From Pseudomonas synxantha (GTDB taxonomy: Bacteria > Pseudomonadota > Gammaproteobacteria > Pseudomonadales > Pseudomonadaceae): 64,000 nt of DNA. The position numbers were made by a program, and so were the translations under genes. The stretch is from positions 3,782,001-3,846,000 of the forward strand of contig NZ_LT629786.1 of assembly GCF_900105675.1 (NCBI RefSeq). The letters are read 5' to 3'. How positions within the stretch are numbered: position 1 is the first letter of the stretch; every line of letters starts with the position of its first letter. Under the pieces are notes generated by a model. The model ran no database searches. It saw only the letters and a program-made list of their open reading frames with translations, and was not told the DNA's origin. Below, piece by piece: positions 1 to 64,000 of this stretch.

Positions 1-671
1 TCGGGGTTGAACGCACGGATCTCACGCTCACGCTCCACCACCAGCTTCACCGCGACCGATTGCACACGGCCGGCGGACAGGCCACGGGCGATCTTCGCCC
101 ATAGCAGTGGCGAGACCATATAGCCCACCACGCGATCGAGGAAACGACGGGCCTGCTGGGCGTTGACGCGATCAATATCCAGCTCCCCCGGCTTGGAGAA
201 GGCTTCCTGGATGGCTTTTTTGGTGATTTCGTTGAACACCACACGCTTATAGCGGCTGTCATCACCGCCGATGGCTTCGCGCAGGTGCCAGGCAATGGCT
301 TCCCCTTCGCGGTCCAAGTCCGTCGCGAGATAGATGGTGTCAGCATCCTTGGCGAGCCGGCGCAGCTCTTCGATGACCTTTTCCTTGCCCGGAAGGATTT
401 CGTACTTGGCCTTCCAGCCATGGTCCGGGTCCACCCCCATGCGCGAGACCAGCTGCTTGCGCGCTTTCTCTTTAGGGCTGAGCACCGGACCTTCGCCCGC
501 AGCCGCCTTGCCGCGCTTGGCGGCAGGCTCCTTGCTGGCGCTAGCCGAACCGCTGGTGGGCAGGTCTCGGATATGGCCGATACTCGACTTCACCACGTAC
601 TCGTTGCCCAAGTACTTGTTGATGGTCTTGGCCTTAGCCGGGGATTCCACAATGACCAGCGATTTGCCCAT
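1..671 (-). CDS. topA: DNA topoisomerase I, N-terminal part (runs off the window)
   Basis: Type IA topoisomerase that relaxes negative supercoils. Only the first ~223 residues are present; the gene continues past base 1. The protein opens [17 protein letters not shown], with the conserved TOPRIM glutamate near residue 9, and carries the acidic TOPRIM motif TDLDREGE at about residues 117-124. A lysine/alanine-rich insert at about 42-70 lies between the first strands of the TOPRIM fold, as in other Pseudomonas TopA. The ATG at 671 is supported by the family N-terminus and by a good sigma-70 promoter upstream (732-760). The DUF1653 gene and fadBA lie upstream on the same strand. Confidence 0.96.
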
Positions 672-731
672 GGATCGGAAAGTTCCTGAATTCGAGAAGT
701 GAAAGGCAGTTGGCGCCTGACGCGGCAACGC

Positions 732-760
732 TATATATAGTGGCAACAAGGTGAGGTCAA
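732..760 (-). promoter_or_regulatory. sigma-70 promoter of topA
   Basis: On the minus strand TTGACC (760-755) is followed after exactly 17 bases by TATATA (737-732), close to the sigma-70 consensus, about 60 bases upstream of the topA start codon. Seen directly; activity is inferred. Confidence 0.65.
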
Positions 761-785
761 GCGCAGCATTCTGCGCGACCTGCCG

Positions 786-1022
786 TTATTGCCCTTTAAA
801 AAGACTGGGTTCGGCCTGGACCAAAGCAAAGCGCGGGACCTGCTCGCCGTCAACTTCGACGGTCTCCAGAAACATGCTCAAGGGGCGTACCCAAAAGCCG
901 TATTCGCCATACAGTGCTTGGTAGAACACCACTTCTTCCTCGGTTTCAGAGTGGCGTGCCACGCTGAAAACGCGGTACTGCGGCCCCTTATAATGCTGGT
1001 AGAGCCCTGGTTCGACTTTCAT
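786..1022 (-). CDS. DUF1653 domain protein
   Basis: 78-residue protein beginning MKVEPGLYQHYKGPQYRV, which matches the small DUF1653 family (the GxYxHYKGxxYxV..A.HSETEE pattern). Its biochemical role is unknown; the fold is thought to be SH3-like. No signal peptide or membrane segment. It lies between fadA and topA on the same strand, with the fadA terminator at its upstream side, so it is probably transcribed from its own promoter. The same neighbour order occurs in other pseudomonads. Confidence 0.85.
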   Translation of the reverse strand: MKVEPGLYQHYKGPQYRVFSVARHSETEEEVVFYQALYGEYGFWVRPLSMFLETVEVDGEQVPRFALVQAEPSLFKGQ

Positions 1023-1069
1023 GCTCTGGCCCCTTACAAAATTTGTTGAAAAAAAATATTAAAAAGTTT

Positions 1070-1101
1070 CAAAAAACAAAAACCGGGGCACTGGGCCCCG
1101 G
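1070..1101 (-). terminator. rho-independent terminator of fadBA
   Basis: On the minus strand CCGGGGC-(5)-GCCCCGG is followed by TTTTTGTTTTTTG, starting 19 bases after the fadA stop codon. Strong stem and long U tract. Confidence 0.9.
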
Positions 1102-1119
1102 CTTCCGTCAACGAAACGC

Positions 1120-4472
<3,353 letters not shown>

Positions 4473-4840
4473 CAACTGATCTCCACGATATGGAAGCTGA
4501 ACAGTACACACTGGACGCTGGTTTCTGGTTTGACATTGACAGTTGCATCAATGCTCACGCCAATCAGCCAGGCACACCCGCCAGTGCGATAGTCGGGATT
4601 CTGTACGAGTCGTCTGACAGGCAAACGCTCAATTCATACGCCCGTTTGATTTGGGTACGCCACCTTCATCCAATTCCGAGCAATTGTCAATCGCTCCAAA
4701 GGCTAGGAAAAACGCGACTTTCCAGTCATTTCAGAACCCGGACCAAGGGGGGGCAACCCGTCAATATTTAAATATTCACAGGATCAATAATAGGAAAGAT
4801 GTGGGAAACGGCTGTACAGAAAGGGATATACGGCTAGGCT

Positions 4841-4909
4841 AGCGGCAACTTGCAGATTTACCGGCCTGCCTGGCCACCTCCAGCCCGGTGATGATGTCGG
4901 GCTTTTTAT
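4841..4909 (+). ncRNA. Candidate small RNA ending in an orphan terminator
   Basis: A plus-strand rho-independent terminator, AGCCCG (4882-4887) / CGGGCT (4898-4903) followed by TTTTTATT, has no plus-strand gene upstream: fadB and the gene at 4940 are both on the minus strand, and the U tract follows the stem only in the plus direction. A second hairpin, GGCC (4863-4866) / GGCC (4872-4875), precedes it. A possible -10 region (GATATA 4825-4830 or CTAGGCT 4834-4840) would put the start near 4841. Predicted length about 70 nt. The start is uncertain and no known RNA family was recognised. Confidence 0.35.
4882..4909 (+). terminator. Orphan rho-independent terminator, plus strand
   Basis: Six-base stem AGCCCG/CGGGCT with a 10-base loop, followed by TTTTTATT. 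On the minus strand the stem is not followed by a T tract, so it does not serve the neighbouring minus-strand gene well. Confidence 0.6.
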
Positions 4910-4939
4910 TGCCTGACATTCAGGATTTTCTGTAGGGAC

Positions 4940-5377
4940 TCAGGCCAAAGCCTTGAGCAACGCATCAATATCCTTCAAGACACTCGTTTCGCCCTTCTCG
5001 CCCCAGTACAAAGCAATCATCTGCTTGTCGGCTTCGACCTTGTAAACGTTCGCCGGCAGCGTTGCAAAATGCGGCAACAACTTTTCATCCACACACACTT
5101 CACGCCATTGATTGACCCACACCCCCGGCTCCAGCTGCCAGTAACTCCAGAGGGCCGGGGTGCTGCCGCGACGTGGCCGACAGTATTGCGCACAGGGGCT
5201 CGGCGGCTCCTGCTTGAGCCAGTGCGGCCACTCCTGGGGCGCGAGCTGCATGGCCAGGCCGATGCGGCGTGCCTCCATGCGCAGGGCCATGCGCCCACTC
5301 TGCCCACGCGACGGGCGCAGCCAGGCCAGGGGGCTTAAAACCACCGCAAGGATTGACACCACTATCCACACCGTCAT
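4940..5377 (-). CDS. Conserved Pseudomonas membrane-anchored protein of unknown function
   Basis: 145 residues. A single hydrophobic segment at residues 2-20 (TVWIVVSILAVVLSPLAWL) is followed by basic residues RPSRGQSGR, which fits an N-terminal inner-membrane anchor with the rest in the cytoplasm. The body is tryptophan-rich (WPHW, WSYWQLEPGVWVNQW), and no catalytic motif is visible. It lies head-to-head with a universal stress protein gene, with about 105 bases between the two start codons. I do not recognise a function. Confidence 0.8.
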   Translation of the reverse strand: MTVWIVVSILAVVLSPLAWLRPSRGQSGRMALRMEARRIGLAMQLAPQEWPHWLKQEPPSPCAQYCRPRRGSTPALWSYWQLEPGVWVNQWREVCVDEKLLPHFATLPANVYKVEADKQMIALYWGEKGETSVLKDIDALLKALA

Positions 5378-5482
5378 ATGTGTACTCCCGAATTTCTAGA
5401 TGAGCGGATTTGACCTGACGCAACCCCATCCGCTTGAAAGCAGCCATACTGAACTTATTGCAGTCCCTTGGAGGAACGCCTC

Positions 5483-5923
5483 ATGCCCTACAAACATATT
5501 CTGGTCGCTGTCGATCTGACCGAAGAGTGCGATCCGGTGATCAAGCGCGCGCAGGAATCTGCATTAGCCAATGGCGCCATCCTGTCGCTGGTGCATATCG
5601 TCGAGCCCATGGCCATGGCCTTTGGCGGTGACGTACCGATGGACCTTTCCCAGTTGCAGCAACAACAATTTGACCAGGCCAAGGAGCGCCTGGACCGTTT
5701 GATTCTCAAATACCCGCACCTGAAAAAGGAAGACTGCCACCTGACATACGGCCAACCGCGGCAGGAAATCCACCACTTGGCCAAGGAAAAGGCCTGTGAC
5801 CTGATCGTGGTCGGCAGCCACGGCCGTCATGGCCTGGCACTGTTGCTGGGCTCCACCGCTAATGATGTATTGCACGGCGCGCCTTGCGATGTACTGGCCG
5901 TCAAACTGGCAAAGAGTTCGTAA
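5483..5923 (+). CDS. Universal stress protein (UspA family)
   Basis: 146 residues, one UspA domain. MPYKHILVAVDLTEE is the typical first strand, and the ATP-binding signature G-2x-G-9x-G(S/T) is present as GSHGRHGLALLLGSTAN (residues 111-127). The cysteines and the MAMAFGGD loop resemble the UspA-type proteins of Pseudomonas. The ATG at 5483 is preferred over the upstream TTG at 5468 because GGAGG lies about eight bases before it and the protein then begins in register with the family. Cytoplasmic stress-response nucleotide-binding protein; exact target unknown. Confidence 0.93.
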   Translation: MPYKHILVAVDLTEECDPVIKRAQESALANGAILSLVHIVEPMAMAFGGDVPMDLSQLQQQQFDQAKERLDRLILKYPHLKKEDCHLTYGQPRQEIHHLAKEKACDLIVVGSHGRHGLALLLGSTANDVLHGAPCDVLAVKLAKSS

Positions 5924-5940
5924 GACCGATGAAGGTCTAA

Positions 5941-6030
5941 TGTGGGAGCTGGCTTGCCTGCGATAGCAGCCTGTCAGTTGATGCATCAGGTGGCTGTTAC
6001 ACCGCTATCGCAGGCAAGCCAGCTCCCACA
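5941..6030. repeat. REPIN (paired inverted REP)
   Basis: Left arm TGTGGGAGCTGGCTTGCCTG and its reverse complement on the right, with CGATAGC/GCTATCG continuing the stem, separated by about 36 bases. Variant with AGCTGGCTTGCCTGC core. Confidence 0.9.
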
Positions 6031-6050
6031 GTTGAATCGCATTTCATATT

Positions 6051-6089
6051 AAAAAGCCCGGCGCTCATAGAAGAGTGCCGGGCTTTTTT
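6051..6089. terminator. Bidirectional terminator between usp and uup
   Basis: AAAAAGCCCGGC / GCCGGGCTTTTTT stem with a 14-base loop; A tract on the left and T tract on the right, so it can end both the plus-strand usp transcript and the minus-strand uup transcript. Confidence 0.88.
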
Positions 6090-6105
6090 ATCGCGGTGCA
6101 ATCAC

Positions 6106-8025
6106 TCAGGCATCCAGTTCGGCCCAACGCTCAACCAGCGCTTCCAGCTCCTGGTTCAACGTCTCCAGGGAAGCGATGACCGCAGCGGTTTCTGCCGCCG
6201 GGCGCAGGTAGAAACCGGCGTCAGCCATTTGCGCTTCTACCGCGGCAATCTGCTGTTCCTTGGCGTCGATCTCACCCGGCAAGGCTTCCAGCTCACGCTG
6301 CAGCTTGTAGCTGAGTTTCTTCTTGGCCGCGGGTGCAGCTTCCTGGGCCGGTGCAGCCTCTTGCACAGGAGTCACCACCGCCGAGGTCAGGTCGGCCTTG
6401 CCGGACTTGCTCTCGGTTACCCCCAGCAGGCGCGGCGAGCCGCCCTGGCGCAGCCAGTCCTGGTAACCACCGACGTATTCGCGCACCTTGCCTTCACCTT
6501 CAAAGACCAGGGTGCTGGTGACCACGTTGTCGAGGAATTCCCGGTCGTGGCTGACCATCAGCACAGTGCCGTTGAACGTCAACAGCACTTCTTCGAGCAA
6601 CTCGAGGGTTTCCACATCGAGGTCGTTGGTCGGTTCGTCGAGCACCAGCAGGTTGGTCGGCTTGCTGAACAGCTTGGCCAGCAGCAAACGCGCACGCTCA
6701 CCACCGGACAGAGCCTTGACCGGCGTACGCGCACGTTGCGGGCTGAACAGGAAGTCGCCCAGGTAGCTGAGCACATGGCGGCTCTGGCCGTCGATGTCGA
6801 TAAAGTCGCGGCCTTCGGCGACGTTGTCGATCACGGTCTTTTCCAGGTCCAACTGATGGCGCAACTGGTCAAAGTAGGCCACGTCGATGCGCGTGCCCTC
6901 TTCCACCTTGCCGCTGGTCGGTTGCAGACCGCTGAGCATCAGCTTCAGCAGGGTGGTCTTGCCGGTGCCGTTGGCGCCAAGCAGACCAATACGGTCGCCG
7001 CGCTGCAGGACCATGGAAAAGTCCTTGATCAGGAACGGCCCGTCCGGGTGATGGAAGCTGACGTTCTCCAGCACCATGACTTGTTTGCCCGACTTGTCGG
7101 CGGTATCCAGCTGGATATTGGCTTTGCCGGTACGCTCGCGGCGTTCGCTACGCTCGACGCGCAAGGCTTTCAAGGCACGTACGCGGCCTTCGTTACGGGT
7201 GCGACGGGCCTTGATGCCCTGGCGGATCCAGACTTCTTCCTGAGCCAGCTTTTTGTCAAACAGCGCGTTGGCAGTTTCTTCGGCAGCCAGGGCGGCTTCC
7301 TTGTGCACCAGGAAGCTGGCGTAATCGCCGTTCCAGTCGATCAGGCCGCCACGGTCCAGCTCGAGGATGCGCGTAGCCAGGCTCTGCAGGAATGCACGGT
7401 CGTGCGTGATAAACAGCACGGCGCCCTGGAAGTCCTTGATGGCTTCTTCAAGCCAGGCGATGGCGCCGATGTCCAGGTGGTTGGTCGGTTCGTCGAGCAG
7501 CAGCAGGTCCGGCTCGGACACCAGCGCCTGGGCCAGCAGCACACGGCGACGCCAGCCGCCGGACAATTCGGCGAGGGTCTTGTCGGCCGGCAGTTGCAGG
7601 CGGCTCAGGGTGCTGTCCACCAGTTGCTGCAAGCGCCAGCCGTCACGGGCTTCGAGGTCTTGCTGGACGTGCATCAGCTTGTCCAGGTCTTCCTCGGTGA
7701 CGCAGTTCTGCGCCAGGTGATGGTATTGCGCAAGCAACTCGCCGACGCCGTCCAGGCCTTCGGCAACCACGTCGAACACTGTCCGTCCGTCGGCCACCGG
7801 CAATTCTTGCGGCAATTCGCCGATCTTGAGGCCCGGGGCACGCCACACAGAGCCGTCATCGGGCTTCTGGTCGCCTTTTACCAGCTTCATCATGCTGGAC
7901 TTGCCGGTGCCGTTGCGGCCGATGATGCACACCCGCTCACCACGGGCGATCTGCCAGGACACCTTGTCCAACAACGGCATGGCGCCGAAAGCAAGGGACA
8001 CATCGCTGAATTTGAGCAGGGTCAT
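6106..8025 (-). CDS. uup: ABC-F family ATPase Uup
   Basis: 639-residue soluble ATPase with two ABC cassettes and no membrane domain. Walker A1 is GRNGTGKSS (36-44), the first signature LSGGWRRR, the second Walker A GANGTGKTT and the second signature LSGGERAR; both Walker B/D-loop motifs read LLLDEPTNHLD or LVLDEPTNDLD. The C-terminal tail (KKKLSYKLQRELEALPGEIDA onward) is the coiled-coil domain characteristic of Uup. Family members act on ribosomes or branched DNA and affect transposon excision. Start at 8025 (MTLLKFSDVS) chosen by alignment to the family; an upstream in-frame start at 8052 has no support. Confidence 0.93.
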   Translation of the reverse strand: MTLLKFSDVSLAFGAMPLLDKVSWQIARGERVCIIGRNGTGKSSMMKLVKGDQKPDDGSVWRAPGLKIGELPQELPVADGRTVFDVVAEGLDGVGELLAQYHHLAQNCVTEEDLDKLMHVQQDLEARDGWRLQQLVDSTLSRLQLPADKTLAELSGGWRRRVLLAQALVSEPDLLLLDEPTNHLDIGAIAWLEEAIKDFQGAVLFITHDRAFLQSLATRILELDRGGLIDWNGDYASFLVHKEAALAAEETANALFDKKLAQEEVWIRQGIKARRTRNEGRVRALKALRVERSERRERTGKANIQLDTADKSGKQVMVLENVSFHHPDGPFLIKDFSMVLQRGDRIGLLGANGTGKTTLLKLMLSGLQPTSGKVEEGTRIDVAYFDQLRHQLDLEKTVIDNVAEGRDFIDIDGQSRHVLSYLGDFLFSPQRARTPVKALSGGERARLLLAKLFSKPTNLLVLDEPTNDLDVETLELLEEVLLTFNGTVLMVSHDREFLDNVVTSTLVFEGEGKVREYVGGYQDWLRQGGSPRLLGVTESKSGKADLTSAVVTPVQEAAPAQEAAPAAKKKLSYKLQRELEALPGEIDAKEQQIAAVEAQMADAGFYLRPAAETAAVIASLETLNQELEALVERWAELDA

Positions 8026-8238
8026 ACGCTTCTCCAAAAACTGGGCGCGCATTCTACCTGACTTGAGGGTGGGATGCGGTCGGGATTTTCTCTATCGACA
8101 CGTTCTGTAGGACATTTCTGGCGATCTTCAACCAACCGGCCGGCAAAGCTTTCGCGGGCCGCTGGCAAAAGGCTAAGCTAGGGGCAATCAGTGTCGGCAG
8201 TGCCGGTGCTAGTCGTGATTTCTCTGCACGGACGTCTC

Positions 8239-10167
8239 ATGCGCAGTCGCCTTTTCAACTTTTTATCTTGCCTGCTTCTTACCGCCACTGCCGTTCAATC
8301 CGCCCAGGCGGTGGACCTCACTACCCAACGTCAGTATTACGATCAAGCCAAACGCGCCCTGGCCAAGGGTGACAGCGGCCCCTACATGCAATACAGCCAG
8401 GCCCTGGCCGACTACCCGCTCACGCCGTACCTGGCGTATGACGAGCTGACCGCACGCCTGAAAACCGCGAGCAACGAGGAAATCGAACAGTTCCTCGCCA
8501 AACACGGCGACCTGCCCCAGGCCAACTGGATGAAACTGCGTTGGCTGCGCTGGCTGGCCGAGCGTGGCGATTGGCAGACCTTTGAAAAGTACTACGACGC
8601 CAAGCTCAATTTCGTCGAACTCGACTGCCTGCACGGCCAGTACCAGCTCAGCCACAATCTCAAAGCCGAAGGCTACAAGACCGCCGAAAAACTGTGGATG
8701 ACCGGCAAAACCCAGCCGACCGCTTGTGACGCTACGTTCGGCCAATGGGCCGCTGCCGGCCAGTTGACCGAACAGAAGATCTGGGACCGCGCCAAACTCG
8801 CCGCCGAAGCCCGTAACTACGCGCTGGCCAACAGCCTGGTGAAAACCCTGCCAACCCTCGGCGCCCAAGGCCGGCTGATGGTGGATGTGGCGCAGAAGCC
8901 CGACATGCTCAGTGACCCGTCACGCTTCCTGCCGGCCACCGAAGCGATGTCGGACGCCGTGGGCCTGGGCCTGCGTCGCCTTGCGCGCCAGGATCCGGAC
9001 AAGGCCATGGCCCTGCTCGACGGTTACGCCAGCAGCATGCACTTCTCCCGTGACGAAAAAGTGTCGATTGCCCGCGAGATTGGCCTGACCCTGGCCAAGC
9101 GCTTCGACCCGCGTGCGCTGGAAGTGATGACCAAGTACGACCCGGAACTGCGCGACAACACCGTGTCCGAATGGCGCCTGCGCCTGCTGTTGCGCCTGGC
9201 ACGTTGGGAAGATGCCTACCAGTTGACCCGCAAGCTTCCACAAGACCTGGCCACAAGCAACCGCTGGCGCTACTGGCAGGCGCGCAGCCTGGAGCTGGCC
9301 GAGCCGCAAAACCCGCAGGCGCTGGTGCTCTACAGGAACGTGGCCAAGGAGCGGGACTTCTACGGCTTTCTCGCCGCTGATCGCTCCAAATCCCCCTACC
9401 AGTTGAACAATAAACCGCTGGTGATGAGCCAGGCGCTGGTCAACAAGGTCCGCAATACCCCAGGTGTACGCCGTGCCCTGGAATTCTATGCCCGCGGCCA
9501 GATCGTCGACGGCCGCCGCGAGTGGTATCACGTCAGCCGCCACTTCAACCGCGACGAGATGGTTGCCCAGGCCAAGCTGGCCTACGACATGAAATGGTAC
9601 TTCCCGGCGATCCGCACCATCAGCCAGGCGCAGTACTGGGACGACCTGGATATCCGCTTCCCGATGGCCCACCGCGACACCCTGGTGCGCGAAGCCAAGG
9701 TACGAGGCCTGCATTCGAGCTGGGTATTCGCTATAACGCGCCAGGAAAGTGCTTTTATGGATGACGCCCGCTCCGGCGTCGGCGCCAGCGGCCTAATGCA
9801 ACTGATGCCCGGCACCGCCAAGGAAACGGCGCGCAAGTTCAGCATCCCCCTGGCCTCCCCGGCCCAGGTGCTGGACCCGGACAAAAACATCCAGCTCGGC
9901 GCCGCGTACCTGAGCCAAGTGCACAGCCAGTTCAATGGCAACCGCGTGCTCGCCTCCGCCGCCTACAATGCCGGCCCCGGCCGCGTGCGCCAGTGGCTGC
10001 GCGGCGCAGACCACCTGAGTTTCGATGTCTGGGTGGAAAGCATCCCCTTCGACGAAACCCGCCAGTATGTGCAGAACGTGCTGTCTTATTCGGTGATCTA
10101 CGGGCAGAAGCTCAATTCGCCGCAGCCGCTGGTGGATTGGCATGAGCGGTATTTTGACGATCAGTGA
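8239..10167 (+). CDS. slt: Soluble lytic murein transglycosylase
   Basis: 642 residues. N-terminal Sec signal (MRSRLFNFLSCLLLTATAVQSAQA) directs it to the periplasm. The middle is the alpha-superhelical U/L domain, and the C terminus is the SLT lysozyme-like domain with catalytic Glu503 in RQESAFMDDARSGVGASGLMQLMPGTA and the AAYNAGPGRV motif. It cleaves peptidoglycan glycan strands, leaving 1,6-anhydroMurNAc ends. Start at 8239 gives a clean signal peptide; frame extension to 8191 would bury it. Divergent from uup with about 210 bases between. Confidence 0.95.
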   Translation: MRSRLFNFLSCLLLTATAVQSAQAVDLTTQRQYYDQAKRALAKGDSGPYMQYSQALADYPLTPYLAYDELTARLKTASNEEIEQFLAKHGDLPQANWMKLRWLRWLAERGDWQTFEKYYDAKLNFVELDCLHGQYQLSHNLKAEGYKTAEKLWMTGKTQPTACDATFGQWAAAGQLTEQKIWDRAKLAAEARNYALANSLVKTLPTLGAQGRLMVDVAQKPDMLSDPSRFLPATEAMSDAVGLGLRRLARQDPDKAMALLDGYASSMHFSRDEKVSIAREIGLTLAKRFDPRALEVMTKYDPELRDNTVSEWRLRLLLRLARWEDAYQLTRKLPQDLATSNRWRYWQARSLELAEPQNPQALVLYRNVAKERDFYGFLAADRSKSPYQLNNKPLVMSQALVNKVRNTPGVRRALEFYARGQIVDGRREWYHVSRHFNRDEMVAQAKLAYDMKWYFPAIRTISQAQYWDDLDIRFPMAHRDTLVREAKVRGLHSSWVFAITRQESAFMDDARSGVGASGLMQLMPGTAKETARKFSIPLASPAQVLDPDKNIQLGAAYLSQVHSQFNGNRVLASAAYNAGPGRVRQWLRGADHLSFDVWVESIPFDETRQYVQNVLSYSVIYGQKLNSPQPLVDWHERYFDDQ

Positions 10168-10204
10168 TAAGAGCAGCTTCAAGCGATAAGTTTGAAGCTG
10201 TGAG

Positions 10205-10238
10205 AAAATGCCCGCATTGATAAATGCGGGCATTTTTT
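10205..10238. terminator. Terminator between slt and the fic gene
   Basis: Stem AAATGCCCGCATT / AAATGCGGGCATTTTTT with a short loop. A/T tracts on both sides; it overlaps the last bases of the minus-strand fic gene, so it probably serves both. Confidence 0.88.
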
Positions 10239-11019
10239 ATGGTGCTGCTGGAAGCCCACTTTGCCCAGCTTCGGCCAGCGCCAAGTTCAACGCCTGTAGC
10301 ATGAACTCTACAAAGGGCGTTGCCTGCGCTTGCTGGTCTGCTGCGGACAGTGCGACGTAGTAAGCCTCTTGCTGCTCTCGAATCACCGCTTCCACCGGCA
10401 GGTATGCCAGCACCGAGCGCCACTGGCTGAGTATCAAGCTTTGCCAGAGCCGCCCCATCCGCCCATTACCGTCAGCAAATGGATGAATGAATTCGAACTC
10501 ATAATGGAAGACGCAACTGGCTATCAACGGATGCCAGTCGGAAACCGCCAGCCATTGCAGCAAATCGTCCACCAAGTGAGTTACACGGCTCGCAGGCGGC
10601 GCCATATGGACAAGTTGCTCGCCGCGATAGATGCCGACACCTGTCTGTCGAAACCGACCGACATCGTCGATCAATCCAAACATGAGCAGTTCGTGAGCCT
10701 TGAGCAGGTCGACACGATCACCTGGATTCCACTGCGGCATGGCCTCGTAAGCAGCAAATGCATTACGCACTTCCTGAATTTCCCGGGGCAAGCCCAGCAC
10801 CCGCTTACCTTCCAGAACAGCCGTCACCTGCTCGACGCTGAGCGTGTTGTTTTCGATCGCCAGTGAAGCCTGAATGGTGCGAATTCGATTGCCGCGCCTT
10901 AACTGAGGCGTCTGGCGGCCATCGTCACCGACTGAAAGCTGACCAATCTGCTCACTGATATCTGCCACAAGGGCCAGCATTTTTGGAGTCAGCGTCAACG
11001 GAGGTTGATAACGGCTCAT
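10237..11019 (-). CDS. Fic family protein (class II, self-inhibited AMP-transferase type)
   Basis: 260 residues. The Fic core motif is HPFADGNGRMGR (179-190), with catalytic His179 and the anion-binding GNGR, so an active adenylyltransferase is expected. The inhibitory helix motif (S/T)xxxE(G/N) is present near the N terminus as SLAIEN (52-57), with Glu56 placed to block ATP, which defines class II Fic proteins. An N-terminal Fic_N-type helical region precedes the core; no winged-helix C terminus is obvious. No antitoxin-like small gene flanks it, consistent with inhibition in cis. The target is unknown. It ends inside the slt terminator. Confidence 0.93.
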   Translation of the reverse strand: MSRYQPPLTLTPKMLALVADISEQIGQLSVGDDGRQTPQLRRGNRIRTIQASLAIENNTLSVEQVTAVLEGKRVLGLPREIQEVRNAFAAYEAMPQWNPGDRVDLLKAHELLMFGLIDDVGRFRQTGVGIYRGEQLVHMAPPASRVTHLVDDLLQWLAVSDWHPLIASCVFHYEFEFIHPFADGNGRMGRLWQSLILSQWRSVLAYLPVEAVIREQQEAYYVALSAADQQAQATPFVEFMLQALNLALAEAGQSGLPAAP

Positions 11020-11082
11020 GTCCTCATCCAGATCAATAACGAAAGATCACATGATGCCTCATTGAGCAGGGGTATCGCAGCT

Positions 11083-12849
11083 TCATTCCGTCTCCCCCCC
11101 TTCACTGAACTGCAACGCCGCCAACCGCGCATACAGCGGATTGCTCGCAATCAATTGCCTATGCGTACCCACCGCCACAAGCTTGCCTTGATCCATCACC
11201 GCTATTCGATCGGCATTCTTGACGGTCGCCAGGCGGTGAGCGATCACTAAAGTGGTTCGTCCCTGCATCAGTTGCGGCAGCGCTTGCTGGATCAGGTGCT
11301 CACTCTGGGCATCGAGAGCGCTGGTGGCCTCGTCCAGCAACAGGATCGGCGCATCTACCAGCAAGGCGCGTGCGATGGCAAGGCGTTGGCGCTGGCCGCC
11401 GGAGAGGCCCATGCCGCCATCGCCAAGATGGGTCTGGTAGCCATCGGGCATTTGCAGGATGAAGTCGTGGGCATGGGCGATACGCGCAGCGACTTCGACC
11501 TGGGCCATGGTGGCGGACGGGTTGCCGTAGCGGATGTTTTCCTCGACGCTGCCGAAAAACAGCGCCGGGCTCTGGGACACCAGGGCGAAATGGCGACGCA
11601 GGTCCAGAGGGTCCAGCTCGGTCAGCGGGCGGCCTTCGAGCAGAATGCGACCTTGCTGGGGATCGTAGAAGCGCAGCAGCAGGTCGAAAATTGTCGATTT
11701 GCCCGCGCCGGAGGGACCTACCAGCGCCAGGGTTTCGCCGGGATTGATGGTCAGGTTCAAGCCATCGATGGCGTAGCTGTCCGGCCGTGAGGGGTAGGAA
11801 AAGCGCAGATCTTGCAGCTCCATGCGGCCACTGACCCGCTCCGGCAAACGTACGCTGCCATTGGCCGGCGCCTGGATATCGTTGCTCGACTGCAACAGTT
11901 CACCAATGCGCTCGGCCGCGCCGGCGGCACGCTGCAACTCGCCGAGCACTTCGCTCAGGGTGCCGACGGCGCTACCGACGATCAGGCTGTAGAACACAAA
12001 CGCGGCCAGCTCACCGCCGGAAATGCGCCCGCTGATCACGTCCATGCCGCCTACCCACAGCATCACGCCCACAGCGCCAAGCACCAACATGATCACCAGG
12101 GTAATCAGCCAGGAGCGCTGCAAGATGCGTTTACGAGCGGTAGTGAAGGCCTCTTCCACGGTGACGGCGAAACGCTGTTCGTCCTGCACCTGATGGTTGT
12201 AGGCCTGCACTGTCTTGATCTGGCCAAGGGTTTCAGAGACGTAGCTACCGACATCGGCGATGCGGTCCTGGCTCTGACGCGACAGGCTGCGCACGCGGCG
12301 ACCGAAAATCAGGATCGGTGCCAGCACCAGGGGCAGTGCCACCACCACGATACTGGTGAGTTTGGGGTTAGTGATGAACAGCAACACGATGCCACCGATG
12401 ACCATCAAGGCATTGCGCAGAAACAGCGACAGCGATGAGCCAATCACCGATTGCAACAAAGTGGTGTCGGTGGTCAGCCGCGACTGGATTTCCGAGCTGC
12501 GGTTGTTCTCGTAGAAGCCGGGGTGCAGGTAGATCAGGTGATTGAATACCTGCCGGCGAATGTCCGCCACCACCCGCTCGCCAATCCAGGACACCAAATA
12601 AAACCGCGTGAAGGTGCCCACGGCCAGGCCCAGCACCAGCACCATGAACAGGCCGATGGACTGGTTGAGCAAGTGCGGTGACTGGGTCATGAAACCCTGG
12701 TCCACCAGCAGGCGTATGCCCTGCCCCATGGACAGAGTGATACCGGCAGTGACGATGAGCGCCAACAGGGCGCCCAGCGCCTGCCAGCGGTAGGGCGCAA
12801 TAAAGCGGCTGGCCAGGCGGATCGCACGGCGTTGACGGGTCGAGAGCAT
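11083..12849 (-). CDS. ABC exporter, fused permease and ATPase (MsbA-like half transporter)
   Basis: 588 residues. The N-terminal ~310 residues form the six-helix type IV exporter domain (first helices at about 24-45 and 62-85). The C-terminal nucleotide-binding domain has Walker A GPSGAGKST (378-386), Q-loop SQSPALF, signature LSGGQRQR (482-489), Walker B ILLLDEATSALD and the H-loop IAHRLAT. It probably works as a homodimer exporting lipids or hydrophobic compounds; it resembles the MsbA-related family rather than MsbA itself, and no lpxK neighbour is present. Substrate unknown. The fic gene follows downstream after 63 bases. Confidence 0.93.
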   Translation of the reverse strand: MLSTRQRRAIRLASRFIAPYRWQALGALLALIVTAGITLSMGQGIRLLVDQGFMTQSPHLLNQSIGLFMVLVLGLAVGTFTRFYLVSWIGERVVADIRRQVFNHLIYLHPGFYENNRSSEIQSRLTTDTTLLQSVIGSSLSLFLRNALMVIGGIVLLFITNPKLTSIVVVALPLVLAPILIFGRRVRSLSRQSQDRIADVGSYVSETLGQIKTVQAYNHQVQDEQRFAVTVEEAFTTARKRILQRSWLITLVIMLVLGAVGVMLWVGGMDVISGRISGGELAAFVFYSLIVGSAVGTLSEVLGELQRAAGAAERIGELLQSSNDIQAPANGSVRLPERVSGRMELQDLRFSYPSRPDSYAIDGLNLTINPGETLALVGPSGAGKSTIFDLLLRFYDPQQGRILLEGRPLTELDPLDLRRHFALVSQSPALFFGSVEENIRYGNPSATMAQVEVAARIAHAHDFILQMPDGYQTHLGDGGMGLSGGQRQRLAIARALLVDAPILLLDEATSALDAQSEHLIQQALPQLMQGRTTLVIAHRLATVKNADRIAVMDQGKLVAVGTHRQLIASNPLYARLAALQFSEGGETE

Positions 12850-13092
12850 GGGACATCACCAATGAGGAGTCTGTACCTCAACATTGGGGGAACTTGCGTG
12901 AATAACAATGAGTCAGGTTAATTATGCCCGCCGACGCAAGCCCATAGAGGCTATCGGTCTAAGACTCATCTGGAAATATGTACCGGTTTCTGGTGGACTG
13001 GGTGTTCGAACCGATGATCGCGTAGGGAGTTGTAACAGCGCGTTCACGCGGGGGATTTAAAGTAGGTATACAACCTGATGAGGAGACAGGCC

Positions 13093-13266
13093 ATGACCTT
13101 GCAAGATAGCAGCAACGCCAAGATTGAAGTGATCCGCCAGCCGCAGCAACTGCCATGCTCGTACATCGATGCCAAGGGCCGCGAAGTGCAGATTACCGAA
13201 GAGATGATCCAGCAAGCATGCAGTGAGCTGGAACAGCGTCTGGTCAAACCTGCCCAGCAAGGCTGA
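13093..13266 (+). CDS. PA1571-family small protein
   Basis: 57 residues with the pattern CSYIDAKGREVQITEEMIQQACSELEQ, which matches a small conserved Pseudomonas family (PA1571-like) of unknown function. Start at 13093 chosen because AGGAG lies seven bases upstream; the alternative ATG at 13078 overlaps that site. No signal or membrane segment. Followed 20 bases later by a strong terminator, so it is a monocistronic short transcript. Confidence 0.85.
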   Translation: MTLQDSSNAKIEVIRQPQQLPCSYIDAKGREVQITEEMIQQACSELEQRLVKPAQQG

Positions 13267-13286
13267 TACGCCCGCGCTCTTTGAGA

Positions 13287-13311
13287 CCCGGCCCAGGTGG
13301 CCGGGTTTTTT
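13287..13311 (+). terminator. Terminator after the PA1571-family gene
   Basis: CCCGGCC-(5)-GGCCGGG followed by TTTTTT. Located between the plus-strand small gene and the convergent pdxB stop. Confidence 0.9.
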
Positions 13312-13319
13312 ATGGGGGT

Positions 13320-14462
13320 CTACAGGGCTTCGGCGCCCAAGGCCGAGACGATAGCGGACAACGCCGTCGACTCACCATTGATCCGCACCTTCAAGCCGTC
13401 AATCTCGCGCCGTAGCGGATAGTGCTTGCGCAGCAGGTCGAATGCCTTGCGCTGTTCCTCCACCGTGCCGACCAGGCTGCGGCGGAAATCCGCATCGTCA
13501 CGGCGCGGGTCGTACACACTGCGGCACAGGGTCGCCAGTGCCCAGGCAGGATCAGTTGCAGCGTTCAGGTGCACTTCGGCCAGCCACGGTGCCGGCAACA
13601 AATCACTCAGCTGAACACTCGGCTCCTGGCCCAGGTGCGCGCAGAACGCCTGGTAGATCTGCGCCGTGCCGCGCTGCTTGCCGTCAAGGCTGTAGCCGGC
13701 GATATGCGGCGTAGCCAGCACGCACAGGTCAGCCAGGTCGACATCCACCTCGGGCTCACCTTCCCACACGTCCAATACGGCTTGCAGGTCTTCACGGGCC
13801 AGCAGCACCTCACGCAGGGCGGTGTTATCCACCACTGCACCACGGCTGGCATTGATCAGCCAGGTACCGGGCTTGAGCTGCTCCAGGCGCTGGCGATCCA
13901 ACAGGTGCCAGGTGGAACCATTGCCGGACTTGGTCAGCGGTGTGTGCAAGCTGATCACGTCGCACTGCTCGATGATCTGCTGCAGGCTGACGTAGTCACC
14001 GTCTTCGGCGATCTGGCGCGGCGGGTCGCAGACCAGCACATTCCAGCCCAGGCCCTTGAGCACCTTGACCAGCCGCCCGCCGACTTCACCGGCCCCGACC
14101 ACGCCATAGGTGCGCTGGCCAAGCTCAACCCCTTCGATTTCGGCCAGGGTCTGCAAGCTGCCGAGCACGTAGTCCACGACGCCACGGGCATTGCAGCCCG
14201 GCGCGCTGGACCACTGGATACTCGCCTGCTTGAAGTAATCGAGGTCCAGGTGGTCGGTGCCGATGGTGCAGGTGCCGACGAAGCGTACGTTGCTGCCTTC
14301 GAGCAAGGCACGGTTGACGTTGGTCACCGAGCGCACCAGCAGCACGTCGGCCTGCGCGACGGTGGCGCGGTCGATGGACCGGCCGGGCACGCGGCGAATC
14401 TCGCCAAACCCTTCGAAGAATGCATCGAGCAGCGGGATATTTTCGTCGGCAACAATCAGCAT
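13320..14462 (-). CDS. pdxB: Erythronate-4-phosphate dehydrogenase
   Basis: 380-residue D-2-hydroxyacid dehydrogenase of the pyridoxal-phosphate pathway, oxidising 4-phosphoerythronate. Begins [22 protein letters not shown], a PdxB hallmark. The Rossmann motif [20 protein letters not shown] binds NAD; catalytic Arg ([18 protein letters not shown]) and the His in TPHIAGYS are present. The ~90-residue C-terminal tail (VSALGAEAL end) is the PdxB-specific dimerisation domain that other 2-hydroxyacid dehydrogenases lack. Divergent from the MATE gene. Confidence 0.96.
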
Positions 14463-14633
14463 GGCAGGCTCCTTTGGCGGATCAACAGTGTACAGGCTTG
14501 TGAGGATCCAATGTGGGAGGGGGGTGCCTGCGTGGTTGCATTACAAATCAACAACACAGGTTTTTTCCTGACCGCTGCGTCAAAGCGTAGAATCCGCCGT
14601 CCTTGCGACTGCCTTTTGATTGGACACCTGTAC

Positions 14634-16028
14634 GTGAACACTGCCACCGCTACCCTCTCCCGCCCCGCGCGCATCAGCCGGGAAGTGCGCGGCCTGCTGA
14701 CGCTGGCCTTGCCGATCATGATCGGTCAATTGGCAACCACCGCGATGAGCTTTGTCGATGCGGTGATGGCCGGGCGTGTCAGCCCCCAAGACCTGGCGGC
14801 AGTCGGCCTGGGCAATTCGATCTGGATCCCGGTGTACCTGCTGATGACCGGCACTTTGCTGGCTACCACGCCGAAAGTTGCCGAGCGTTATGGCGCGGGT
14901 AAACTCACCGAGATCGGGCCGTTGGTGCGCCAATCGTTGTGGTTGGCCGTGGTGGTCGGCCTCTGCGGCGCGCTGTTGCTGCTATGCGCCGAGCCGATCC
15001 TGCATGCGATGAAGGTCGAGCCTGACCTGATCGAGCCGTCCATGGGTTACCTGCATGGCATCGCTGCGGGCATGCCGGCGATTGCGCTGTATTACGTGCT
15101 GCGCTGTTTCAGTGACGGGCTGGGCCGTACACGGCCGAGCATGGTCATGGGCCTGTGCGGCCTGGCGTTGAATATTCCGTTGAACTACATCTTCATCTAC
15201 GGCCACTTCGGCGTGCCGGCGATGGGCGGCGTGGGTTGCGGCTGGGCCACGGCGATTGCGATGTGGGTGATGATGCTTGGCCTGGCCGGCTGGACGCGCT
15301 GGGGCCCGGTTTACCAGAGCAGCGAATTGTTCAAGCGTTTCGACTGGCCGCAATGGACGGTGATCAAGCGCATATTGAGCATCGGCCTGCCGATTGGTGT
15401 GGCGATCTTCGCCGAGTCGAGCATCTTCGCGGTGATTGCCCTGTTGCTTGGCAGCCTGGGCGCTACCGTGGTGTCCGGCCATCAGATCGCGCTCAACGTC
15501 AGCTCCCTGGTGTTCATGATCCCCTACTCCCTGAGCATGGCCGTGACCGTGCGGGTCGGCCAGGCCCTGGGCCGTGGCGAACCCCGCGAAGCGCGCTTCG
15601 CTGCGGGGGTCGGCATGGGCACCGCACTGGGCTATGCGTGCCTGTCGTGCAGCCTGATGCTGGTGTTTCGCGAGCAGATCGCAGCGATCTATACGCCGGA
15701 CCCGGTGGTGATCCACCTGGCATCAATGCTGATCGTATTCTCGGCGCTGTTCCAGTTCTCCGACTCGATCCAGGTCACCGCGGCCGGCGCACTGCGCGGC
15801 TACCAAGACACCCGGGTGACCATGGTGCTGACCTTGTTCGCCTACTGGGGCGTAGGGTTACCGGTGGGTTACGCCCTGGGGCTGACCGACTGGCTCGGCG
15901 AGCCCAGCGGCCCAAGCGGCTTGTGGCAAGGGCTGATCGTCGGCTTGAGCTGTGCGGCGGGGATGTTGCTGGTGCGCCTGGCGCGCAGTGCACGCCGACG
16001 CATTCACGCAGACAAGGCGAGGGGTTAA
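14634..16028 (+). CDS. MATE family multidrug efflux pump
   Basis: 464 residues, about 12 hydrophobic helices in two six-helix halves, starting [21 protein letters not shown] then [28 protein letters not shown], typical of the NorM branch of the MATE family (Na+- or H+-driven export of cationic drugs). The GTG at 14634 is used because the open frame upstream runs antisense to pdxB and carries no MATE sequence. Its stop overlaps the convergent tusA stop by four bases. Closest characterised Pseudomonas relative may be PmpM, but I cannot assign the symbol. Confidence 0.92.
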
Positions 16029-16270
16029 TCGAGCTTCTTGCGGATCCAGTACAGATAGGTCCCGGCCTGCTCCTGCTGGTCCACCAGTTCGTGGTCAAGA
16101 AACACACAGAACTTGGGGATATCACGGCGGGTCGACGGGTCGGTGGCGATCACCTTGAGCAAGCCGCCCGCCGGCAGGTCGCGGATATGCTGGTGCAGCA
16201 TCATCACCGGCTCCGGGCAGTTGAGCCCGGTGGCGTCGAGGGTGCCGTCTACGGGTAAATCAACACTCAT
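16025..16270 (-). CDS. tusA: Sulfurtransferase TusA
   Basis: 81 residues. The CPxP motif ([10 protein letters not shown], Cys18) is the persulfide-carrying cysteine of the SirA/TusA fold. It relays sulfur from IscS toward tRNA 2-thiouridine and other acceptors. rlmM lies upstream on the same strand, and the end overlaps the MATE gene convergently. Full length and strong family match. Confidence 0.93.
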
Positions 16271-16299
16271 ACTTTACTCCTGAAACAGGCCCGCTCTTA

Positions 16300-16389
16300 T
16301 GTGGGAGTGGGCTTGCCCGCGATGACGTGGGCACATTCAACATAGATTTCGACTGTTATACCGCTATCGCGGGCAAGCCCGCTCCCACA
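16300..16389. repeat. REPIN
   Basis: TGTGGGAGTGGGCTTGCCCG at the left and its reverse complement with a single-base change at the right, about 40 bases apart, between tusA and rlmM. Confidence 0.9.
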
Positions 16390-16396
16390 TTTGATT

Positions 16397-17473
16397 TCAG
16401 CGGCTTTTGGATTTCTTCACATCCACCAAACGGCGCAAGTGGCACGTCACTTCTTCCCGGTCGTGATACAGCTGCTTGCAACCGATTTCCACCCGTATGC
16501 CACGCGCCTTGAAGCCCTCTTCGATGCGCTCCAACAGGCGCTTTACTTCGGCGTAACGCTGCTTCATCGGCAGCTTGAGGTTGACCACCGCCTCACGGCA
16601 ATGCCCCTCGCCGATCCAGGTTTCCAGCAGCGCCGCATTACGCGCCGGCTTTTCAACGATATCGCACACCATCCAGTCCACCGGTTGCTTGGGCACGAAG
16701 GTGAAACCGTCGGCCATCAGGTGTTGCACCAGGCCGGTGTCCATCAGGCTTTCGGCCATAGGGCCGTTGTCGATGGCGGTCACCAGCATGCCGCGGTTGA
16801 CCAGTTGCCAGGTCCAGCCACCCGGTGCTGCGCCGAGATCAACGCCGGTCATGTCGCCGTGCAAGCGCTCGTCCCATTGGTCACGGGGGATAAAGTGATG
16901 CCAGGCCTCCTCCAGTTTCAGGGTCGAACGGCTGGGCGCGTCACGTGGGAACTTGAGGCGCGGGATGCCCATGGGCCACATCGCCGAGTTGTTCGACTCG
17001 GCCAGGCCCATGAACGCTTCGCGGCCGCTCTTGAAGGTCAGCAGCAGACGCGGCTTGCTCGGGTCGTCCACCAGGCGCCCGGCGCCCAGCAGGGCTTTGC
17101 GCAGGTGCACTTCGAATTTCTTGCAGAAGTTTGAGAGTTCCTTGCCGTCATTGGTATCGACCATCTCCAACCACAGGCTGCCGCACACCGGGAAATCGCG
17201 CAGGTGGGTAAGGATCACGCTGATGCGGTCGGTTTCCGGCAGGTCGATAAACACCCCGCGCGCCCACTGCCTGGGGAAAATCAGCTCGGCAAAGCGCTGG
17301 CCGTGCATCAGGCGCTGGGCGCCGTCTTCCTCGGTGCAGACAAATTCGGCGCAGGCGCTGCCGGTCTTGGCCTTGGCGTAGCCGGAAACGTTCAGGCGCG
17401 CGGCGTGTTCCGCGATCTCGGAACAGACTTCGCCTTCAAACCCCGGGCGGCAGTGCATAAAAAGGGTGTTCAT
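16397..17473 (-). CDS. rlmM: 23S rRNA 2'-O-ribose C2498 methyltransferase RlmM
   Basis: 358 residues. N-terminal THUMP-like region (MNTLFMHCRPGFEGEVCSEI) and a C-terminal Rossmann-like methyltransferase domain with the SAM motif DLGAAPGGWTWQLV and the catalytic-tetrad region VVNLKLPMKQRY. It methylates the ribose of C2498 in 23S rRNA. ATG 17473 is chosen with GGAG about seven bases upstream. It is on the opposite strand to acnA; the ~195-base divergent spacer holds both promoters. Confidence 0.95.
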   Translation of the reverse strand: MNTLFMHCRPGFEGEVCSEIAEHAARLNVSGYAKAKTGSACAEFVCTEEDGAQRLMHGQRFAELIFPRQWARGVFIDLPETDRISVILTHLRDFPVCGSLWLEMVDTNDGKELSNFCKKFEVHLRKALLGAGRLVDDPSKPRLLLTFKSGREAFMGLAESNNSAMWPMGIPRLKFPRDAPSRSTLKLEEAWHHFIPRDQWDERLHGDMTGVDLGAAPGGWTWQLVNRGMLVTAIDNGPMAESLMDTGLVQHLMADGFTFVPKQPVDWMVCDIVEKPARNAALLETWIGEGHCREAVVNLKLPMKQRYAEVKRLLERIEEGFKARGIRVEIGCKQLYHDREEVTCHLRRLVDVKKSKSR

Positions 17474-17669
17474 CAACTCTCCTGGTGAATCAACTGACCT
17501 TGCGCTATCGCAATGCCTGTCATGAAAACGCGCGCATGATAGCCGAGTTCGGAACCTTGGGCTCGGCGATAGAGTCCAGTTATTAGCTTGCTATTGAAAA
17601 CAGCGCTAACGTGATAGCTCTGTTCGTCCCGTCAGGTCCGTAGCCGTGCGGACCATAAGGAGTCATGTA

Positions 17670-20411
17670 ATGTCATCCCTTGATAGCCTGAGAACCCTTA
17701 AAACCCTGGAAATAGACAGCAAGACTTACCACTACTTCAGCCTGCCCGAAGCCGCCAAGAGCCTGGGTGACCTGGATAAGCTGCCGATGTCCCTCAAGGT
17801 GCTGCTGGAAAACCTGCTGCGCTGGGAAGATGCCAAGACCGTCACCGGCACCGACCTCAAGGCCATCGCCGCTTGGCTTAAAGAGCGCCAGTCTGACCGC
17901 GAGATCCAGTACCGCCCCGCCCGTGTGCTGATGCAGGACTTTACCGGCGTGCCCGCGGTGGTCGACCTGGCTGCCATGCGCGCCGCCGTGGCCAAGGCCG
18001 GTGGCGACCCGCAGCGTATCAACCCGCTGTCGCCGGTGGACCTGGTGATCGACCACTCGGTGATGGTCGACAAGTTCGGCACTACCAGCGCCTTCGAACA
18101 AAACGTCGATATCGAAATGCAGCGCAACGGCGAACGCTACGCCTTCCTGCGCTGGGGCCAGAGCGCCTTCGACAACTTCAGCGTAGTCCCGCCGGGCACC
18201 GGCATCTGCCACCAAGTCAATCTCGAATACCTGGGCCGTACTGTGTGGACCAAGGAGGAAGACGGCCGTACCTACGCCTTCCCTGACACCCTGGTCGGCA
18301 CCGACTCCCACACCACCATGATCAACGGCCTTGGCGTACTCGGCTGGGGCGTGGGCGGGATCGAAGCCGAAGCGGCGATGCTCGGCCAACCGGTATCGAT
18401 GCTGATCCCGGAAGTGATCGGCTTCAAGCTCACCGGCAAGCTCAGGGAAGGCATCACCGCCACCGACCTGGTGCTGACCGTCACGCAGATGCTGCGCAAG
18501 AAAGGCGTGGTGGGTAAATTCGTCGAGTTCTATGGCGACGGCCTGGCCGACCTGCCCCTGGCCGACCGCGCCACCATCGCTAACATGGCTCCGGAATACG
18601 GCGCCACCTGCGGTTTTTTCCCGGTCGACGAAGTGACTCTGGACTACCTGCGCCTGTCCGGCCGCCCGGTAGAAACGGTCAAACTGGTGGAGGCCTACAC
18701 CAAGGCTCAGGGCCTGTGGCGCAACGCCGGCCAGGAGCCGGTGTTCACCGACACCCTGGCCCTGGACATGGGCAGCGTCGAAGCCAGCCTCGCCGGGCCC
18801 AAGCGCCCGCAGGACCGTGTGTCCCTGCCGAATGTCGGCCAAGCGTTCAGCGATTTCCTCGACCTGCAATTCAAACCCACCAGCAAGGAAGAAGGCCGCC
18901 TGGAAAGTGAAGGCGGTGGCGGTGTGGCCGTGGGCAATGCCGACCTGATCGGCGAAACGGACTATGAGTACGACGGCCAGACCTATCGCCTGAAAAACGG
19001 TGCCGTAGTGATCGCTGCGATTACCTCATGCACCAACACCTCCAACCCCAGCGTAATGATGGCGGCCGGGCTGGTGGCTAAAAAAGCCGTGGAAAAAGGC
19101 CTGACCCGCAAACCTTGGGTCAAGACCTCGCTGGCCCCAGGTTCTAAGGTGGTCACCGATTATTACAAAGCCGCGGGCCTCACCCAGTACCTCGACAAGC
19201 TCGGCTTCGACTTGGTGGGCTACGGCTGCACCACCTGTATCGGTAACTCCGGGCCATTGCCCGAGCCTATCGAAAAGGCCATTCAGAAGGCTGACCTTGC
19301 CGTGGCCTCGGTGCTGTCGGGTAACCGCAACTTCGAAGGCCGCGTACACCCGCTGGTGAAAACCAACTGGCTGGCCTCGCCGCCCCTGGTAGTCGCCTAT
19401 GCGTTGGCCGGCACCGTGCGCATCGACATCAGCAGCGAGCCACTGGGTAACGACCAGAACGGAAACCCGGTGTACCTGAAGGATATCTGGCCCAGCAGTC
19501 AGGAGATCGCCGACGCAGTGGCCCAGGTCAGTACCAGCATGTTCCACAAGGAATACGCGGAGGTGTTTGCCGGTGACGAGCAATGGCAGGCGATTGAAGT
19601 GCCGCAGGCTGCAACTTATGTGTGGCAGAAGGATTCCACCTACATCCAGCATCCGCCGTTCTTCGACGACATTGCCGGCCCGCTGCCGGTGATCAAGGAC
19701 GTCAAGGGCGCCAACGTGTTGGCTCTGCTGGGGGATTCGGTGACCACCGACCACATCTCCCCTGCCGGCAATATCAAGACCGACAGCCCGGCCGGTCGCT
19801 ACCTGCGCGAGCAAGGCGTGGAGCCGCGTGACTTCAACTCCTACGGCTCACGCCGGGGCAACCATGAAGTGATGATGCGCGGCACCTTCGCCAATATCCG
19901 TATCCGCAATGAAATGCTCGGCGGTGAGGAAGGCGGCAACACGCTGTATATCCCCACCGGCGAGAAGATGGCGATCTATGATGCGTCGATGAAGTACCAG
20001 GCCTCAGGTACGCCGCTGGTGGTGATTGCCGGCCAGGAATACGGCACCGGCTCCAGCCGTGACTGGGCGGCCAAAGGTACCAACCTGCTGGGGGTCAAGG
20101 CGGTGATCGCCGAGAGTTTCGAGCGCATCCACCGCTCCAACCTGGTGGGCATGGGTGTATTGCCGTTGCAGTTCAAGCTGGACCAGAATCGCAAGACGCT
20201 CAAGCTCACCGGTAAGGAGAAGATCGACATCCTCGGGCTGACCGATGCCGAGATCGAACCGCGGATGAACCTGACGCTGGTGATTACCCGGGAAGATGGC
20301 AGCAGCGAGAAGGTTGAGGTGCTGTGCCGGATTGATACCTTGAATGAAGTGGAGTACTTCAAGGCGGGGGGGATCTTGCATTATGTGCTGCGTCAGTTGA
20401 TTGCCAGCTAA
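17670..20411 (+). CDS. acnA: Aconitate hydratase A
   Basis: 913 residues, monomeric [4Fe-4S] enzyme isomerising citrate and isocitrate in the TCA and glyoxylate cycles. Cluster ligands are Cys454 ([11 protein letters not shown]), Cys520 and Cys523 ([12 protein letters not shown]). The swivel domain has the motif [13 protein letters not shown], and the [14 protein letters not shown] segment and [16 protein letters not shown] loop carry substrate-binding residues. ATG at 17670 has AAGGAG upstream and starts [14 protein letters not shown] as in related AcnA. Sequence is most like AcnA/IRP1, not AcnB. Confidence 0.97.
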
Positions 20412-20429
20412 AGATCGCTGGAGATCAAA

Positions 20430-20518
20430 TGTGGGAGGGGGCTTGCCCCCGATGGCGGTGGATCAGGTACAGATATTCAACCTGACACACCGCTATCGGG
20501 AGCAAGCCCCCTCCCACA
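20430..20518. repeat. REPIN
   Basis: TGTGGGAGGGGGCTTGCCCC at left and GGGAGCAAGCCCCCTCCCACA at right; between acnA and lpxO, both convergent on it. Confidence 0.9.
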
Positions 20519-20537
20519 GTTTTGACCGTATTTCAAA

Positions 20538-21476
20538 TCAGCCGAACAACCATTTCCACAGCAGCACCAGCACCACTACTGCCAGCACTGGCCGCGCAAT
20601 GCGGTAAGCCTTGGGATGCTTGCGCTTCCACTGCTTGACCTGGCTACTGAACTTGTCGCTGAACGTCTTGCTCCAGGCGTAGGCCTGGTTGATGCCACCC
20701 ACGCGTTCGTCATCGAGGTTCTGCGGAGCGGTAGCACGGCCCAGTTGCTTGCTGACCCAGCGGTTGATACGGGTCATCAGGCGGTTGCTCAACGGACGTT
20801 CGATGTCGCAGAACAGGATCACGCGGGTCTGCTCGGTTTCGTTCTTGACCCAATGCACGTAGGTTTCGTCGAACATCACGTCTTCACCGTCGCGCCAGGC
20901 GTAGACCTGGCCATCGACGAAGATGCGGCAGTCGTCGGAGTTCGGCGTGGACAACCCGAGGTGATAGCGTAGGGAACCAGCGAACGGGTCGCGGTGCGGG
21001 TTGAGGTGACTGCCGCCCGGCAACAGCGCGAACATCGCGCCCTTGACGTTGGGAATGCTGCTCACCAGAGCCACGGTCTTCGGGCACAGGGCCTCGGCCG
21101 ATGGCAGGGGTTTGTCGTACCACTTGAGGTAGAAGCGCTTCCAGCCCTTCTTGAAGAAGGAACCGAAGCCGGCGTCGTTGTTCTTTTCGGCAGCGCGGAT
21201 GTAGCCCTCGTCGAACAGGTGCATGGCCTCTTCGCGGATCACTTCCCAGTTGTCCTTGAGCACGTCCAGTTCGGGGAACTTGCTGCGGTCCAGGTAGGGC
21301 TTGGACGGCACTGCGGAGAACAGGTACATCAGGGCGTTATACGGGGCGAACAGCGCCGAATGGTTGACGAACTGGCGCAACATCGGCAAACGGGCCTTGC
21401 CGCGCAGGTGGACATACAGCGTGCTGCCAATAAACAGCAGCAACACCGACAGTTTGGTGGCCAAGGAAAAGGTCAT
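20538..21476 (-). CDS. lpxO: Lipid A 2-hydroxylase-type aspartyl/asparaginyl beta-hydroxylase
   Basis: 312 residues, Fe(II)/2-oxoglutarate oxygenase. N-terminal membrane helix (TKLSVLLLFIGSTLYVHL) and a second hydrophobic stretch at the C terminus (ARPVLAVVVLVLLWKWLFG) bracket a catalytic domain with HxD-type metal ligands: HLNPHRDPFAG and the downstream His in YVHWVKNE. This architecture matches LpxO, which adds a 2-hydroxyl to the secondary acyl chain of lipid A on the inner membrane. A typical Pseudomonas has more than one paralogue, so the exact acyl position cannot be read. Confidence 0.87.
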   Translation of the reverse strand: MTFSLATKLSVLLLFIGSTLYVHLRGKARLPMLRQFVNHSALFAPYNALMYLFSAVPSKPYLDRSKFPELDVLKDNWEVIREEAMHLFDEGYIRAAEKNNDAGFGSFFKKGWKRFYLKWYDKPLPSAEALCPKTVALVSSIPNVKGAMFALLPGGSHLNPHRDPFAGSLRYHLGLSTPNSDDCRIFVDGQVYAWRDGEDVMFDETYVHWVKNETEQTRVILFCDIERPLSNRLMTRINRWVSKQLGRATAPQNLDDERVGGINQAYAWSKTFSDKFSSQVKQWKRKHPKAYRIARPVLAVVVLVLLWKWLFG

Positions 21477-21636
21477 GCAGCAACTCCTGGAAATAAGCGC
21501 CTGGCCAGCAAACTTCCGTCAACGGGAAACCAGACGTAATAGCTGGCCATGATAAACACTTGGAGCATTATGCAGAAGGCCCAGGCCAATGAGCTGACCT
21601 GAATCAACCTCGATGATGAGTGGCCGATCAGGGGCC

Positions 21637-21685
21637 GACGCAGAGCGTCTTGGGCGGCATTCCCACGCAGAACGTGGGAACGATC
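21637..21685. repeat. Second-type palindromic repeat
   Basis: GACGCAGAGCGTC (21637-21649) followed by TTCCCACGCAGAACGTGGGAA (21660-21680) and CGATC. Differs from the GTGGGAGGGGGC REP family; similar ATTCCCACG..CGTGGGAACGATC palindromes recur in Pseudomonas intergenic DNA. It sits just after the cysK stop and may also act as a weak terminator. Confidence 0.7.
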
Positions 21686-21700
21686 AGCGGCAGCCGTTGA

Positions 21701-22675
<975 letters not shown>

Positions 22676-22800
22676 GACGGGTCCTATTGGCGACTTTGAA
22701 GAAGGCCCCAAGGGTATGCCTCGTACTTCAACGCGTCCAGACGGTGGAACGTTGCGTTCATCAGAACAGTCAATCTCCTACAAGCAAGGAGAACCTCCCC

Positions 22801-23877
22801 ATGAAACGTCGCTACAGTTGGCCGTTATGGACAATCGCCGCGCTGCTGGTGCTGCTGGTTGCCCTGGACCTGGCCCTGCCGTACCTGGTGCGTAACTACC
22901 TGAATGACAAGCTCGCCGACATGGGCGATTACCGCGGCCAGATCACTGACGTGGACCTGGCGCTGTGGCGTGGCGCCTACAAGATCAACGGCCTGCAGAT
23001 CGTCAAGGTCGACGGCAAGGTGCCGGTGCCGTTCGTCAAGGCGCCGCTGATTGATCTGTCGGTGAGCTGGCATTCGCTATGGTATGACCATGCGGTGGTG
23101 GCCGAGGTGGAGTTTCTCAAGCCTGAGCTGAACTTCGTCGATGGTGGGGCCAATAAACAGGCATCCCAGACGGGTAAGGGCACCGACTGGCGTGCCCAAC
23201 TGGGCAAATTGTTACCGATCACCCTTAACGAAGTACGCATCCGGGACGGCAAGATCGCCTTCCATAACTTCAACTCCAAGCCCGCAGTGAACCTCTACGC
23301 CACCCAGGTCGACGCCAGCTTCTTTAACCTGACCAACGTGGTCGACGTCAAAGGCAAGCGCGACGCCACTTTCGAGGGCAAGGGCATGCTGCTGGGCCAA
23401 GCCCCGCTGGAAGCCAGCGCGACCTTCGACCCGCTGAGCAACTTTGAAGACTTCGAGTTCCGCTTTCGCGCCAAGGAAATCCAGCTCAAGCGCCTGAATG
23501 ACTTCGCCGCGGCCTATGGCAAGTTCGACTTCAATGCCGGTAGCGGCGCGGTGGTGGTCGAGGCCCAGGCCGAAAAAGGCCAGTTGAGCGGTTATATCAA
23601 GCCGTTGCTGCGAGATGTGGAAGTGTTCAATTGGCAGCAGGACGTGGAAAACAAAGACAAAGGTATTTTCCGCTCGATATGGGAAGCCGTGGTCGGTACC
23701 GGCGAGACCGTGCTGAAGAACCAGAACAAGAACCAATTTGCTACCCGGGTAGAACTCAGTGGCAGCGTCCATCAGCAAGATATCAGCGCGTTCTCCGCGT
23801 TTTTGCAGATTTTACGTAATGGTTTCGTCCAGGCTTTCAATGCAAGGTACGAACAACCCAAGCCCAGCGCGGACTAA
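22801..23877 (+). CDS. DUF748 domain protein (AsmA-like, envelope)
   Basis: 358 residues. An N-terminal signal anchor (LWTIAALLVLLVALDLALPYLV) is followed by a periplasmic domain with the pattern LWRGAYKINGLQIVKVDGKVPVPFVKAPLIDLSVSWHSL, which is characteristic of DUF748, a distant relative of AsmA proteins that span or touch the outer membrane. Function unknown; AsmA-type proteins are linked to lipid transport. RBS GGAG lies upstream. A short REP follows the stop codon. Confidence 0.88.
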   Translation: MKRRYSWPLWTIAALLVLLVALDLALPYLVRNYLNDKLADMGDYRGQITDVDLALWRGAYKINGLQIVKVDGKVPVPFVKAPLIDLSVSWHSLWYDHAVVAEVEFLKPELNFVDGGANKQASQTGKGTDWRAQLGKLLPITLNEVRIRDGKIAFHNFNSKPAVNLYATQVDASFFNLTNVVDVKGKRDATFEGKGMLLGQAPLEASATFDPLSNFEDFEFRFRAKEIQLKRLNDFAAAYGKFDFNAGSGAVVVEAQAEKGQLSGYIKPLLRDVEVFNWQQDVENKDKGIFRSIWEAVVGTGETVLKNQNKNQFATRVELSGSVHQQDISAFSAFLQILRNGFVQAFNARYEQPKPSAD

Positions 23878-23881
23878 AAAA

Positions 23882-23909
23882 TGTGGGGAGGGGCTTGCCC
23901 CTCCCACAT
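23882..23909. repeat. Short REP hairpin
   Basis: Compact palindrome TGTGGGGAGGGGC-TT-GCCCCTCCCACA, one REP arm folded on itself, immediately after the DUF748 gene; it may act as a weak terminator. Confidence 0.75.
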
Positions 23910-24028
23910 GTACCGCACGGGTCAATGGGAAGTGACCGGCCATTCAGAGACTGAATAACCCGTCTGCGTTCACAGTCGCCAGGGCTGCGCGGTATAGTCC
24001 GGACATTGATGAATTCGAGGAATGACCG

Positions 24029-24874
24029 ATGAAGTTCGAAGGCACCCAGGCCTATGTGGCTACCGATGACCTGAAACTGGCCGTCAACGCCGCCATCACC
24101 CTGGAGCGGCCGTTGCTGGTCAAGGGCGAACCGGGCACCGGCAAGACCATGCTCGCCGAGCAACTGGCCGAATCCTTCGGTGCCCGACTGATCACCTGGC
24201 ACATCAAGTCAACCACCAAGGCCCATCAGGGCCTGTACGAGTATGACGCGGTCAGCCGCCTGCGCGATTCGCAACTGGGTGTGGACAAGGTCCACGACGT
24301 GCGCAACTACTTGAAGAAGGGCAAGCTCTGGGAAGCCTTCGAGTCCGAAGAGCGGGTGATCCTGCTGATCGATGAAATCGACAAGGCCGATATCGAGTTC
24401 CCCAACGACCTGTTGCAGGAACTCGACAAGATGGAATTCTACGTCTACGAGATCGACGAGACCATCAAGGCCAAGAAGCGCCCGATCATCATCATTACCT
24501 CCAACAACGAGAAAGAGCTGCCGGACGCCTTCCTGCGCCGCTGCTTCTTCCACTATATCGCCTTCCCTGACCGCCCCACTCTGCAGAAGATCGTGGATGT
24601 GCACTACCCGGACATCAAGAAGGAGCTGGTCAGCGAAGCCCTCGATGTGTTCTTCGATGTACGCAAGGTGCCGGGCCTGAAGAAAAAACCGTCCACCTCC
24701 GAACTGGTGGACTGGCTCAAGCTGCTGATGGCCGACAATATCGGCGAAGCAGTGCTGCGCGAACGCGACCCGACCAAAGCCATCCCGCCGCTTGCCGGTG
24801 CCCTGGTGAAGAACGAGCAAGACGTGCAGCTGCTGGAACGTCTGGCGTTCATGAGCCGTCGCGGTAATCGATAA
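24029..24874 (+). CDS. MoxR family AAA+ ATPase
   Basis: 281 residues. Walker A GEPGTGKTM (33-41), Walker B VILLIDEIDKADIEF and sensor 1 (IIIITSNNEKELPDAFLRRCFF) place it in the MoxR AAA+ family, of which many members act with a VWA-domain protein as a metal-loading chaperone pair. The following VWA gene overlaps its stop by one base (TAATG), so the two are co-translated. No cofactor-using enzyme lies beside them, so the client is unknown. Confidence 0.93.
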   Translation: MKFEGTQAYVATDDLKLAVNAAITLERPLLVKGEPGTGKTMLAEQLAESFGARLITWHIKSTTKAHQGLYEYDAVSRLRDSQLGVDKVHDVRNYLKKGKLWEAFESEERVILLIDEIDKADIEFPNDLLQELDKMEFYVYEIDETIKAKKRPIIIITSNNEKELPDAFLRRCFFHYIAFPDRPTLQKIVDVHYPDIKKELVSEALDVFFDVRKVPGLKKKPSTSELVDWLKLLMADNIGEAVLRERDPTKAIPPLAGALVKNEQDVQLLERLAFMSRRGNR

Positions 24875-26052
24875 TGTTGCTCAACCTGTTCAATGAAATG
24901 CGTGCAGCCAAGGTGCCGGTGTCGGTACGCGAGCTGCTCGACCTGATCAACGCGCTGAAACAGCGCGTGACCTTCGCCGACATGGACGAGTTCTACTACT
25001 TGGCCCGGACGATCCTGGTCAAGGACGAGCGGCATTTCGACAAGTTCGACCGCGCCTTCGGGGCTTACTTCAACGGCCTGGAAAAGCTCGATGACCACTT
25101 GCAGGCACTGATTCCCGAGGACTGGCTGCGCAAGGAGTTCGAACGCTCCCTGAGCGATGAAGAACGCGCGCAGATCCAGTCCCTCGGCGGCCTGGACAAG
25201 TTGATCGAGGAATTCAAGAAGCGCCTGGAAGAACAGAAAGAACGGCATGCCGGCGGCAACAAGTGGATCGGCACCGGCGGCACCAGCCCGTTTGGTTCCG
25301 GTGGCTACAACCCGGAAGGCATTCGCGTGGGTGACGCCGGCAAGCGCCAGGGCAAGGCGGTGAAAGTCTGGGACCAGCGCGAGTACAAGAACCTCGACGA
25401 CCAGGTGGAGCTGGGCACGCGCAACATCAAGATCGCCCTGCGCCGGCTGCGCAAGTTCGCACGCCAGGGTGCCGCCGAAGAGCTGGATATCGACGGCACC
25501 ATCGACCACACCGCCCGCGACGCCGGGTTGCTGAATATCCAGATGCGCCCCGAGCGTCGCAACACCATCAAGCTGTTGTTGCTGTTCGATATCGGCGGTT
25601 CGATGGACGCCCATGTGAAAACCTGCGAAGAGCTGTTCTCCGCCTGCAAGACCGAGTTCAAGCACCTGGAGTACTTCTACTTCCATAACTTCGTGTACGA
25701 ATCGGTATGGAAGAACAACCAGCGCCGCACCTCGGAGCGCACCTCCACCCAGGACCTGCTGCACAAGTACGGCGCCGACTACAAGGTGATCTTCATCGGC
25801 GATGCAGCCATGGCGCCCTATGAGATCACCCAGGCCGGCGGCAGCGTCGAGCATTGGAACGAGGAGCCTGGGTATGTGTGGATGCAGCGCTTCATGGCCA
25901 AGTACAAGAAGCTGATCTGGATCAACCCGTACCCCAAGGACACCTGGGGTTATACGGCATCGACCGCAATCGTGCGGGAGCTGGTGGAGGATCAGATGTA
26001 TCCGCTGACCTTGCGCGGCCTGGAGGAAGGCATGCGTTTCCTGGCCAAATAA
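24874..26052 (+). CDS. VWA domain-containing CoxE-like protein
   Basis: 392 residues. The N-terminal half is helical; the C-terminal half is a von Willebrand A domain. The MIDAS motif is DIGGSMD (Asp239 onward), a DxGxS form usual for CoxE-like proteins. The segment GTGGTSPFGSGGYNPEGIRVG is a Gly-rich linker. The start overlaps the upstream moxR stop by one base. It presumably acts with the MoxR ATPase as a chaperone pair; its target cannot be inferred from this window. Confidence 0.92.
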   Translation: MLLNLFNEMRAAKVPVSVRELLDLINALKQRVTFADMDEFYYLARTILVKDERHFDKFDRAFGAYFNGLEKLDDHLQALIPEDWLRKEFERSLSDEERAQIQSLGGLDKLIEEFKKRLEEQKERHAGGNKWIGTGGTSPFGSGGYNPEGIRVGDAGKRQGKAVKVWDQREYKNLDDQVELGTRNIKIALRRLRKFARQGAAEELDIDGTIDHTARDAGLLNIQMRPERRNTIKLLLLFDIGGSMDAHVKTCEELFSACKTEFKHLEYFYFHNFVYESVWKNNQRRTSERTSTQDLLHKYGADYKVIFIGDAAMAPYEITQAGGSVEHWNEEPGYVWMQRFMAKYKKLIWINPYPKDTWGYTASTAIVRELVEDQMYPLTLRGLEEGMRFLAK

Positions 26053-26070
26053 GCCGCCTCGGCAGGCCCT

Positions 26071-26694
26071 TTACGGCCGATTCAGCAACGGTTTGCAGGG
26101 TGGCGTCGACGGCGTGGGCCTGCGCGCATCATGCCAGCCGAACAGCAGGAAGTTACTGGAGAACCGCCGCACCAGTTCTGCATCGACACCATTGACGCGG
26201 CCGTCGTTGTTCACGTCCTGGCTGATATGGGCGCCATCGGCGGTGCCCACCTCGTTGGTAAAATAAGCCGCTGTGTAGGCCAGTGACTCATCATCGAGCT
26301 GCCCCTCGCCTTGGTGAAAATGCAGGCGCACGGTGTCTGGTATGCCATTGGCATCGAAGTCTACGGCAAACACCATCAGGTATTTATCGGCGGAGCCATC
26401 CTGGCTGAACCAGTTGAACTCGAGGAATTGCTGGGCGAACTCCAGCGCCATGGCTGCATCCAGCGTGTCAGTGACACCGTTATGGTTGATGTCGTCAGCC
26501 AGCCTCCAATCAAGCCTGCCATCGCCCTTCATATCCACCGCTGCAGCCGCCATGGCAAGGGGCTGCGCGAGTGTGTCGTCGTAAAAATCCAGGTAAACCA
26601 CGTCGGGCCTGGCGTTGTCGGTAATATCGTAAGCACGCAGAATCAAGAATCGCATAATACAAACTCGTAACAAGAAGAACCGACAGGCTCCCAT
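26071..26694 (-). CDS. Protein with tandem dockerin/EF-hand-like calcium loops
   Basis: Up to 207 residues. Four acidic loops fit Ca-binding EF-hand/dockerin patterns: DMKGDGRLDW, DINHNGVTDTLDAAMALEF, DFDANGIPDTV and DVNNDGRVNGVDAELVRRF; the second and fourth each run into a similar tail (QQFLEFNWF and SSNFLLFGWH), which suggests an internal duplication. The C terminus is Pro-rich (TPSTPPCKPLLNRP). No cohesin, glycosidase or catalytic domain is visible, and the N terminus has no clear signal peptide. Start 26694 has a GAGG site; an internal ATG at 26655 has none. The gene is on the opposite strand, 18 bases after the vwa stop. Function unknown. Confidence 0.65.
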   Translation of the reverse strand: MGACRFFLLRVCIMRFLILRAYDITDNARPDVVYLDFYDDTLAQPLAMAAAAVDMKGDGRLDWRLADDINHNGVTDTLDAAMALEFAQQFLEFNWFSQDGSADKYLMVFAVDFDANGIPDTVRLHFHQGEGQLDDESLAYTAAYFTNEVGTADGAHISQDVNNDGRVNGVDAELVRRFSSNFLLFGWHDARRPTPSTPPCKPLLNRP

Positions 26695-26797
26695 TGCTGC
26701 GCCTCGAGGTCGACAGCCTCAAGCCGTCAGGGCAAGTCAGGCAATTCTGGCGTCCCTGTCCGGCCAGGGCAGTGCCTTCGCTGACCCATGAGCTCGA

Positions 26798-27712
26798 TTA
26801 CGGGTTGGTGTATTGCGCCAGATACCTCAGATGCTGCGCGTGGGCGCCAGGCTGCACCATAGGCGCCAGTTTCAATGTCGCACCGGGCAGGCATTGCGCC
26901 AATCGTGCCAGCGACAACGGCGTCAACGCTCCCAGGCGCGGATAGCCGCCAATGGTCTGGCGATCATTGAGCAACACGATCGGCTGCCCATCCGGCGGCA
27001 CTTGGATCGCTCCCAGCGGGATACCTTCGGAAATCAACGACGGCCCCTGGTATTGCAGCGGTGTACCGAGCAAGCGCATGCCCATGCGATCAGCGCGGCT
27101 GTCGAGGGCCCATTCGGTGTTGAACGCATCGAACAGGCTCTGCCCACTGAACTGGCCAATCTGCGCACCGATGATCACGTCCAGGGATGCAGCGGATGGC
27201 AAATCCGGGTTGGCCAGCACTTTCATCGCGCCCCCGGTCCCGGAATAAGTTAACTGAGCGCCTTCAGCCAAGGCTTTGCCGAAACCGTCCACCCCACCCA
27301 ATGCCTCGCGTACCACCGTGGCACAACTGCCGAGCACGGGCGGCGCGTCGAAGCCGCCCGGCGCCGCCAGGTAAGCCCGTGCCCCCTTGAACGGCTGGGT
27401 AAAGCGCAAACGCTGGCCCTTTTGCAGGATAAAACTGCGCCCAGGGCTGATGGCGCGATCATCGATGTAGGCGCCCAGGTCCGCACCGGCCAGGGCCAGC
27501 AGGCAATAGTCCTCGGCCTGCACGGTAAAGCCGCCGAGGGTGACTTCCACCACCGGCGCATCCAGGGCGTTGTCCAGCAGCCAATTGGCCCAGGACATGG
27601 ATACCCAATCCAGCGCGCCGCCCTGGGTCACGCCGAGGTGGCGCACGCCAAAACGCCCGGCGTCCTGCAACAGGCACAGCGGCGTGCTGGCCTCGATGAT
27701 CAAGCGGCTCAT
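26798..27712 (-). CDS. pxpC: 5-oxoprolinase subunit PxpC
   Basis: 304 residues. Biotin-dependent-carboxyltransferase-like family (IEASTPLCLLQDAGRFGVRHLGVTQGGALDWVS), a KipA homologue. PxpA, PxpB and PxpC together hydrolyse 5-oxo-L-proline (pyroglutamate) to glutamate with ATP. The start overlaps the pxpB stop by four bases, so these genes are translationally coupled. No transporter gene is adjacent. Confidence 0.9.
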   Translation of the reverse strand: MSRLIIEASTPLCLLQDAGRFGVRHLGVTQGGALDWVSMSWANWLLDNALDAPVVEVTLGGFTVQAEDYCLLALAGADLGAYIDDRAISPGRSFILQKGQRLRFTQPFKGARAYLAAPGGFDAPPVLGSCATVVREALGGVDGFGKALAEGAQLTYSGTGGAMKVLANPDLPSAASLDVIIGAQIGQFSGQSLFDAFNTEWALDSRADRMGMRLLGTPLQYQGPSLISEGIPLGAIQVPPDGQPIVLLNDRQTIGGYPRLGALTPLSLARLAQCLPGATLKLAPMVQPGAHAQHLRYLAQYTNP

Positions 27713-28413
27713 GCCTGCGCCTCCAACGGCGTGTCATCGCCTCCCAGGTGGATGAATTCGGCATGGTCGACCGCTTCGAAGCGTACCGTGTCGCCGGGTT
27801 GCATCAGGCTGTAGCCGTCGCGATCGCGGTCGAACAGCTTGGCCGCAGTGCGGCCGATCAGGTTCCAGCCGCCCGGGGACACCACCGGGTAGGCGGCGGT
27901 TTGCCGTTCGGCAATGCCGACGCTGCCAGCGGCCACGCGTTTGCGCGGGGTGTTGAGGCGCGGCGTGGCGAGGGTTTCGTCCACCAGCCCCATAAAGGCA
28001 AAACCTGGGGCGAAGCCGAGGGCGAACACCTGGTATTCGTGGGCGCTGTGGCGGCGGATCACTTCATCCACCGCCAACCCGCTACGCTGGGCCAACAGGG
28101 TCAGTTCCGGGCCGACACTCAGGTCGTACCACACCGGCAGCACATGGCACTGGCCGCTACCCTGGGCCTGGGGTTGCAGATCGGTAAGGGCCTGGTCGAT
28201 CAGTTCCCGGGCCTGGGCCGGGGTCAGCGTCGTGAGATCGTAATGCACCATCAAGGTGGTATAGGACGGCACCAGGTCCACCAACGCCGGGCCGAACCCA
28301 GCGCGCAGGCGCTGGGTGGCGGCGAGCATCCACGGCATATTGGCTTCGGCAATCACCTCAAACAGACGCACCATCAGGCAGTCGATGGCCACCACTTCAA
28401 TGCGTGGCTTCAT
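27709..28413 (-). CDS. pxpB: 5-oxoprolinase subunit PxpB (KipI-like)
   Basis: 234 residues; the conserved tail includes the [21 protein letters not shown] and [10 protein letters not shown] motifs typical of KipI/PxpB. It works with PxpC as the ATP-using part of 5-oxoprolinase. Four-base overlaps on both sides (pxpA stop/pxpB start and pxpB stop/pxpC start) mark a tight operon pxpA-pxpB-pxpC read on the minus strand. Confidence 0.9.
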
Positions 28414-29150
28414 GCTGTCTTCAACGCTTCACGGATTCGCTGCACCGCAGCCACCGAGCTGGCGTTGTCGCCATGCACGCACAGGGTATTGGCCTGCAAC
28501 ACCAGCGCACTACCGTCGCTGGCGACCAGCGGAGCGCCACGGGAAATGGTCAGGGCCTGCTGCAAGATAGTGCCGGGATCGTGATGCACAGCGCCGGGCA
28601 GCTGGCGGGAGACCAGATGGCCGTTGCTGTCATAGGCGCGGTCGGCGAAGGCTTCGAACCACAGGATCACGCCATATTCGTCGCCCAACGCCTGGGCCGC
28701 GCTGTTGTCGCGGGTGGCCAGCAGCATCAGTGGCAGGTCACCGTAGGCGGCCACGGCCTGGATCACCGCACGCAACTGCGCCGGGTTCGCCATCATGTCG
28801 TTGTACATCGCGCCGTGGGGCTTCACATAGCTGACGCGACCGCCCTGGGCCCGGCAGATGCCGTCCAGCGCGCCGATCTGGTAGTGCAACAGATCCTGGA
28901 TTTCCTGGGGCGTGTAGTGCATGGAACGCCGGCCAAAGCCCTGCAGGTCTTGATAGGCCGGGTGAGCGCCGACTTGCACGCCATGCTTGAACGCCAGGCT
29001 GACGGTCTTGCGCATGATGCTCGGGTCGCCGGCATGAAAGCCGCAGGCCACGTTGGCGCAGTCGATGAACGGCATGACTTCGGCGTCCAGACCCATGGTC
29101 CAGTTACCAAAGCTTTCGCCGATGTCGCAGTTCAAAAGCAGGCGGCTCAC
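28410..29150 (-). CDS. pxpA: 5-oxoprolinase subunit PxpA (LamB/YcsF family)
   Basis: 246 residues. LamB/YcsF family signature: [13 protein letters not shown] at the N terminus, [18 protein letters not shown] and [13 protein letters not shown]. First gene of pxpABC; its start codon is separated from the divergent LysR gene by 175 bases holding the probable shared control region. Confidence 0.92.
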
Positions 29151-29184
29151 GGTGGTCGCTCCTGTAGGCTTTGTTTTTTTGTAG

Positions 29185-29202
29185 TGTGGGATTTATTACA
29201 CA
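29185..29202. promoter_or_regulatory. Candidate LysR operator between pxpA and the LysR gene
   Basis: TGTG (29185-29188) and CACA (29199-29202) with a 10-base A/T-rich centre form an inverted repeat of LysR-box size in the divergent region. Seen directly; binding is inferred. Confidence 0.35.
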
Positions 29203-29325
29203 GAACTGGCAACTTGTCCTGGCACCCCTACGACGCTTATCGTGGAACAGCTCGATTTTTGGCGTTTGCCCGGTGTGACGTCCAACTAATAAAAACCGAT
29301 CCATGCATAAGAAAAAGTTGATCCC

Positions 29326-30240
29326 ATGAATTTGAAGTTCCTCGAAACCTTCGTCTGGGTGGCCAAGCTCAAGAGTTTTCGCCTGACCGCCGAGAAGCTA
29401 TTCACCACCCAGGCCTCGATTTCCAGCCGCATCGCGGTGTTGGAAAGCGAGTTGGGCGTGAAGCTGTTCCTGCGTGACTCCCGCGGCGTGAGCCTGACCC
29501 CGGAAGGCTTGAAGGTGCTCGATTACGCCGAACAGATGATGGTGACCATGCAGGGCTTGAAGCAGTCTCTGGAAACCAGCAGCAGCAAGGTCGGGCGCAT
29601 TCGCATCGGTGCGATGGACACCGTGATCCACACTTGGCTGAGCCCGCTGGTCGCGGAGTTGATGGATCATTTCCCCCTGGTAGAAATCGAGTTGGTCGCC
29701 GATACGGCGCTTAACCTCAGCGATCAGCTACAAAAAGGTTTCCTCGACCTGATCCTGCAAACCGACCTGCTGCGCCTGGAAACCGTACGCAGCCTGGAAC
29801 TGGCCAGTCACCCCATGGCCTGGATCGTCGCCAGCCAATCGATCTATCACCGCGACTACGCCTCGCTGGCCGAACTGGCCCAGGAGCGCATCATCACCTA
29901 CTCGAAAAACTCCCACCCGCACCAGGACGTAATCAGCCTGATGCAGGCCAACGGCGTGGCCGCGCCACGGATGAACTGTGTGAACTCGGTGTCGGCGATT
30001 ACCCGGTTGCTGCGCGATGGCTTCGGCATTGGCGCACTGCCGCCGGTACTGGTCAGCGAAGAACTGGCGCGGGGCGAATTGGTGATGCTGCCGATGGCCC
30101 AGCGCCTGCCGAACTTGCAGGTAGTGGTGTCATGGCGCGTGGGGGTGGAGTTGGTGGAGGAGATTGTGGGGTTGTGCCAGAAGGTGGTGGCCCGCTACGC
30201 CGAGGAAGTCGGTGAAGAACGGATGGTGCTAAGCCACTGA
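29326..30240 (+). CDS. LysR family regulator, divergent from pxpABC
   Basis: 304 residues; N-terminal winged HTH (MNLKFLETFVWVAKLKSFRLTAEKLFTTQASISSRI) followed by the two-lobed effector domain. Start at 29326 has no strong SD but is the only family-compatible ATG. It faces the pxpABC operon head-to-head, the usual arrangement for a LysR gene and its target, so it probably controls pyroglutamate use; this is inference. Effector unknown. Confidence 0.88.
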   Translation: MNLKFLETFVWVAKLKSFRLTAEKLFTTQASISSRIAVLESELGVKLFLRDSRGVSLTPEGLKVLDYAEQMMVTMQGLKQSLETSSSKVGRIRIGAMDTVIHTWLSPLVAELMDHFPLVEIELVADTALNLSDQLQKGFLDLILQTDLLRLETVRSLELASHPMAWIVASQSIYHRDYASLAELAQERIITYSKNSHPHQDVISLMQANGVAAPRMNCVNSVSAITRLLRDGFGIGALPPVLVSEELARGELVMLPMAQRLPNLQVVVSWRVGVELVEEIVGLCQKVVARYAEEVGEERMVLSH

Positions 30241-30256
30241 CTAAACCGGATCCAAA

Positions 30257-30346
30257 TGTGGGAGGGGGCTTGCTCCCGATAGCAGAGGGTCAGTCGATGA
30301 AGATGTTGACTGACCTGCCGCCATCGGGAGCAAGCCCCCTCCCACA
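30257..30346. repeat. REPIN
   Basis: TGTGGGAGGGGGCTTGCTCC and its complementary right arm ending CCCCCTCCCACA, between the LysR and DUF2937 genes. Confidence 0.9.
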
Positions 30347-30363
30347 TTTGGCCGAGTTGGGCG

Positions 30364-30906
30364 TTAGAGGCCCTTGAGGTCCCGCTCTTCGATGGGCCGG
30401 CTCTGACGCAAGCGCCTGCCGCCCAACACCACCCAATCAATCAGGCGGTACAGGCATTCGATGCCGAACGACAACAGCATCGCCCCGCCCAGGCCCCAGC
30501 CCATGGCTTCGGGTGTGAGCAAGATCTGGTAGCTGTAGCCATTCCAGGTTTCCTGGCGGATATCCGGGTCGGCGGCCACCGCCACTTGCAGCACGCGGAT
30601 GTACCACGGGCCCTGCATGGCCTGGAATTGCTTGTCCAACTCAAGCTGGCGATCGAGCATCGCGCCCAGGCTGCTGGCGTCGCTCTGGAACACCGGGTCG
30701 TCACTGGCGCGGTAATGGGCCACCAAGGCCTGCAAGTCCCCGTTGAAGAACTGTTGCGCCGTGGATTCAAAGCCGCGCAGGCCGGTCTGGGCCTCGATCA
30801 GGTGGGCCTCGACGCGCTTGGCGTAGTCGCTGATAAACCCCGGCACCTGCACGCCGACCAACAAGCCAATGGCAAACAGCACCAACCGCAGATAGCTAAG
30901 CAACAT
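30364..30906 (-). CDS. DUF2937 family inner-membrane protein
   Basis: 180 residues; N-terminal helix (SYLRLVLFAIGLLVGVQVPGF) and a C-terminal hydrophobic segment (AMGWGLGGAMLLSFGIECLY) with a loop between that is predicted helical, matching DUF2937. ATG 30906 chosen over 30945 because it lies directly before the first membrane helix and follows the upstream stop by 11 bases. Co-directional with the class II amidotransferase gene; function unknown. Confidence 0.82.
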   Translation of the reverse strand: MLLSYLRLVLFAIGLLVGVQVPGFISDYAKRVEAHLIEAQTGLRGFESTAQQFFNGDLQALVAHYRASDDPVFQSDASSLGAMLDRQLELDKQFQAMQGPWYIRVLQVAVAADPDIRQETWNGYSYQILLTPEAMGWGLGGAMLLSFGIECLYRLIDWVVLGGRRLRQSRPIEERDLKGL

Positions 30907-30917
30907 GGTCGATATCC

Positions 30918-31694
30918 TTACTCGGTAACGCCCTGGCTGACGCATTCACCGCGTCGCCATAGGCTCCATTGGCCCGGTTCGTAGCGGGTCCAGTTTTCGT
31001 TGTCGGTCAGGGGTTCGGTGGCGATCACCGTTACCACGTCATTGGGGGTGGTTTCGGCCTGAAAATCGACGATCACATCGACATCTTTCAAGCGCGCCGG
31101 GCCAAAGGGCGCGCGCCGGGTAATCTGCGCCAGTTTGGTCGAGCAGTAGCAGAACAGCCAGTCGCCATCGCTGAGCAGGCAGTTGAACACGCCCTTGCTG
31201 CGGTATTCGGCGCAGGCGGCGATCAGGTCCGGTAGCACTTGCTCGATGTCTACCGGCTCGGGGAAGGCTTCGCGCACGCGGTTGAGCAGGTCGCAGAAGG
31301 CCGCTTCGCTGTCGGTATCGCCCACCGGACGGTAGAAGGTGGCGCGGGGGTTGAAGTCCGCCAGTTGGCCGTTGTGGGCAAAACACCAGTTGCGGCCCCA
31401 TAGCTCACGCACGAACGGGTGGGTATTGGCCAGGCTCACCTTGCCCACATTGGCCTGGCGGATATGGCCGATCACCACTTCGCTCTTGATCGGGTAACGC
31501 TGCACCAGCAACGCGACTTCCGACTCACTGCTGGCGGCCGGGTCCTGGAACAACCGCAGGCCACGCCCTTCGTAGAAGGCGATACCCCAACCGTCGCGGT
31601 GCGGGCCGGTACGCCCACCGCGCTGCATCAGCCCGGTAAAGCTGAACACGATATCGGTGGGGACGTTGGCACTCATGCCCAATAATTCACACAT
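30918..31694 (-). CDS. Class II glutamine amidotransferase (YafJ-like)
   Basis: 258 residues. After Met removal the N-terminal Cys2 ([19 protein letters not shown]) is the Ntn nucleophile; the [18 protein letters not shown] and FAHNGQL motifs fit the GATase_4 fold. A stand-alone glutaminase/amidotransferase domain with no synthase partner; substrate unknown (YafJ family). Eleven bases separate its stop from the DUF2937 start, suggesting one transcript with it. Confidence 0.88.
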
Positions 31695-31724
31695 GCCAGG
31701 GCTCTCGCTGCAGGGCGGACAACG

Positions 31725-32186
31725 TTAAAGGCGCGGTTCGACCCGCATGCCACTCACCGGCGCCGGGCGACGGAACGGTTCGTCGTCTTCCGGCTCGGCG
31801 GCCAGGGCAGCATCGGCAGCGGCCTTGCGCTCACGCCGGGCGTTGGCCGCACGCTCGATGGGCCAGCGGATCAGCACAAACACGATGTATAGGGCGAACA
31901 CGATCATGGTGTACATGAACAGATCGGAAATCGCCCGCCAGGCGTTGTTGCCGACCTTGAGCACCAGGTCCAGGGCGGTAATCGCCACGGCCGGCGCGAA
32001 CTGGGTCTTGACCGGGTCGACGATGGTCGGGCTCAGCAACAACACCGCCATCAGCAATTGCAACGGCTCGCGCAGCCAGCGCCACATCCAGCGGGTCATG
32101 CGCCACCACACCAACAGGCAGCCCAAAGCGGCGAAGGCGTAGAGGCCCCAAGCGGTCAGATAGTCGTTCTCGGTCATGGTGTCCAT
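31725..32186 (-). CDS. Membrane protein of unknown function
   Basis: About 153 residues (MDTMTENDYLTAWGLYAFAALGCLLVWWRM start) with hydrophobic segments near residues 13-30, 43-58 and 85-110, then a charged Ala/Glu-rich tail ending RPAPVSGMRVEPRL. No domain recognised. Start uncertain between 32186, 32177 and 32252; the first two are nearest the hydrophobic core, and none has a strong SD. Thirty bases before the amidotransferase gene on the same strand. Confidence 0.7.
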   Translation of the reverse strand: MDTMTENDYLTAWGLYAFAALGCLLVWWRMTRWMWRWLREPLQLLMAVLLLSPTIVDPVKTQFAPAVAITALDLVLKVGNNAWRAISDLFMYTMIVFALYIVFVLIRWPIERAANARRERKAAADAALAAEPEDDEPFRRPAPVSGMRVEPRL

Positions 32187-32276
32187 GGCAAGGTTGGCAA
32201 ACAGGCGGCTATGATAACGGCTTTTGCGTGTCGCGGCTGCAATGCCTGCCACCTTCCGCCAGACAGAGAGTGATCC

Positions 32277-34319
32277 ATGACGTCATCGACCGCCCCGATT
32301 GCCCGCAAGGCCCCAGGCCCAGACCCGTACGCCTGGCTGCAAGCGCGGGACACCCCAGAAGTGCTCGACTACCTCAAGGCCGAAAACGCCTGGCAGGAGA
32401 CCCAGTTGGCCGACCAGCAGGCGCTGCGCGAGACCCTGTTCGAAGAGATCAAGGGCCGTATCCTTGAAACCGACCTGTCCCTGCCCTCCCCTTGGGGTCC
32501 GTACATGTACTACACGCGCACCACCGCCGGTGACGAATATGCGCGCCATTACCGCTGCCGCCGCCCGGCTGACGACAGCAACCAAGTGGATGACAGCAGC
32601 GAAGAATTGCTGCTGGACCCGAACGTATTGGCCAACGGCGGCTTTTTCTCCCTCGGCGCGTTCAGCATCAGCCCCGACCACCAGCGCCTGGCCTACAGCC
32701 TCGACACCAGCGGCGAAGAGATCTACACCCTGTTCGTGAAGGAATTGGCCACAGGCAAAGTCAGCGAACTGGCGTTCGAGAACTGCGACGGCAGCATGAC
32801 CTGGGCCAATGACAGCCTGACCCTGTTCTTCGGCGAGCTGGACGACACCCATCGCCCGCACAAGCTGTATCGCTATCGCCTGGATGGCACGGCGGCGCAG
32901 GAAGTGTTCCACGAGCCCGACGGCCGTTTCTTCCTGCACTGCTACCGTTCCAGCTCCGAGCGCCAACTGCTGTTGGCCCTGGGCAGCAAGACCACCAGCG
33001 AAATCTGGGCGCTGGACGCCAACCAGCCGCACCTGGGCTTTACCTGCCTGGCACCACGTGTCGAAGACCATGAATACGATGTCGACCATGGCAAGCGCAA
33101 TGGCGAATGGACATGGTTTATTCGCAGCAACCGCGATGGGATCAACTACGCGCTGTTCATCGCCGCCGATACCGGTGGCGTGCCGAGCGAAGATCAATGG
33201 CAAAACCTGATCCCTCACAGTGACGAGGTCATGCTCGACGGTGTGAGCCTGAACGCCAGCGCCATGACCTTGAGCCTGCGCATCGGTGGCCTGCCGGTCA
33301 TCGAGGTGCACCCCGAAGACGTACCGGCCTATCGCGTGGAGTTGCCCGATGCGGCCTACAGCCTCTACGTACAAAACAGCCTGGAATTTCACAGCGACAG
33401 GATCCGCTTGCGCTATGAGGCCTTGAACCGTCCGGCCCAGGTACGTCAGCTCGAACTGGAGACAGGCGCCCAAGTGGTGCTCAAGGAAACCCCGGTACTT
33501 GGCGTGTTTAATGCTGACGACTACGTCAGCCAACGCCTATGGGCCACCTCCGCTGACGGCACCCAGGTGCCCATCAGCCTGGTGGTCAAGCGGGACCAGC
33601 TCGGCCAAGCGACGCCGCTGTACCTGTATGGCTATGGTGCCTACGGCCAAAGCCTTGATCCGTGGTTCTCCCATGCGCGCCTGAGCTTGCTCGATCGCGG
33701 GGTAGCGTTTGCCATCGCCCATGTGCGTGGCGGCGGTGAGTTGGGCGAAGCCTGGTATCGCAACGGCAAGCAGGAACACAAGCAGAACACTTTCAGCGAC
33801 TTTATCGCCTGCGCCGAACACCTGATCGCCCAGGGCGTAACCACCTCCAGGCAACTGGCGATCAGCGGCGGCAGTGCCGGTGGCCTGTTGATCGGCGCCG
33901 TACTCAACCAGCGTCCGGAACTGTTCCAGGCAGCGATTGCCGAAGTGCCGTTCGTCGATGTGCTCAACACCATGCTCGACCCGGAACTGCCGCTGACCAT
34001 CACCGAGTACGACGAATGGGGCAACCCCGAGGACCCCGAGGTGTATGCGCGCATCAAGGCCTACGCGCCGTACGAAAACGTCAGCGCCCAGGCCTACCCG
34101 GCCACGCTGGTGATCGCCGGCTACAACGACAGCCGCGTGCAGTACTGGGAAGCGGCCAAATGGGTGGCCAAGCTGCGCGACACCGCCACCTCCGACAACC
34201 TGCTGCTGCTCAAGACCGAGCTGGGCGCCGGCCATGGCGGCATGAGCGGTCGCTACCAGGGATTACGTGACGTAGCGCTCGAATATGCGTTTGTGTTCAA
34301 GGCGCTCGGGCTGATTTAG
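32277..34319 (+). CDS. S9 family peptidase, oligopeptidase B type
   Basis: 680 residues with an N-terminal beta-propeller and C-terminal alpha/beta-hydrolase. Catalytic triad Ser533 (GGSAGG), Asp618 (YNDSRVQYW) and His653 (GAGHGGMSGR) are all present. Cleaves peptides after basic residues, cytoplasmic (no signal peptide). Starts MTSSTAPIARKAPGPDPYAWL; RBS GAGAG upstream. Close to PtrB of other proteobacteria. Confidence 0.92.
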   Translation: MTSSTAPIARKAPGPDPYAWLQARDTPEVLDYLKAENAWQETQLADQQALRETLFEEIKGRILETDLSLPSPWGPYMYYTRTTAGDEYARHYRCRRPADDSNQVDDSSEELLLDPNVLANGGFFSLGAFSISPDHQRLAYSLDTSGEEIYTLFVKELATGKVSELAFENCDGSMTWANDSLTLFFGELDDTHRPHKLYRYRLDGTAAQEVFHEPDGRFFLHCYRSSSERQLLLALGSKTTSEIWALDANQPHLGFTCLAPRVEDHEYDVDHGKRNGEWTWFIRSNRDGINYALFIAADTGGVPSEDQWQNLIPHSDEVMLDGVSLNASAMTLSLRIGGLPVIEVHPEDVPAYRVELPDAAYSLYVQNSLEFHSDRIRLRYEALNRPAQVRQLELETGAQVVLKETPVLGVFNADDYVSQRLWATSADGTQVPISLVVKRDQLGQATPLYLYGYGAYGQSLDPWFSHARLSLLDRGVAFAIAHVRGGGELGEAWYRNGKQEHKQNTFSDFIACAEHLIAQGVTTSRQLAISGGSAGGLLIGAVLNQRPELFQAAIAEVPFVDVLNTMLDPELPLTITEYDEWGNPEDPEVYARIKAYAPYENVSAQAYPATLVIAGYNDSRVQYWEAAKWVAKLRDTATSDNLLLLKTELGAGHGGMSGRYQGLRDVALEYAFVFKALGLI

Positions 34320-34329
34320 GAACTTACCG

Positions 34330-34359
34330 GGGCGGCCCTGTCTGAACAGGGGACCGCCC
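34330..34359. terminator. Stem-loop after the S9 peptidase gene
   Basis: Near-perfect stem CCCTGT-(CTGA)-ACAGGG extended by GGGCGG/CCGCCC with a two-base bulge. No T tract follows, so it is a hairpin rather than a classical rho-independent terminator. Confidence 0.45.
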
Positions 34360-34387
34360 TACATATTGACGGACCAATACTGCTGCC

Positions 34388-34861
34388 ATGCCACAAGCCA
34401 CCTTACTCAACGACGAAATCCGCGACATGCTGATGGACTGCGGGCTGTTTGACCCGCTGCTGCCGGAAGATTTTCATATCGCCGCGGGCTACTTCAATAT
34501 CAGCAGCATTGCCCAGGGCGAGGTGATTTTCCTCGAGGGCGATGCGGGCACCTTCATGTGCATCCTCCACACTGGCCAGGTGGCCGTGCAGAAAACCAAC
34601 CACACCGGCCAGCGCCTGACCATCGCCACCCTGCGCAGTGGCCGGGCGTTTGGCGAAATGGCGGTGCTCGACGGCGAGCGGCGCTCGGCCAGTTGCGTCG
34701 CGGCCAGTGATTGCGTGCTGTTGAACCTGGGCAAGGATGCCCTGGAAAAAATGCTCAATGAAGCGCCCAGGGTGGCGGCCAAGATCATCCGCGCCATTGC
34801 CGTGGCCCTGTCCAAGCGCCTGCGCATGGCCGACGGGCAACTGTTATCTCAACAGTTTTAA
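34388..34861 (+). CDS. Stand-alone cyclic-nucleotide-binding domain protein
   Basis: 157 residues with a single cNMP-binding domain: GEVIFLEGDAGTFMCILHTGQVAV and the phosphate-binding cassette GRAFGEMAVLDGERRSASCVAA. No HTH or kinase domain follows, only a helical tail, so the output partner is not encoded in the same chain. Its end overlaps the convergent proline-rich gene by four bases. Confidence 0.88.
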   Translation: MPQATLLNDEIRDMLMDCGLFDPLLPEDFHIAAGYFNISSIAQGEVIFLEGDAGTFMCILHTGQVAVQKTNHTGQRLTIATLRSGRAFGEMAVLDGERRSASCVAASDCVLLNLGKDALEKMLNEAPRVAAKIIRAIAVALSKRLRMADGQLLSQQF

Positions 34862-35136
34862 CCGCCGGGGGGCTTGGGCTTGCTGTCGTTCTGCTGCAGG
34901 CCGGGGACGGTCTGGTCCTTGGGCGGCGCGGGCAATACGATGGGCACCAGGGGCGGCGAGCCGTTGGTCTTGGGCACGGCCGGTGGCGTGACTTGCGGGT
35001 ACAAGGTCGGCGTTGGCGTGCCCGGCGCGCCTGGGGTTGGAGCGGGCGCGACCGGAACGGTTTGCAACTCCTGAGCCTGCGCCACAGCAGATATGAGCGC
35101 GCTCAATACAATGACCGTTAGAATGCTGCACTTCAT
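34858..35136 (-). CDS. Exported proline-rich small protein
   Basis: 92 residues: a signal peptide (KCSILTVIVLSALISAVAQA, cleavage after AQA) followed by a low-complexity segment rich in Pro/Thr/Val (VPVAPAPTPGAPGTPTPTLYP). Start at 35136 has GGAG six bases upstream; other in-frame ATGs lack one. Overlaps the end of the cNMP gene by four bases tail to tail. Not recognised; likely periplasmic or envelope. Confidence 0.6.
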   Translation of the reverse strand: MKCSILTVIVLSALISAVAQAQELQTVPVAPAPTPGAPGTPTPTLYPQVTPPAVPKTNGSPPLVPIVLPAPPKDQTVPGLQQNDSKPKPPGG

Positions 35137-35214
35137 CGATGGCTCCATGGCCTGACCGGAATATCGTAAGGCTACTCCCAACTGCGCAAGAATGCCCTTC
35201 CCAATGAGATTTCC

Positions 35215-35901
35215 ATGAAACGTTTCGTTCTGCTGGACACCACTCCGATCCCCGACAATGGCGGTGCCTTGTGCCTGTTCGAATACGGCGAGGACTTTGT
35301 CATCAAGATCCAGGGCGGTGACGGCGGCCAGCTGATGAACACGCGCATGCACGGCTCCGAAGACGCCCTGGCCGAGATCCCCTGCCGCAAGGTGGCCGGC
35401 CGCCCGGGTTCACGGGTGCTGATCGGCGGCTTGGGCATGGGTTTTACCTTGGCCGCAGCGCTCAAGCATTTGGGCAAGAGCGCCGAAGTGGTGGTGGCGG
35501 AGTTGGTGCCCGGGGTTGTGGAGTGGAACCGTGGGCCGCTGGGGGAAAAGTCCGGGCGCCCGCTGCTGGATCCACGCACGGTGATCCGTCTGGAAGACGT
35601 GGCCAAAGTGCTGCAGGCCGAGCCCCAGGGCTTCGACGCAATCATGCTCGACGTCGACAACGGCCCCGAGGGTCTGACGCAAAAGGCCAATAGCTGGTTG
35701 TATTCCGCCGGTGGCCTGGCCGCGTGCGCCAAGGCCCTGCGGCCCAAGGGCGTGCTGGCCGTGTGGTCGGCGAGCGCCGATAAGCTGTTCAGCGACAAAC
35801 TGCGCAAGGCAGGCTTCAAGGCTGAGGAAGTCCAGGTGTTTGCCCATGGCAACAAGGGCACGCGGCATACCATCTGGATTGCAGAAAAGCTGAAGGGCTG
35901 A
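35215..35901 (+). CDS. Spermidine synthase-like protein
   Basis: 228 residues. Rossmann-type SAM-binding fold with VLIGGLGMGFTLAAALKHLG (glycine-rich motif) and VVVAELVPGVVEWN, as in spermidine synthase relatives; it lacks the N-terminal beta-barrel of full SpeE and is shorter (SpeE ~285). Probably a spermine/spermidine-synthase-like methyl- or aminopropyltransferase of unknown substrate. Confidence 0.82.
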   Translation: MKRFVLLDTTPIPDNGGALCLFEYGEDFVIKIQGGDGGQLMNTRMHGSEDALAEIPCRKVAGRPGSRVLIGGLGMGFTLAAALKHLGKSAEVVVAELVPGVVEWNRGPLGEKSGRPLLDPRTVIRLEDVAKVLQAEPQGFDAIMLDVDNGPEGLTQKANSWLYSAGGLAACAKALRPKGVLAVWSASADKLFSDKLRKAGFKAEEVQVFAHGNKGTRHTIWIAEKLKG

Positions 35902-35914
35902 ATCACCATCGATC

Positions 35915-35946
35915 AAATGTGGAGGGGCTTGCTCCCTCCCACATTT
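35915..35946. repeat. Short REP hairpin
   Basis: AAATGTGGAGGGGC-TTGC-TCCCTCCCACATTT, a single folded REP, immediately before the end of the minus-strand ParB-like gene. Confidence 0.7.
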
Positions 35947-35955
35947 GGTACTGCT

Positions 35956-36876
35956 TCAGTCTCTGGTTTTGCGGTAATCGATTACATACGGCAGTTTTTT
36001 ATCGAAAGTCTTTTCCAGCTCACTGTGATCCAGCTGGGTCATACCACCCAATTGCCGGGCCGTGAAACCGCTGTCGCCCACCTTTGACCCCGGCGCCAGG
36101 CTGACCATGCGTTGAGCCACAGCCTCAATGGCGTCCTTGTATCCGCCTTTCTTATTCAGGTTGTAGCTGCCCAGATCAATTTGCGTGCGCAGCCAGTTGC
36201 CCCAGTAGAACTCGAGGAATTCCGGCGCAATCGCACCGTCGGTTGGCTTGCCATAGGCGGCCTTGCGGGTGAAATACACCAGGCTGCGGAAAGTGTCGTC
36301 CTGCAGGTTCTTGAAGCCCAGGTGCGCTGGCAATTGCGCAGGTAGCAGCGTCTGGCCCTGGTTGTCCTTGAGCCAGACCTTGCGCGCAGCCTCCATGCGT
36401 TGCCAGAAGGTGGCAAGGTTCGGGCTGCGGCTGAAGTCGTCGGTGACCTTGACCCACATCTTCAAGCGCGGGCCGGCGCCGGGGGTCTCCCACAGGGTGG
36501 TGAAACTGTGATGACCATCAGTCAGGTACAGTTGGCCGCCGGGACCGACCACCACGGTTTTCATCTCATTTGGATAGGTACCCACCGCACGCTTGCAGGT
36601 GAAGCTGGCGGGCCGCAGCAGTTCGGCGTTCTTGGGCACCTGATCGGCCTCGCCCTGGCCATTGGTTTCGCAGTATTCATCGAAAGCCTTGGCGGGCTTG
36701 TCGGCGAACAGCCCCAGGCTGTAGTAGATCTGGTCGAAACCAACCACAGCCTGGGTCGGATGCAATTGTTCCAGGGCGACCTCGATCACCTGCCCCGGTT
36801 GTGGCGTCGAAAACGCCTGGACTTGCGCGGTAAGGGCACAGAGCACAAGCCCGATAGTCCATGAATGCAGACGCAT
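35956..36876 (-). CDS. Exported ParB-like (ParB/Srx fold) protein
   Basis: 306 residues. N-terminal signal peptide (MRLHSWTIGLVLCALTAQVQA) precedes a ParB-like N-terminal domain: the motif QLHPTQAVVGFDQIYY and LYLTDGHHSFTTLWE (a DGHH variant of the ParB/Srx nucleotide-binding core). A periplasmic location is unusual for ParB folds, whose classical members bind DNA in the cytoplasm. It resembles the ParB-like putative nuclease family (PF08857). The YajD-like HNH gene lies divergent, ~100 bases away. Confidence 0.72.
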   Translation of the reverse strand: MRLHSWTIGLVLCALTAQVQAFSTPQPGQVIEVALEQLHPTQAVVGFDQIYYSLGLFADKPAKAFDEYCETNGQGEADQVPKNAELLRPASFTCKRAVGTYPNEMKTVVVGPGGQLYLTDGHHSFTTLWETPGAGPRLKMWVKVTDDFSRSPNLATFWQRMEAARKVWLKDNQGQTLLPAQLPAHLGFKNLQDDTFRSLVYFTRKAAYGKPTDGAIAPEFLEFYWGNWLRTQIDLGSYNLNKKGGYKDAIEAVAQRMVSLAPGSKVGDSGFTARQLGGMTQLDHSELEKTFDKKLPYVIDYRKTRD

Positions 36877-36978
36877 GAATTTCCATTCCTTATCAGTCAG
36901 TGAACAATCCTAGCGGTCATTTACCGCGCAAGCGGCTAGAATCCACCTTATCCGTGACCCACCAAATAGCCAGGAGCC

Positions 36979-37356
36979 ATGATGAGCTCGACTAACCCGC
37001 CCTCACACACCGCCAAGCTGGACCGCATCCTCGCCGATGCCCAGCGCGACCGCGAAATGGGCTATCGCGACAAAGCCTTGAAGATGTACCCCCACGTCTG
37101 CGGCCGTTGCGCCCGTGAATTCGCCGGCAAGCGCCTGAGTGAGCTGACCGTACACCACCGTAACCACAACCATGATGACAATCCCCAGGACGGCTCCAAC
37201 TGGGAGTTGCTGTGCCTGTATTGCCACGACAACGAACATTCGCGCTACACCGACCAGCAGTACTTCGGCGAAGGCTCCACCAGCAGCCCGAGCATTGCCA
37301 AGGCGACGCATAATCCGTTTGCGGCGTTGGCGGGGTTGATGAAGAAAGACGACTGA
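36979..37356 (+). CDS. HNH endonuclease family protein, YajD-like
   Basis: 125 residues; HNH motif visible as CGRCAREF...LTVHHRNHNHDDNPQDGSNWELLCLYCHDNEH, with two CxxC-type zinc knuckles and the HH/N/H residues. Resembles YajD, a small HNH nuclease. Two adjacent ATGs (36979, 36982); AGGAG upstream of the first. No restriction partner nearby, so its substrate is unknown. Confidence 0.85.
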   Translation: MMSSTNPPSHTAKLDRILADAQRDREMGYRDKALKMYPHVCGRCAREFAGKRLSELTVHHRNHNHDDNPQDGSNWELLCLYCHDNEHSRYTDQQYFGEGSTSSPSIAKATHNPFAALAGLMKKDD

Positions 37357-37388
37357 AGATCGTCCTTGTCTGTACTGGCCTCATCGCA

Positions 37389-37849
37389 GCATAGGTATCT
37401 ACACAACTTTGCAGTCGCCAACAGTAACTACGATGCGAAGCGAGCCGCTCTTGATCTTGCTCTTGATCTGCTTTTGATCTCAGGCGCCCCGTTAAACCAC
37501 GCTGGCCGGAATTCGACAGGGATTTGGGGGGTAAACCGGCAGGGATGCCGGTTTAGCCGCCCCGCGCCATGGATGGCGCGTGGCGGCGGCCTCCCAAATC
37601 CATGGCGGATTACGGGCACACCGAGCCTGAGCGAGGTGCCGAGTGGTGGGGCAAGAGCCTTTTGGTTACTTTTGGGCTCTTTTCAAAAGTGACCCGCTGT
37701 AAAAGCGGAACCAATAGCCGCCGTTACCGCAGCAATGGATATGTACCCGGCCTGATCCAACATCCTGGTCGGCTGTCAGGCCGCCATCGGGGGCAAGCCC
37801 CCTCCCACAGTGTCCGACGGCGTACCAGAGGTTGTGTAGATACCCATGC
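37389..37849 (-). mobile_element. MITE-like element copy A (461 bp), inserted into a REP
   Basis: Bounded by imperfect terminal inverted repeats: left GCATAGGTATCTACACAAC (37389-37407), right its counterpart at 37831-37849. The flanking octamer TCATCGCA (37381-37388 and 37850-37857) is an exact 8/8 direct repeat, and the right copy runs straight into the REP arm GGCAAGCCAGCTCCCACA. The internal sequence is collinear with, and inverted relative to, copy B (57285-57632), including an internal REP (about 37780-37810) and a conserved hairpin GGTTACTTTTGGG..AAAAGTGACC. Copy A has ~100 extra bases rich in small palindromes (about 37490-37590). No transposase gene, so it would move in trans. Confidence 0.72.
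37532..37579. repeat. Nested hairpins unique to element copy A
   Basis: TAAACCGGC-(6)-GCCGGTTTA (37532-37555) and GCGCCAT-GG-ATGGCGC (37564-37579), both perfect stems, lie in the segment absent from copy B. Confidence 0.7.
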
Positions 37850-37850
37850 T

Positions 37851-37920
37851 CATCGCAGGCAAGCCAGCTCCCACATTTGGAATGCATTCCCCTGTGGGAG
37901 CCGGGCTTGCCCGCGATGAC
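37851..37920. repeat. REP pair downstream of element copy A
   Basis: CATCGCAGGCAAGCCAGCTC..ACA (to 37875) and TGTGGGAGCCGGGCTTGCCC..GATGAC (from 37893), about 18 bases apart, arms pointing apart. The left one is the REP that hosts copy A. Confidence 0.75.
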
Positions 37921-37986
37921 GATCGCCCAAGCACTGCATACCCCCAGGCCGTATAATCGCCGTTTTTCTCCAAGGCACCCTTCCCC

Positions 37987-38454
37987 GTGGGCAATAAACG
38001 CTACAGCTGCATCGGTCTGTATAACCCCAAATCCCCCGAAAACGTCGGCTCGGTAATGCGTGCCGCCGGCTGCTACGGCGTGGCCTCGGTGTTCTACACC
38101 GGCGTGCGTTACGAGCGCGCCCGGGATTTCATCACCGACACCAAGAAGGTCCACCACGACATTCCGCTGATCGGCATCGACGACCTGAAAAAGATCCTGC
38201 CCCTGGGCTGCATCCCGGTCGCCGTGGAACTGGTGGAAGGCGCCCGCCCGCTGCCTGAATACACCCACCCCGACCGCGCGCTGTATATCTTCGGCCCCGA
38301 AGACGGCTCCCTGGACAAGGAGATCCGCGACTGGTGCGAAGACGTGATTTATATCCCCACCACCGGCTGCATGAACCTGGCGGCCACGGTCAACGTGGTG
38401 CTCTACGACCGCCTGGCCAAGGGCAACAACACCCGCTCGGGCCCCAAGTACTGA
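37987..38454 (+). CDS. SPOUT (TrmH family) RNA methyltransferase
   Basis: 155 residues; SpoU/TrmH fold signatures NVGSVMRAAGCYGV, ALYIFGPEDGSLDKEI and CMNLAATVNVVLYDRL, including the knotted SAM site. Small cytoplasmic 2'-O-methyltransferase, probably acting on tRNA, but the target nucleotide is not readable. GTG start at 37987 (VGNKRYSCIG) is used because it opens the family N-terminus; the region just upstream is repeat-derived. Confidence 0.85.
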   Translation: MGNKRYSCIGLYNPKSPENVGSVMRAAGCYGVASVFYTGVRYERARDFITDTKKVHHDIPLIGIDDLKKILPLGCIPVAVELVEGARPLPEYTHPDRALYIFGPEDGSLDKEIRDWCEDVIYIPTTGCMNLAATVNVVLYDRLAKGNNTRSGPKY

Positions 38455-38521
38455 TTTTCCGGGAACATCCGGCAGCCGCGCGCAGTCAGCTGGTAACACT
38501 TGCCCTTGTTGGAGACAGATC

Positions 38522-38872
38522 ATGAGCGACAGCAAAATCTTGCAACCTATCATCGACGCCACGCCTTTGAGGACTCAGCCCGCCCAGAATGTGCATGGCT
38601 GGGAACGCATCGGTTCGGTGGCAGGCGGCGTGATGATGGCCGGCAAAGGCCTGCGCCGGGGTGGGATTTTTGGGTTGATCCAGGTGGCGATTGGCGGCAT
38701 GGCCCTGGCCCGTGGTTTCACCGGCCATTGTTCGCTCAAGGACAGGCTGGAACATGGCCGTCAGGAAATGAACAGCGTGCGCACCAAGATCGAGCGGGCT
38801 GGGGAAGAGCTGAAGAACTTGAAGACCCAGGCCGAAGTGGAGGCTGAGAAGGCAGTAAAACCCAAAGCCTGA
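38522..38872 (+). CDS. DUF2892 family inner-membrane protein
   Basis: 116 residues; central hydrophobic pair around WERIGSVAGGVMMAGKGLRRGGIFGLIQVAIGGMALARG matches DUF2892, then a coiled-coil C-terminal half (LEHGRQEMNSVRTKIERAGEELKNLKTQAEVEAEK). Function unknown. Starts 67 bases after the RNA methyltransferase gene. Confidence 0.8.
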   Translation: MSDSKILQPIIDATPLRTQPAQNVHGWERIGSVAGGVMMAGKGLRRGGIFGLIQVAIGGMALARGFTGHCSLKDRLEHGRQEMNSVRTKIERAGEELKNLKTQAEVEAEKAVKPKA

Positions 38873-38899
38873 CCTGAGTATTGGACATGCTGGAGATCC

Positions 38900-38933
38900 A
38901 AATGTGGGAGGGGGCAAGCCCCCTCCCACATTT
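38900..38933. repeat. Perfect short REP hairpin
   Basis: 16-base arms AAATGTGGGAGGGGGC / GCCCCCTCCCACATTT around a 2-base centre, between convergent genes; may terminate both transcripts. Confidence 0.85.
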
Positions 38934-38954
38934 TGAATTGCACAGGGCTTGGAA

Positions 38955-40175
38955 TCAGCGCAATAGTTTGCTGTCCAGAACCACCGACGACTCGCCGATT
39001 ACACTTTCAGCCAGTTGCACAAACTCCTTGGTATCAATGCTGTTCACCCGCATCACTGCCTGCGCCAGATCATCCAGGGACCGCTTGTTGTGGGTTTTGA
39101 CACGAATCTCCCGGTCGAGGTCCTGCAACACCAGCACTGCCCGCGCTACACCAGCGATGCCGATCTGCTCGCCCCTCAGGGTAGTGACCGCCTTGCTCTC
39201 TTTGGCCAGCCGCGCCTGGATCGCCGCATAACGCTCATCGGTGATGCCTCCGGCACGCCTCATCAATTCAACCGCGTAATACTCCCCCAACCCTTCACTG
39301 ATCCAGTCACTGCTGTCATGGTCGTCAAAGCGTCCGATAGCCTGCACCACTTCGCGCAGCAAAGGGCTGCTGCCGGTTTCGCTGACCAACGGGGCACGGC
39401 TGTTGAGGTAGATCGAATCGCGCAATGAATAGGCGCCACGGCGCATCGGGTCACTGGCGCCCACGATCAACAATTTGCCGGGATGGCGCGGGAATGCGGC
39501 TTCCACCTGGGGCCAGATGAACGTCAACAAGGTCAGCACGTCCATACGGCGCATGCCCTGCCCCTTGGGCGAGGCCACGGTGATTTCGGTTTCGCCCAGG
39601 CGCAGACGGCGGCTGCCGAGGTTACCGGCGAGCATCCAGCCGGTAGGCCGGTCGAACAGGCGGGACACGTTATCGATGCGGAATTTATGCTTGCCAATGC
39701 GCGGCCAGGCGGTTTCGACACTCTTCCAGCCCGTGGGCAACTCGAACGCCAGGCGCGAGACCAACTCAATGCCATCTTGCTGATCGAGACGCGCAGCCGG
39801 CACCAGGTCTTCACCGCGCAGTAACGCCCAACCCGGCGTGACCCGTGTGTCATAGATGCCCGGCTTGCGCGTATGGCTCAGGCGCACTTTGTAGGTCAGG
39901 CTGGCTTTGTCGGCGCTGGGTTGCCACAGGCCACGGCTGCCCGTGACCTGCCATTGGCCGTCGGCCTTGAAGTCGCTGTAGTCGCCCTCGCGGCCCAAGT
40001 CGAAGTCCAGGCTACGCACCGCCGAGCCTTGAGACAGGCTGACGCGCACCTGCGCCTGATCGCTTTGGGGCAGCAGCTTGACGTGATAGTCCAGGTCGAC
40101 TTTCTTCGCGCACCAGCCCGGCCCGCTCAGCGCCAGCAATACCAGGCCCGCGGCTAACTTGGCTGCCACCTTCAT
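38955..40175 (-). CDS. Exported M61-like protein with a degraded zinc site
   Basis: 406 residues with a signal peptide (MKVAAKLAAGLVLLALSGPGWCA). The C-terminal half resembles M1/M61 gluzincin catalytic domains: DWISEGLGEYYAVELMRRAG is the third-ligand region (WxxEGxxEYY), but the HExxH motif is replaced by REVVQ (Arg274), so both zinc-binding histidines are lost. I therefore call it a non-catalytic member. GGAG lies five bases before the ATG at 40175. Predicted periplasmic or lipoprotein-like (Cys22 may be a lipobox-like site, uncertain). Confidence 0.75.
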   Translation of the reverse strand: MKVAAKLAAGLVLLALSGPGWCAKKVDLDYHVKLLPQSDQAQVRVSLSQGSAVRSLDFDLGREGDYSDFKADGQWQVTGSRGLWQPSADKASLTYKVRLSHTRKPGIYDTRVTPGWALLRGEDLVPAARLDQQDGIELVSRLAFELPTGWKSVETAWPRIGKHKFRIDNVSRLFDRPTGWMLAGNLGSRRLRLGETEITVASPKGQGMRRMDVLTLLTFIWPQVEAAFPRHPGKLLIVGASDPMRRGAYSLRDSIYLNSRAPLVSETGSSPLLREVVQAIGRFDDHDSSDWISEGLGEYYAVELMRRAGGITDERYAAIQARLAKESKAVTTLRGEQIGIAGVARAVLVLQDLDREIRVKTHNKRSLDDLAQAVMRVNSIDTKEFVQLAESVIGESSVVLDSKLLR

Positions 40176-40189
40176 ACACACTCCTTTGT

Positions 40190-40639
40190 TCAGCCTGCGC
40201 GGAAGATCAGGTAGTCCTCCCAGTCGTCCTCGGGCACGCTGCCTTCGCTGAGCATGCGCCCGGACTGGGAAATGCGTTCGTGGTGCACCGCGTCACGGTC
40301 GCCGCAGACCAGATGGTGCCAGAGCGGCAGATCCTTGCGCTCGCTGACCAAGCGGTAGCCACAGGTCGGGGGCAACCATTTGAATTGGTCGGCCTGGCCC
40401 GGGGTGAGCTGGATACAGTCCGGCACCGATGCGCGGCGGTTGGGGTAATCGGTGCACTGGCAGGTTTTCAGGTCGAGCAGCTTGCAGGCGATACGCGTGT
40501 AATAGACGCTGTTGTCGTCTTCATCTTCAAGCTTTTGCAGGCAGCACAGGCCACAGCCATCGCACAATGACTCCCACTCCTGCTGATCGAGCTGCTCAAG
40601 GGTTTTGCGTATCCAGAAAGGTTCGACTTTGGCGGCCAT
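40190..40639 (-). CDS. YcgN-family cysteine-cluster protein
   Basis: 149 residues (UPF0260). Cys-rich N-terminal motif [11 protein letters not shown] (Cys26, 29, 32, 33) plus downstream [18 protein letters not shown] and [22 protein letters not shown] suggests metal or Fe-S binding. Function unknown. Ends 14 bases before the start of the degenerate M61-like gene, same strand. Confidence 0.9.
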
Positions 40640-40792
40640 GGCTCTACATCAGTATCGGAAGCTGAAAAGGCCGCCAGTCTAGTGCCCAAGCCCGCTGGGG
40701 CCAAGCGCTTACGACTGACGGTGTAGCAACACTTGTCAGACTACTGAGCCCGCAGTAGTTTTGAGCACCGAATTGACGATCAGGAACAACCC

Positions 40793-41377
40793 ATGACACG
40801 CGTTGCCGATTACCCGATCCACACCCAATTCACTGAACGCTGGTCGCCCCGCGCCTTTACCGGGGAAAGCATCCCGAAAGAGACCCTGCTGAGTTTCTTC
40901 GAAGCCGCACGCTGGGCACCGTCGGCCTACAACTCGCAGCCGTGGCGGTTTCTCTATGCGCGTCGGGACACCCCGGACTGGGAGCGTTTCCTGGGCCTGC
41001 TGAATGAATTCAACCGCAACTGGGCGCAGCACGCGTCGGCCCTGGTGATCATCGCCTCGAAAACCGACTTCATGGCTCCAGGTGCCACCGAAGAAACCCC
41101 GGCGCTATGGCACACCTTCGACACTGGCTCGGCCTGGGGCCATCTGGCGCTGCAAGCCAGCCTAAGCGGCTGGCATACCCATGGCATGGCCGGTTTCGAT
41201 CAGGAGCTGACCCGCAAGGAGCTGAAGATCCCACAAGGGTACGCGTTGCATGCGGCCGTGGCCGTGGGCAAGCTGGGTGACAAGTCGAGCTTGCCGGAGT
41301 ATCTGCAGGGCCGTGAAGCGCCGAGCCCGCGCAAGCCGTTGACTGAACTGGTGTCTGAGGGCGACTTCAGCCTGTAA
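40793..41377 (+). CDS. Nitroreductase family protein
   Basis: 194 residues; FMN-dependent NAD(P)H nitroreductase fold: FTERWSPRAFTGESIPKETLLSFFEAARWAPSAYNSQPW is the family N-terminus. Likely reduces quinones or nitro compounds; physiological substrate unknown. Starts 154 bases from YcgN, on the opposite strand. Confidence 0.88.
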   Translation: MTRVADYPIHTQFTERWSPRAFTGESIPKETLLSFFEAARWAPSAYNSQPWRFLYARRDTPDWERFLGLLNEFNRNWAQHASALVIIASKTDFMAPGATEETPALWHTFDTGSAWGHLALQASLSGWHTHGMAGFDQELTRKELKIPQGYALHAAVAVGKLGDKSSLPEYLQGREAPSPRKPLTELVSEGDFSL

Positions 41378-41394
41378 GCCTAGTGCAACTCCAA

Positions 41395-41483
41395 TGTGGG
41401 AGGGGGCTTGCTCCCGATAGCGGTGGGTCAGTTAGAAATGTGCTGACAGACATACTGCTATCGGGAGCAAGCCCCCTCCCACA
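41395..41483. repeat. REPIN
   Basis: TGTGGGAGGGGGCTTGCTCC and the matching right arm GAGCAAGCCCCCTCCCACA, between convergent genes. Confidence 0.9.
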
Positions 41484-41508
41484 TTTTAGATTGATGCATG
41501 GCCAAGGA

Positions 41509-42441
41509 TCAGTAGCCCCGGTCGAAGTCCACTTCCCCACGCAACGCTTGCTTGGCCTGGTAGGCGCGCACGTTTTGCACAAACAACGCCACCATCATCG
41601 ACGGCGAGGTCGGTGCCGAGCTGTGCCCGGTCAACAGCAGACCCCACGCTGTCCAAAACGGGTGGCGCTGCGGCAGCGGCTCCTGACGGCACACGTCGAT
41701 CACCGCGCCGGCCAGGTGCCCTTCTTTCAGGGCTTCAACCAGATCGGCATCCACCACCGCCACGCCGCGCCCGACGTTGATAAACAGCGCAGTGGACTTG
41801 AATTGCTTGAACAGTGCGCAGTCGTACAGGTCATGGGTTTCGGGCGTATTGGGCAGCAGGTTGATCACGTAATCGACCTCTCCCACCAAGCGGCCCAACT
41901 GGTCGAGCCCGGCCACTTCGATAAACGGTGCCTGTTCCCGCGCCGTACTGGCGATGCCATACAGCGTGACGCCAAACGGCACGAGAAAATCGGCGACGCT
42001 CTGGCCAATATCGCCGGTGCCGACAATCAGCACCTTGCGCCCCGCCAGGCTCTGGCCCATGCGGTTGTCCCACTTGCGCTCGACCTGGCTGACCAGGCGC
42101 GCCAGCACTTCGCGCTCGTGGCCCAGCATGTAGGTGAGGACGAACTCGGCCATGACCTGGCCATAAATCCCCACCGCACGGGTCAGGCGATAGTCGCGGG
42201 GCAAGCCATCGGCCAGCAGCGGCGTAATACCGGCCCAGGTCGATTGCAGCCACTGCGGGTGATGGCCCTGGCGCAACAGGGTCGCCAGCAGATCGGGCTG
42301 GCCCAGCCATACCGGGCAATCGGCGGCCAGCCGCGAGAGTTCGGCAGAATCGCCGCTGGTCAGCACTTCAAGGTCTGGGGCCGCTTCCTTGAGCAATTGG
42401 GCGTAGAGCGGGTGATCCTGTTCAGCAATCAGAACACGCAT
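41509..42441 (-). CDS. D-2-hydroxyacid dehydrogenase
   Basis: 310 residues. NAD(P)-binding Rossmann motif VLIVGTGDIGQSVADFL, catalytic region NVGRGVAVVDADLVEALKEG with the Arg and the family His near FWTAWGLLLTGHS. Likely glyoxylate/hydroxypyruvate or 2-oxoacid reductase; exact substrate not readable. Lies downstream of rnd/ycgL on the same strand. Confidence 0.88.
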   Translation of the reverse strand: MRVLIAEQDHPLYAQLLKEAAPDLEVLTSGDSAELSRLAADCPVWLGQPDLLATLLRQGHHPQWLQSTWAGITPLLADGLPRDYRLTRAVGIYGQVMAEFVLTYMLGHEREVLARLVSQVERKWDNRMGQSLAGRKVLIVGTGDIGQSVADFLVPFGVTLYGIASTAREQAPFIEVAGLDQLGRLVGEVDYVINLLPNTPETHDLYDCALFKQFKSTALFINVGRGVAVVDADLVEALKEGHLAGAVIDVCRQEPLPQRHPFWTAWGLLLTGHSSAPTSPSMMVALFVQNVRAYQAKQALRGEVDFDRGY

Positions 42442-42548
42442 GGTTCAAACCTTTCAAAAACAGTGCAGACGGCCGCCCGCATCCTTACGGCCACCGTCCT
42501 CTAATACGATTCCATTAAAGCCTGTGCCCTGATGCGGGCACTGATCGA

Positions 42549-42842
42549 TCACATCGGGTCGTTGCGGCGCAGCAGCTCTTCAGGCAAGTGCTCGATGTAC
42601 TCATCCTCGGCCGGCGGCATTTGCAGGTGGTAACCCTGCTTGTCGAGGTTTTCCAGCACCACCGTGATGTCTTCGCGGGACAGCTTGCGCTCCGGCGTCA
42701 GCACCATGTCGAAGGCGTGGTGCGCCTTGCCGAAAGCTTCCATCAAGGGTTCTGGCACGCGTTCCAAAGCGTCGCTTTTGAGCACATAGAGGTACATGCC
42801 GTCTTTTTTCTTGCTGCGATAGATGGAGCAAATACGTTTCAA
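42549..42842 (-). CDS. YcgL domain protein
   Basis: 97 residues, [38 protein letters not shown] matches the YcgL family (fold known, function not). Its start overlaps the stop of rnd by four bases, so it is translated with rnd. Confidence 0.88.
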
Positions 42843-43972
42843 GGCTGTTCTCCGGCAGTGGCCAGGCTGTCGAGCAGCGCTTGGCCCATCAGCTCGCGAC
42901 GCCAGCCACGCAGCGAGTCTGGCAATTGATAAGGCCCATCGGGGTAGCCGCTTTTAACCAGGGCTTCGAGGGTTTTCTTGCGCAGCATCAGTTCCGGCGC
43001 CATGTCCAGGCGTTCGGCGAACGTCTGGCCCAGGGCGCGCAGTTGCTTGATCAGCGTGGCTGCGTCCACCGGCAAAGGCTCGGCGACGGCGGGAGGCCAT
43101 TGGTCCATCGGCACGCTGCCGGCTCGCTTGATCAGGTCCAGCAGGAACTGGCCGTCCTGGCGCACGGTGCGCGGGTGCATGTCTTCGATCTTGCCCAGCG
43201 CCGCCAGGTTATCCGGCTGGGATTTGGCCAGCGGCCACAACGAGTGTTCGCGAATGATACGGTTGCGCGGCAGGTCGCGGGCACGGGCTTGCTGCTCGCG
43301 CCAGGCGCATAGCTCACGCAGCACGGCGAGTTGGGCACGGGAGAGTTTCCATGCCAGCTTGGCATCGCGGTAGACCTCGTAGGGGTCGATCTCACGACGC
43401 AGGTTGGCCACCAGTTCGGCACCGTCTTCCAGTACCCAGGCGTACTTGTCATCCGATAGCTGCGGGCGCAGGCGGATATACACCTCGGCCAGGTGCACCG
43501 CGTCTTCGGCGGCGTAGCTGACCTGCGTCTCGGACAATGGGCGCTGCAGCCAGTCGGAGCGGGTTTCGCCCTTGGGCAGCTCGATGTCCAGCACGGCTTG
43601 TACCAGGCGTGAGTAGCCCATGGAGAAACCAAGATTGAGATAAGCCGCCGCCAACTGGGTGTCGAACAACGGCACCGGCAGGCTGCCGGTCAGGCGTAGC
43701 AGCACTTCCAGGTCTTCGCTGCAGGCGTGCACCACCTTGATCACGCCTGAGTTTTCCAGCAAGGCGGCCAAGGGTTGCCAATTATCGATGGTCAGCGGAT
43801 CGATCAGGTAAGCGCGGATGCCATCACCGATCTGGATCAGCCCGGCAATAGGATAAAAGGTGTCGACCCGCATGAATTCGGTGTCGAGGGCGACGAATGG
43901 CAACTGCTGCCATTCGGCGCAATGCTGGCCGAGGCTATCGTTGTCGCAGATCCAGTGAATATCGATGGCCAC
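42839..43972 (-). CDS. rnd: Ribonuclease D
   Basis: 377 residues; DEDD 3'-5' exonuclease for tRNA and small RNA 3' ends. The exonuclease motif [16 protein letters not shown] includes Asp30 and Glu32; two HRDC-like domains follow. GTG start at 43972 has GGAG six bases upstream; the longer frame to 44041 lacks family similarity before VAIDIHW. Overlaps ycgL by four bases. Confidence 0.93.
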
Positions 43973-44094
43973 ACGGCTCTCCCTTGAAGAATGGCGCGCA
44001 GTATATATCGCTAAAGGGACTTGCGAGCATCCGCTGTGCACACAGCATCATGAAAACTCCGACAGGAGATGAAGAATAGTCCGACGAATGGAAG

Positions 44095-44694
44095 TTATCC
44101 TCTCTTACGCAGAACGTAGACGCACCACAGCCTGGAGCCCGGGAGGAACTCCTGATAATTCAGAATCTTGAAGCCTGCCTGACGAAACTCGTCTTCCACC
44201 GGTGTTCCTACGCTCACCGCGACAATGACCGTATCGCGGCTGACGCGGTGAAACTCGCGTAACAACATTAATCGCCCATCGCTGCCGGGCACATGACGAA
44301 ACAATTCCAGGCAGAAAATACAGTCCACCGCATTCGCCGATAGGCCAATGGAAAACGCCGAGCCCTGGAATGTCTTGACGCGCTTGAGTAGCGCCCCAGG
44401 ATGATGGGTACGAGCATGATCGAGCATGGCCTGGGAGTGGTCCGAGGCCAGAATCACCCGGTTGACGTGCTCAGCCAACACCGGCCAGAAACGCCCCGAA
44501 CCACACGCCAGGTCAAGGATAAGCCCCGGCTCGCCGGCCACCTTCAATGCATGGCGTACCAGCCGCGTATCCCGCCACGCCGCCAGGCGCTGCAGCAGCC
44601 GGGGTGGGCGCGGATCACCGCAGACCCTGGCGTGCTCACGGCCACAGCGCTCAGCGAATTCGATCTCAATGGAGGATGGGGGTTGTGGCGACAT
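44095..44694 (-). CDS. Class I SAM-dependent methyltransferase
   Basis: 199 residues; SAM motif I is LDLACGSGRFWPVL (from Asp61) and the core continues RVILASDHSQAMLDHAR. A methyltransferase-11 type protein with no other domain; substrate unknown. Neighbours on the same strand are the glutamine-synthetase-like gene (100 bases upstream) and rnd. Confidence 0.85.
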   Translation of the reverse strand: MSPQPPSSIEIEFAERCGREHARVCGDPRPPRLLQRLAAWRDTRLVRHALKVAGEPGLILDLACGSGRFWPVLAEHVNRVILASDHSQAMLDHARTHHPGALLKRVKTFQGSAFSIGLSANAVDCIFCLELFRHVPGSDGRLMLLREFHRVSRDTVIVAVSVGTPVEDEFRQAGFKILNYQEFLPGSRLWCVYVLRKRG

Positions 44695-44794
44695 CGCGGG
44701 CTCATGTGGATAGAACGGTAGTGAACGACCTTGATCCGCAGCTTAACCACCGCAACGTGAAAAAAAGGTCGAAAGCCTCACTACCGTGAATCGG

Positions 44795-46165
44795 TCACGC
44801 CTGGTGCAGGTACCAACGCCAATCCTGCTCACCCACCTCGCCCATGAACTGGCGGTATTCCTCGCGTTTAACCGCCAGATAGACGCCGAGAAATTCACTG
44901 CCGAACGCATCCCGTGCCCAACTTGACCCCTCAAGGGCGCGCAGGGTGGTCAGCCAATCGGTAGGCAGCAACTCCTTGGCCTGGGCGTAGCCGTTGCCTT
45001 CCACCGGGGCACCGGGGTCGCGCTGTTCGCGGATGCCGCGGTGGATGCCGGCAAGAATCGCAGCGGCCGCCAGGTAAGGATTGGCGTCAGCCCCGCAAAT
45101 GCGATGCTCGATATGCCGGGAATGGGCCGGGCCGCCGGGCACGCGCAGGCTGACGGTGCGGTTGTCCACGCCCCAGGTGGCGGCCAGGGGCGCGTAGCTG
45201 TTGGTCTGGAAGCGCCGATAAGAGTTGGCGTTAGGGCAGAACATCAGCAACGAATCAAGCAAGGTGTCGAGCATGCCGCCCACCGCCTGGCGCAACAGCG
45301 GCGTGCCATCAGCCGCCTCGCTGGCGAACAGGTTATGGCCCTGGGCATCGGCCAGGCTGACATGCATATGCATGCCGGTGCCGGCCAGGTCATCGAATGG
45401 CTTGGCCATGAAACACGCCGTCATCCCGTGCTTGTGGGCCACGCCCTTGACCAGGCGTTTGTAGCGCACCGCCTCGTCCATCGCCTGCAATGCGTCAGTG
45501 CGATGCTCGAGGGTGATTTCAACCTGGCCCGGAGCGTATTCGGAGATGGCCGTGCGCGCCGGGATACCTTGCAGTTTGCAGGCGCTATAGAGGTCGGCGA
45601 GAAACGGCTCGATCTGCTCCAGTTCGCGCAGGCCGTAGACCTGGGTCGAACGTGGACGCTTGCCGTCCGAGTCCCGCGCCGGTTGCGGGCGACCGTTGCT
45701 GTCGGGCTTCTGGTCGAGCAGGTAGAACTCCAGTTCCGCGGCCATCACTGGGTAATAACCGTCGGCCTTGAGCGCATCGATGACCTTGGCCAGCAAGTGC
45801 CGGGGGTCGGCGACGGTGGCGGGTAAGCCTTCGGTGGGGTGCATGCTGACTTGCACCGCAGCGGTTGGGATCAAGCGCCAGGGCATGCGCTGCAGACTGC
45901 CGCTGACTGGGTAGGCGCGACAGTCGATATCGCCCACGCCCCATACCAGCCCGGAGTCATCTACGTCGTCGCCATTGATGGTCAAGCCGAGGATGGTGCT
46001 GGGCAGTGGCCGGCCGGTTTCGTACACCGCCAGCAGCTCGTCGCGGTGCAGCAGCTTGCCGCGTGGTACGCCGTTGTTGTCGAGGATAAACAGCTCGAAC
46101 AGCTCGATGTCCGGGTTCTGTTCAAGGAACGCCTGGGCTTCGTGCAGGCTGGCAAAAACACTCAT
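44795..46165 (-). CDS. Glutamine synthetase family protein, gamma-glutamylpolyamine synthetase type
   Basis: 456 residues. GS catalytic domain: GTGMHMHVSL (Mg/substrate), NANSYRRFQTNSYAP (substrate loop), and NRTVSLRVPGGP / RHIEHRICGADANPYLAAAA near the C terminus. This is the PuuA/PauA branch that gamma-glutamylates polyamines or other amines, not the housekeeping GlnA, whose start (MS..VLxxI) differs. No puuBCD-like partners are adjacent. Divergent from a PheC-like periplasmic protein. Confidence 0.85.
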   Translation of the reverse strand: MSVFASLHEAQAFLEQNPDIELFELFILDNNGVPRGKLLHRDELLAVYETGRPLPSTILGLTINGDDVDDSGLVWGVGDIDCRAYPVSGSLQRMPWRLIPTAAVQVSMHPTEGLPATVADPRHLLAKVIDALKADGYYPVMAAELEFYLLDQKPDSNGRPQPARDSDGKRPRSTQVYGLRELEQIEPFLADLYSACKLQGIPARTAISEYAPGQVEITLEHRTDALQAMDEAVRYKRLVKGVAHKHGMTACFMAKPFDDLAGTGMHMHVSLADAQGHNLFASEAADGTPLLRQAVGGMLDTLLDSLLMFCPNANSYRRFQTNSYAPLAATWGVDNRTVSLRVPGGPAHSRHIEHRICGADANPYLAAAAILAGIHRGIREQRDPGAPVEGNGYAQAKELLPTDWLTTLRALEGSSWARDAFGSEFLGVYLAVKREEYRQFMGEVGEQDWRWYLHQA

Positions 46166-46548
46166 GGGGGCTTCTCATACGTTTGGGTCAGGCAGATGCG
46201 CACAGGAGCGCGTCATCCATGGGGGTAGATCAACGTAGGAAAAAGGTATCGGGTGGGCGTGCGTGTCGGCAGTGAAACAAGGCCCAAAAGGCCAGTTCGG
46301 AGGGTAGCGCCTCAATATCGGCCCGGCCGGGCACGGGCAATGTCACGGGATGAGGGGAAGAACCGTCCATGCGCAAATCACATTGAGGTAGATGCCCGGT
46401 ACCTTAGCACGCGTTGATCGCGAGTTAGATCCAGGTTCTATAACGTTTTGTTGCAATGCGGCCAAACATTCGCCGCCCCTTGCTACCTTGGCGCTCTGCT
46501 GGAAATAATGGCCGCCCCCCCCGCATGGCCTCCAAGGATTCGACTCCC
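46166..46548. other. Divergent intergenic region (383 bases)
   Basis: Lies between the glutamine-synthetase-like gene (minus) and the PheC-like gene (plus) and must contain both promoters. A weak promoter candidate is TTGATC (46414-46419) with TATAAC (46439-46444), but the 19-base spacer is long. No clear operator, terminator or small gene seen. Confidence 0.4.
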
Positions 46549-47322
46549 ATGAAAGTGCCTCTAGCCCTCTGTGTACTGGCGACCCTGGCAAGCACCGCCC
46601 AGGCCGACACCGCCGCCTCGCGCCTGGATGAAGTACTTCAGCGCGGCACCCTCACCGTCTGCACCACCGGCGACTACAAGCCCTACACCTCGTTGCGTAC
46701 CGACGGCCGCTATGAAGGCATTGACATTGCCATGGCCGAATCCCTGGCCAAGAGCCTCAACGCCAAGGTCAACTGGGTGCCTACGACCTGGAAAACCCTG
46801 ATGCCGGACTTCCTTGCCCAACGTTGCGACATCGCCGTGGGCGGTATTTCCGTGTCGCTGGAGCGCCAGAAAAAGGCCTTCTTCAGCCAGTCCCTCGGAG
46901 TCGACGGCAAGATCCCGCTGGTGCGCTGCGCCGACGTGCAGCGCTACCAGACAGTCGAACAGATCAATCAGCCCCAGGTGCGAGTGATCGAGCCGGCAGG
47001 CGGCACTAACGAAGTGTTTGCCCGCGCCCACCTGGCCAAAACGCAGATTCGCCTGCATGACAATGTGACGATTTTTGACCAATTGCTGGCAGGCAAGGCC
47101 GACGTGATGATCACCGACGCCAGCGAGGCGCGCTACCAGCAGAAGCTCAAGCCTGGTTTGTGTGCGGTCAACCCGGAGCAGCCAATGCAATACAGTGAAA
47201 AAGCCTTCCTGCTGCCTCGGGATGATGTGGCCTGGAAGAGTTATGTGGATCAGTGGCTGCATCTGAGTGTGGCGACTGGCGCGTATGCGGGCATTGTCAG
47301 CCAGTGGCTGGCCGCGCCTTGA
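46549..47322 (+). CDS. Periplasmic PheC-like (cyclohexadienyl dehydratase family) solute-binding protein
   Basis: 257 residues with a signal peptide (KVPLALCVLATLASTAQA). The mature sequence (SRLDEVLQRGTLTVCTTGDYKPYTSLRTDGRYEGIDIAMAESLAKSL) and the tail (EKAFLLPRDDVAWKSYVDQWLHLS) fit the type 2 periplasmic binding protein fold of the secreted cyclohexadienyl/arogenate dehydratase PheC of Pseudomonas. It may make phenylpyruvate, or it may only bind amino acids; the fold does not discriminate. ATG 46549 gives the clean signal peptide. Confidence 0.78.
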   Translation: MKVPLALCVLATLASTAQADTAASRLDEVLQRGTLTVCTTGDYKPYTSLRTDGRYEGIDIAMAESLAKSLNAKVNWVPTTWKTLMPDFLAQRCDIAVGGISVSLERQKKAFFSQSLGVDGKIPLVRCADVQRYQTVEQINQPQVRVIEPAGGTNEVFARAHLAKTQIRLHDNVTIFDQLLAGKADVMITDASEARYQQKLKPGLCAVNPEQPMQYSEKAFLLPRDDVAWKSYVDQWLHLSVATGAYAGIVSQWLAAP

Positions 47323-47353
47323 TGGCGACCCAACCGGTACACCGCGGTCAAAG

Positions 47354-47442
47354 TGTGGGAGGGGGCTTGCTCCCGATTGCGGTGGATCAGTCAGAATATT
47401 TTTGACTGACACACCGCTATCGGGAGCAAGCCCCCTCCCACA
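47354..47442. repeat. REPIN
   Basis: TGTGGGAGGGGGCTTGCTCC with the right arm GAGCAAGCCCCCTCCCACA, between the PheC-like gene and cynR. Confidence 0.9.
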
Positions 47443-47453
47443 TTTTGGTTGTC

Positions 47454-48338
47454 TTACACCATGGCAATCGCGCTTGCCCCGCCACTTGGCGCCATTATCA
47501 ACTCAACGAACGCCCTGCACGCGGCGCTGCGGTAGGCGCCTTTGCGGCTCAAAAGCGCGGCAGTACGCCGCGGTAGCGGTGGGTCGACGGCCACGTCATG
47601 CAGGCCTGCCTGCGCCTGGGCCAGTGCTCGCGGCAGGATGGTTGCCAGCGGCGTGCTAAGCACGATCTCGATAATGGCACTGATGGAGTTGGCCTCCATG
47701 GCGATGCACGGTTTAACCCCTTGCTGACGGCAGTAATCATCGATGTAGCGGCGGGTGGCGAACCCCGTATTGAGTAGCACCAGCGGCTGCTCGAGCCAAT
47801 CCAGGCGGTTCAGTTGGGGATGAGTGGCACCCACGACCACACTCAGTTCTTCGACAAACACCGCCTCACACTCGATGTCCGGCCCATGCTCGCCGGTAAA
47901 TCCGATGCCGATATCCAGCAGATCCTCGCCCAGGGCGGCTTCGATGCGGTCCTGGGTCAGTTCTTCGATGCTCAAAGTAATGCCCGGATACAGCCGGTTG
48001 AACCGCGCCAGCAGCGGGCCGATCAGGTAGGCGGTAAAGGTCGGCGTCATCGCCAGGCGCAAATGCCCGCGGCTAAGGTCTTGCACATCGTGAATGGCGC
48101 GGGTGCCGGCCTGCAGGTCCTGCAACGCCAGCCGCGCAAAACGCACATAGGCCTGCCCTGCATCGGTCAAGCTGATGCTGCGCCCGGAGCGGTCAAGCAG
48201 CGGCGCACCCAGGCTTTCTTCAAGTTGCTTGATCTGCTGCGACAAGGTCGGCTGCGACACATGCAACGCTTCGGCGGCGCGGGTGAAATTACGGTGCTCG
48301 GCGACGGCCAGCAAATAACGGATATGGCGCAACAGCAT
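47454..48338 (-). CDS. cynR: LysR regulator CynR of the cyanate operon
   Basis: 294 residues. [36 protein letters not shown] is nearly identical in plan to E. coli CynR, and it is divergent from cynTS. Binds cyanate as effector and activates cyn genes. ATG 48338 chosen by family start. The shared divergent region carries a possible operator. Confidence 0.92.
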
Positions 48339-48352
48339 CGACAACACTCCAA

Positions 48353-48371
48353 CTATAGGCACAACTTATAG
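48353..48371. promoter_or_regulatory. Candidate CynR operator
   Basis: CTATA (48353-48357) and TATAG (48367-48371) form an inverted repeat with a 9-base centre between cynR and cynT. Position and symmetry fit a LysR recognition site; binding is inferred. Confidence 0.45.
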
Positions 48372-48450
48372 GAAGCATAATAAACCGGTCTTGGACGCTA
48401 TAGCTGAAAACTTCCATCCTTGCCCCATCAGCGACGCAAGGAGAACCACC

Positions 48451-49092
48451 ATGCAGCATCTCATCGACGGCTTTCGCAAATTCCAGGGTGAAGCCTTTAC
48501 CCAGCGCAGCGACCTGTTCAAACACCTGGCGACCACGCAAAACCCAGGCACCTTGTTTGTGTCCTGCTCTGACAGCCGCGTAGTCCCGGAGCTTTTGACC
48601 CAACAGGAACCCGGCGATCTGTTCGTCATCCGCAATGCCGGCAATATAGTGCCGTCCTACGGGCCGGAGCCGGGCGGCGTGTCGGCCACGGTCGAATATG
48701 CCGTGGCGGTACTCGGGGTCAGCGACATTGTGATTTGCGGGCATTCGGACTGCGGCGCAATGACCGCGATTTCCACCTGTACATGCCTGGACCACCTGCC
48801 GGCCGTGGCCAACTGGTTGCGCCATGCCGAGTCGGCCAAGGTGATCAACGCTTCACGCCAGCACGTCTCGGACGCTGCACGCCTGGATGCATTGGTGCGC
48901 GAAAACGTAGTCGCCCAATTGGCTAATCTCAAGACTCACCCCAGCGTCGCCCTGGCCCTGGAACAAAGCCGGATGAACCTGCATGGCTGGGTCTACGACA
49001 TCGAAACCGGCGGCATTGACGCTTTGGACGGGCGCACCGGGCGCTTCGTCTCCCTGCTCGACCATCCAGCCGCCTGTGCCCACGCCGCCTGA
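48451..49092 (+). CDS. cynT: Carbonic anhydrase, beta class (cyn operon)
   Basis: 213 residues. Zinc ligands Cys39 (SCSDSR), His98 and Cys101 (HSDCG); Asp41 and Arg43 form the usual dyad. Supplies or recovers bicarbonate for the cyanase reaction. AAGGAG lies about seven bases upstream of the ATG. Twenty-eight bases separate it from cynS. Confidence 0.94.
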
Positions 49093-49120
49093 ACCTGACT
49101 TAAACCAAGAGGACGTCACC

Positions 49121-49591
49121 ATGTTGCAATCCCAATTCGCCCAAACCCCACGCCTGGCCCTGGCCGACACCATTATCGACCTCAAGGCGCGCAAGAACCT
49201 GTCCTGGCAGGACCTCACCGACGGCACCGGCCTGAGCCTGGCCTTCGTCACGGCCGCCCTGCTCGGCCAGCATCCGTTGCCCAAGGACGCCGCCGACATT
49301 GTGTGCGACAAACTCGACCTCGACCAAGACGCCAGCCGCCTGCTGCAAAGCGTGCCCCTGCGCGGCAGTTTCCCAGGCGGCGTGCCGACCGATCCGACCA
49401 TGTACCGTTTCTACGAAATGCTGCAGGTCTACGGCTCTACCCTAAAAGCCTTGGTGCATGAACAGTTTGGCGACGGCATCATCAGCGCCATCAATTTCAA
49501 GCTGGATATCAAGAAAGTCGAAGACCCGGACGGCGGTTCCCGTGCGGTCATCACCCTAGACGGCAAATACCTGCCGACCAAACCCTTCTGA
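49121..49591 (+). CDS. cynS: Cyanate hydratase (cyanase)
   Basis: 156 residues, exactly the E. coli length. Active-site residues Arg96, Glu99 and Ser122 are all in place ([11 protein letters not shown]...GISAIN). Decomposes cyanate with bicarbonate to CO2 and carbamate. RBS AAGAGGA upstream. Forms an operon with cynT; the CynX-type permease of this window lies about 11 kb away. Confidence 0.96.
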
Positions 49592-49646
49592 TTTCCCGGC
49601 AACCGTCTACGCTCTTGGCACATCAACAAGAACGAGGGACGGGTAA

Positions 49647-50486
49647 ATGAACACACTGCTTCGATTCACCTGGCTGCTGCTGTTGTGTTGCAGCCAGGTG
49701 CATGCCGACACGGCTCAGGAAGCGGACGCCCAGGCCGCCAAGGCCCTGCTGGAAAAAGCCTTGGCGTACTACCACCAGCAAGGCGACAAGGCCTTTGCCG
49801 CCTTCAGCCGTCAAGGCGAATTCATCGACCAGGACCGCTATGTATTTGTGGTCGATACCCAGGGCGTGTTGCTCGCCAGTGGCGGCCCCTCCTCTGCCTT
49901 GATCGGTCGCGACGTGTCCGAGGTACTCGGGCCAGATTTGCGTCAGTCATTCAAGGACACGCTCAAGGTGCCCGAAGGCCAGGGCATCCAACAGGCTGAC
50001 TATCGTTGGCAGAACTGGAATGACGGCAAGGTCGAACACAAGCACGTGTTTTATCAGCGGGTGGGCGAACGCATCCTCGCGGTGGGCTATTACCTGCCCC
50101 GGGCCACGCCGGAACAGGCGCGAGCGCTGCGCAACAAGGCGGTGAATGCGCTGGTGAAGGACGAAACCGGTACACTCAAGGCGATCAACTCCTTGCAGGG
50201 CGGTTTCCTGCAGGATGACCTGTATGTATTTGTGGTCGACCTGGATACCCATCGTTATGTGGCCCACGGCACCAACCTGCGCTTGGTCAATACCGACTTC
50301 GGCAAGATCAAGGACCCGGACGGCAAGCCGGTGGGTGAGCCGATCCTCAAGCTGATGGCCGAGCAGGATCAGGGGGAATACAAGTACCGCTGGAAGAACC
50401 CGGTGACCGGCAAGGTCGAGAACAAGCACGCTTATGTGCGCAAGACCGGGCACTTCATGGTGGCGGTGGGTTACTACAGCCCCTGA
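49647..50486 (+). CDS. Periplasmic double Cache-domain protein
   Basis: 279 residues: signal peptide (MNTLLRFTWLLLLCCSQVHA), then two related Cache-type sensory modules: YVFVVDTQGVLLASGGPSSALIG...RILAVGYYLP and YVFVVDLDTHRYVAHGTNLRLVN...FMVAVGYYSP. No transmembrane or signalling domain follows, so it is probably a free periplasmic ligand-binding protein rather than a chemoreceptor. Starts 56 bases after cynS; co-transcription is possible. Confidence 0.85.
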   Translation: MNTLLRFTWLLLLCCSQVHADTAQEADAQAAKALLEKALAYYHQQGDKAFAAFSRQGEFIDQDRYVFVVDTQGVLLASGGPSSALIGRDVSEVLGPDLRQSFKDTLKVPEGQGIQQADYRWQNWNDGKVEHKHVFYQRVGERILAVGYYLPRATPEQARALRNKAVNALVKDETGTLKAINSLQGGFLQDDLYVFVVDLDTHRYVAHGTNLRLVNTDFGKIKDPDGKPVGEPILKLMAEQDQGEYKYRWKNPVTGKVENKHAYVRKTGHFMVAVGYYSP

Positions 50487-50505
50487 CCTGGCTTGGAATG
50501 CAATA

Positions 50506-50540
50506 AAAATGTGGGAGGGGGCTTGCTCCTCCCACATTTT
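50506..50540. repeat. Short REP hairpin
   Basis: AAAATGTGGGAGGGG / CCTCCCACATTTT folded on itself, between the Cache protein gene and the MFS gene end. Confidence 0.75.
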
Positions 50541-50562
50541 GATCTCCTACATTCATTTGGAC

Positions 50563-52077
50563 CTAGCGGGCTTTGTCTTCACGACCGCGCAGCACCCGGT
50601 TCGGCATCGCTATCGCCGCCGCCAACCCGAACAACGACACCGCCGCACTCACCATCAGCAAATGCCGGAACGTCACCGCCAACTCCCCACGCAACGCATC
50701 CTGGGCTGGGCCTGGGGCGGCCTTAAGGCCGTCGAGCAAGACGTTGCCGGAGCTGCCTTCGGCCACCAGCGCGCCGCTGGCCAAGTGGGCAAAACTGGAA
50801 TCGTGCAACAGCGCCAGCAGCAACGCCGACATGCACGCCACCCCGACGGCCCCGCCCAGGGAGCGGAACAGGTTGGTGGTGCTGGTGGCGACGCCGATGT
50901 CCCGTTGTTCCACCGAATTCTGCGTGCCTACCAATGAGGTGGGGAACTGCATGCCCGCGGCGATCCCGCACAGCAACATGAATACAGCGGTGATCACCAC
51001 CGCCTGGGGCGCGCTGTAGGCCATGCCAAGGATGGCCAAGGGGCTCAACAATGCGCCACTGAGGATCATGGGTTTATAGCGGCCGGTCACCGAGGTCATG
51101 CGCCCGGCGAAATACGCCCCCATCGGCAAACCCATCGCCAGTGGCAGCAGGTGCAGGGCCGCGCTGTCGGCACCGGAACCGGTCACGGTCTGGTAACGCA
51201 GGGGCGTCAGCACGCTCAGGGAAATCGCCTGGAAGCTGGTGATAAAAATCGTGCACCAGCACAACACCGCGCTGCGGTTGGCGAACAGATGCATGGGCAG
51301 CAATGGCTCAAGGGCGCGGCGTTCGTGCCACACAAATACGCTCAACGCCAGCAGCGCGCAGGTCAGCAACCCCAGCACTTGAGCGTCACGCCAATGATGG
51401 CCCTGGCCGATTTCAGTGATACCCAGCAACAAGGCGGTGAGGCCGATGATCATCAGCACCGTGCCGAGATAATCAATGATCGGCTTGCGCTGCGGCACCG
51501 GCAGCCCCACCAGGGTGCGATGGGCCACGTACCAGGCGCCTGCGCCCAGTGGCAGGTTGATCAAAAACACCCAGCGCCACGACAGGTACTCGGTCATATA
51601 GCCGCCCAGCACCGGCCCGGCCACGCTGGCTACCGCGTACATGCTGCTGAAGTAGCCCTGGTAACGGCCGCGTTCACGCGGGGGAATGATGTCGCCGATG
51701 ATTGCCTGGCTGACCGAGATCATCCCGCCGGCACCGATGCCTTGGAGAATCCGCGCCAGCACCAATTGTTCCATGCTCTGCGCCATGCCGCAGAACAGCG
51801 ACGCCAGGGTGAACACGCCCATGCCGATCAGCATCATCGGCCGGCGCCCATACAGGTCGCCGAGCTTGCCGTAGATTGGCACTGCGACGGTCATCGCCAC
51901 CATGTAGCCGGAGATCACCCAGGCCAGCAGGTTGACGTCGTGGAACTGCGCGGAAATGGCCGGCATGGACACCGCGACAATGGTCTGGTCCAGGGCACCG
52001 AGGAAGATCGCCATCATCAACGCAGCAAGGATACTGCGCACGGCGGGAACGGTTGGAGCGGGCTGATTGAGGTGAGT
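50563..52077 (-). CDS. DHA2-type MFS multidrug transporter
   Basis: 504 residues, about 14 membrane helices (EmrB/QacA type): starts VTHLNQPAPTVPAVRSILAALMMAIFLGALDQTIVAVSMPAIS; loop motif GKLGDLYGRRPMML is the MFS signature. GTG start at 52077 has AAGG seven bases upstream. It lies 70 bases downstream of pobA on the same strand, so it might export p-hydroxybenzoate or its catabolites, or be a general drug pump; inference. Confidence 0.88.
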   Translation of the reverse strand, partial: THLNQPAPTVPAVRSILAALMMAIFLGALDQTIVAVSMPAISAQFHDVNLLAWVISGYMVAMTVAVPIYGKLGDLYGRRPMMLIGMGVFTLASLFCGMAQSMEQLVLARILQGIGAGGMISVSQAIIGDIIPPRERGRYQGYFSSMYAVASVAGPVLGGYMTEYLSWRWVFLINLPLGAGAWYVAHRTLVGLPVPQRKPIIDYLGTVLMIIGLTALLLGITEIGQGHHWRDAQVLGLLTCALLALSVFVWHERRALEPLLPMHLFANRSAVLCWCTIFITSFQAISLSVLTPLRYQTVTGSGADSAALHLLPLAMGLPMGAYFAGRMTSVTGRYKPMILSGALLSPLAILGMAYSAPQAVVITAVFMLLCGIAAGMQFPTSLVGTQNSVEQRDIGVATSTTNLFRSLGGAVGVACMSALLLALLHDSSFAHLASGALVAEGSSGNVLLDGLKAAPGPAQDALRGELAVTFRHLLMVSAAVSLFGLAAAIAMPNRVLRGREDKAR

Positions 52078-52146
52078 CACGGCAGAACCTTCGAGCAAGG
52101 CCCGCAGGAAAAGGTCGCCCGCAGGAATGCTCGATACGATAGCAGG

Positions 52147-53361
<1,215 letters not shown>

Positions 53362-53415
53362 TCATTCGAACGGATCGAGTGAAAGAGTTGTCAGTGGACT
53401 TGTGGCTGACATTTT

Positions 53416-53427
53416 TCACTTGAGTGA
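53416..53427. promoter_or_regulatory. Candidate PobR operator
   Basis: Perfect 12-base palindrome TCACTTGAGTGA in the 180-base spacer between pobA and pobR. A nearby GAGTGAAAG repeats the half-site. Role inferred from position only. Confidence 0.35.
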
Positions 53428-53520
53428 GCAGCATAAGAAGGTGAAAACTGCCTCAAAGCCTGCACTTTTCGCCAATCGGGGCGATTACCGAACCACTATC
53501 CTGAGTATCGGATTGAAACC

Positions 53521-54396
53521 ATGACCAAAACCGCGATTCCGGTCTTCAAGCTTTACGGGGAAAGCCAGCAGTGGCCGACGCCCGATTTGTTGCACTGCGA
53601 AACCATTTCCCGGCGCAGTCGGGAATACCAGTGGGAAATCCAGCCCCACCGGCACGCGGACCTGTGCCAGTTGCTGTATGTGCACAAAGGCCAGGCACAA
53701 CTGGAAATCGAAGGCCAGCGCACCACCCTCAACGAGTCGAGCCTGCAAGTGCTGCCGCCGCTCTGTGTGCATGGCTTTCGTTTTTCCGAAGAGGTGCAAG
53801 GTTACGTCGTGACCCTCTCGGCGCCGCTGGTCAGCCACTTGCAGGCGCAACTGGGCGACACCATCGATGGTTTGCAAACCCTTGGCAGTTACCCGGCGGG
53901 CAAGGACAGCGACTATTTGAACAACCTCTTTGCCCGTTTGCAGGACGAATACGCCGATGATCAACCGGCCCGGGACATGATGCTGCATGCCTTGGTGAGC
54001 GTGCTGCTGGTGTGGGTCAGCCGCCAGGCGATCCAGCGCCGCCATCCCCGGGCGCCGCGGGGTCGTGAGTATTTTCGCCGCTTCACCCAACTGGTCGAGC
54101 AGCATTACCGCGAGCACCCCAAGATTGAAGACTTGGCCCACAAGCTGGGCATCTCGGTCTCACACTTGAATGGGACGTGTCGGGAGTTGGGCGGGCAACC
54201 GGCGCTGCAGATCATGCATGACCGCCAGTTGCTGGAAGCCAAGCGTTTGTTGACCTACACCAGCATGACCATCAATGAGATGTCCGAGGTGCTGGGTTTT
54301 TCCGACCCGACCAACTTCTCGCGGCTGTTTCGCCGCCGAGTCGGGTTTTCACCCAAGGCCTTTCGCGAGCAGTTAAAGGCCGAGCAGCTTACCTGA
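53521..54396 (+). CDS. pobR: AraC-family regulator PobR
   Basis: 291 residues; N-terminal cupin-like effector domain (HRHADLCQLLYVHKGQAQLEIEGQ) and C-terminal AraC HTH (HPKIEDLAHKLGISVSHLNGTCREL...INEMSEVLGFSDPTNFSRLFRRRVGFSPKAFREQ). Divergent from pobA, which it should activate in response to 4-hydroxybenzoate. Its last 8 bases overlap the small gene at 54389. Confidence 0.88.
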   Translation: MTKTAIPVFKLYGESQQWPTPDLLHCETISRRSREYQWEIQPHRHADLCQLLYVHKGQAQLEIEGQRTTLNESSLQVLPPLCVHGFRFSEEVQGYVVTLSAPLVSHLQAQLGDTIDGLQTLGSYPAGKDSDYLNNLFARLQDEYADDQPARDMMLHALVSVLLVWVSRQAIQRRHPRAPRGREYFRRFTQLVEQHYREHPKIEDLAHKLGISVSHLNGTCRELGGQPALQIMHDRQLLEAKRLLTYTSMTINEMSEVLGFSDPTNFSRLFRRRVGFSPKAFREQLKAEQLT

Positions 54397-54568
54397 GTGC
54401 ACTGAAACTGCCGGTGCGCGGCACGCATTGGCCCTGATGGCAGCTGATGGCGAACGCCGCCGGTTGCATGCGCGTTTGCTCGACGCGATAGGCGGCAGTG
54501 CCATACAGCGCCGTCGCCAATGCGCAGAGGGAGAAAATCGTCAGGTATTTGCGGGTTTTAATACTCAT
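54389..54568 (-). CDS. Small membrane-anchored or exported protein
   Basis: 59 residues, starting MSIKTRKYLTIFSLC: the ATG (54568) has GGAGG seven bases upstream (spacer TCAGTGCC), and the first 24 residues are a basic-then-hydrophobic signal/anchor (KYLTIFSLCALATALYGTAA); the tail is hydrophilic with a CxxxxC pair (SCHQGQCV). The stop codon overlaps the end of pobR by eight bases, tail to tail. I found it by translating the minus strand; no family recognised. Confidence 0.6.
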   Translation of the reverse strand: MSIKTRKYLTIFSLCALATALYGTAAYRVEQTRMQPAAFAISCHQGQCVPRTGSFSALR

Positions 54569-54669
54569 GGCACTGACCTCCGGACCCGATCTACAGGGTG
54601 CTGTTTAAAGCATAGGTCAGCTAGGGCAAGTTGCCATGATTGGCTGCCATTCAGCGCGCTTATAGCGTC

Positions 54670-55575
54670 TCAGAGCCCGATGTCCCATGCGGGCGCCTCG
54701 GGAAACCGCAGCACCAGGAAATCCAGCAGGCTGCGCAGCGCTGAAGGCATGTGCTTGCGCGAGGCATACACCGCGTAGATGTTCATCTGCCGCGGCTCAG
54801 CTTCTGGCAGCAAGCGCACCAGTTCACCACTGCGGATCAAGTCACCGGCCTGATAACTGGGGAGCATCGCCACCCCTGCCCCGGCCAGGGTGATACGCAA
54901 TAACGTGCTGGCCTCGTTGGCCGTGATATTGCCCTGCACCGGCACCGACACGTGTTCGCCCTGTTCTTCGAAATGCCAAAGGCTCTTGCCGAAATAAGAG
55001 TGGGTCAGGCAATTGTGCCGGGCCAGGTCTTCGACTTTCTGCGGGGCTGGATGCTCGCGCAGATAGGCCGGTGTGGCGCAGACCACCGAGCGGCATACGG
55101 TCAAGCGTCGGGCGATCAGGTTCGGGTCCAGGTCATTGCTGGTGCGGATCGCCAGGTCAATGCGCTCATCCACCAGGTTCACCGTGCGGTCGAGCATCTG
55201 CAGATCAACCGTCACCAACGGGTAGCGTTTGACGTACTCGGCAATGGCCGCGCCCAACTGCGCCTGGCCGAACGAGGTGCTCACACTCAGGCGCAGCAAG
55301 CCTCGGGGCGCGTCATCGGGCTCGCTGACGGCGGCCTGCATATCACCACACAGTTCCAGCAATTGCCGACAGCGCGGCAGGGTTTCACTGCCGGCGGCGG
55401 TGAGGCTGAGCTTGCGTGTGGTGCGGTGCAGCAGCCGCGCGCCGACCCAATCTTCTAGCTCGGCCAGGTAGCGCGACACCACTGGGCGCGACAGGTCCAG
55501 ATGGTCGGCGGCGGCAGACTGGCTGCCCAAGTCCACCACGGTGACAAACACGCGCATTGCTTGAAGACGATCCAT
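54670..55575 (-). CDS. LysR family regulator, divergent from the MBL-fold gene
   Basis: 301 residues; MDRLQAMRVFVTVVDLGSQSAAADHLDLSRPVVSRYLAELEDWVGARLLHR is a LysR HTH. The effector domain holds the typical hinge. Its start codon faces that of the MBL-fold hydrolase 105 bases away, so it probably regulates the hydrolase-reductase pair. Confidence 0.88.
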   Translation of the reverse strand: MDRLQAMRVFVTVVDLGSQSAAADHLDLSRPVVSRYLAELEDWVGARLLHRTTRKLSLTAAGSETLPRCRQLLELCGDMQAAVSEPDDAPRGLLRLSVSTSFGQAQLGAAIAEYVKRYPLVTVDLQMLDRTVNLVDERIDLAIRTSNDLDPNLIARRLTVCRSVVCATPAYLREHPAPQKVEDLARHNCLTHSYFGKSLWHFEEQGEHVSVPVQGNITANEASTLLRITLAGAGVAMLPSYQAGDLIRSGELVRLLPEAEPRQMNIYAVYASRKHMPSALRSLLDFLVLRFPEAPAWDIGL

Positions 55576-55680
55576 GATTTGCCCGATTTCAGAAACAAAC
55601 TATGTTCCAGCATCGCATTTTTTGTGGTGTTTTATGCAACTAAGCTCTGTGCATCCCTTATCCATGGCAGGAGCTGCCCG

Positions 55681-56547
55681 ATGTTCTCGATGTTCAAACG
55701 CTTGTCCCTGGCCACTGCCGCCCTGGCCTTCGCCGCTCACGCCGCCGCCGCAGAGCTGAAACTCGACGTCTACAACCCCGGCGAAGCCGCAATCTTCCCG
55801 GTCAGCTCGGTGCTGGTCAGCGGCGCCAAAGACGCGATCCTGGTGGATGCGCAATTCGGCAAGGGCCAAGCCGAGCAACTGGTGCAAAAGATCCGCGCCA
55901 GCGGCAAGCACTTGACCACCATCTACATCAGCCATGGCGACCCGGACTACTACTTCGGCCTCGACACGCTCACCAGCGCATTCCCCGACGCCAAGGTGCT
56001 GGCGCCGCAACCGGTGGTCGACCATATCAACGCCACCGTCGCCGGCAAGCTGGAATTCTGGGGCCCGAAAATGGGCGCCGACAAACCCGCCAAGACCATC
56101 GTGCCGCAGGCACTGCAAGGCCACAGCCTGACCCTTGAAGGGCAACAGCTTGAGGTGATCGGCCTCGACGGCCCGCAGCCGGATCGCAGCTTTGTGTGGA
56201 TTCCGTCGATCAAGGCCGTGGTCGGTGGCGTGGTGGTCGCAGAAAACATCCACCTGTGGATGGCCGATACCCAGGGCGCGCAATCCCATAAAGACTGGTT
56301 GGCAACCCTCAAACGTATTGAAGACCTGAAGCCGCAGACGGTGATTCCGGGCCATTACCTGGGCACGCCCTCCTTGGCTTCGGTGAAATTCACTGCTGAC
56401 TACATCAAGGCCTTCGACATCGAGACCGCCAAGGCCAAGGATGCTGCCGCCTTGATCGCGGCCATGAAACAGCGTTACCCCACCCTCGCCGACGAAAGCT
56501 CGCTGGAACTGAGCGCCAAAGTCGCCAAGGGCGAAATGAAGTGGTGA
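55681..56547 (+). CDS. Exported MBL-fold metallohydrolase with variant metal motif
   Basis: 288 residues; signal peptide (FKRLSLATAALAFAAHAAAA) then a metallo-beta-lactamase fold. The usual HxHxDH is present as SHGDPDYYFG (His85, Asp87, Asp89, Tyr90): the second and last histidines are Asp and Tyr. The downstream site VIPGHYLGTP keeps a histidine, so one metal site may persist. Substrate unknown. GGAG lies seven bases upstream of the ATG. Followed after 34 bases by the reductase gene. Confidence 0.82.
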   Translation: MFSMFKRLSLATAALAFAAHAAAAELKLDVYNPGEAAIFPVSSVLVSGAKDAILVDAQFGKGQAEQLVQKIRASGKHLTTIYISHGDPDYYFGLDTLTSAFPDAKVLAPQPVVDHINATVAGKLEFWGPKMGADKPAKTIVPQALQGHSLTLEGQQLEVIGLDGPQPDRSFVWIPSIKAVVGGVVVAENIHLWMADTQGAQSHKDWLATLKRIEDLKPQTVIPGHYLGTPSLASVKFTADYIKAFDIETAKAKDAAALIAAMKQRYPTLADESSLELSAKVAKGEMKW

Positions 56548-56581
56548 TTGGTTTAAACCCTTAACCCTGTTGGAGAACGTC

Positions 56582-57196
56582 ATGAGCAAGATCGCAATCA
56601 TTGGGGCCACCGGCCGTGCCGGCAGCCAACTGCTGGAAGAAGCGCTGCGCCGTGGGCATAGCGTCACCGCCATCGCCCGCAACACCGACAAGCTGGGTGT
56701 ACGCCCAGGCGTCACGGTCAAGCAGGTCGATGCCCTGGACGCCGACGCCCTGCAACACGCCATCAGCGGCAGCGACGTGGTGATCAGCGCCGCACACTTT
56801 GCCACCTTGCCCGCCAGCGCCGTGATCGGCCCGGTGAAAAAGGCCGGGGTCAAGCGCTTGCTGGTGGTGGGCGGTGCGGGTTCGCTGCTGCTACCGGACG
56901 GCAGCCGGGTGATCGACAGCCCGGGCTTCCCGGCAGAGTACAAGGCCGAAGCCAGTGCCGGGGCTGAATTCCTGGAAACGTTGCGTCAGGAAAAAGAGTT
57001 GGATTGGACGTTCCTGTCGCCTTCTGCTCTGTTCGATGGAACCGAGCGCACCGGTAAGTTCCGTCTGGGCCAGGATGATCTGCTGGTGAGCAGTGACGGT
57101 AACAGCTCGATCAGCTTTGCCGACTACGCCATCGCCATGATTGATGAGGTTGAAACACCTAGACACTCGCGTCAGCGCTTCACCGTTGGCTACTGA
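56582..57196 (+). CDS. NAD(P)-binding (NmrA-like / atypical SDR) oxidoreductase
   Basis: 204 residues; GATGRAGSQLLEEALRRGH is the NAD(P) motif, then VISAAHFATLPASAVIG and LLVVGGAGSLLLPDG. Resembles NAD(P)H-binding atypical SDR family proteins; catalytic substrate unknown. Adjacent to the MBL gene with 34 bases between, so co-transcribed. Confidence 0.82.
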   Translation: MSKIAIIGATGRAGSQLLEEALRRGHSVTAIARNTDKLGVRPGVTVKQVDALDADALQHAISGSDVVISAAHFATLPASAVIGPVKKAGVKRLLVVGGAGSLLLPDGSRVIDSPGFPAEYKAEASAGAEFLETLRQEKELDWTFLSPSALFDGTERTGKFRLGQDDLLVSSDGNSSISFADYAIAMIDEVETPRHSRQRFTVGY

Positions 57197-57213
57197 CACC
57201 ACGCGGTAAAAAA

Positions 57214-57658
57214 TGTGGGAGGGGGCTTGCCCCCGATAGCAGTGGATCAGGCAGATTATTTGTGACTGACACACCGCTATCGGGGCATGGGTATCTACAC
57301 AACTTCTGGTACGCCGCCGGCCCCTGTGGGAGGGGGCTTGCCCCCGATGGCGGCCTCACAGCCGACCAGGATGTTCGGTTGGATCGAGTACATATCCATT
57401 GTTTAGGTGACGACCGCTATTGGTTCCGCCCTTATGGCGGGTCACTTTCGAAAAGCGCGAAAGTAACCAGCGCTCTTGCCCCACCACTCGGCACCTCGCC
57501 CAGGCTCGGTGTGCCCGTAATCCGACAGGGATTTGGGGGGCCTGAGACCAAAAGCAGAGCAAGATCAAGAGCGGCTCGCTTCGCATCGTGGTTACTGACG
57601 GTCGCATGTCAGAGTTGTGTAGATACCCATGCCCATCGGGGGCAAGCCCCCTCCCACA
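57214..57658. repeat. REPIN interrupted by element copy B
   Basis: Left arm TGTGGGAGGGGGCTTGCCCC with CGATAGC at 57214-57240; right arm GCTATCGGG (to 57284) then resumes at 57633 as CCATCGGGGGCAAGCC..CCCACA (to 57658). Deleting the insert and one 8-base copy gives a perfect REPIN. Confidence 0.8.
57285..57632 (+). mobile_element. MITE-like element copy B (348 bp), inserted into a REPIN arm
   Basis: Perfect terminal inverted repeats of ~20 bases (GCATGGGTATCTACAC at left, its complement at the right end). Flanked by CTATCGGG (57277-57284) and CCATCGGG (57633-57640), 7/8 matching, at the same place in the REP as copy A, immediately before GGCAAGCC. Contains the same internal parts as copy A in the opposite orientation but without the ~100-bp hairpin segment. 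No transposase ORF. Confidence 0.72.
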
Positions 57659-57667
57659 TTTGAATCT

Positions 57668-58546
57668 TCAGTGCTGTGACTGCTGTGCCTGGCTCACTAG
57701 CCAGTCCATCAGGGCCAACAACCCGGCAGAAGGCACTTTCCCCGGCGGATACACCAAGTAATAGCCCATCCCCGTCGGCACCCGCAACTCAAACGGCATC
57801 GCCAGGCGTCCGGCCTTCAAGTCCTCGCCAATCAACGCACGATCACCGATCGCCACGCCATTTCCCTGTGACGCCACCGTCATCGCCAAGTCCAGGGTTT
57901 CGAAATGAGGCCCCTGGTTCAGGTGACTCAAGTGCGTACCCGCCGCCTTCAACCACAACGCCCAATCCCGCTCGTCCCGCGTGGGATGCAACAGCACTTG
58001 TTGCTGCAGATCAGCCGGCGTGTGCAAGCCTGCCAGCAACGCCGGCGCGCACACCGGGGTCAGTTGTTCGTCGAACAAATGCCGTGCCTCGGCGGCCTGC
58101 TCGGCGATGGGTGCGTAGATCACCGCCGCGTCGAATCGTTCGCGGCGAAAGTCCACGGTAAAGGCCACGGTGGTGGTGAGTTCCACCGGCACATCCGGGC
58201 GCTCCTTCTGCCATTGCAACACGCGCGGCAGCAGCCAGCGTATGACGCAGGTGGGCGCCTTGAGTTGCAGGACCTCGCGGCGCCCGCCGATCTGCTCCAC
58301 CGCCTCGTTGATCAAGCCGAACACCTGCTGCGCCCGTAACGCCCACTCGCCGCCTTCCTCGGTCAAGCTCAAGCCCCGCGCCTGGCGCAGGAACAAGGCA
58401 TAGCCCAACTGGCGTTCCAACCCGGCGATCTGCCGGCTCACCGCCCCCTGGGTAATGTGCAGCTGCTCGGCGGCACGAGTGAAGTTGCAGCACTGGGCCG
58501 TGACCCAGAAAGTATGCAACGCGGGCAAGGGCGGAAGACGTTTCAT
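57668..58546 (-). CDS. LysR family regulator (GcvA-like)
   Basis: 292 residues. HTH: LPALHTFWVTAQCCNFTRAAEQLHITQGAVSRQIAGLERQLGYALFLR. GcvA-type effector domain (PTCVIRWLLPRVLQWQKERPDVPVELTTT). Divergent from the AruI-like decarboxylase, so probably its regulator. ATG 58546 (MKRLPPLPALH) chosen over 58573. Confidence 0.87.
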   Translation of the reverse strand: MKRLPPLPALHTFWVTAQCCNFTRAAEQLHITQGAVSRQIAGLERQLGYALFLRQARGLSLTEEGGEWALRAQQVFGLINEAVEQIGGRREVLQLKAPTCVIRWLLPRVLQWQKERPDVPVELTTTVAFTVDFRRERFDAAVIYAPIAEQAAEARHLFDEQLTPVCAPALLAGLHTPADLQQQVLLHPTRDERDWALWLKAAGTHLSHLNQGPHFETLDLAMTVASQGNGVAIGDRALIGEDLKAGRLAMPFELRVPTGMGYYLVYPPGKVPSAGLLALMDWLVSQAQQSQH

Positions 58547-58657
58547 CGGGGCGCAGCCATGACGTGAGGACATGGCGAGTATGACTTTTTATCGTTTGTT
58601 GCCGCTACCGGCCTGCCGCTCCAATAGCGTCTCGAATCCATCACAAGAGCGACCTCT

Positions 58658-60295
58658 ATGGCGACCTGCGGCGAAGTATTGGTCAACCTCCTGGAAAACT
58701 ACGGCGTGGACCAGGTGTTCGGCATTCCCGGCGTGCACACCGTGGAGCTGTACCGTGGCCTGGCGCGTTCCAACATCCGTCACGTCACCCCGCGCCATGA
58801 ACAGGGCGCCGGTTTCATGGCCGACGGTTATGCGCGCACCAGTGGCAAGCCCGGCGTGTGCTTCATCATCACGGGCCCCGGCATGACCAACATCACCACG
58901 GCCATGGGTCAGGCCTATGCCGACTCGATCCCGATGCTGGTGATTTCCAGTGTGCAGGCGCGCAGCCAATTGGGGGGCGGGCGCGGCAAGTTACATGAGC
59001 TGCCCAGCCAGAGCGCGCTGGTGGCAGGCGTGGCGGCGTTCTCCCATACCCTGATGTCGGCGGCAGAATTGCCCGGTGTGCTGGCGCGGGCGTTTGCGCT
59101 GTTCCAGGCCGGTCGGCCGCGCCCGGTGCATATCGAGATCCCGCTGGATGTGTTGGTGGAGAACGCCGACGCCCTGATGGGCAGTGCACCGGTCAACGTG
59201 GCCCGCGCCGGGGCAGCACCGGCGGCGGTCAGGCAGATGAGCCGCTTGCTCGCCGCCGCCAAGCGCCCGCTGATCCTGGCCGGTGGCGGTGCTATCGATG
59301 CAGCGCCAGAACTGACCCGCCTGGCCGAAACCCTCGGCGCCCCCTTGGCCCTGACTATCAATGCCAAAGGCCTGCTGCCTGCCGCACATCCTTTGTTGCT
59401 CGGCTCGACCCAAAGCCTGGCAGCCACCCGCGCCTTGGTCGCCGAGGCCGATGTGGTGTTGGCCATCGGCACGGAACTGGCGGAGACCGACTATGACGTG
59501 ACCTTCGCCGGCGGTTTCGAAATTCCCGGCGCGCTGCTGCGGGTCGATATCGACCCGGACCAGACCGTACGCAACTACCCGCCCCAGGTGGCGCTGGTGG
59601 CCGACGCGACAATCGCCGCCGAGGCCTTGCTCACCGAGCTGAACCGCCAGCCACTGCCACCGCGCCACGCCGAGTGGGGCGCAGCACGCGTCGCCCGTTT
59701 GTGGGCCGAACTGGCGCCCACCTGGGATGCCGCCACCCGCGCACAAACGCTGTTACTCCACACCATCCTGGAAGCACTGCCCGGCGCCGTACTGGTGGGC
59801 GACTCTACCCAACCGGTGTACAGCGGCAACCTGACCCTGAACCTCGACCACCCACGCCGTTGGTTCAACTCATCCACCGGCTACGGCACCCTGGGATATG
59901 CCCTGCCCGCCGCTATCGGTGCCTGGCTGGGGCGCGGCGACGGGCAACCGGTGGTGTGCCTGATCGGCGATGGCGGCCTGCAATTCACCCTGCCGGAACT
60001 GGCCAGCGCCGTGGAAGCCCGCATACCGATGATCGTGCTGTTGTGGAATAACCAAGGTTATGAAGAGATCAAGAAGTACATGGTCAACCGCGCCATCGAG
60101 CCGGTGGGCGTGGACATCTACACCCCGGATTTCATCGGCATCGCCAGGGCAATGGGTTGCGCGGCAGAAAGCATCGATGGCGTCGAACCGCTGCGTGCGG
60201 CATTGCATGCAGCTGCTGCTCGCCCAGGGCCGACGCTGATTGAAATCGACCAGGGGCGGTGGGCGTTGACCAAGCCTGTAATCCGCTCTATCTAA
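58658..60295 (+). CDS. aruI: ThDP-dependent 2-oxoacid decarboxylase, AruI-like
   Basis: 545 residues. Acetolactate-synthase-like three-domain enzyme: N-terminal VFGIPGVHTVELYRGLARSNIRHVTPRHEQGAGFMADGYAR with the ThDP glutamate (RHEQ); central domain; C-terminal ThDP/Mg motif GDGGLQFTLPELASAVEARIPMIVLLWNNQGY. The pattern fits 5-guanidino-2-oxopentanoate decarboxylase (AruI) of the arginine transaminase pathway, but neither aruH nor arginine genes are nearby, so the substrate call is tentative. A divergent LysR precedes it, and a CynX-type permease follows after 138 bases. Confidence 0.72.
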   Translation: MATCGEVLVNLLENYGVDQVFGIPGVHTVELYRGLARSNIRHVTPRHEQGAGFMADGYARTSGKPGVCFIITGPGMTNITTAMGQAYADSIPMLVISSVQARSQLGGGRGKLHELPSQSALVAGVAAFSHTLMSAAELPGVLARAFALFQAGRPRPVHIEIPLDVLVENADALMGSAPVNVARAGAAPAAVRQMSRLLAAAKRPLILAGGGAIDAAPELTRLAETLGAPLALTINAKGLLPAAHPLLLGSTQSLAATRALVAEADVVLAIGTELAETDYDVTFAGGFEIPGALLRVDIDPDQTVRNYPPQVALVADATIAAEALLTELNRQPLPPRHAEWGAARVARLWAELAPTWDAATRAQTLLLHTILEALPGAVLVGDSTQPVYSGNLTLNLDHPRRWFNSSTGYGTLGYALPAAIGAWLGRGDGQPVVCLIGDGGLQFTLPELASAVEARIPMIVLLWNNQGYEEIKKYMVNRAIEPVGVDIYTPDFIGIARAMGCAAESIDGVEPLRAALHAAAARPGPTLIEIDQGRWALTKPVIRSI

Positions 60296-60433
60296 CGCTG
60301 CAGATCCGCCTCCCGCATCTGAAGTGCGCAACGTCAGGCGCCTGCATTTTTTCAATAGCCCCAGCGACTTTCTGATTTGCCCCGCTCCTCCCATCCATGG
60401 CCTGATTCGCCCTTGTTCACTCAAGGCAGGCCC

Positions 60434-61621
60434 ATGGAAAACGTTCAGGCAAAACCCACCACCGCCGTCTGGCTGATGATCAGCGTGGTGCTGGTCGCCC
60501 TTAACCTGCGCCCGTCGATGGCAGCCGTGGGGCCGTTATTGTCGTCGATCCGCTTGGATGTGCCGTTGAGTTTCAGCAGCGCAGCCTTACTGACCATGTT
60601 GCCGGTCATGGCCATGGGCCTGGCAATGTTCTTTGGCATGGGCCTGGCCAAGCGCCTGGGCGAACATCGCAGCATTGTGCTGTCGTTGCTGGTGATTGGG
60701 CTGGCAACCTTGTCGCGGTTGTTCCTGGATTCGGCATTGGAGCTGATCGTCAGCGCCATCGCAGCGGGTGTCGGCATTGCGCTGATCCAGGCGCTGATGC
60801 CGGCGCTGATCAAGTCGCGGTTCAGCGCGAATGTCTCGTTATTCATGGGCATGTATGTCACCGCGATCATGGGTGGCGCCGCGCTGGCCGCCTCGTTCTC
60901 ACCGTTTGTACAAATGCAGACCGGCAGTTGGCGCATTGGCCTGGCAATCTGGGCAGCACTGGCGTTGCTGGCTCTGGTGTTCTGGTATGCCCAGCGCGCA
61001 GTCTTGCCGTCTTTACCCCAAGCCGGTTCAAGCGCGCAGGCCTCCTTTTTCGGCAACCGCCGCGCCTGGCTGCTGGCGATCTTTTTCGGCCTCGGCACGG
61101 CGTCCTACACCTGTGTGTTGGCGTGGCTGGCGCCGTATTACGTCGAGCAGGGCTGGAGTGAACAGAATGCCGGCTTGCTGCTGGGCTTCTTGACCGCCAT
61201 GGAAGTGATCTCGGGCCTGGTCACGCCGGCCATCGCCAACCGCCGCCAGGATAAACGCGCGGTAGTCGCGGTGCTGCTGGTGCTGATCATCCTGGGGTTC
61301 TGCGGCCTTATCCTGAGCCCCGGACACTGGAGCCTGCTGTGGCCATGCCTGCTCGGACTGGGAATTGGCGGCCTGTTTCCAATGAGCCTGATCCTGTCTC
61401 TTGACCACCTCGACAACCCGCGACGCGCCGGTAGCCTTACCGCGTTTGTGCAGGGCATCGGCTACCTGATCGCCGGCCTGTCGCCACTGATCGCCGGCAT
61501 GATTCGCGACCAACTGGGCAGTTTTGAATGGGCCTGGTGGTCATTGACGGCGGTGATCGTAGTGATGCTGCTGATCGTTATCCGCTTCGATCCGAAGCAT
61601 TACGCGCAACATATCCGCTGA
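60434..61621 (+). CDS. CynX/NimT-type MFS permease
   Basis: 395 residues, about 12 helices: VWLMISVVLVALNLRPSMAAVGPLLSSIRLDVPLSFSSAALLTMLPVMAMGLAMFF. The LNLRPSMAAVGPLL opening is typical of the CynX/NimT subfamily (cyanate, 2-nitroimidazole or unknown organic anions). Lies 11 kb from cynTS, following the AruI-like gene, so a link to cyanate is not implied by position. Confidence 0.85.
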   Translation: MENVQAKPTTAVWLMISVVLVALNLRPSMAAVGPLLSSIRLDVPLSFSSAALLTMLPVMAMGLAMFFGMGLAKRLGEHRSIVLSLLVIGLATLSRLFLDSALELIVSAIAAGVGIALIQALMPALIKSRFSANVSLFMGMYVTAIMGGAALAASFSPFVQMQTGSWRIGLAIWAALALLALVFWYAQRAVLPSLPQAGSSAQASFFGNRRAWLLAIFFGLGTASYTCVLAWLAPYYVEQGWSEQNAGLLLGFLTAMEVISGLVTPAIANRRQDKRAVVAVLLVLIILGFCGLILSPGHWSLLWPCLLGLGIGGLFPMSLILSLDHLDNPRRAGSLTAFVQGIGYLIAGLSPLIAGMIRDQLGSFEWAWWSLTAVIVVMLLIVIRFDPKHYAQHIR

Positions 61622-61718
61622 CGTCGTATTGCAAACATTATTTGTCCCACACATAACATTGAAGGGTCCTACAGAGCTTTCTATTGGTACGAGCGTTCCG
61701 TTAACATTTTGCCCAGTC

Positions 61719-61738
61719 TTGTACTGAGTTCGGTACAA
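61719..61738. promoter_or_regulatory. Candidate autoregulatory operator of the LysR gene
   Basis: TTGTAC and GTACAA (6-base arms) with an 8-base centre, ending 20 bases before the start codon at 61759. Position over the promoter suggests autoregulation; inferred. Confidence 0.45.
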
Positions 61739-61758
61739 AGGGTTTACGGACGAAACCG

Positions 61759-62694
61759 ATGCTAAACAGTAACTTGCTCAGAAAACTCGACATGCAGGAC
61801 CTGATGGTGTTCATCGCCGTCTACGACCAGAGCAGCGTTACCGATGTATCCGAGACGCTGTTCGTCAGCCAGTCCACCGTGAGCTATAGCCTGAAGAAGC
61901 TGCGTACCAGCTTTGAGGATGAGCTGTTTATCAACACGCGGGCGGGCATGCGCCCTACGTACAAGGCCACCACCATGTACGGGCATGTGCAGAAGATCCT
62001 GGAGAGCATCAACCTGTGTCACGCCGGTGGCCAGGCTTTCGACCCGACCCAACAGGCGGTGACCTTCAATGTGTGCGCCCCGGAATATTTCGAACAACTG
62101 ATCCTGCCGCGCCTGCTCAAGCACTTCGACCGCGCCGACCTGCCGGTGATCGTCAATGTGCAGAAGCTGGAAACCGATATTCCCGCCGACGACCTGCGCG
62201 AAGGCCGCCTGGACCTGGTGATCTGCTTCGGCCCGCACTTTCACCGCGCCCATAAAGACTTCAAGACCCAGATGCTGCTGGAGGACGACCTGGTCTGCGT
62301 ATTTGACCAACGCTCGGCGCCCAGGGAGCAGGCATTCAGCTTGCAGTCCTTCGTTGAGCGGCGGCATGTATTCCCCACGCCTTGGACCTCCGACACCAAC
62401 ATGATCGACGGCTGGCTCGCGCGCCAGGCCCACAAGCGCCAGGTGATCGCACGGGCCAACAGCTACAGCGCCGCGTTGAAGATGATTACCGGCACGGATT
62501 TCATCGTCACCCTGCCCCGCCGCGTACAGCAACTGTTGGCAGCGGCTCCGGGGTTCGGTGTTTGCGAAGCCCCCAACGGTCTGCCGGGGTTCACCCTGGA
62601 TATGCAGTGGAACGAAACCAATGGGCAGGACAGCGCCAACACCTGGTTTCGTGAGCAAGTGGTGAGGGCGTGTGAGGAACAGAGCCTTTTGTAG
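61759..62694 (+). CDS. LysR family regulator
   Basis: 311 residues. HTH KLDMQDLMVFIAVYDQSSVTDVSETLFVSQSTVSYSLKKLRTSFEDELFINTRAGMRPTYKA (NodD-like branch). Effector unknown. Faces a REPIN and a convergent LysR gene. A strong palindrome at 61719-61738 precedes it. Confidence 0.87.
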   Translation: MLNSNLLRKLDMQDLMVFIAVYDQSSVTDVSETLFVSQSTVSYSLKKLRTSFEDELFINTRAGMRPTYKATTMYGHVQKILESINLCHAGGQAFDPTQQAVTFNVCAPEYFEQLILPRLLKHFDRADLPVIVNVQKLETDIPADDLREGRLDLVICFGPHFHRAHKDFKTQMLLEDDLVCVFDQRSAPREQAFSLQSFVERRHVFPTPWTSDTNMIDGWLARQAHKRQVIARANSYSAALKMITGTDFIVTLPRRVQQLLAAAPGFGVCEAPNGLPGFTLDMQWNETNGQDSANTWFREQVVRACEEQSLL

Positions 62695-62787
62695 GAGCGA
62701 GCTTGCTCGCGAAAACTCGCAGGCGCCGCGCTCATTCAGGAATCCCGAGTTAACGTTGACGCTTTTCGCGAGCAAGCTCGCTCCTAC
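62692..62787. repeat. REPIN of a second type
   Basis: GTAGGAGCGAGCTTGCTCGC / GCGAGCAAGCTCGCTCCTAC arms around a ~50-base loop; a GAGCGAGCTTGCTCGCG core that differs from the GTGGGAGGGGGC family. Lies between two convergent LysR genes. Confidence 0.85.
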
Positions 62788-63707
62788 ATTTCGCCAGCAG
62801 GCCCTCGGTCGCTCATGAATGCCTCCAGCCGCGAGCGCATCCAGCGCTCCGCCGGGTCAGTGTCGACATGGCTGAGCCAGACCATCGACAAGTCCAGGGT
62901 CGGGGTTTGGAACGGAAACGGCTCGCAGAACAGGTTCCCGCTGGCGGCCATGGCCTGGGCAGTGTAGTCCGGCAGGCTGGCGATCATGTCGGTGCCGGCA
63001 AGCAACGCCGGCAGCGAGCTGTATTGCGGCACCGAGAGCACCACATGGCGCTTGCGGCCCACCTCCGCCAGCCACTCATCGGCAAACCCGGCCACGTTGG
63101 CAGTGTGGGACACCAGCACATGGGGCCGTGCGCAATATTCGTCGAGGGTCAGCGGCGTGTCCGAGGCATCGGCGCGCAGCAGGCACGGGCGGATATGCCG
63201 CAACAGCTTACGCTTGGCATTCGCCGGCAGGCCGCGGGTCTGGGTGATGCCGACGGTGATATCGCCGGAAGCCAGCAGGTCGGGAATACGCCAGTAATCC
63301 ACATGCTGCACCACGAACACCACCTGGGGCGCTTCCTGGCGCAAGGCCCGCAGCAACGGCGGCAGCAGGCCGAACTCAACGTCATCGGACAGGCCGATGC
63401 GAAAGGTCATGGTGCTGATGGAGGGGTCAAAATCGTGGGTCAGGCTCAGGGCCGATGACAGCGAATCGAGGGCCGGCGACAGGTGCTGGATAATTTCCTC
63501 GGCGCGGGCCGTGGGCTCCATGCGATGGCCGACGCGAATAAACAGTGGGTCATTGAACAAGGTACGCAGGCGGTTGAGGGCCGAGCTGATAGTCGGCTGG
63601 CCAAGAAACAGCTTCTCGGCCACCCGCGTCACATTGCGCTCGAGCATCAGTGCTTCGAAGACCACCATCAGGTTGATATCGGCCTTGCGTAATTCATTGC
63701 GATTCAT
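62784..63707 (-). CDS. LysR family regulator
   Basis: 307 residues. HTH LRKADINLMVVFEALMLERNVTRVAEKLFLGQPTISSALNRLRTLFNDPLFIRVGHRMEPTA; NodD/PhnR-like pattern. Start at 63707 has AAGGGG upstream. Convergent with the preceding LysR gene, their ends separated by a REPIN that the stop region overlaps by a few bases. Regulated target unknown; may lie beyond 63838. Confidence 0.87.
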   Translation of the reverse strand: MNRNELRKADINLMVVFEALMLERNVTRVAEKLFLGQPTISSALNRLRTLFNDPLFIRVGHRMEPTARAEEIIQHLSPALDSLSSALSLTHDFDPSISTMTFRIGLSDDVEFGLLPPLLRALRQEAPQVVFVVQHVDYWRIPDLLASGDITVGITQTRGLPANAKRKLLRHIRPCLLRADASDTPLTLDEYCARPHVLVSHTANVAGFADEWLAEVGRKRHVVLSVPQYSSLPALLAGTDMIASLPDYTAQAMAASGNLFCEPFPFQTPTLDLSMVWLSHVDTDPAERWMRSRLEAFMSDRGPAGEM

Positions 63708-63837
63708 CGGCGCCTGCCCCTTTCCCCAAGACAAGCCGCAGTTTAGAAAGGCAGCGGGGCTGCGTCTATGTGCGCACTGTTCATCCGCAGGCTTTGGGAC
63801 TATAAATCAGCTCTTGAAGGTCACAGGTACACCGCCG

Positions 63838-64000
63838 TGCTGGTCATTTTCGCCTTAAGCATCCTGCTCAGCGGGGTTTTGCTCTGGGCCATCAAATTCA
63901 TCGTCAACCCCACCGCCAGGACTTTGCTGCGCGTTTTTGTCGGTTTATGCCTGGCGGCGGTGGTGGCTTACCTGGTGCTGGCTTCCGGGTTTCCGACCTC
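63838..64000 (+). CDS. Partial membrane protein at the window end
   Basis: Reads from a GTG at 63838 to the window end, opening VLVIFALSILLSGVLLWAIKFIV then FVGLCLAAVVAYLVLASGF: two membrane helices. The downstream part is missing, so neither the true start nor the protein can be identified. It is divergent from the LysR gene. Confidence 0.4.

Follow-up and report, generated by a model that had tools for sequence, protein, structure and literature searches.

The window analyzed, a stretch of 64,000 nucleotides from Pseudomonas synxantha, contains a REPIN between two convergent genes, and one arm of this REPIN is interrupted by a short element with inverted ends (copy B). The features at the locus are as follows:

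56570–57196, forward strand: gene of the NAD(P)H-binding family (PF13460; open reading frame and Pfam), reading toward copy B
57211–57240, forward strand: left arm (REP) of the host REPIN, uninterrupted; 57211–57237 is 100% complementary to 57635–57661
57241–57275, no strand: REPIN loop and inner right arm as far as the target (sequence reading)
57276–57285, no strand: left 10-bp target copy, GCTATCGGGG, its first nine bases as at the sites in genomes G285, G107 and G356
57286–57631, forward strand: MITE copy B, 346 bp, with ends, open reading frames and duplication analyzed
57286–57304, forward strand: left terminal inverted repeat, CATGGGTATCTACACAACT, fully complementary to the right end
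57325–57351, forward strand: REP carried within copy B, identical to the host REP at 57214–57240 in 26/27 bases (96%)
57613–57631, reverse strand: right terminal inverted repeat, 19 bp (inverted-arm comparison)
57632–57641, no strand: right 10-bp target copy, CCCATCGGGG, unlike the left copy at 2 of 10 bases
57642–57661, reverse strand: rest of the split right REP arm (inverted-arm comparison)
57668–58573, reverse strand: gene for a LysR-type regulator (PF00126, PF03466; open reading frame and Pfam)

A previous sequence-only reading of this DNA had described a 348-bp block at 57285–57632 with near-perfect 20-bp inverted ends and 8-bp flanks, splitting a REPIN arm. The place and the split arm were confirmed, as copy B interrupts one arm, and removal of the block together with one target copy rebuilds GCTATCGGGGGCAAGCCCCC, the exact complement of sequence within the left arm at 57211–57240, as had been claimed. 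The size required correction to 346 bp (57286–57631); the ends are indeed inverted, and perfect over 19 bp, while the outermost G/C assigned to them is target DNA. The inverted arms 57283–57304 and 57613–57634 agree at 22/22 bases, that is, past the 19-bp element ends.

Copy B holds two open reading frames of at least 80 aa (83 and 133 aa), neither of which matched a Pfam family. The earlier description of an element without a transposase was correct, and a search of the entire genome likewise gave no transposase of the matching type. Copy B is thus short, devoid of a transposase gene and bounded by terminal inverted repeats, as is typical of a MITE. Since it holds its own REP, each new copy brings another possible target. 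As single-stranded DNA, copy B was predicted to fold more stably than 100/100 shuffled sequences (z −5.9), with the inverted ends paired; no function is claimed from this stability, and an Rfam search around copy B returned no match at E 0.1.

The ends are abundant in this genome. A 16-mer of the end with up to three mismatches occurs six times in the window, compared to a mean of 0.28 in shuffled sequences, and the 6.84-Mb genome contains 74 occurrences with up to two mismatches, compared to one of the reversed pattern. A BLAST search with copy B gave at least 130 whole or partial matches in its own genome (the best 41 being at least 184 bp long), a copy count that is a lower bound, with 40 of 657 candidates scored. 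Among plasmids and phages, one and three records matched, respectively, with a coverage of at most 41%; one end match was found in viral contigs, where a search with the protein P0039 gave none.

To delimit the duplication, the end was set at CAT and the flanks of end-pairs from this and other genomes were compared. The initial 118 pairs were reduced to 110 by removing same-flank duplicates and to 109 distinct pairs by discarding another whose flank was too short; five own-genome loci, fetched a second time, were also excluded. Fifteen end-pairs come from the own genome. Exact flank repeats of 8–10 bp were present in 64 of the 109 pairs (10 bp in 47, 9 bp in 13 and 8 bp in 4) and lacking in the other 45, whereas 200 shuffles of the flank pairings gave maxima of 5, 2 and 1, respectively. 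In the 54 pairs with the inner 8 bases alike, the adjoining base was also alike in 50 on one side and in 51 on the other. Because this base agrees within pairs yet varies between them, the outermost G/C is part of the target, which extends the duplication to 10 bp. Hence, a target duplication exists, but the 8-bp length previously proposed does not hold in REPs, where it is 10 bp. No open reading frame of transposase length was present in two of the larger end-pairs, namely, L129 (752 bp) and L232 (818 bp).

A second member of the family in the window has exact target copies:

37390–37848, reverse strand: copy A, 459 bp, with exact 10-bp target copies
37380–37389 and 37849–37858: the identical 10-bp target copies of copy A, CTCATCGCAG

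Target-site duplication is a property of the family, while copy B by itself shows 8/10 bases alike between 57276–57285 and 57632–57641; one of the two mismatches was already visible in the 8-bp flanks of the earlier reading and the other lies outside them. A later event in which another copy or a REP replaced the right flank of copy B, through gene conversion or recombination, would be compatible with insertion of copy B by transposition, and we regard it as a serious possibility, albeit with odds a little below even. The left target copy has the form found in G285, G107 and G356, and the right copy is close to CCCATCGGGA, the duplication of the family copy at 949349; however, two point mutations would suffice.

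The family members at 949349 and 6756273 lack the middle of copy B and are shorter by 82 and 92 bp; they match its first 184 bp at 96.7% identity and its last 81 and 72 bp at 98.8–100%. This likeness suggests that the copy B lineage spread fairly recently.

The same locus was compared in related genomes, using 29 of 30 loci (L316 was left out), in 16 of which both neighboring genes were present together. In G285, the predicted REPIN is uninterrupted; when the flanks of copy B are joined, 208/215 bases align to it with 83.8% identity and 2 gaps. Three further uninterrupted REPINs are altered: G107 has a changed outer arm, G356 a shortened flank, and G203 is diverged. The same gene pair in G344 (L313) encloses an independent insertion: a different element, 194 bp long and with matching ends, occupies the REPIN position of copy B and is flanked by an exact 10-bp duplication. 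In G105, G177, G288, G125 and G073, 30–63 bp with partial or collapsed REPs are left between the genes; REP-type sequence is arranged otherwise, as judged by eye, in G308, G192, G046 and G257; and G242 and G269 carry a longer insert with a core 75% like the element family. In all, the comparison yields a single clean empty site and three that are altered; many of the loci are uninformative. The outcomes that the sequence-only reading had named as counting against it, namely, empty sites mismatching the predicted REPIN or no genome with a block-free form, were not seen. With 15 end-pairs in the own genome and the empty site in G285, the family also shows the multiple copies and unoccupied sites of a MITE.

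These data bear on whether the block was ever a transposed unit. A mosaic of REP-type repeats built up by recombination could explain the REP inside the element (57325–57351), as well as the many family members that are one-ended or chimeric. We consider this origin extremely improbable, since it leaves unexplained the exact 8–10-bp duplications in 64/109 pairs against at most 5 when shuffled, the empty site in a related genome and the closely matching ends that frame transposase genes in other genera (see below). The family duplications and the intact REPIN of G285 instead support transposition over repeat assembly, as had been concluded from the sequence.

The insertions in Pseudomonas are confined largely to one point of the REP. 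The 47 exact 10-bp targets mostly follow the consensus CNSCGATNRS, and 44 of them lie at one fixed offset from the TTGC of the REP hairpin, corresponding to the inner foot of GGCTTGCCNNCGAT; the exceptions are L102, L129 and L192. Under a strict REP pattern, a REP arm directly adjoins 60 of the 83 Pseudomonas pairs (L212, from Pseudomonas orientalis, included) and none of the 26 pairs from outside the genus. Several of the 23 Pseudomonas pairs failing this pattern are, by eye, decayed REPs. Outside Pseudomonas the targets differ, e.g., CCTTCAAGG in Gallionella. With open reading frames of at least 150 aa taken as coding, six non-coding CNSCGATNRS sites of the window are in REPs and two elsewhere (four and one, or six and four, at other cut-offs). 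Since non-coding sites with the motif fall mostly in REPs anyway, the choice of REPs need not mean their recognition, and the preference may in part reflect the motif plus tolerance of non-coding sites.

A matching transposase, for which the sequence-only reading had advocated a search, was found in other bacteria. ISPpr4-like elements of the IS4 family share the ends of copy B with 1–3 mismatches in 19 and were found in Acinetobacter, Aeromonas and Citrobacter plasmids. These IS copies, of 1.34–1.46 kb, encode the transposase; three insertions have exact 9-bp duplications and five further genes are framed by the ends, none of them in Pseudomonas. The family thus has an autonomous counterpart, sharing its ends, outside the genus. 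MITE and IS appear to have little in common beyond the ends: among the 15 matches over 25 bp that were listed, the length was about 27 bp and all but one lay at an end.

The ISPpr4-like transposase is predicted to have a Tn5-like fold. A profile of it matched Tn5 among the solved structures, together with prefoldin (E 0.025), taken as a chance match, while a phmmer search of these structures with a single transposase gave no match. The Tn5 DNA-binding domain (PF14706) scored below the cut-off in this transposase; a search for this domain found none in 35 genomes, and among 14 control genomes E. coli alone matched. Residues Y307, R310, E314 and K321, which correspond to the YREK motif in their spacing, are invariant in 50 aligned transposase rows. 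The available text of PMC2266710 names this motif for the IS4 family, along with a duplication of about 10 bp, and both are present here (with 9 bp in the clean IS copies). As for the subgroup, Table 1 of that source gives IS50 ends as CW------Y---CA-A--W- with 8–9-bp repeats; the element end agrees with each position named there, and the IS repeats, at 9 bp, lie within that range, yet the end starts with CA, not with the NT stated in its text, and the pattern given there for IS4Sa (CA------T, 8–10 bp) fits as well.

Among the matches listed, pairs with the same ends were also present in Gallionella and methanotroph genomes (Methylobacter, Methylococcaceae). The Gallionella MAG STB_49 carries elements of ~190–290 bp (L135, L175 and L214) lying in another short palindrome, around the target named above or a variant of it, with three exact 9-bp duplications, and in the Psychrobacter-like G476 the ends border transposase pieces. 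These occurrences show that the end sequence is nearly fixed across distant hosts. Single exact ends in Planctomycetaceae, Schlesneria and Nitrosomonadales had no partner end within four mismatches and were not assigned to the family; by chance, about one exact 20-mer match is expected in 257 billion bases.

The NCBIfam model NF011312.0 (flagellar regulator FlhF) matched ISPpr4-like transposases, e.g., P0042, over model positions 413–767, and one relative, among the 120 of 246 homologues listed, is named FlhF by its source; the model was perhaps built on a fused or mislabelled protein.

The transposase was then sought within Pseudomonas. The exact end is present in 35 of 398 sampled Pseudomonas genomes, and the transposase profile detected nothing in the own genome and the 34 other end-bearing ones, while 5/5 control genomes matched. 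A single ISPpr4-like transposase used as query (E 1e-10) matched 0/398 sampled Pseudomonas genomes and 4/321 genomes of the class. Hence, no case of the MITE alongside its supposed helper was seen in Pseudomonas. Among the 120 of 3337 matches listed, four Pseudomonas records are named ISPpr4-like transposase, three of them short (P. wuhanensis, 331 aa; sp. ABY48, 320 aa; sp. R5(2019), 371 aa) and one of 433 aa (P. bharatica), which makes the helper rare, yet not impossible, within the genus.

This distribution, with ends in 35/398 genomes and the transposase in 0/398 (0/35 by profile), along with duplications of 10 instead of 9 bp, could mean that a different enzyme resident in Pseudomonas now works the ends. 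We consider this unlikely, given that the few Pseudomonas records just mentioned make visits by the helper plausible. A broader proposition, that the transposase-less family exploits REPINs across Pseudomonas with no resident helper, through either an unrecognised Pseudomonas enzyme of 10-bp stagger or rare plasmid-borne visits of ISPpr4-like elements, seems doubtful to us; if the rare-visit version were true, the element would spread as a parasite of REPINs, breaking the arms that RAYTs need.

Taken together, copy B is very probably an orphan MITE of an ISPpr4-type IS4 element, related to Tn5, that inserts into REPs. Because its ends match a Tn5-like family elsewhere, it appears to have been moved by an enzyme not found in its own genome, presumably an ISPpr4-like transposase that acts on these ends and whose source came and went, e.g., on a plasmid. 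By analogy with Tn5, the chemistry would be cut-and-paste: transposase made elsewhere would bind both CAT(A/G)GGTATCTACACAA ends and excise the element. The element would then be joined to its target in the REP hairpin, at the inner foot (CNSCGATNRS), where a staggered cut of 10 bp would give rise to the 10-bp duplication. Against the ISPpr4 assignment stand the imperfect duplication of copy B itself (8/10), the 9 bp in three clean autonomous copies as opposed to 10 bp in Pseudomonas REPs, the failure to see the helper in 35 end-bearing genomes and a likeness confined largely to the ends. An IS5, Tn3 or RAYT origin was discarded on ends or duplication length that do not fit, judging from background knowledge and the available text of the papers cited here.

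With regard to known systems, ISPpr4 and its relatives resemble the family in their closely matching terminal repeats and similar duplication length, but they encode a transposase, are far longer than the 346 bp of copy B and have targets, in the three clean cases, that are not REPs. ISPpu9, ISPpu10, ISPsy8, ISPa11, ISRm22 and ISRm19 are REP-targeting IS (Tobes and Pareja 2006, PMC1525189) that, in the available text, likewise enter one fixed REP point and rebuild the REP on removal; unlike the copy B family, with its 10-bp duplication and no transposase, they have their own transposase, and their repeats, where stated, are absent or 2, 3 or 6 bp long. MITEPsy1 and MITEPsy2 of P. syringae (PMC3189936) are also short, transposase-less Pseudomonas elements with terminal repeats. 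However, MITEPsy1 has a 4-bp duplication and ISPsy2-like (possibly IS5) ends, MITEPsy2 has Tn3-family ends, and the available text describes REP targeting for neither. The intergenic repeats R200, R178 and R26 of P. fluorescens (101–352 bp; Silby 2009, PMC2718517), from related bacteria, could be the same family, on a comparison by description only; the table of that source gives no terminal repeats for them, other than internal ones for R178.

MITEs, IS4 elements and REP-targeting IS are each known, while their combination was found undescribed in the literature searched. Searches with the end sequence, ISPpr4 and two longer core strings gave no paper, subscription journals and supplements being largely outside their scope; a shorter core string gave unrelated papers only. 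No description of a REP-targeting MITE was found, including in the available text of PMC3733652, PMC3390384, PMC3686654 and PMC10969869.

REPINs serve as a model of mobile DNA maintained by a single enzyme of the host. The REPIN and RAYT system (Bertels and Rainey 2011, PMC3116915) is linked to the copy B family in that a REPIN is the target and a REP lies within the element, but the element differs in having its own ends and a DDE-type partner instead of a RAYT. Here, a second mobile family, with a DDE-transposase partner not found in the host, enters REPINs at a fixed base and disrupts one of their arms. The available text of PMC3116915 suggests insertion of DNA into REPINs as an origin of single REPs; the family provides a marker of REPIN breakage, a possible source of single REPs and a test case for the spread of orphan elements. 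Near a family copy outside the window (G000:C1 2967787–2968601), a tandem-like array of 12 REP matches spaced 70–72 bp apart was observed.
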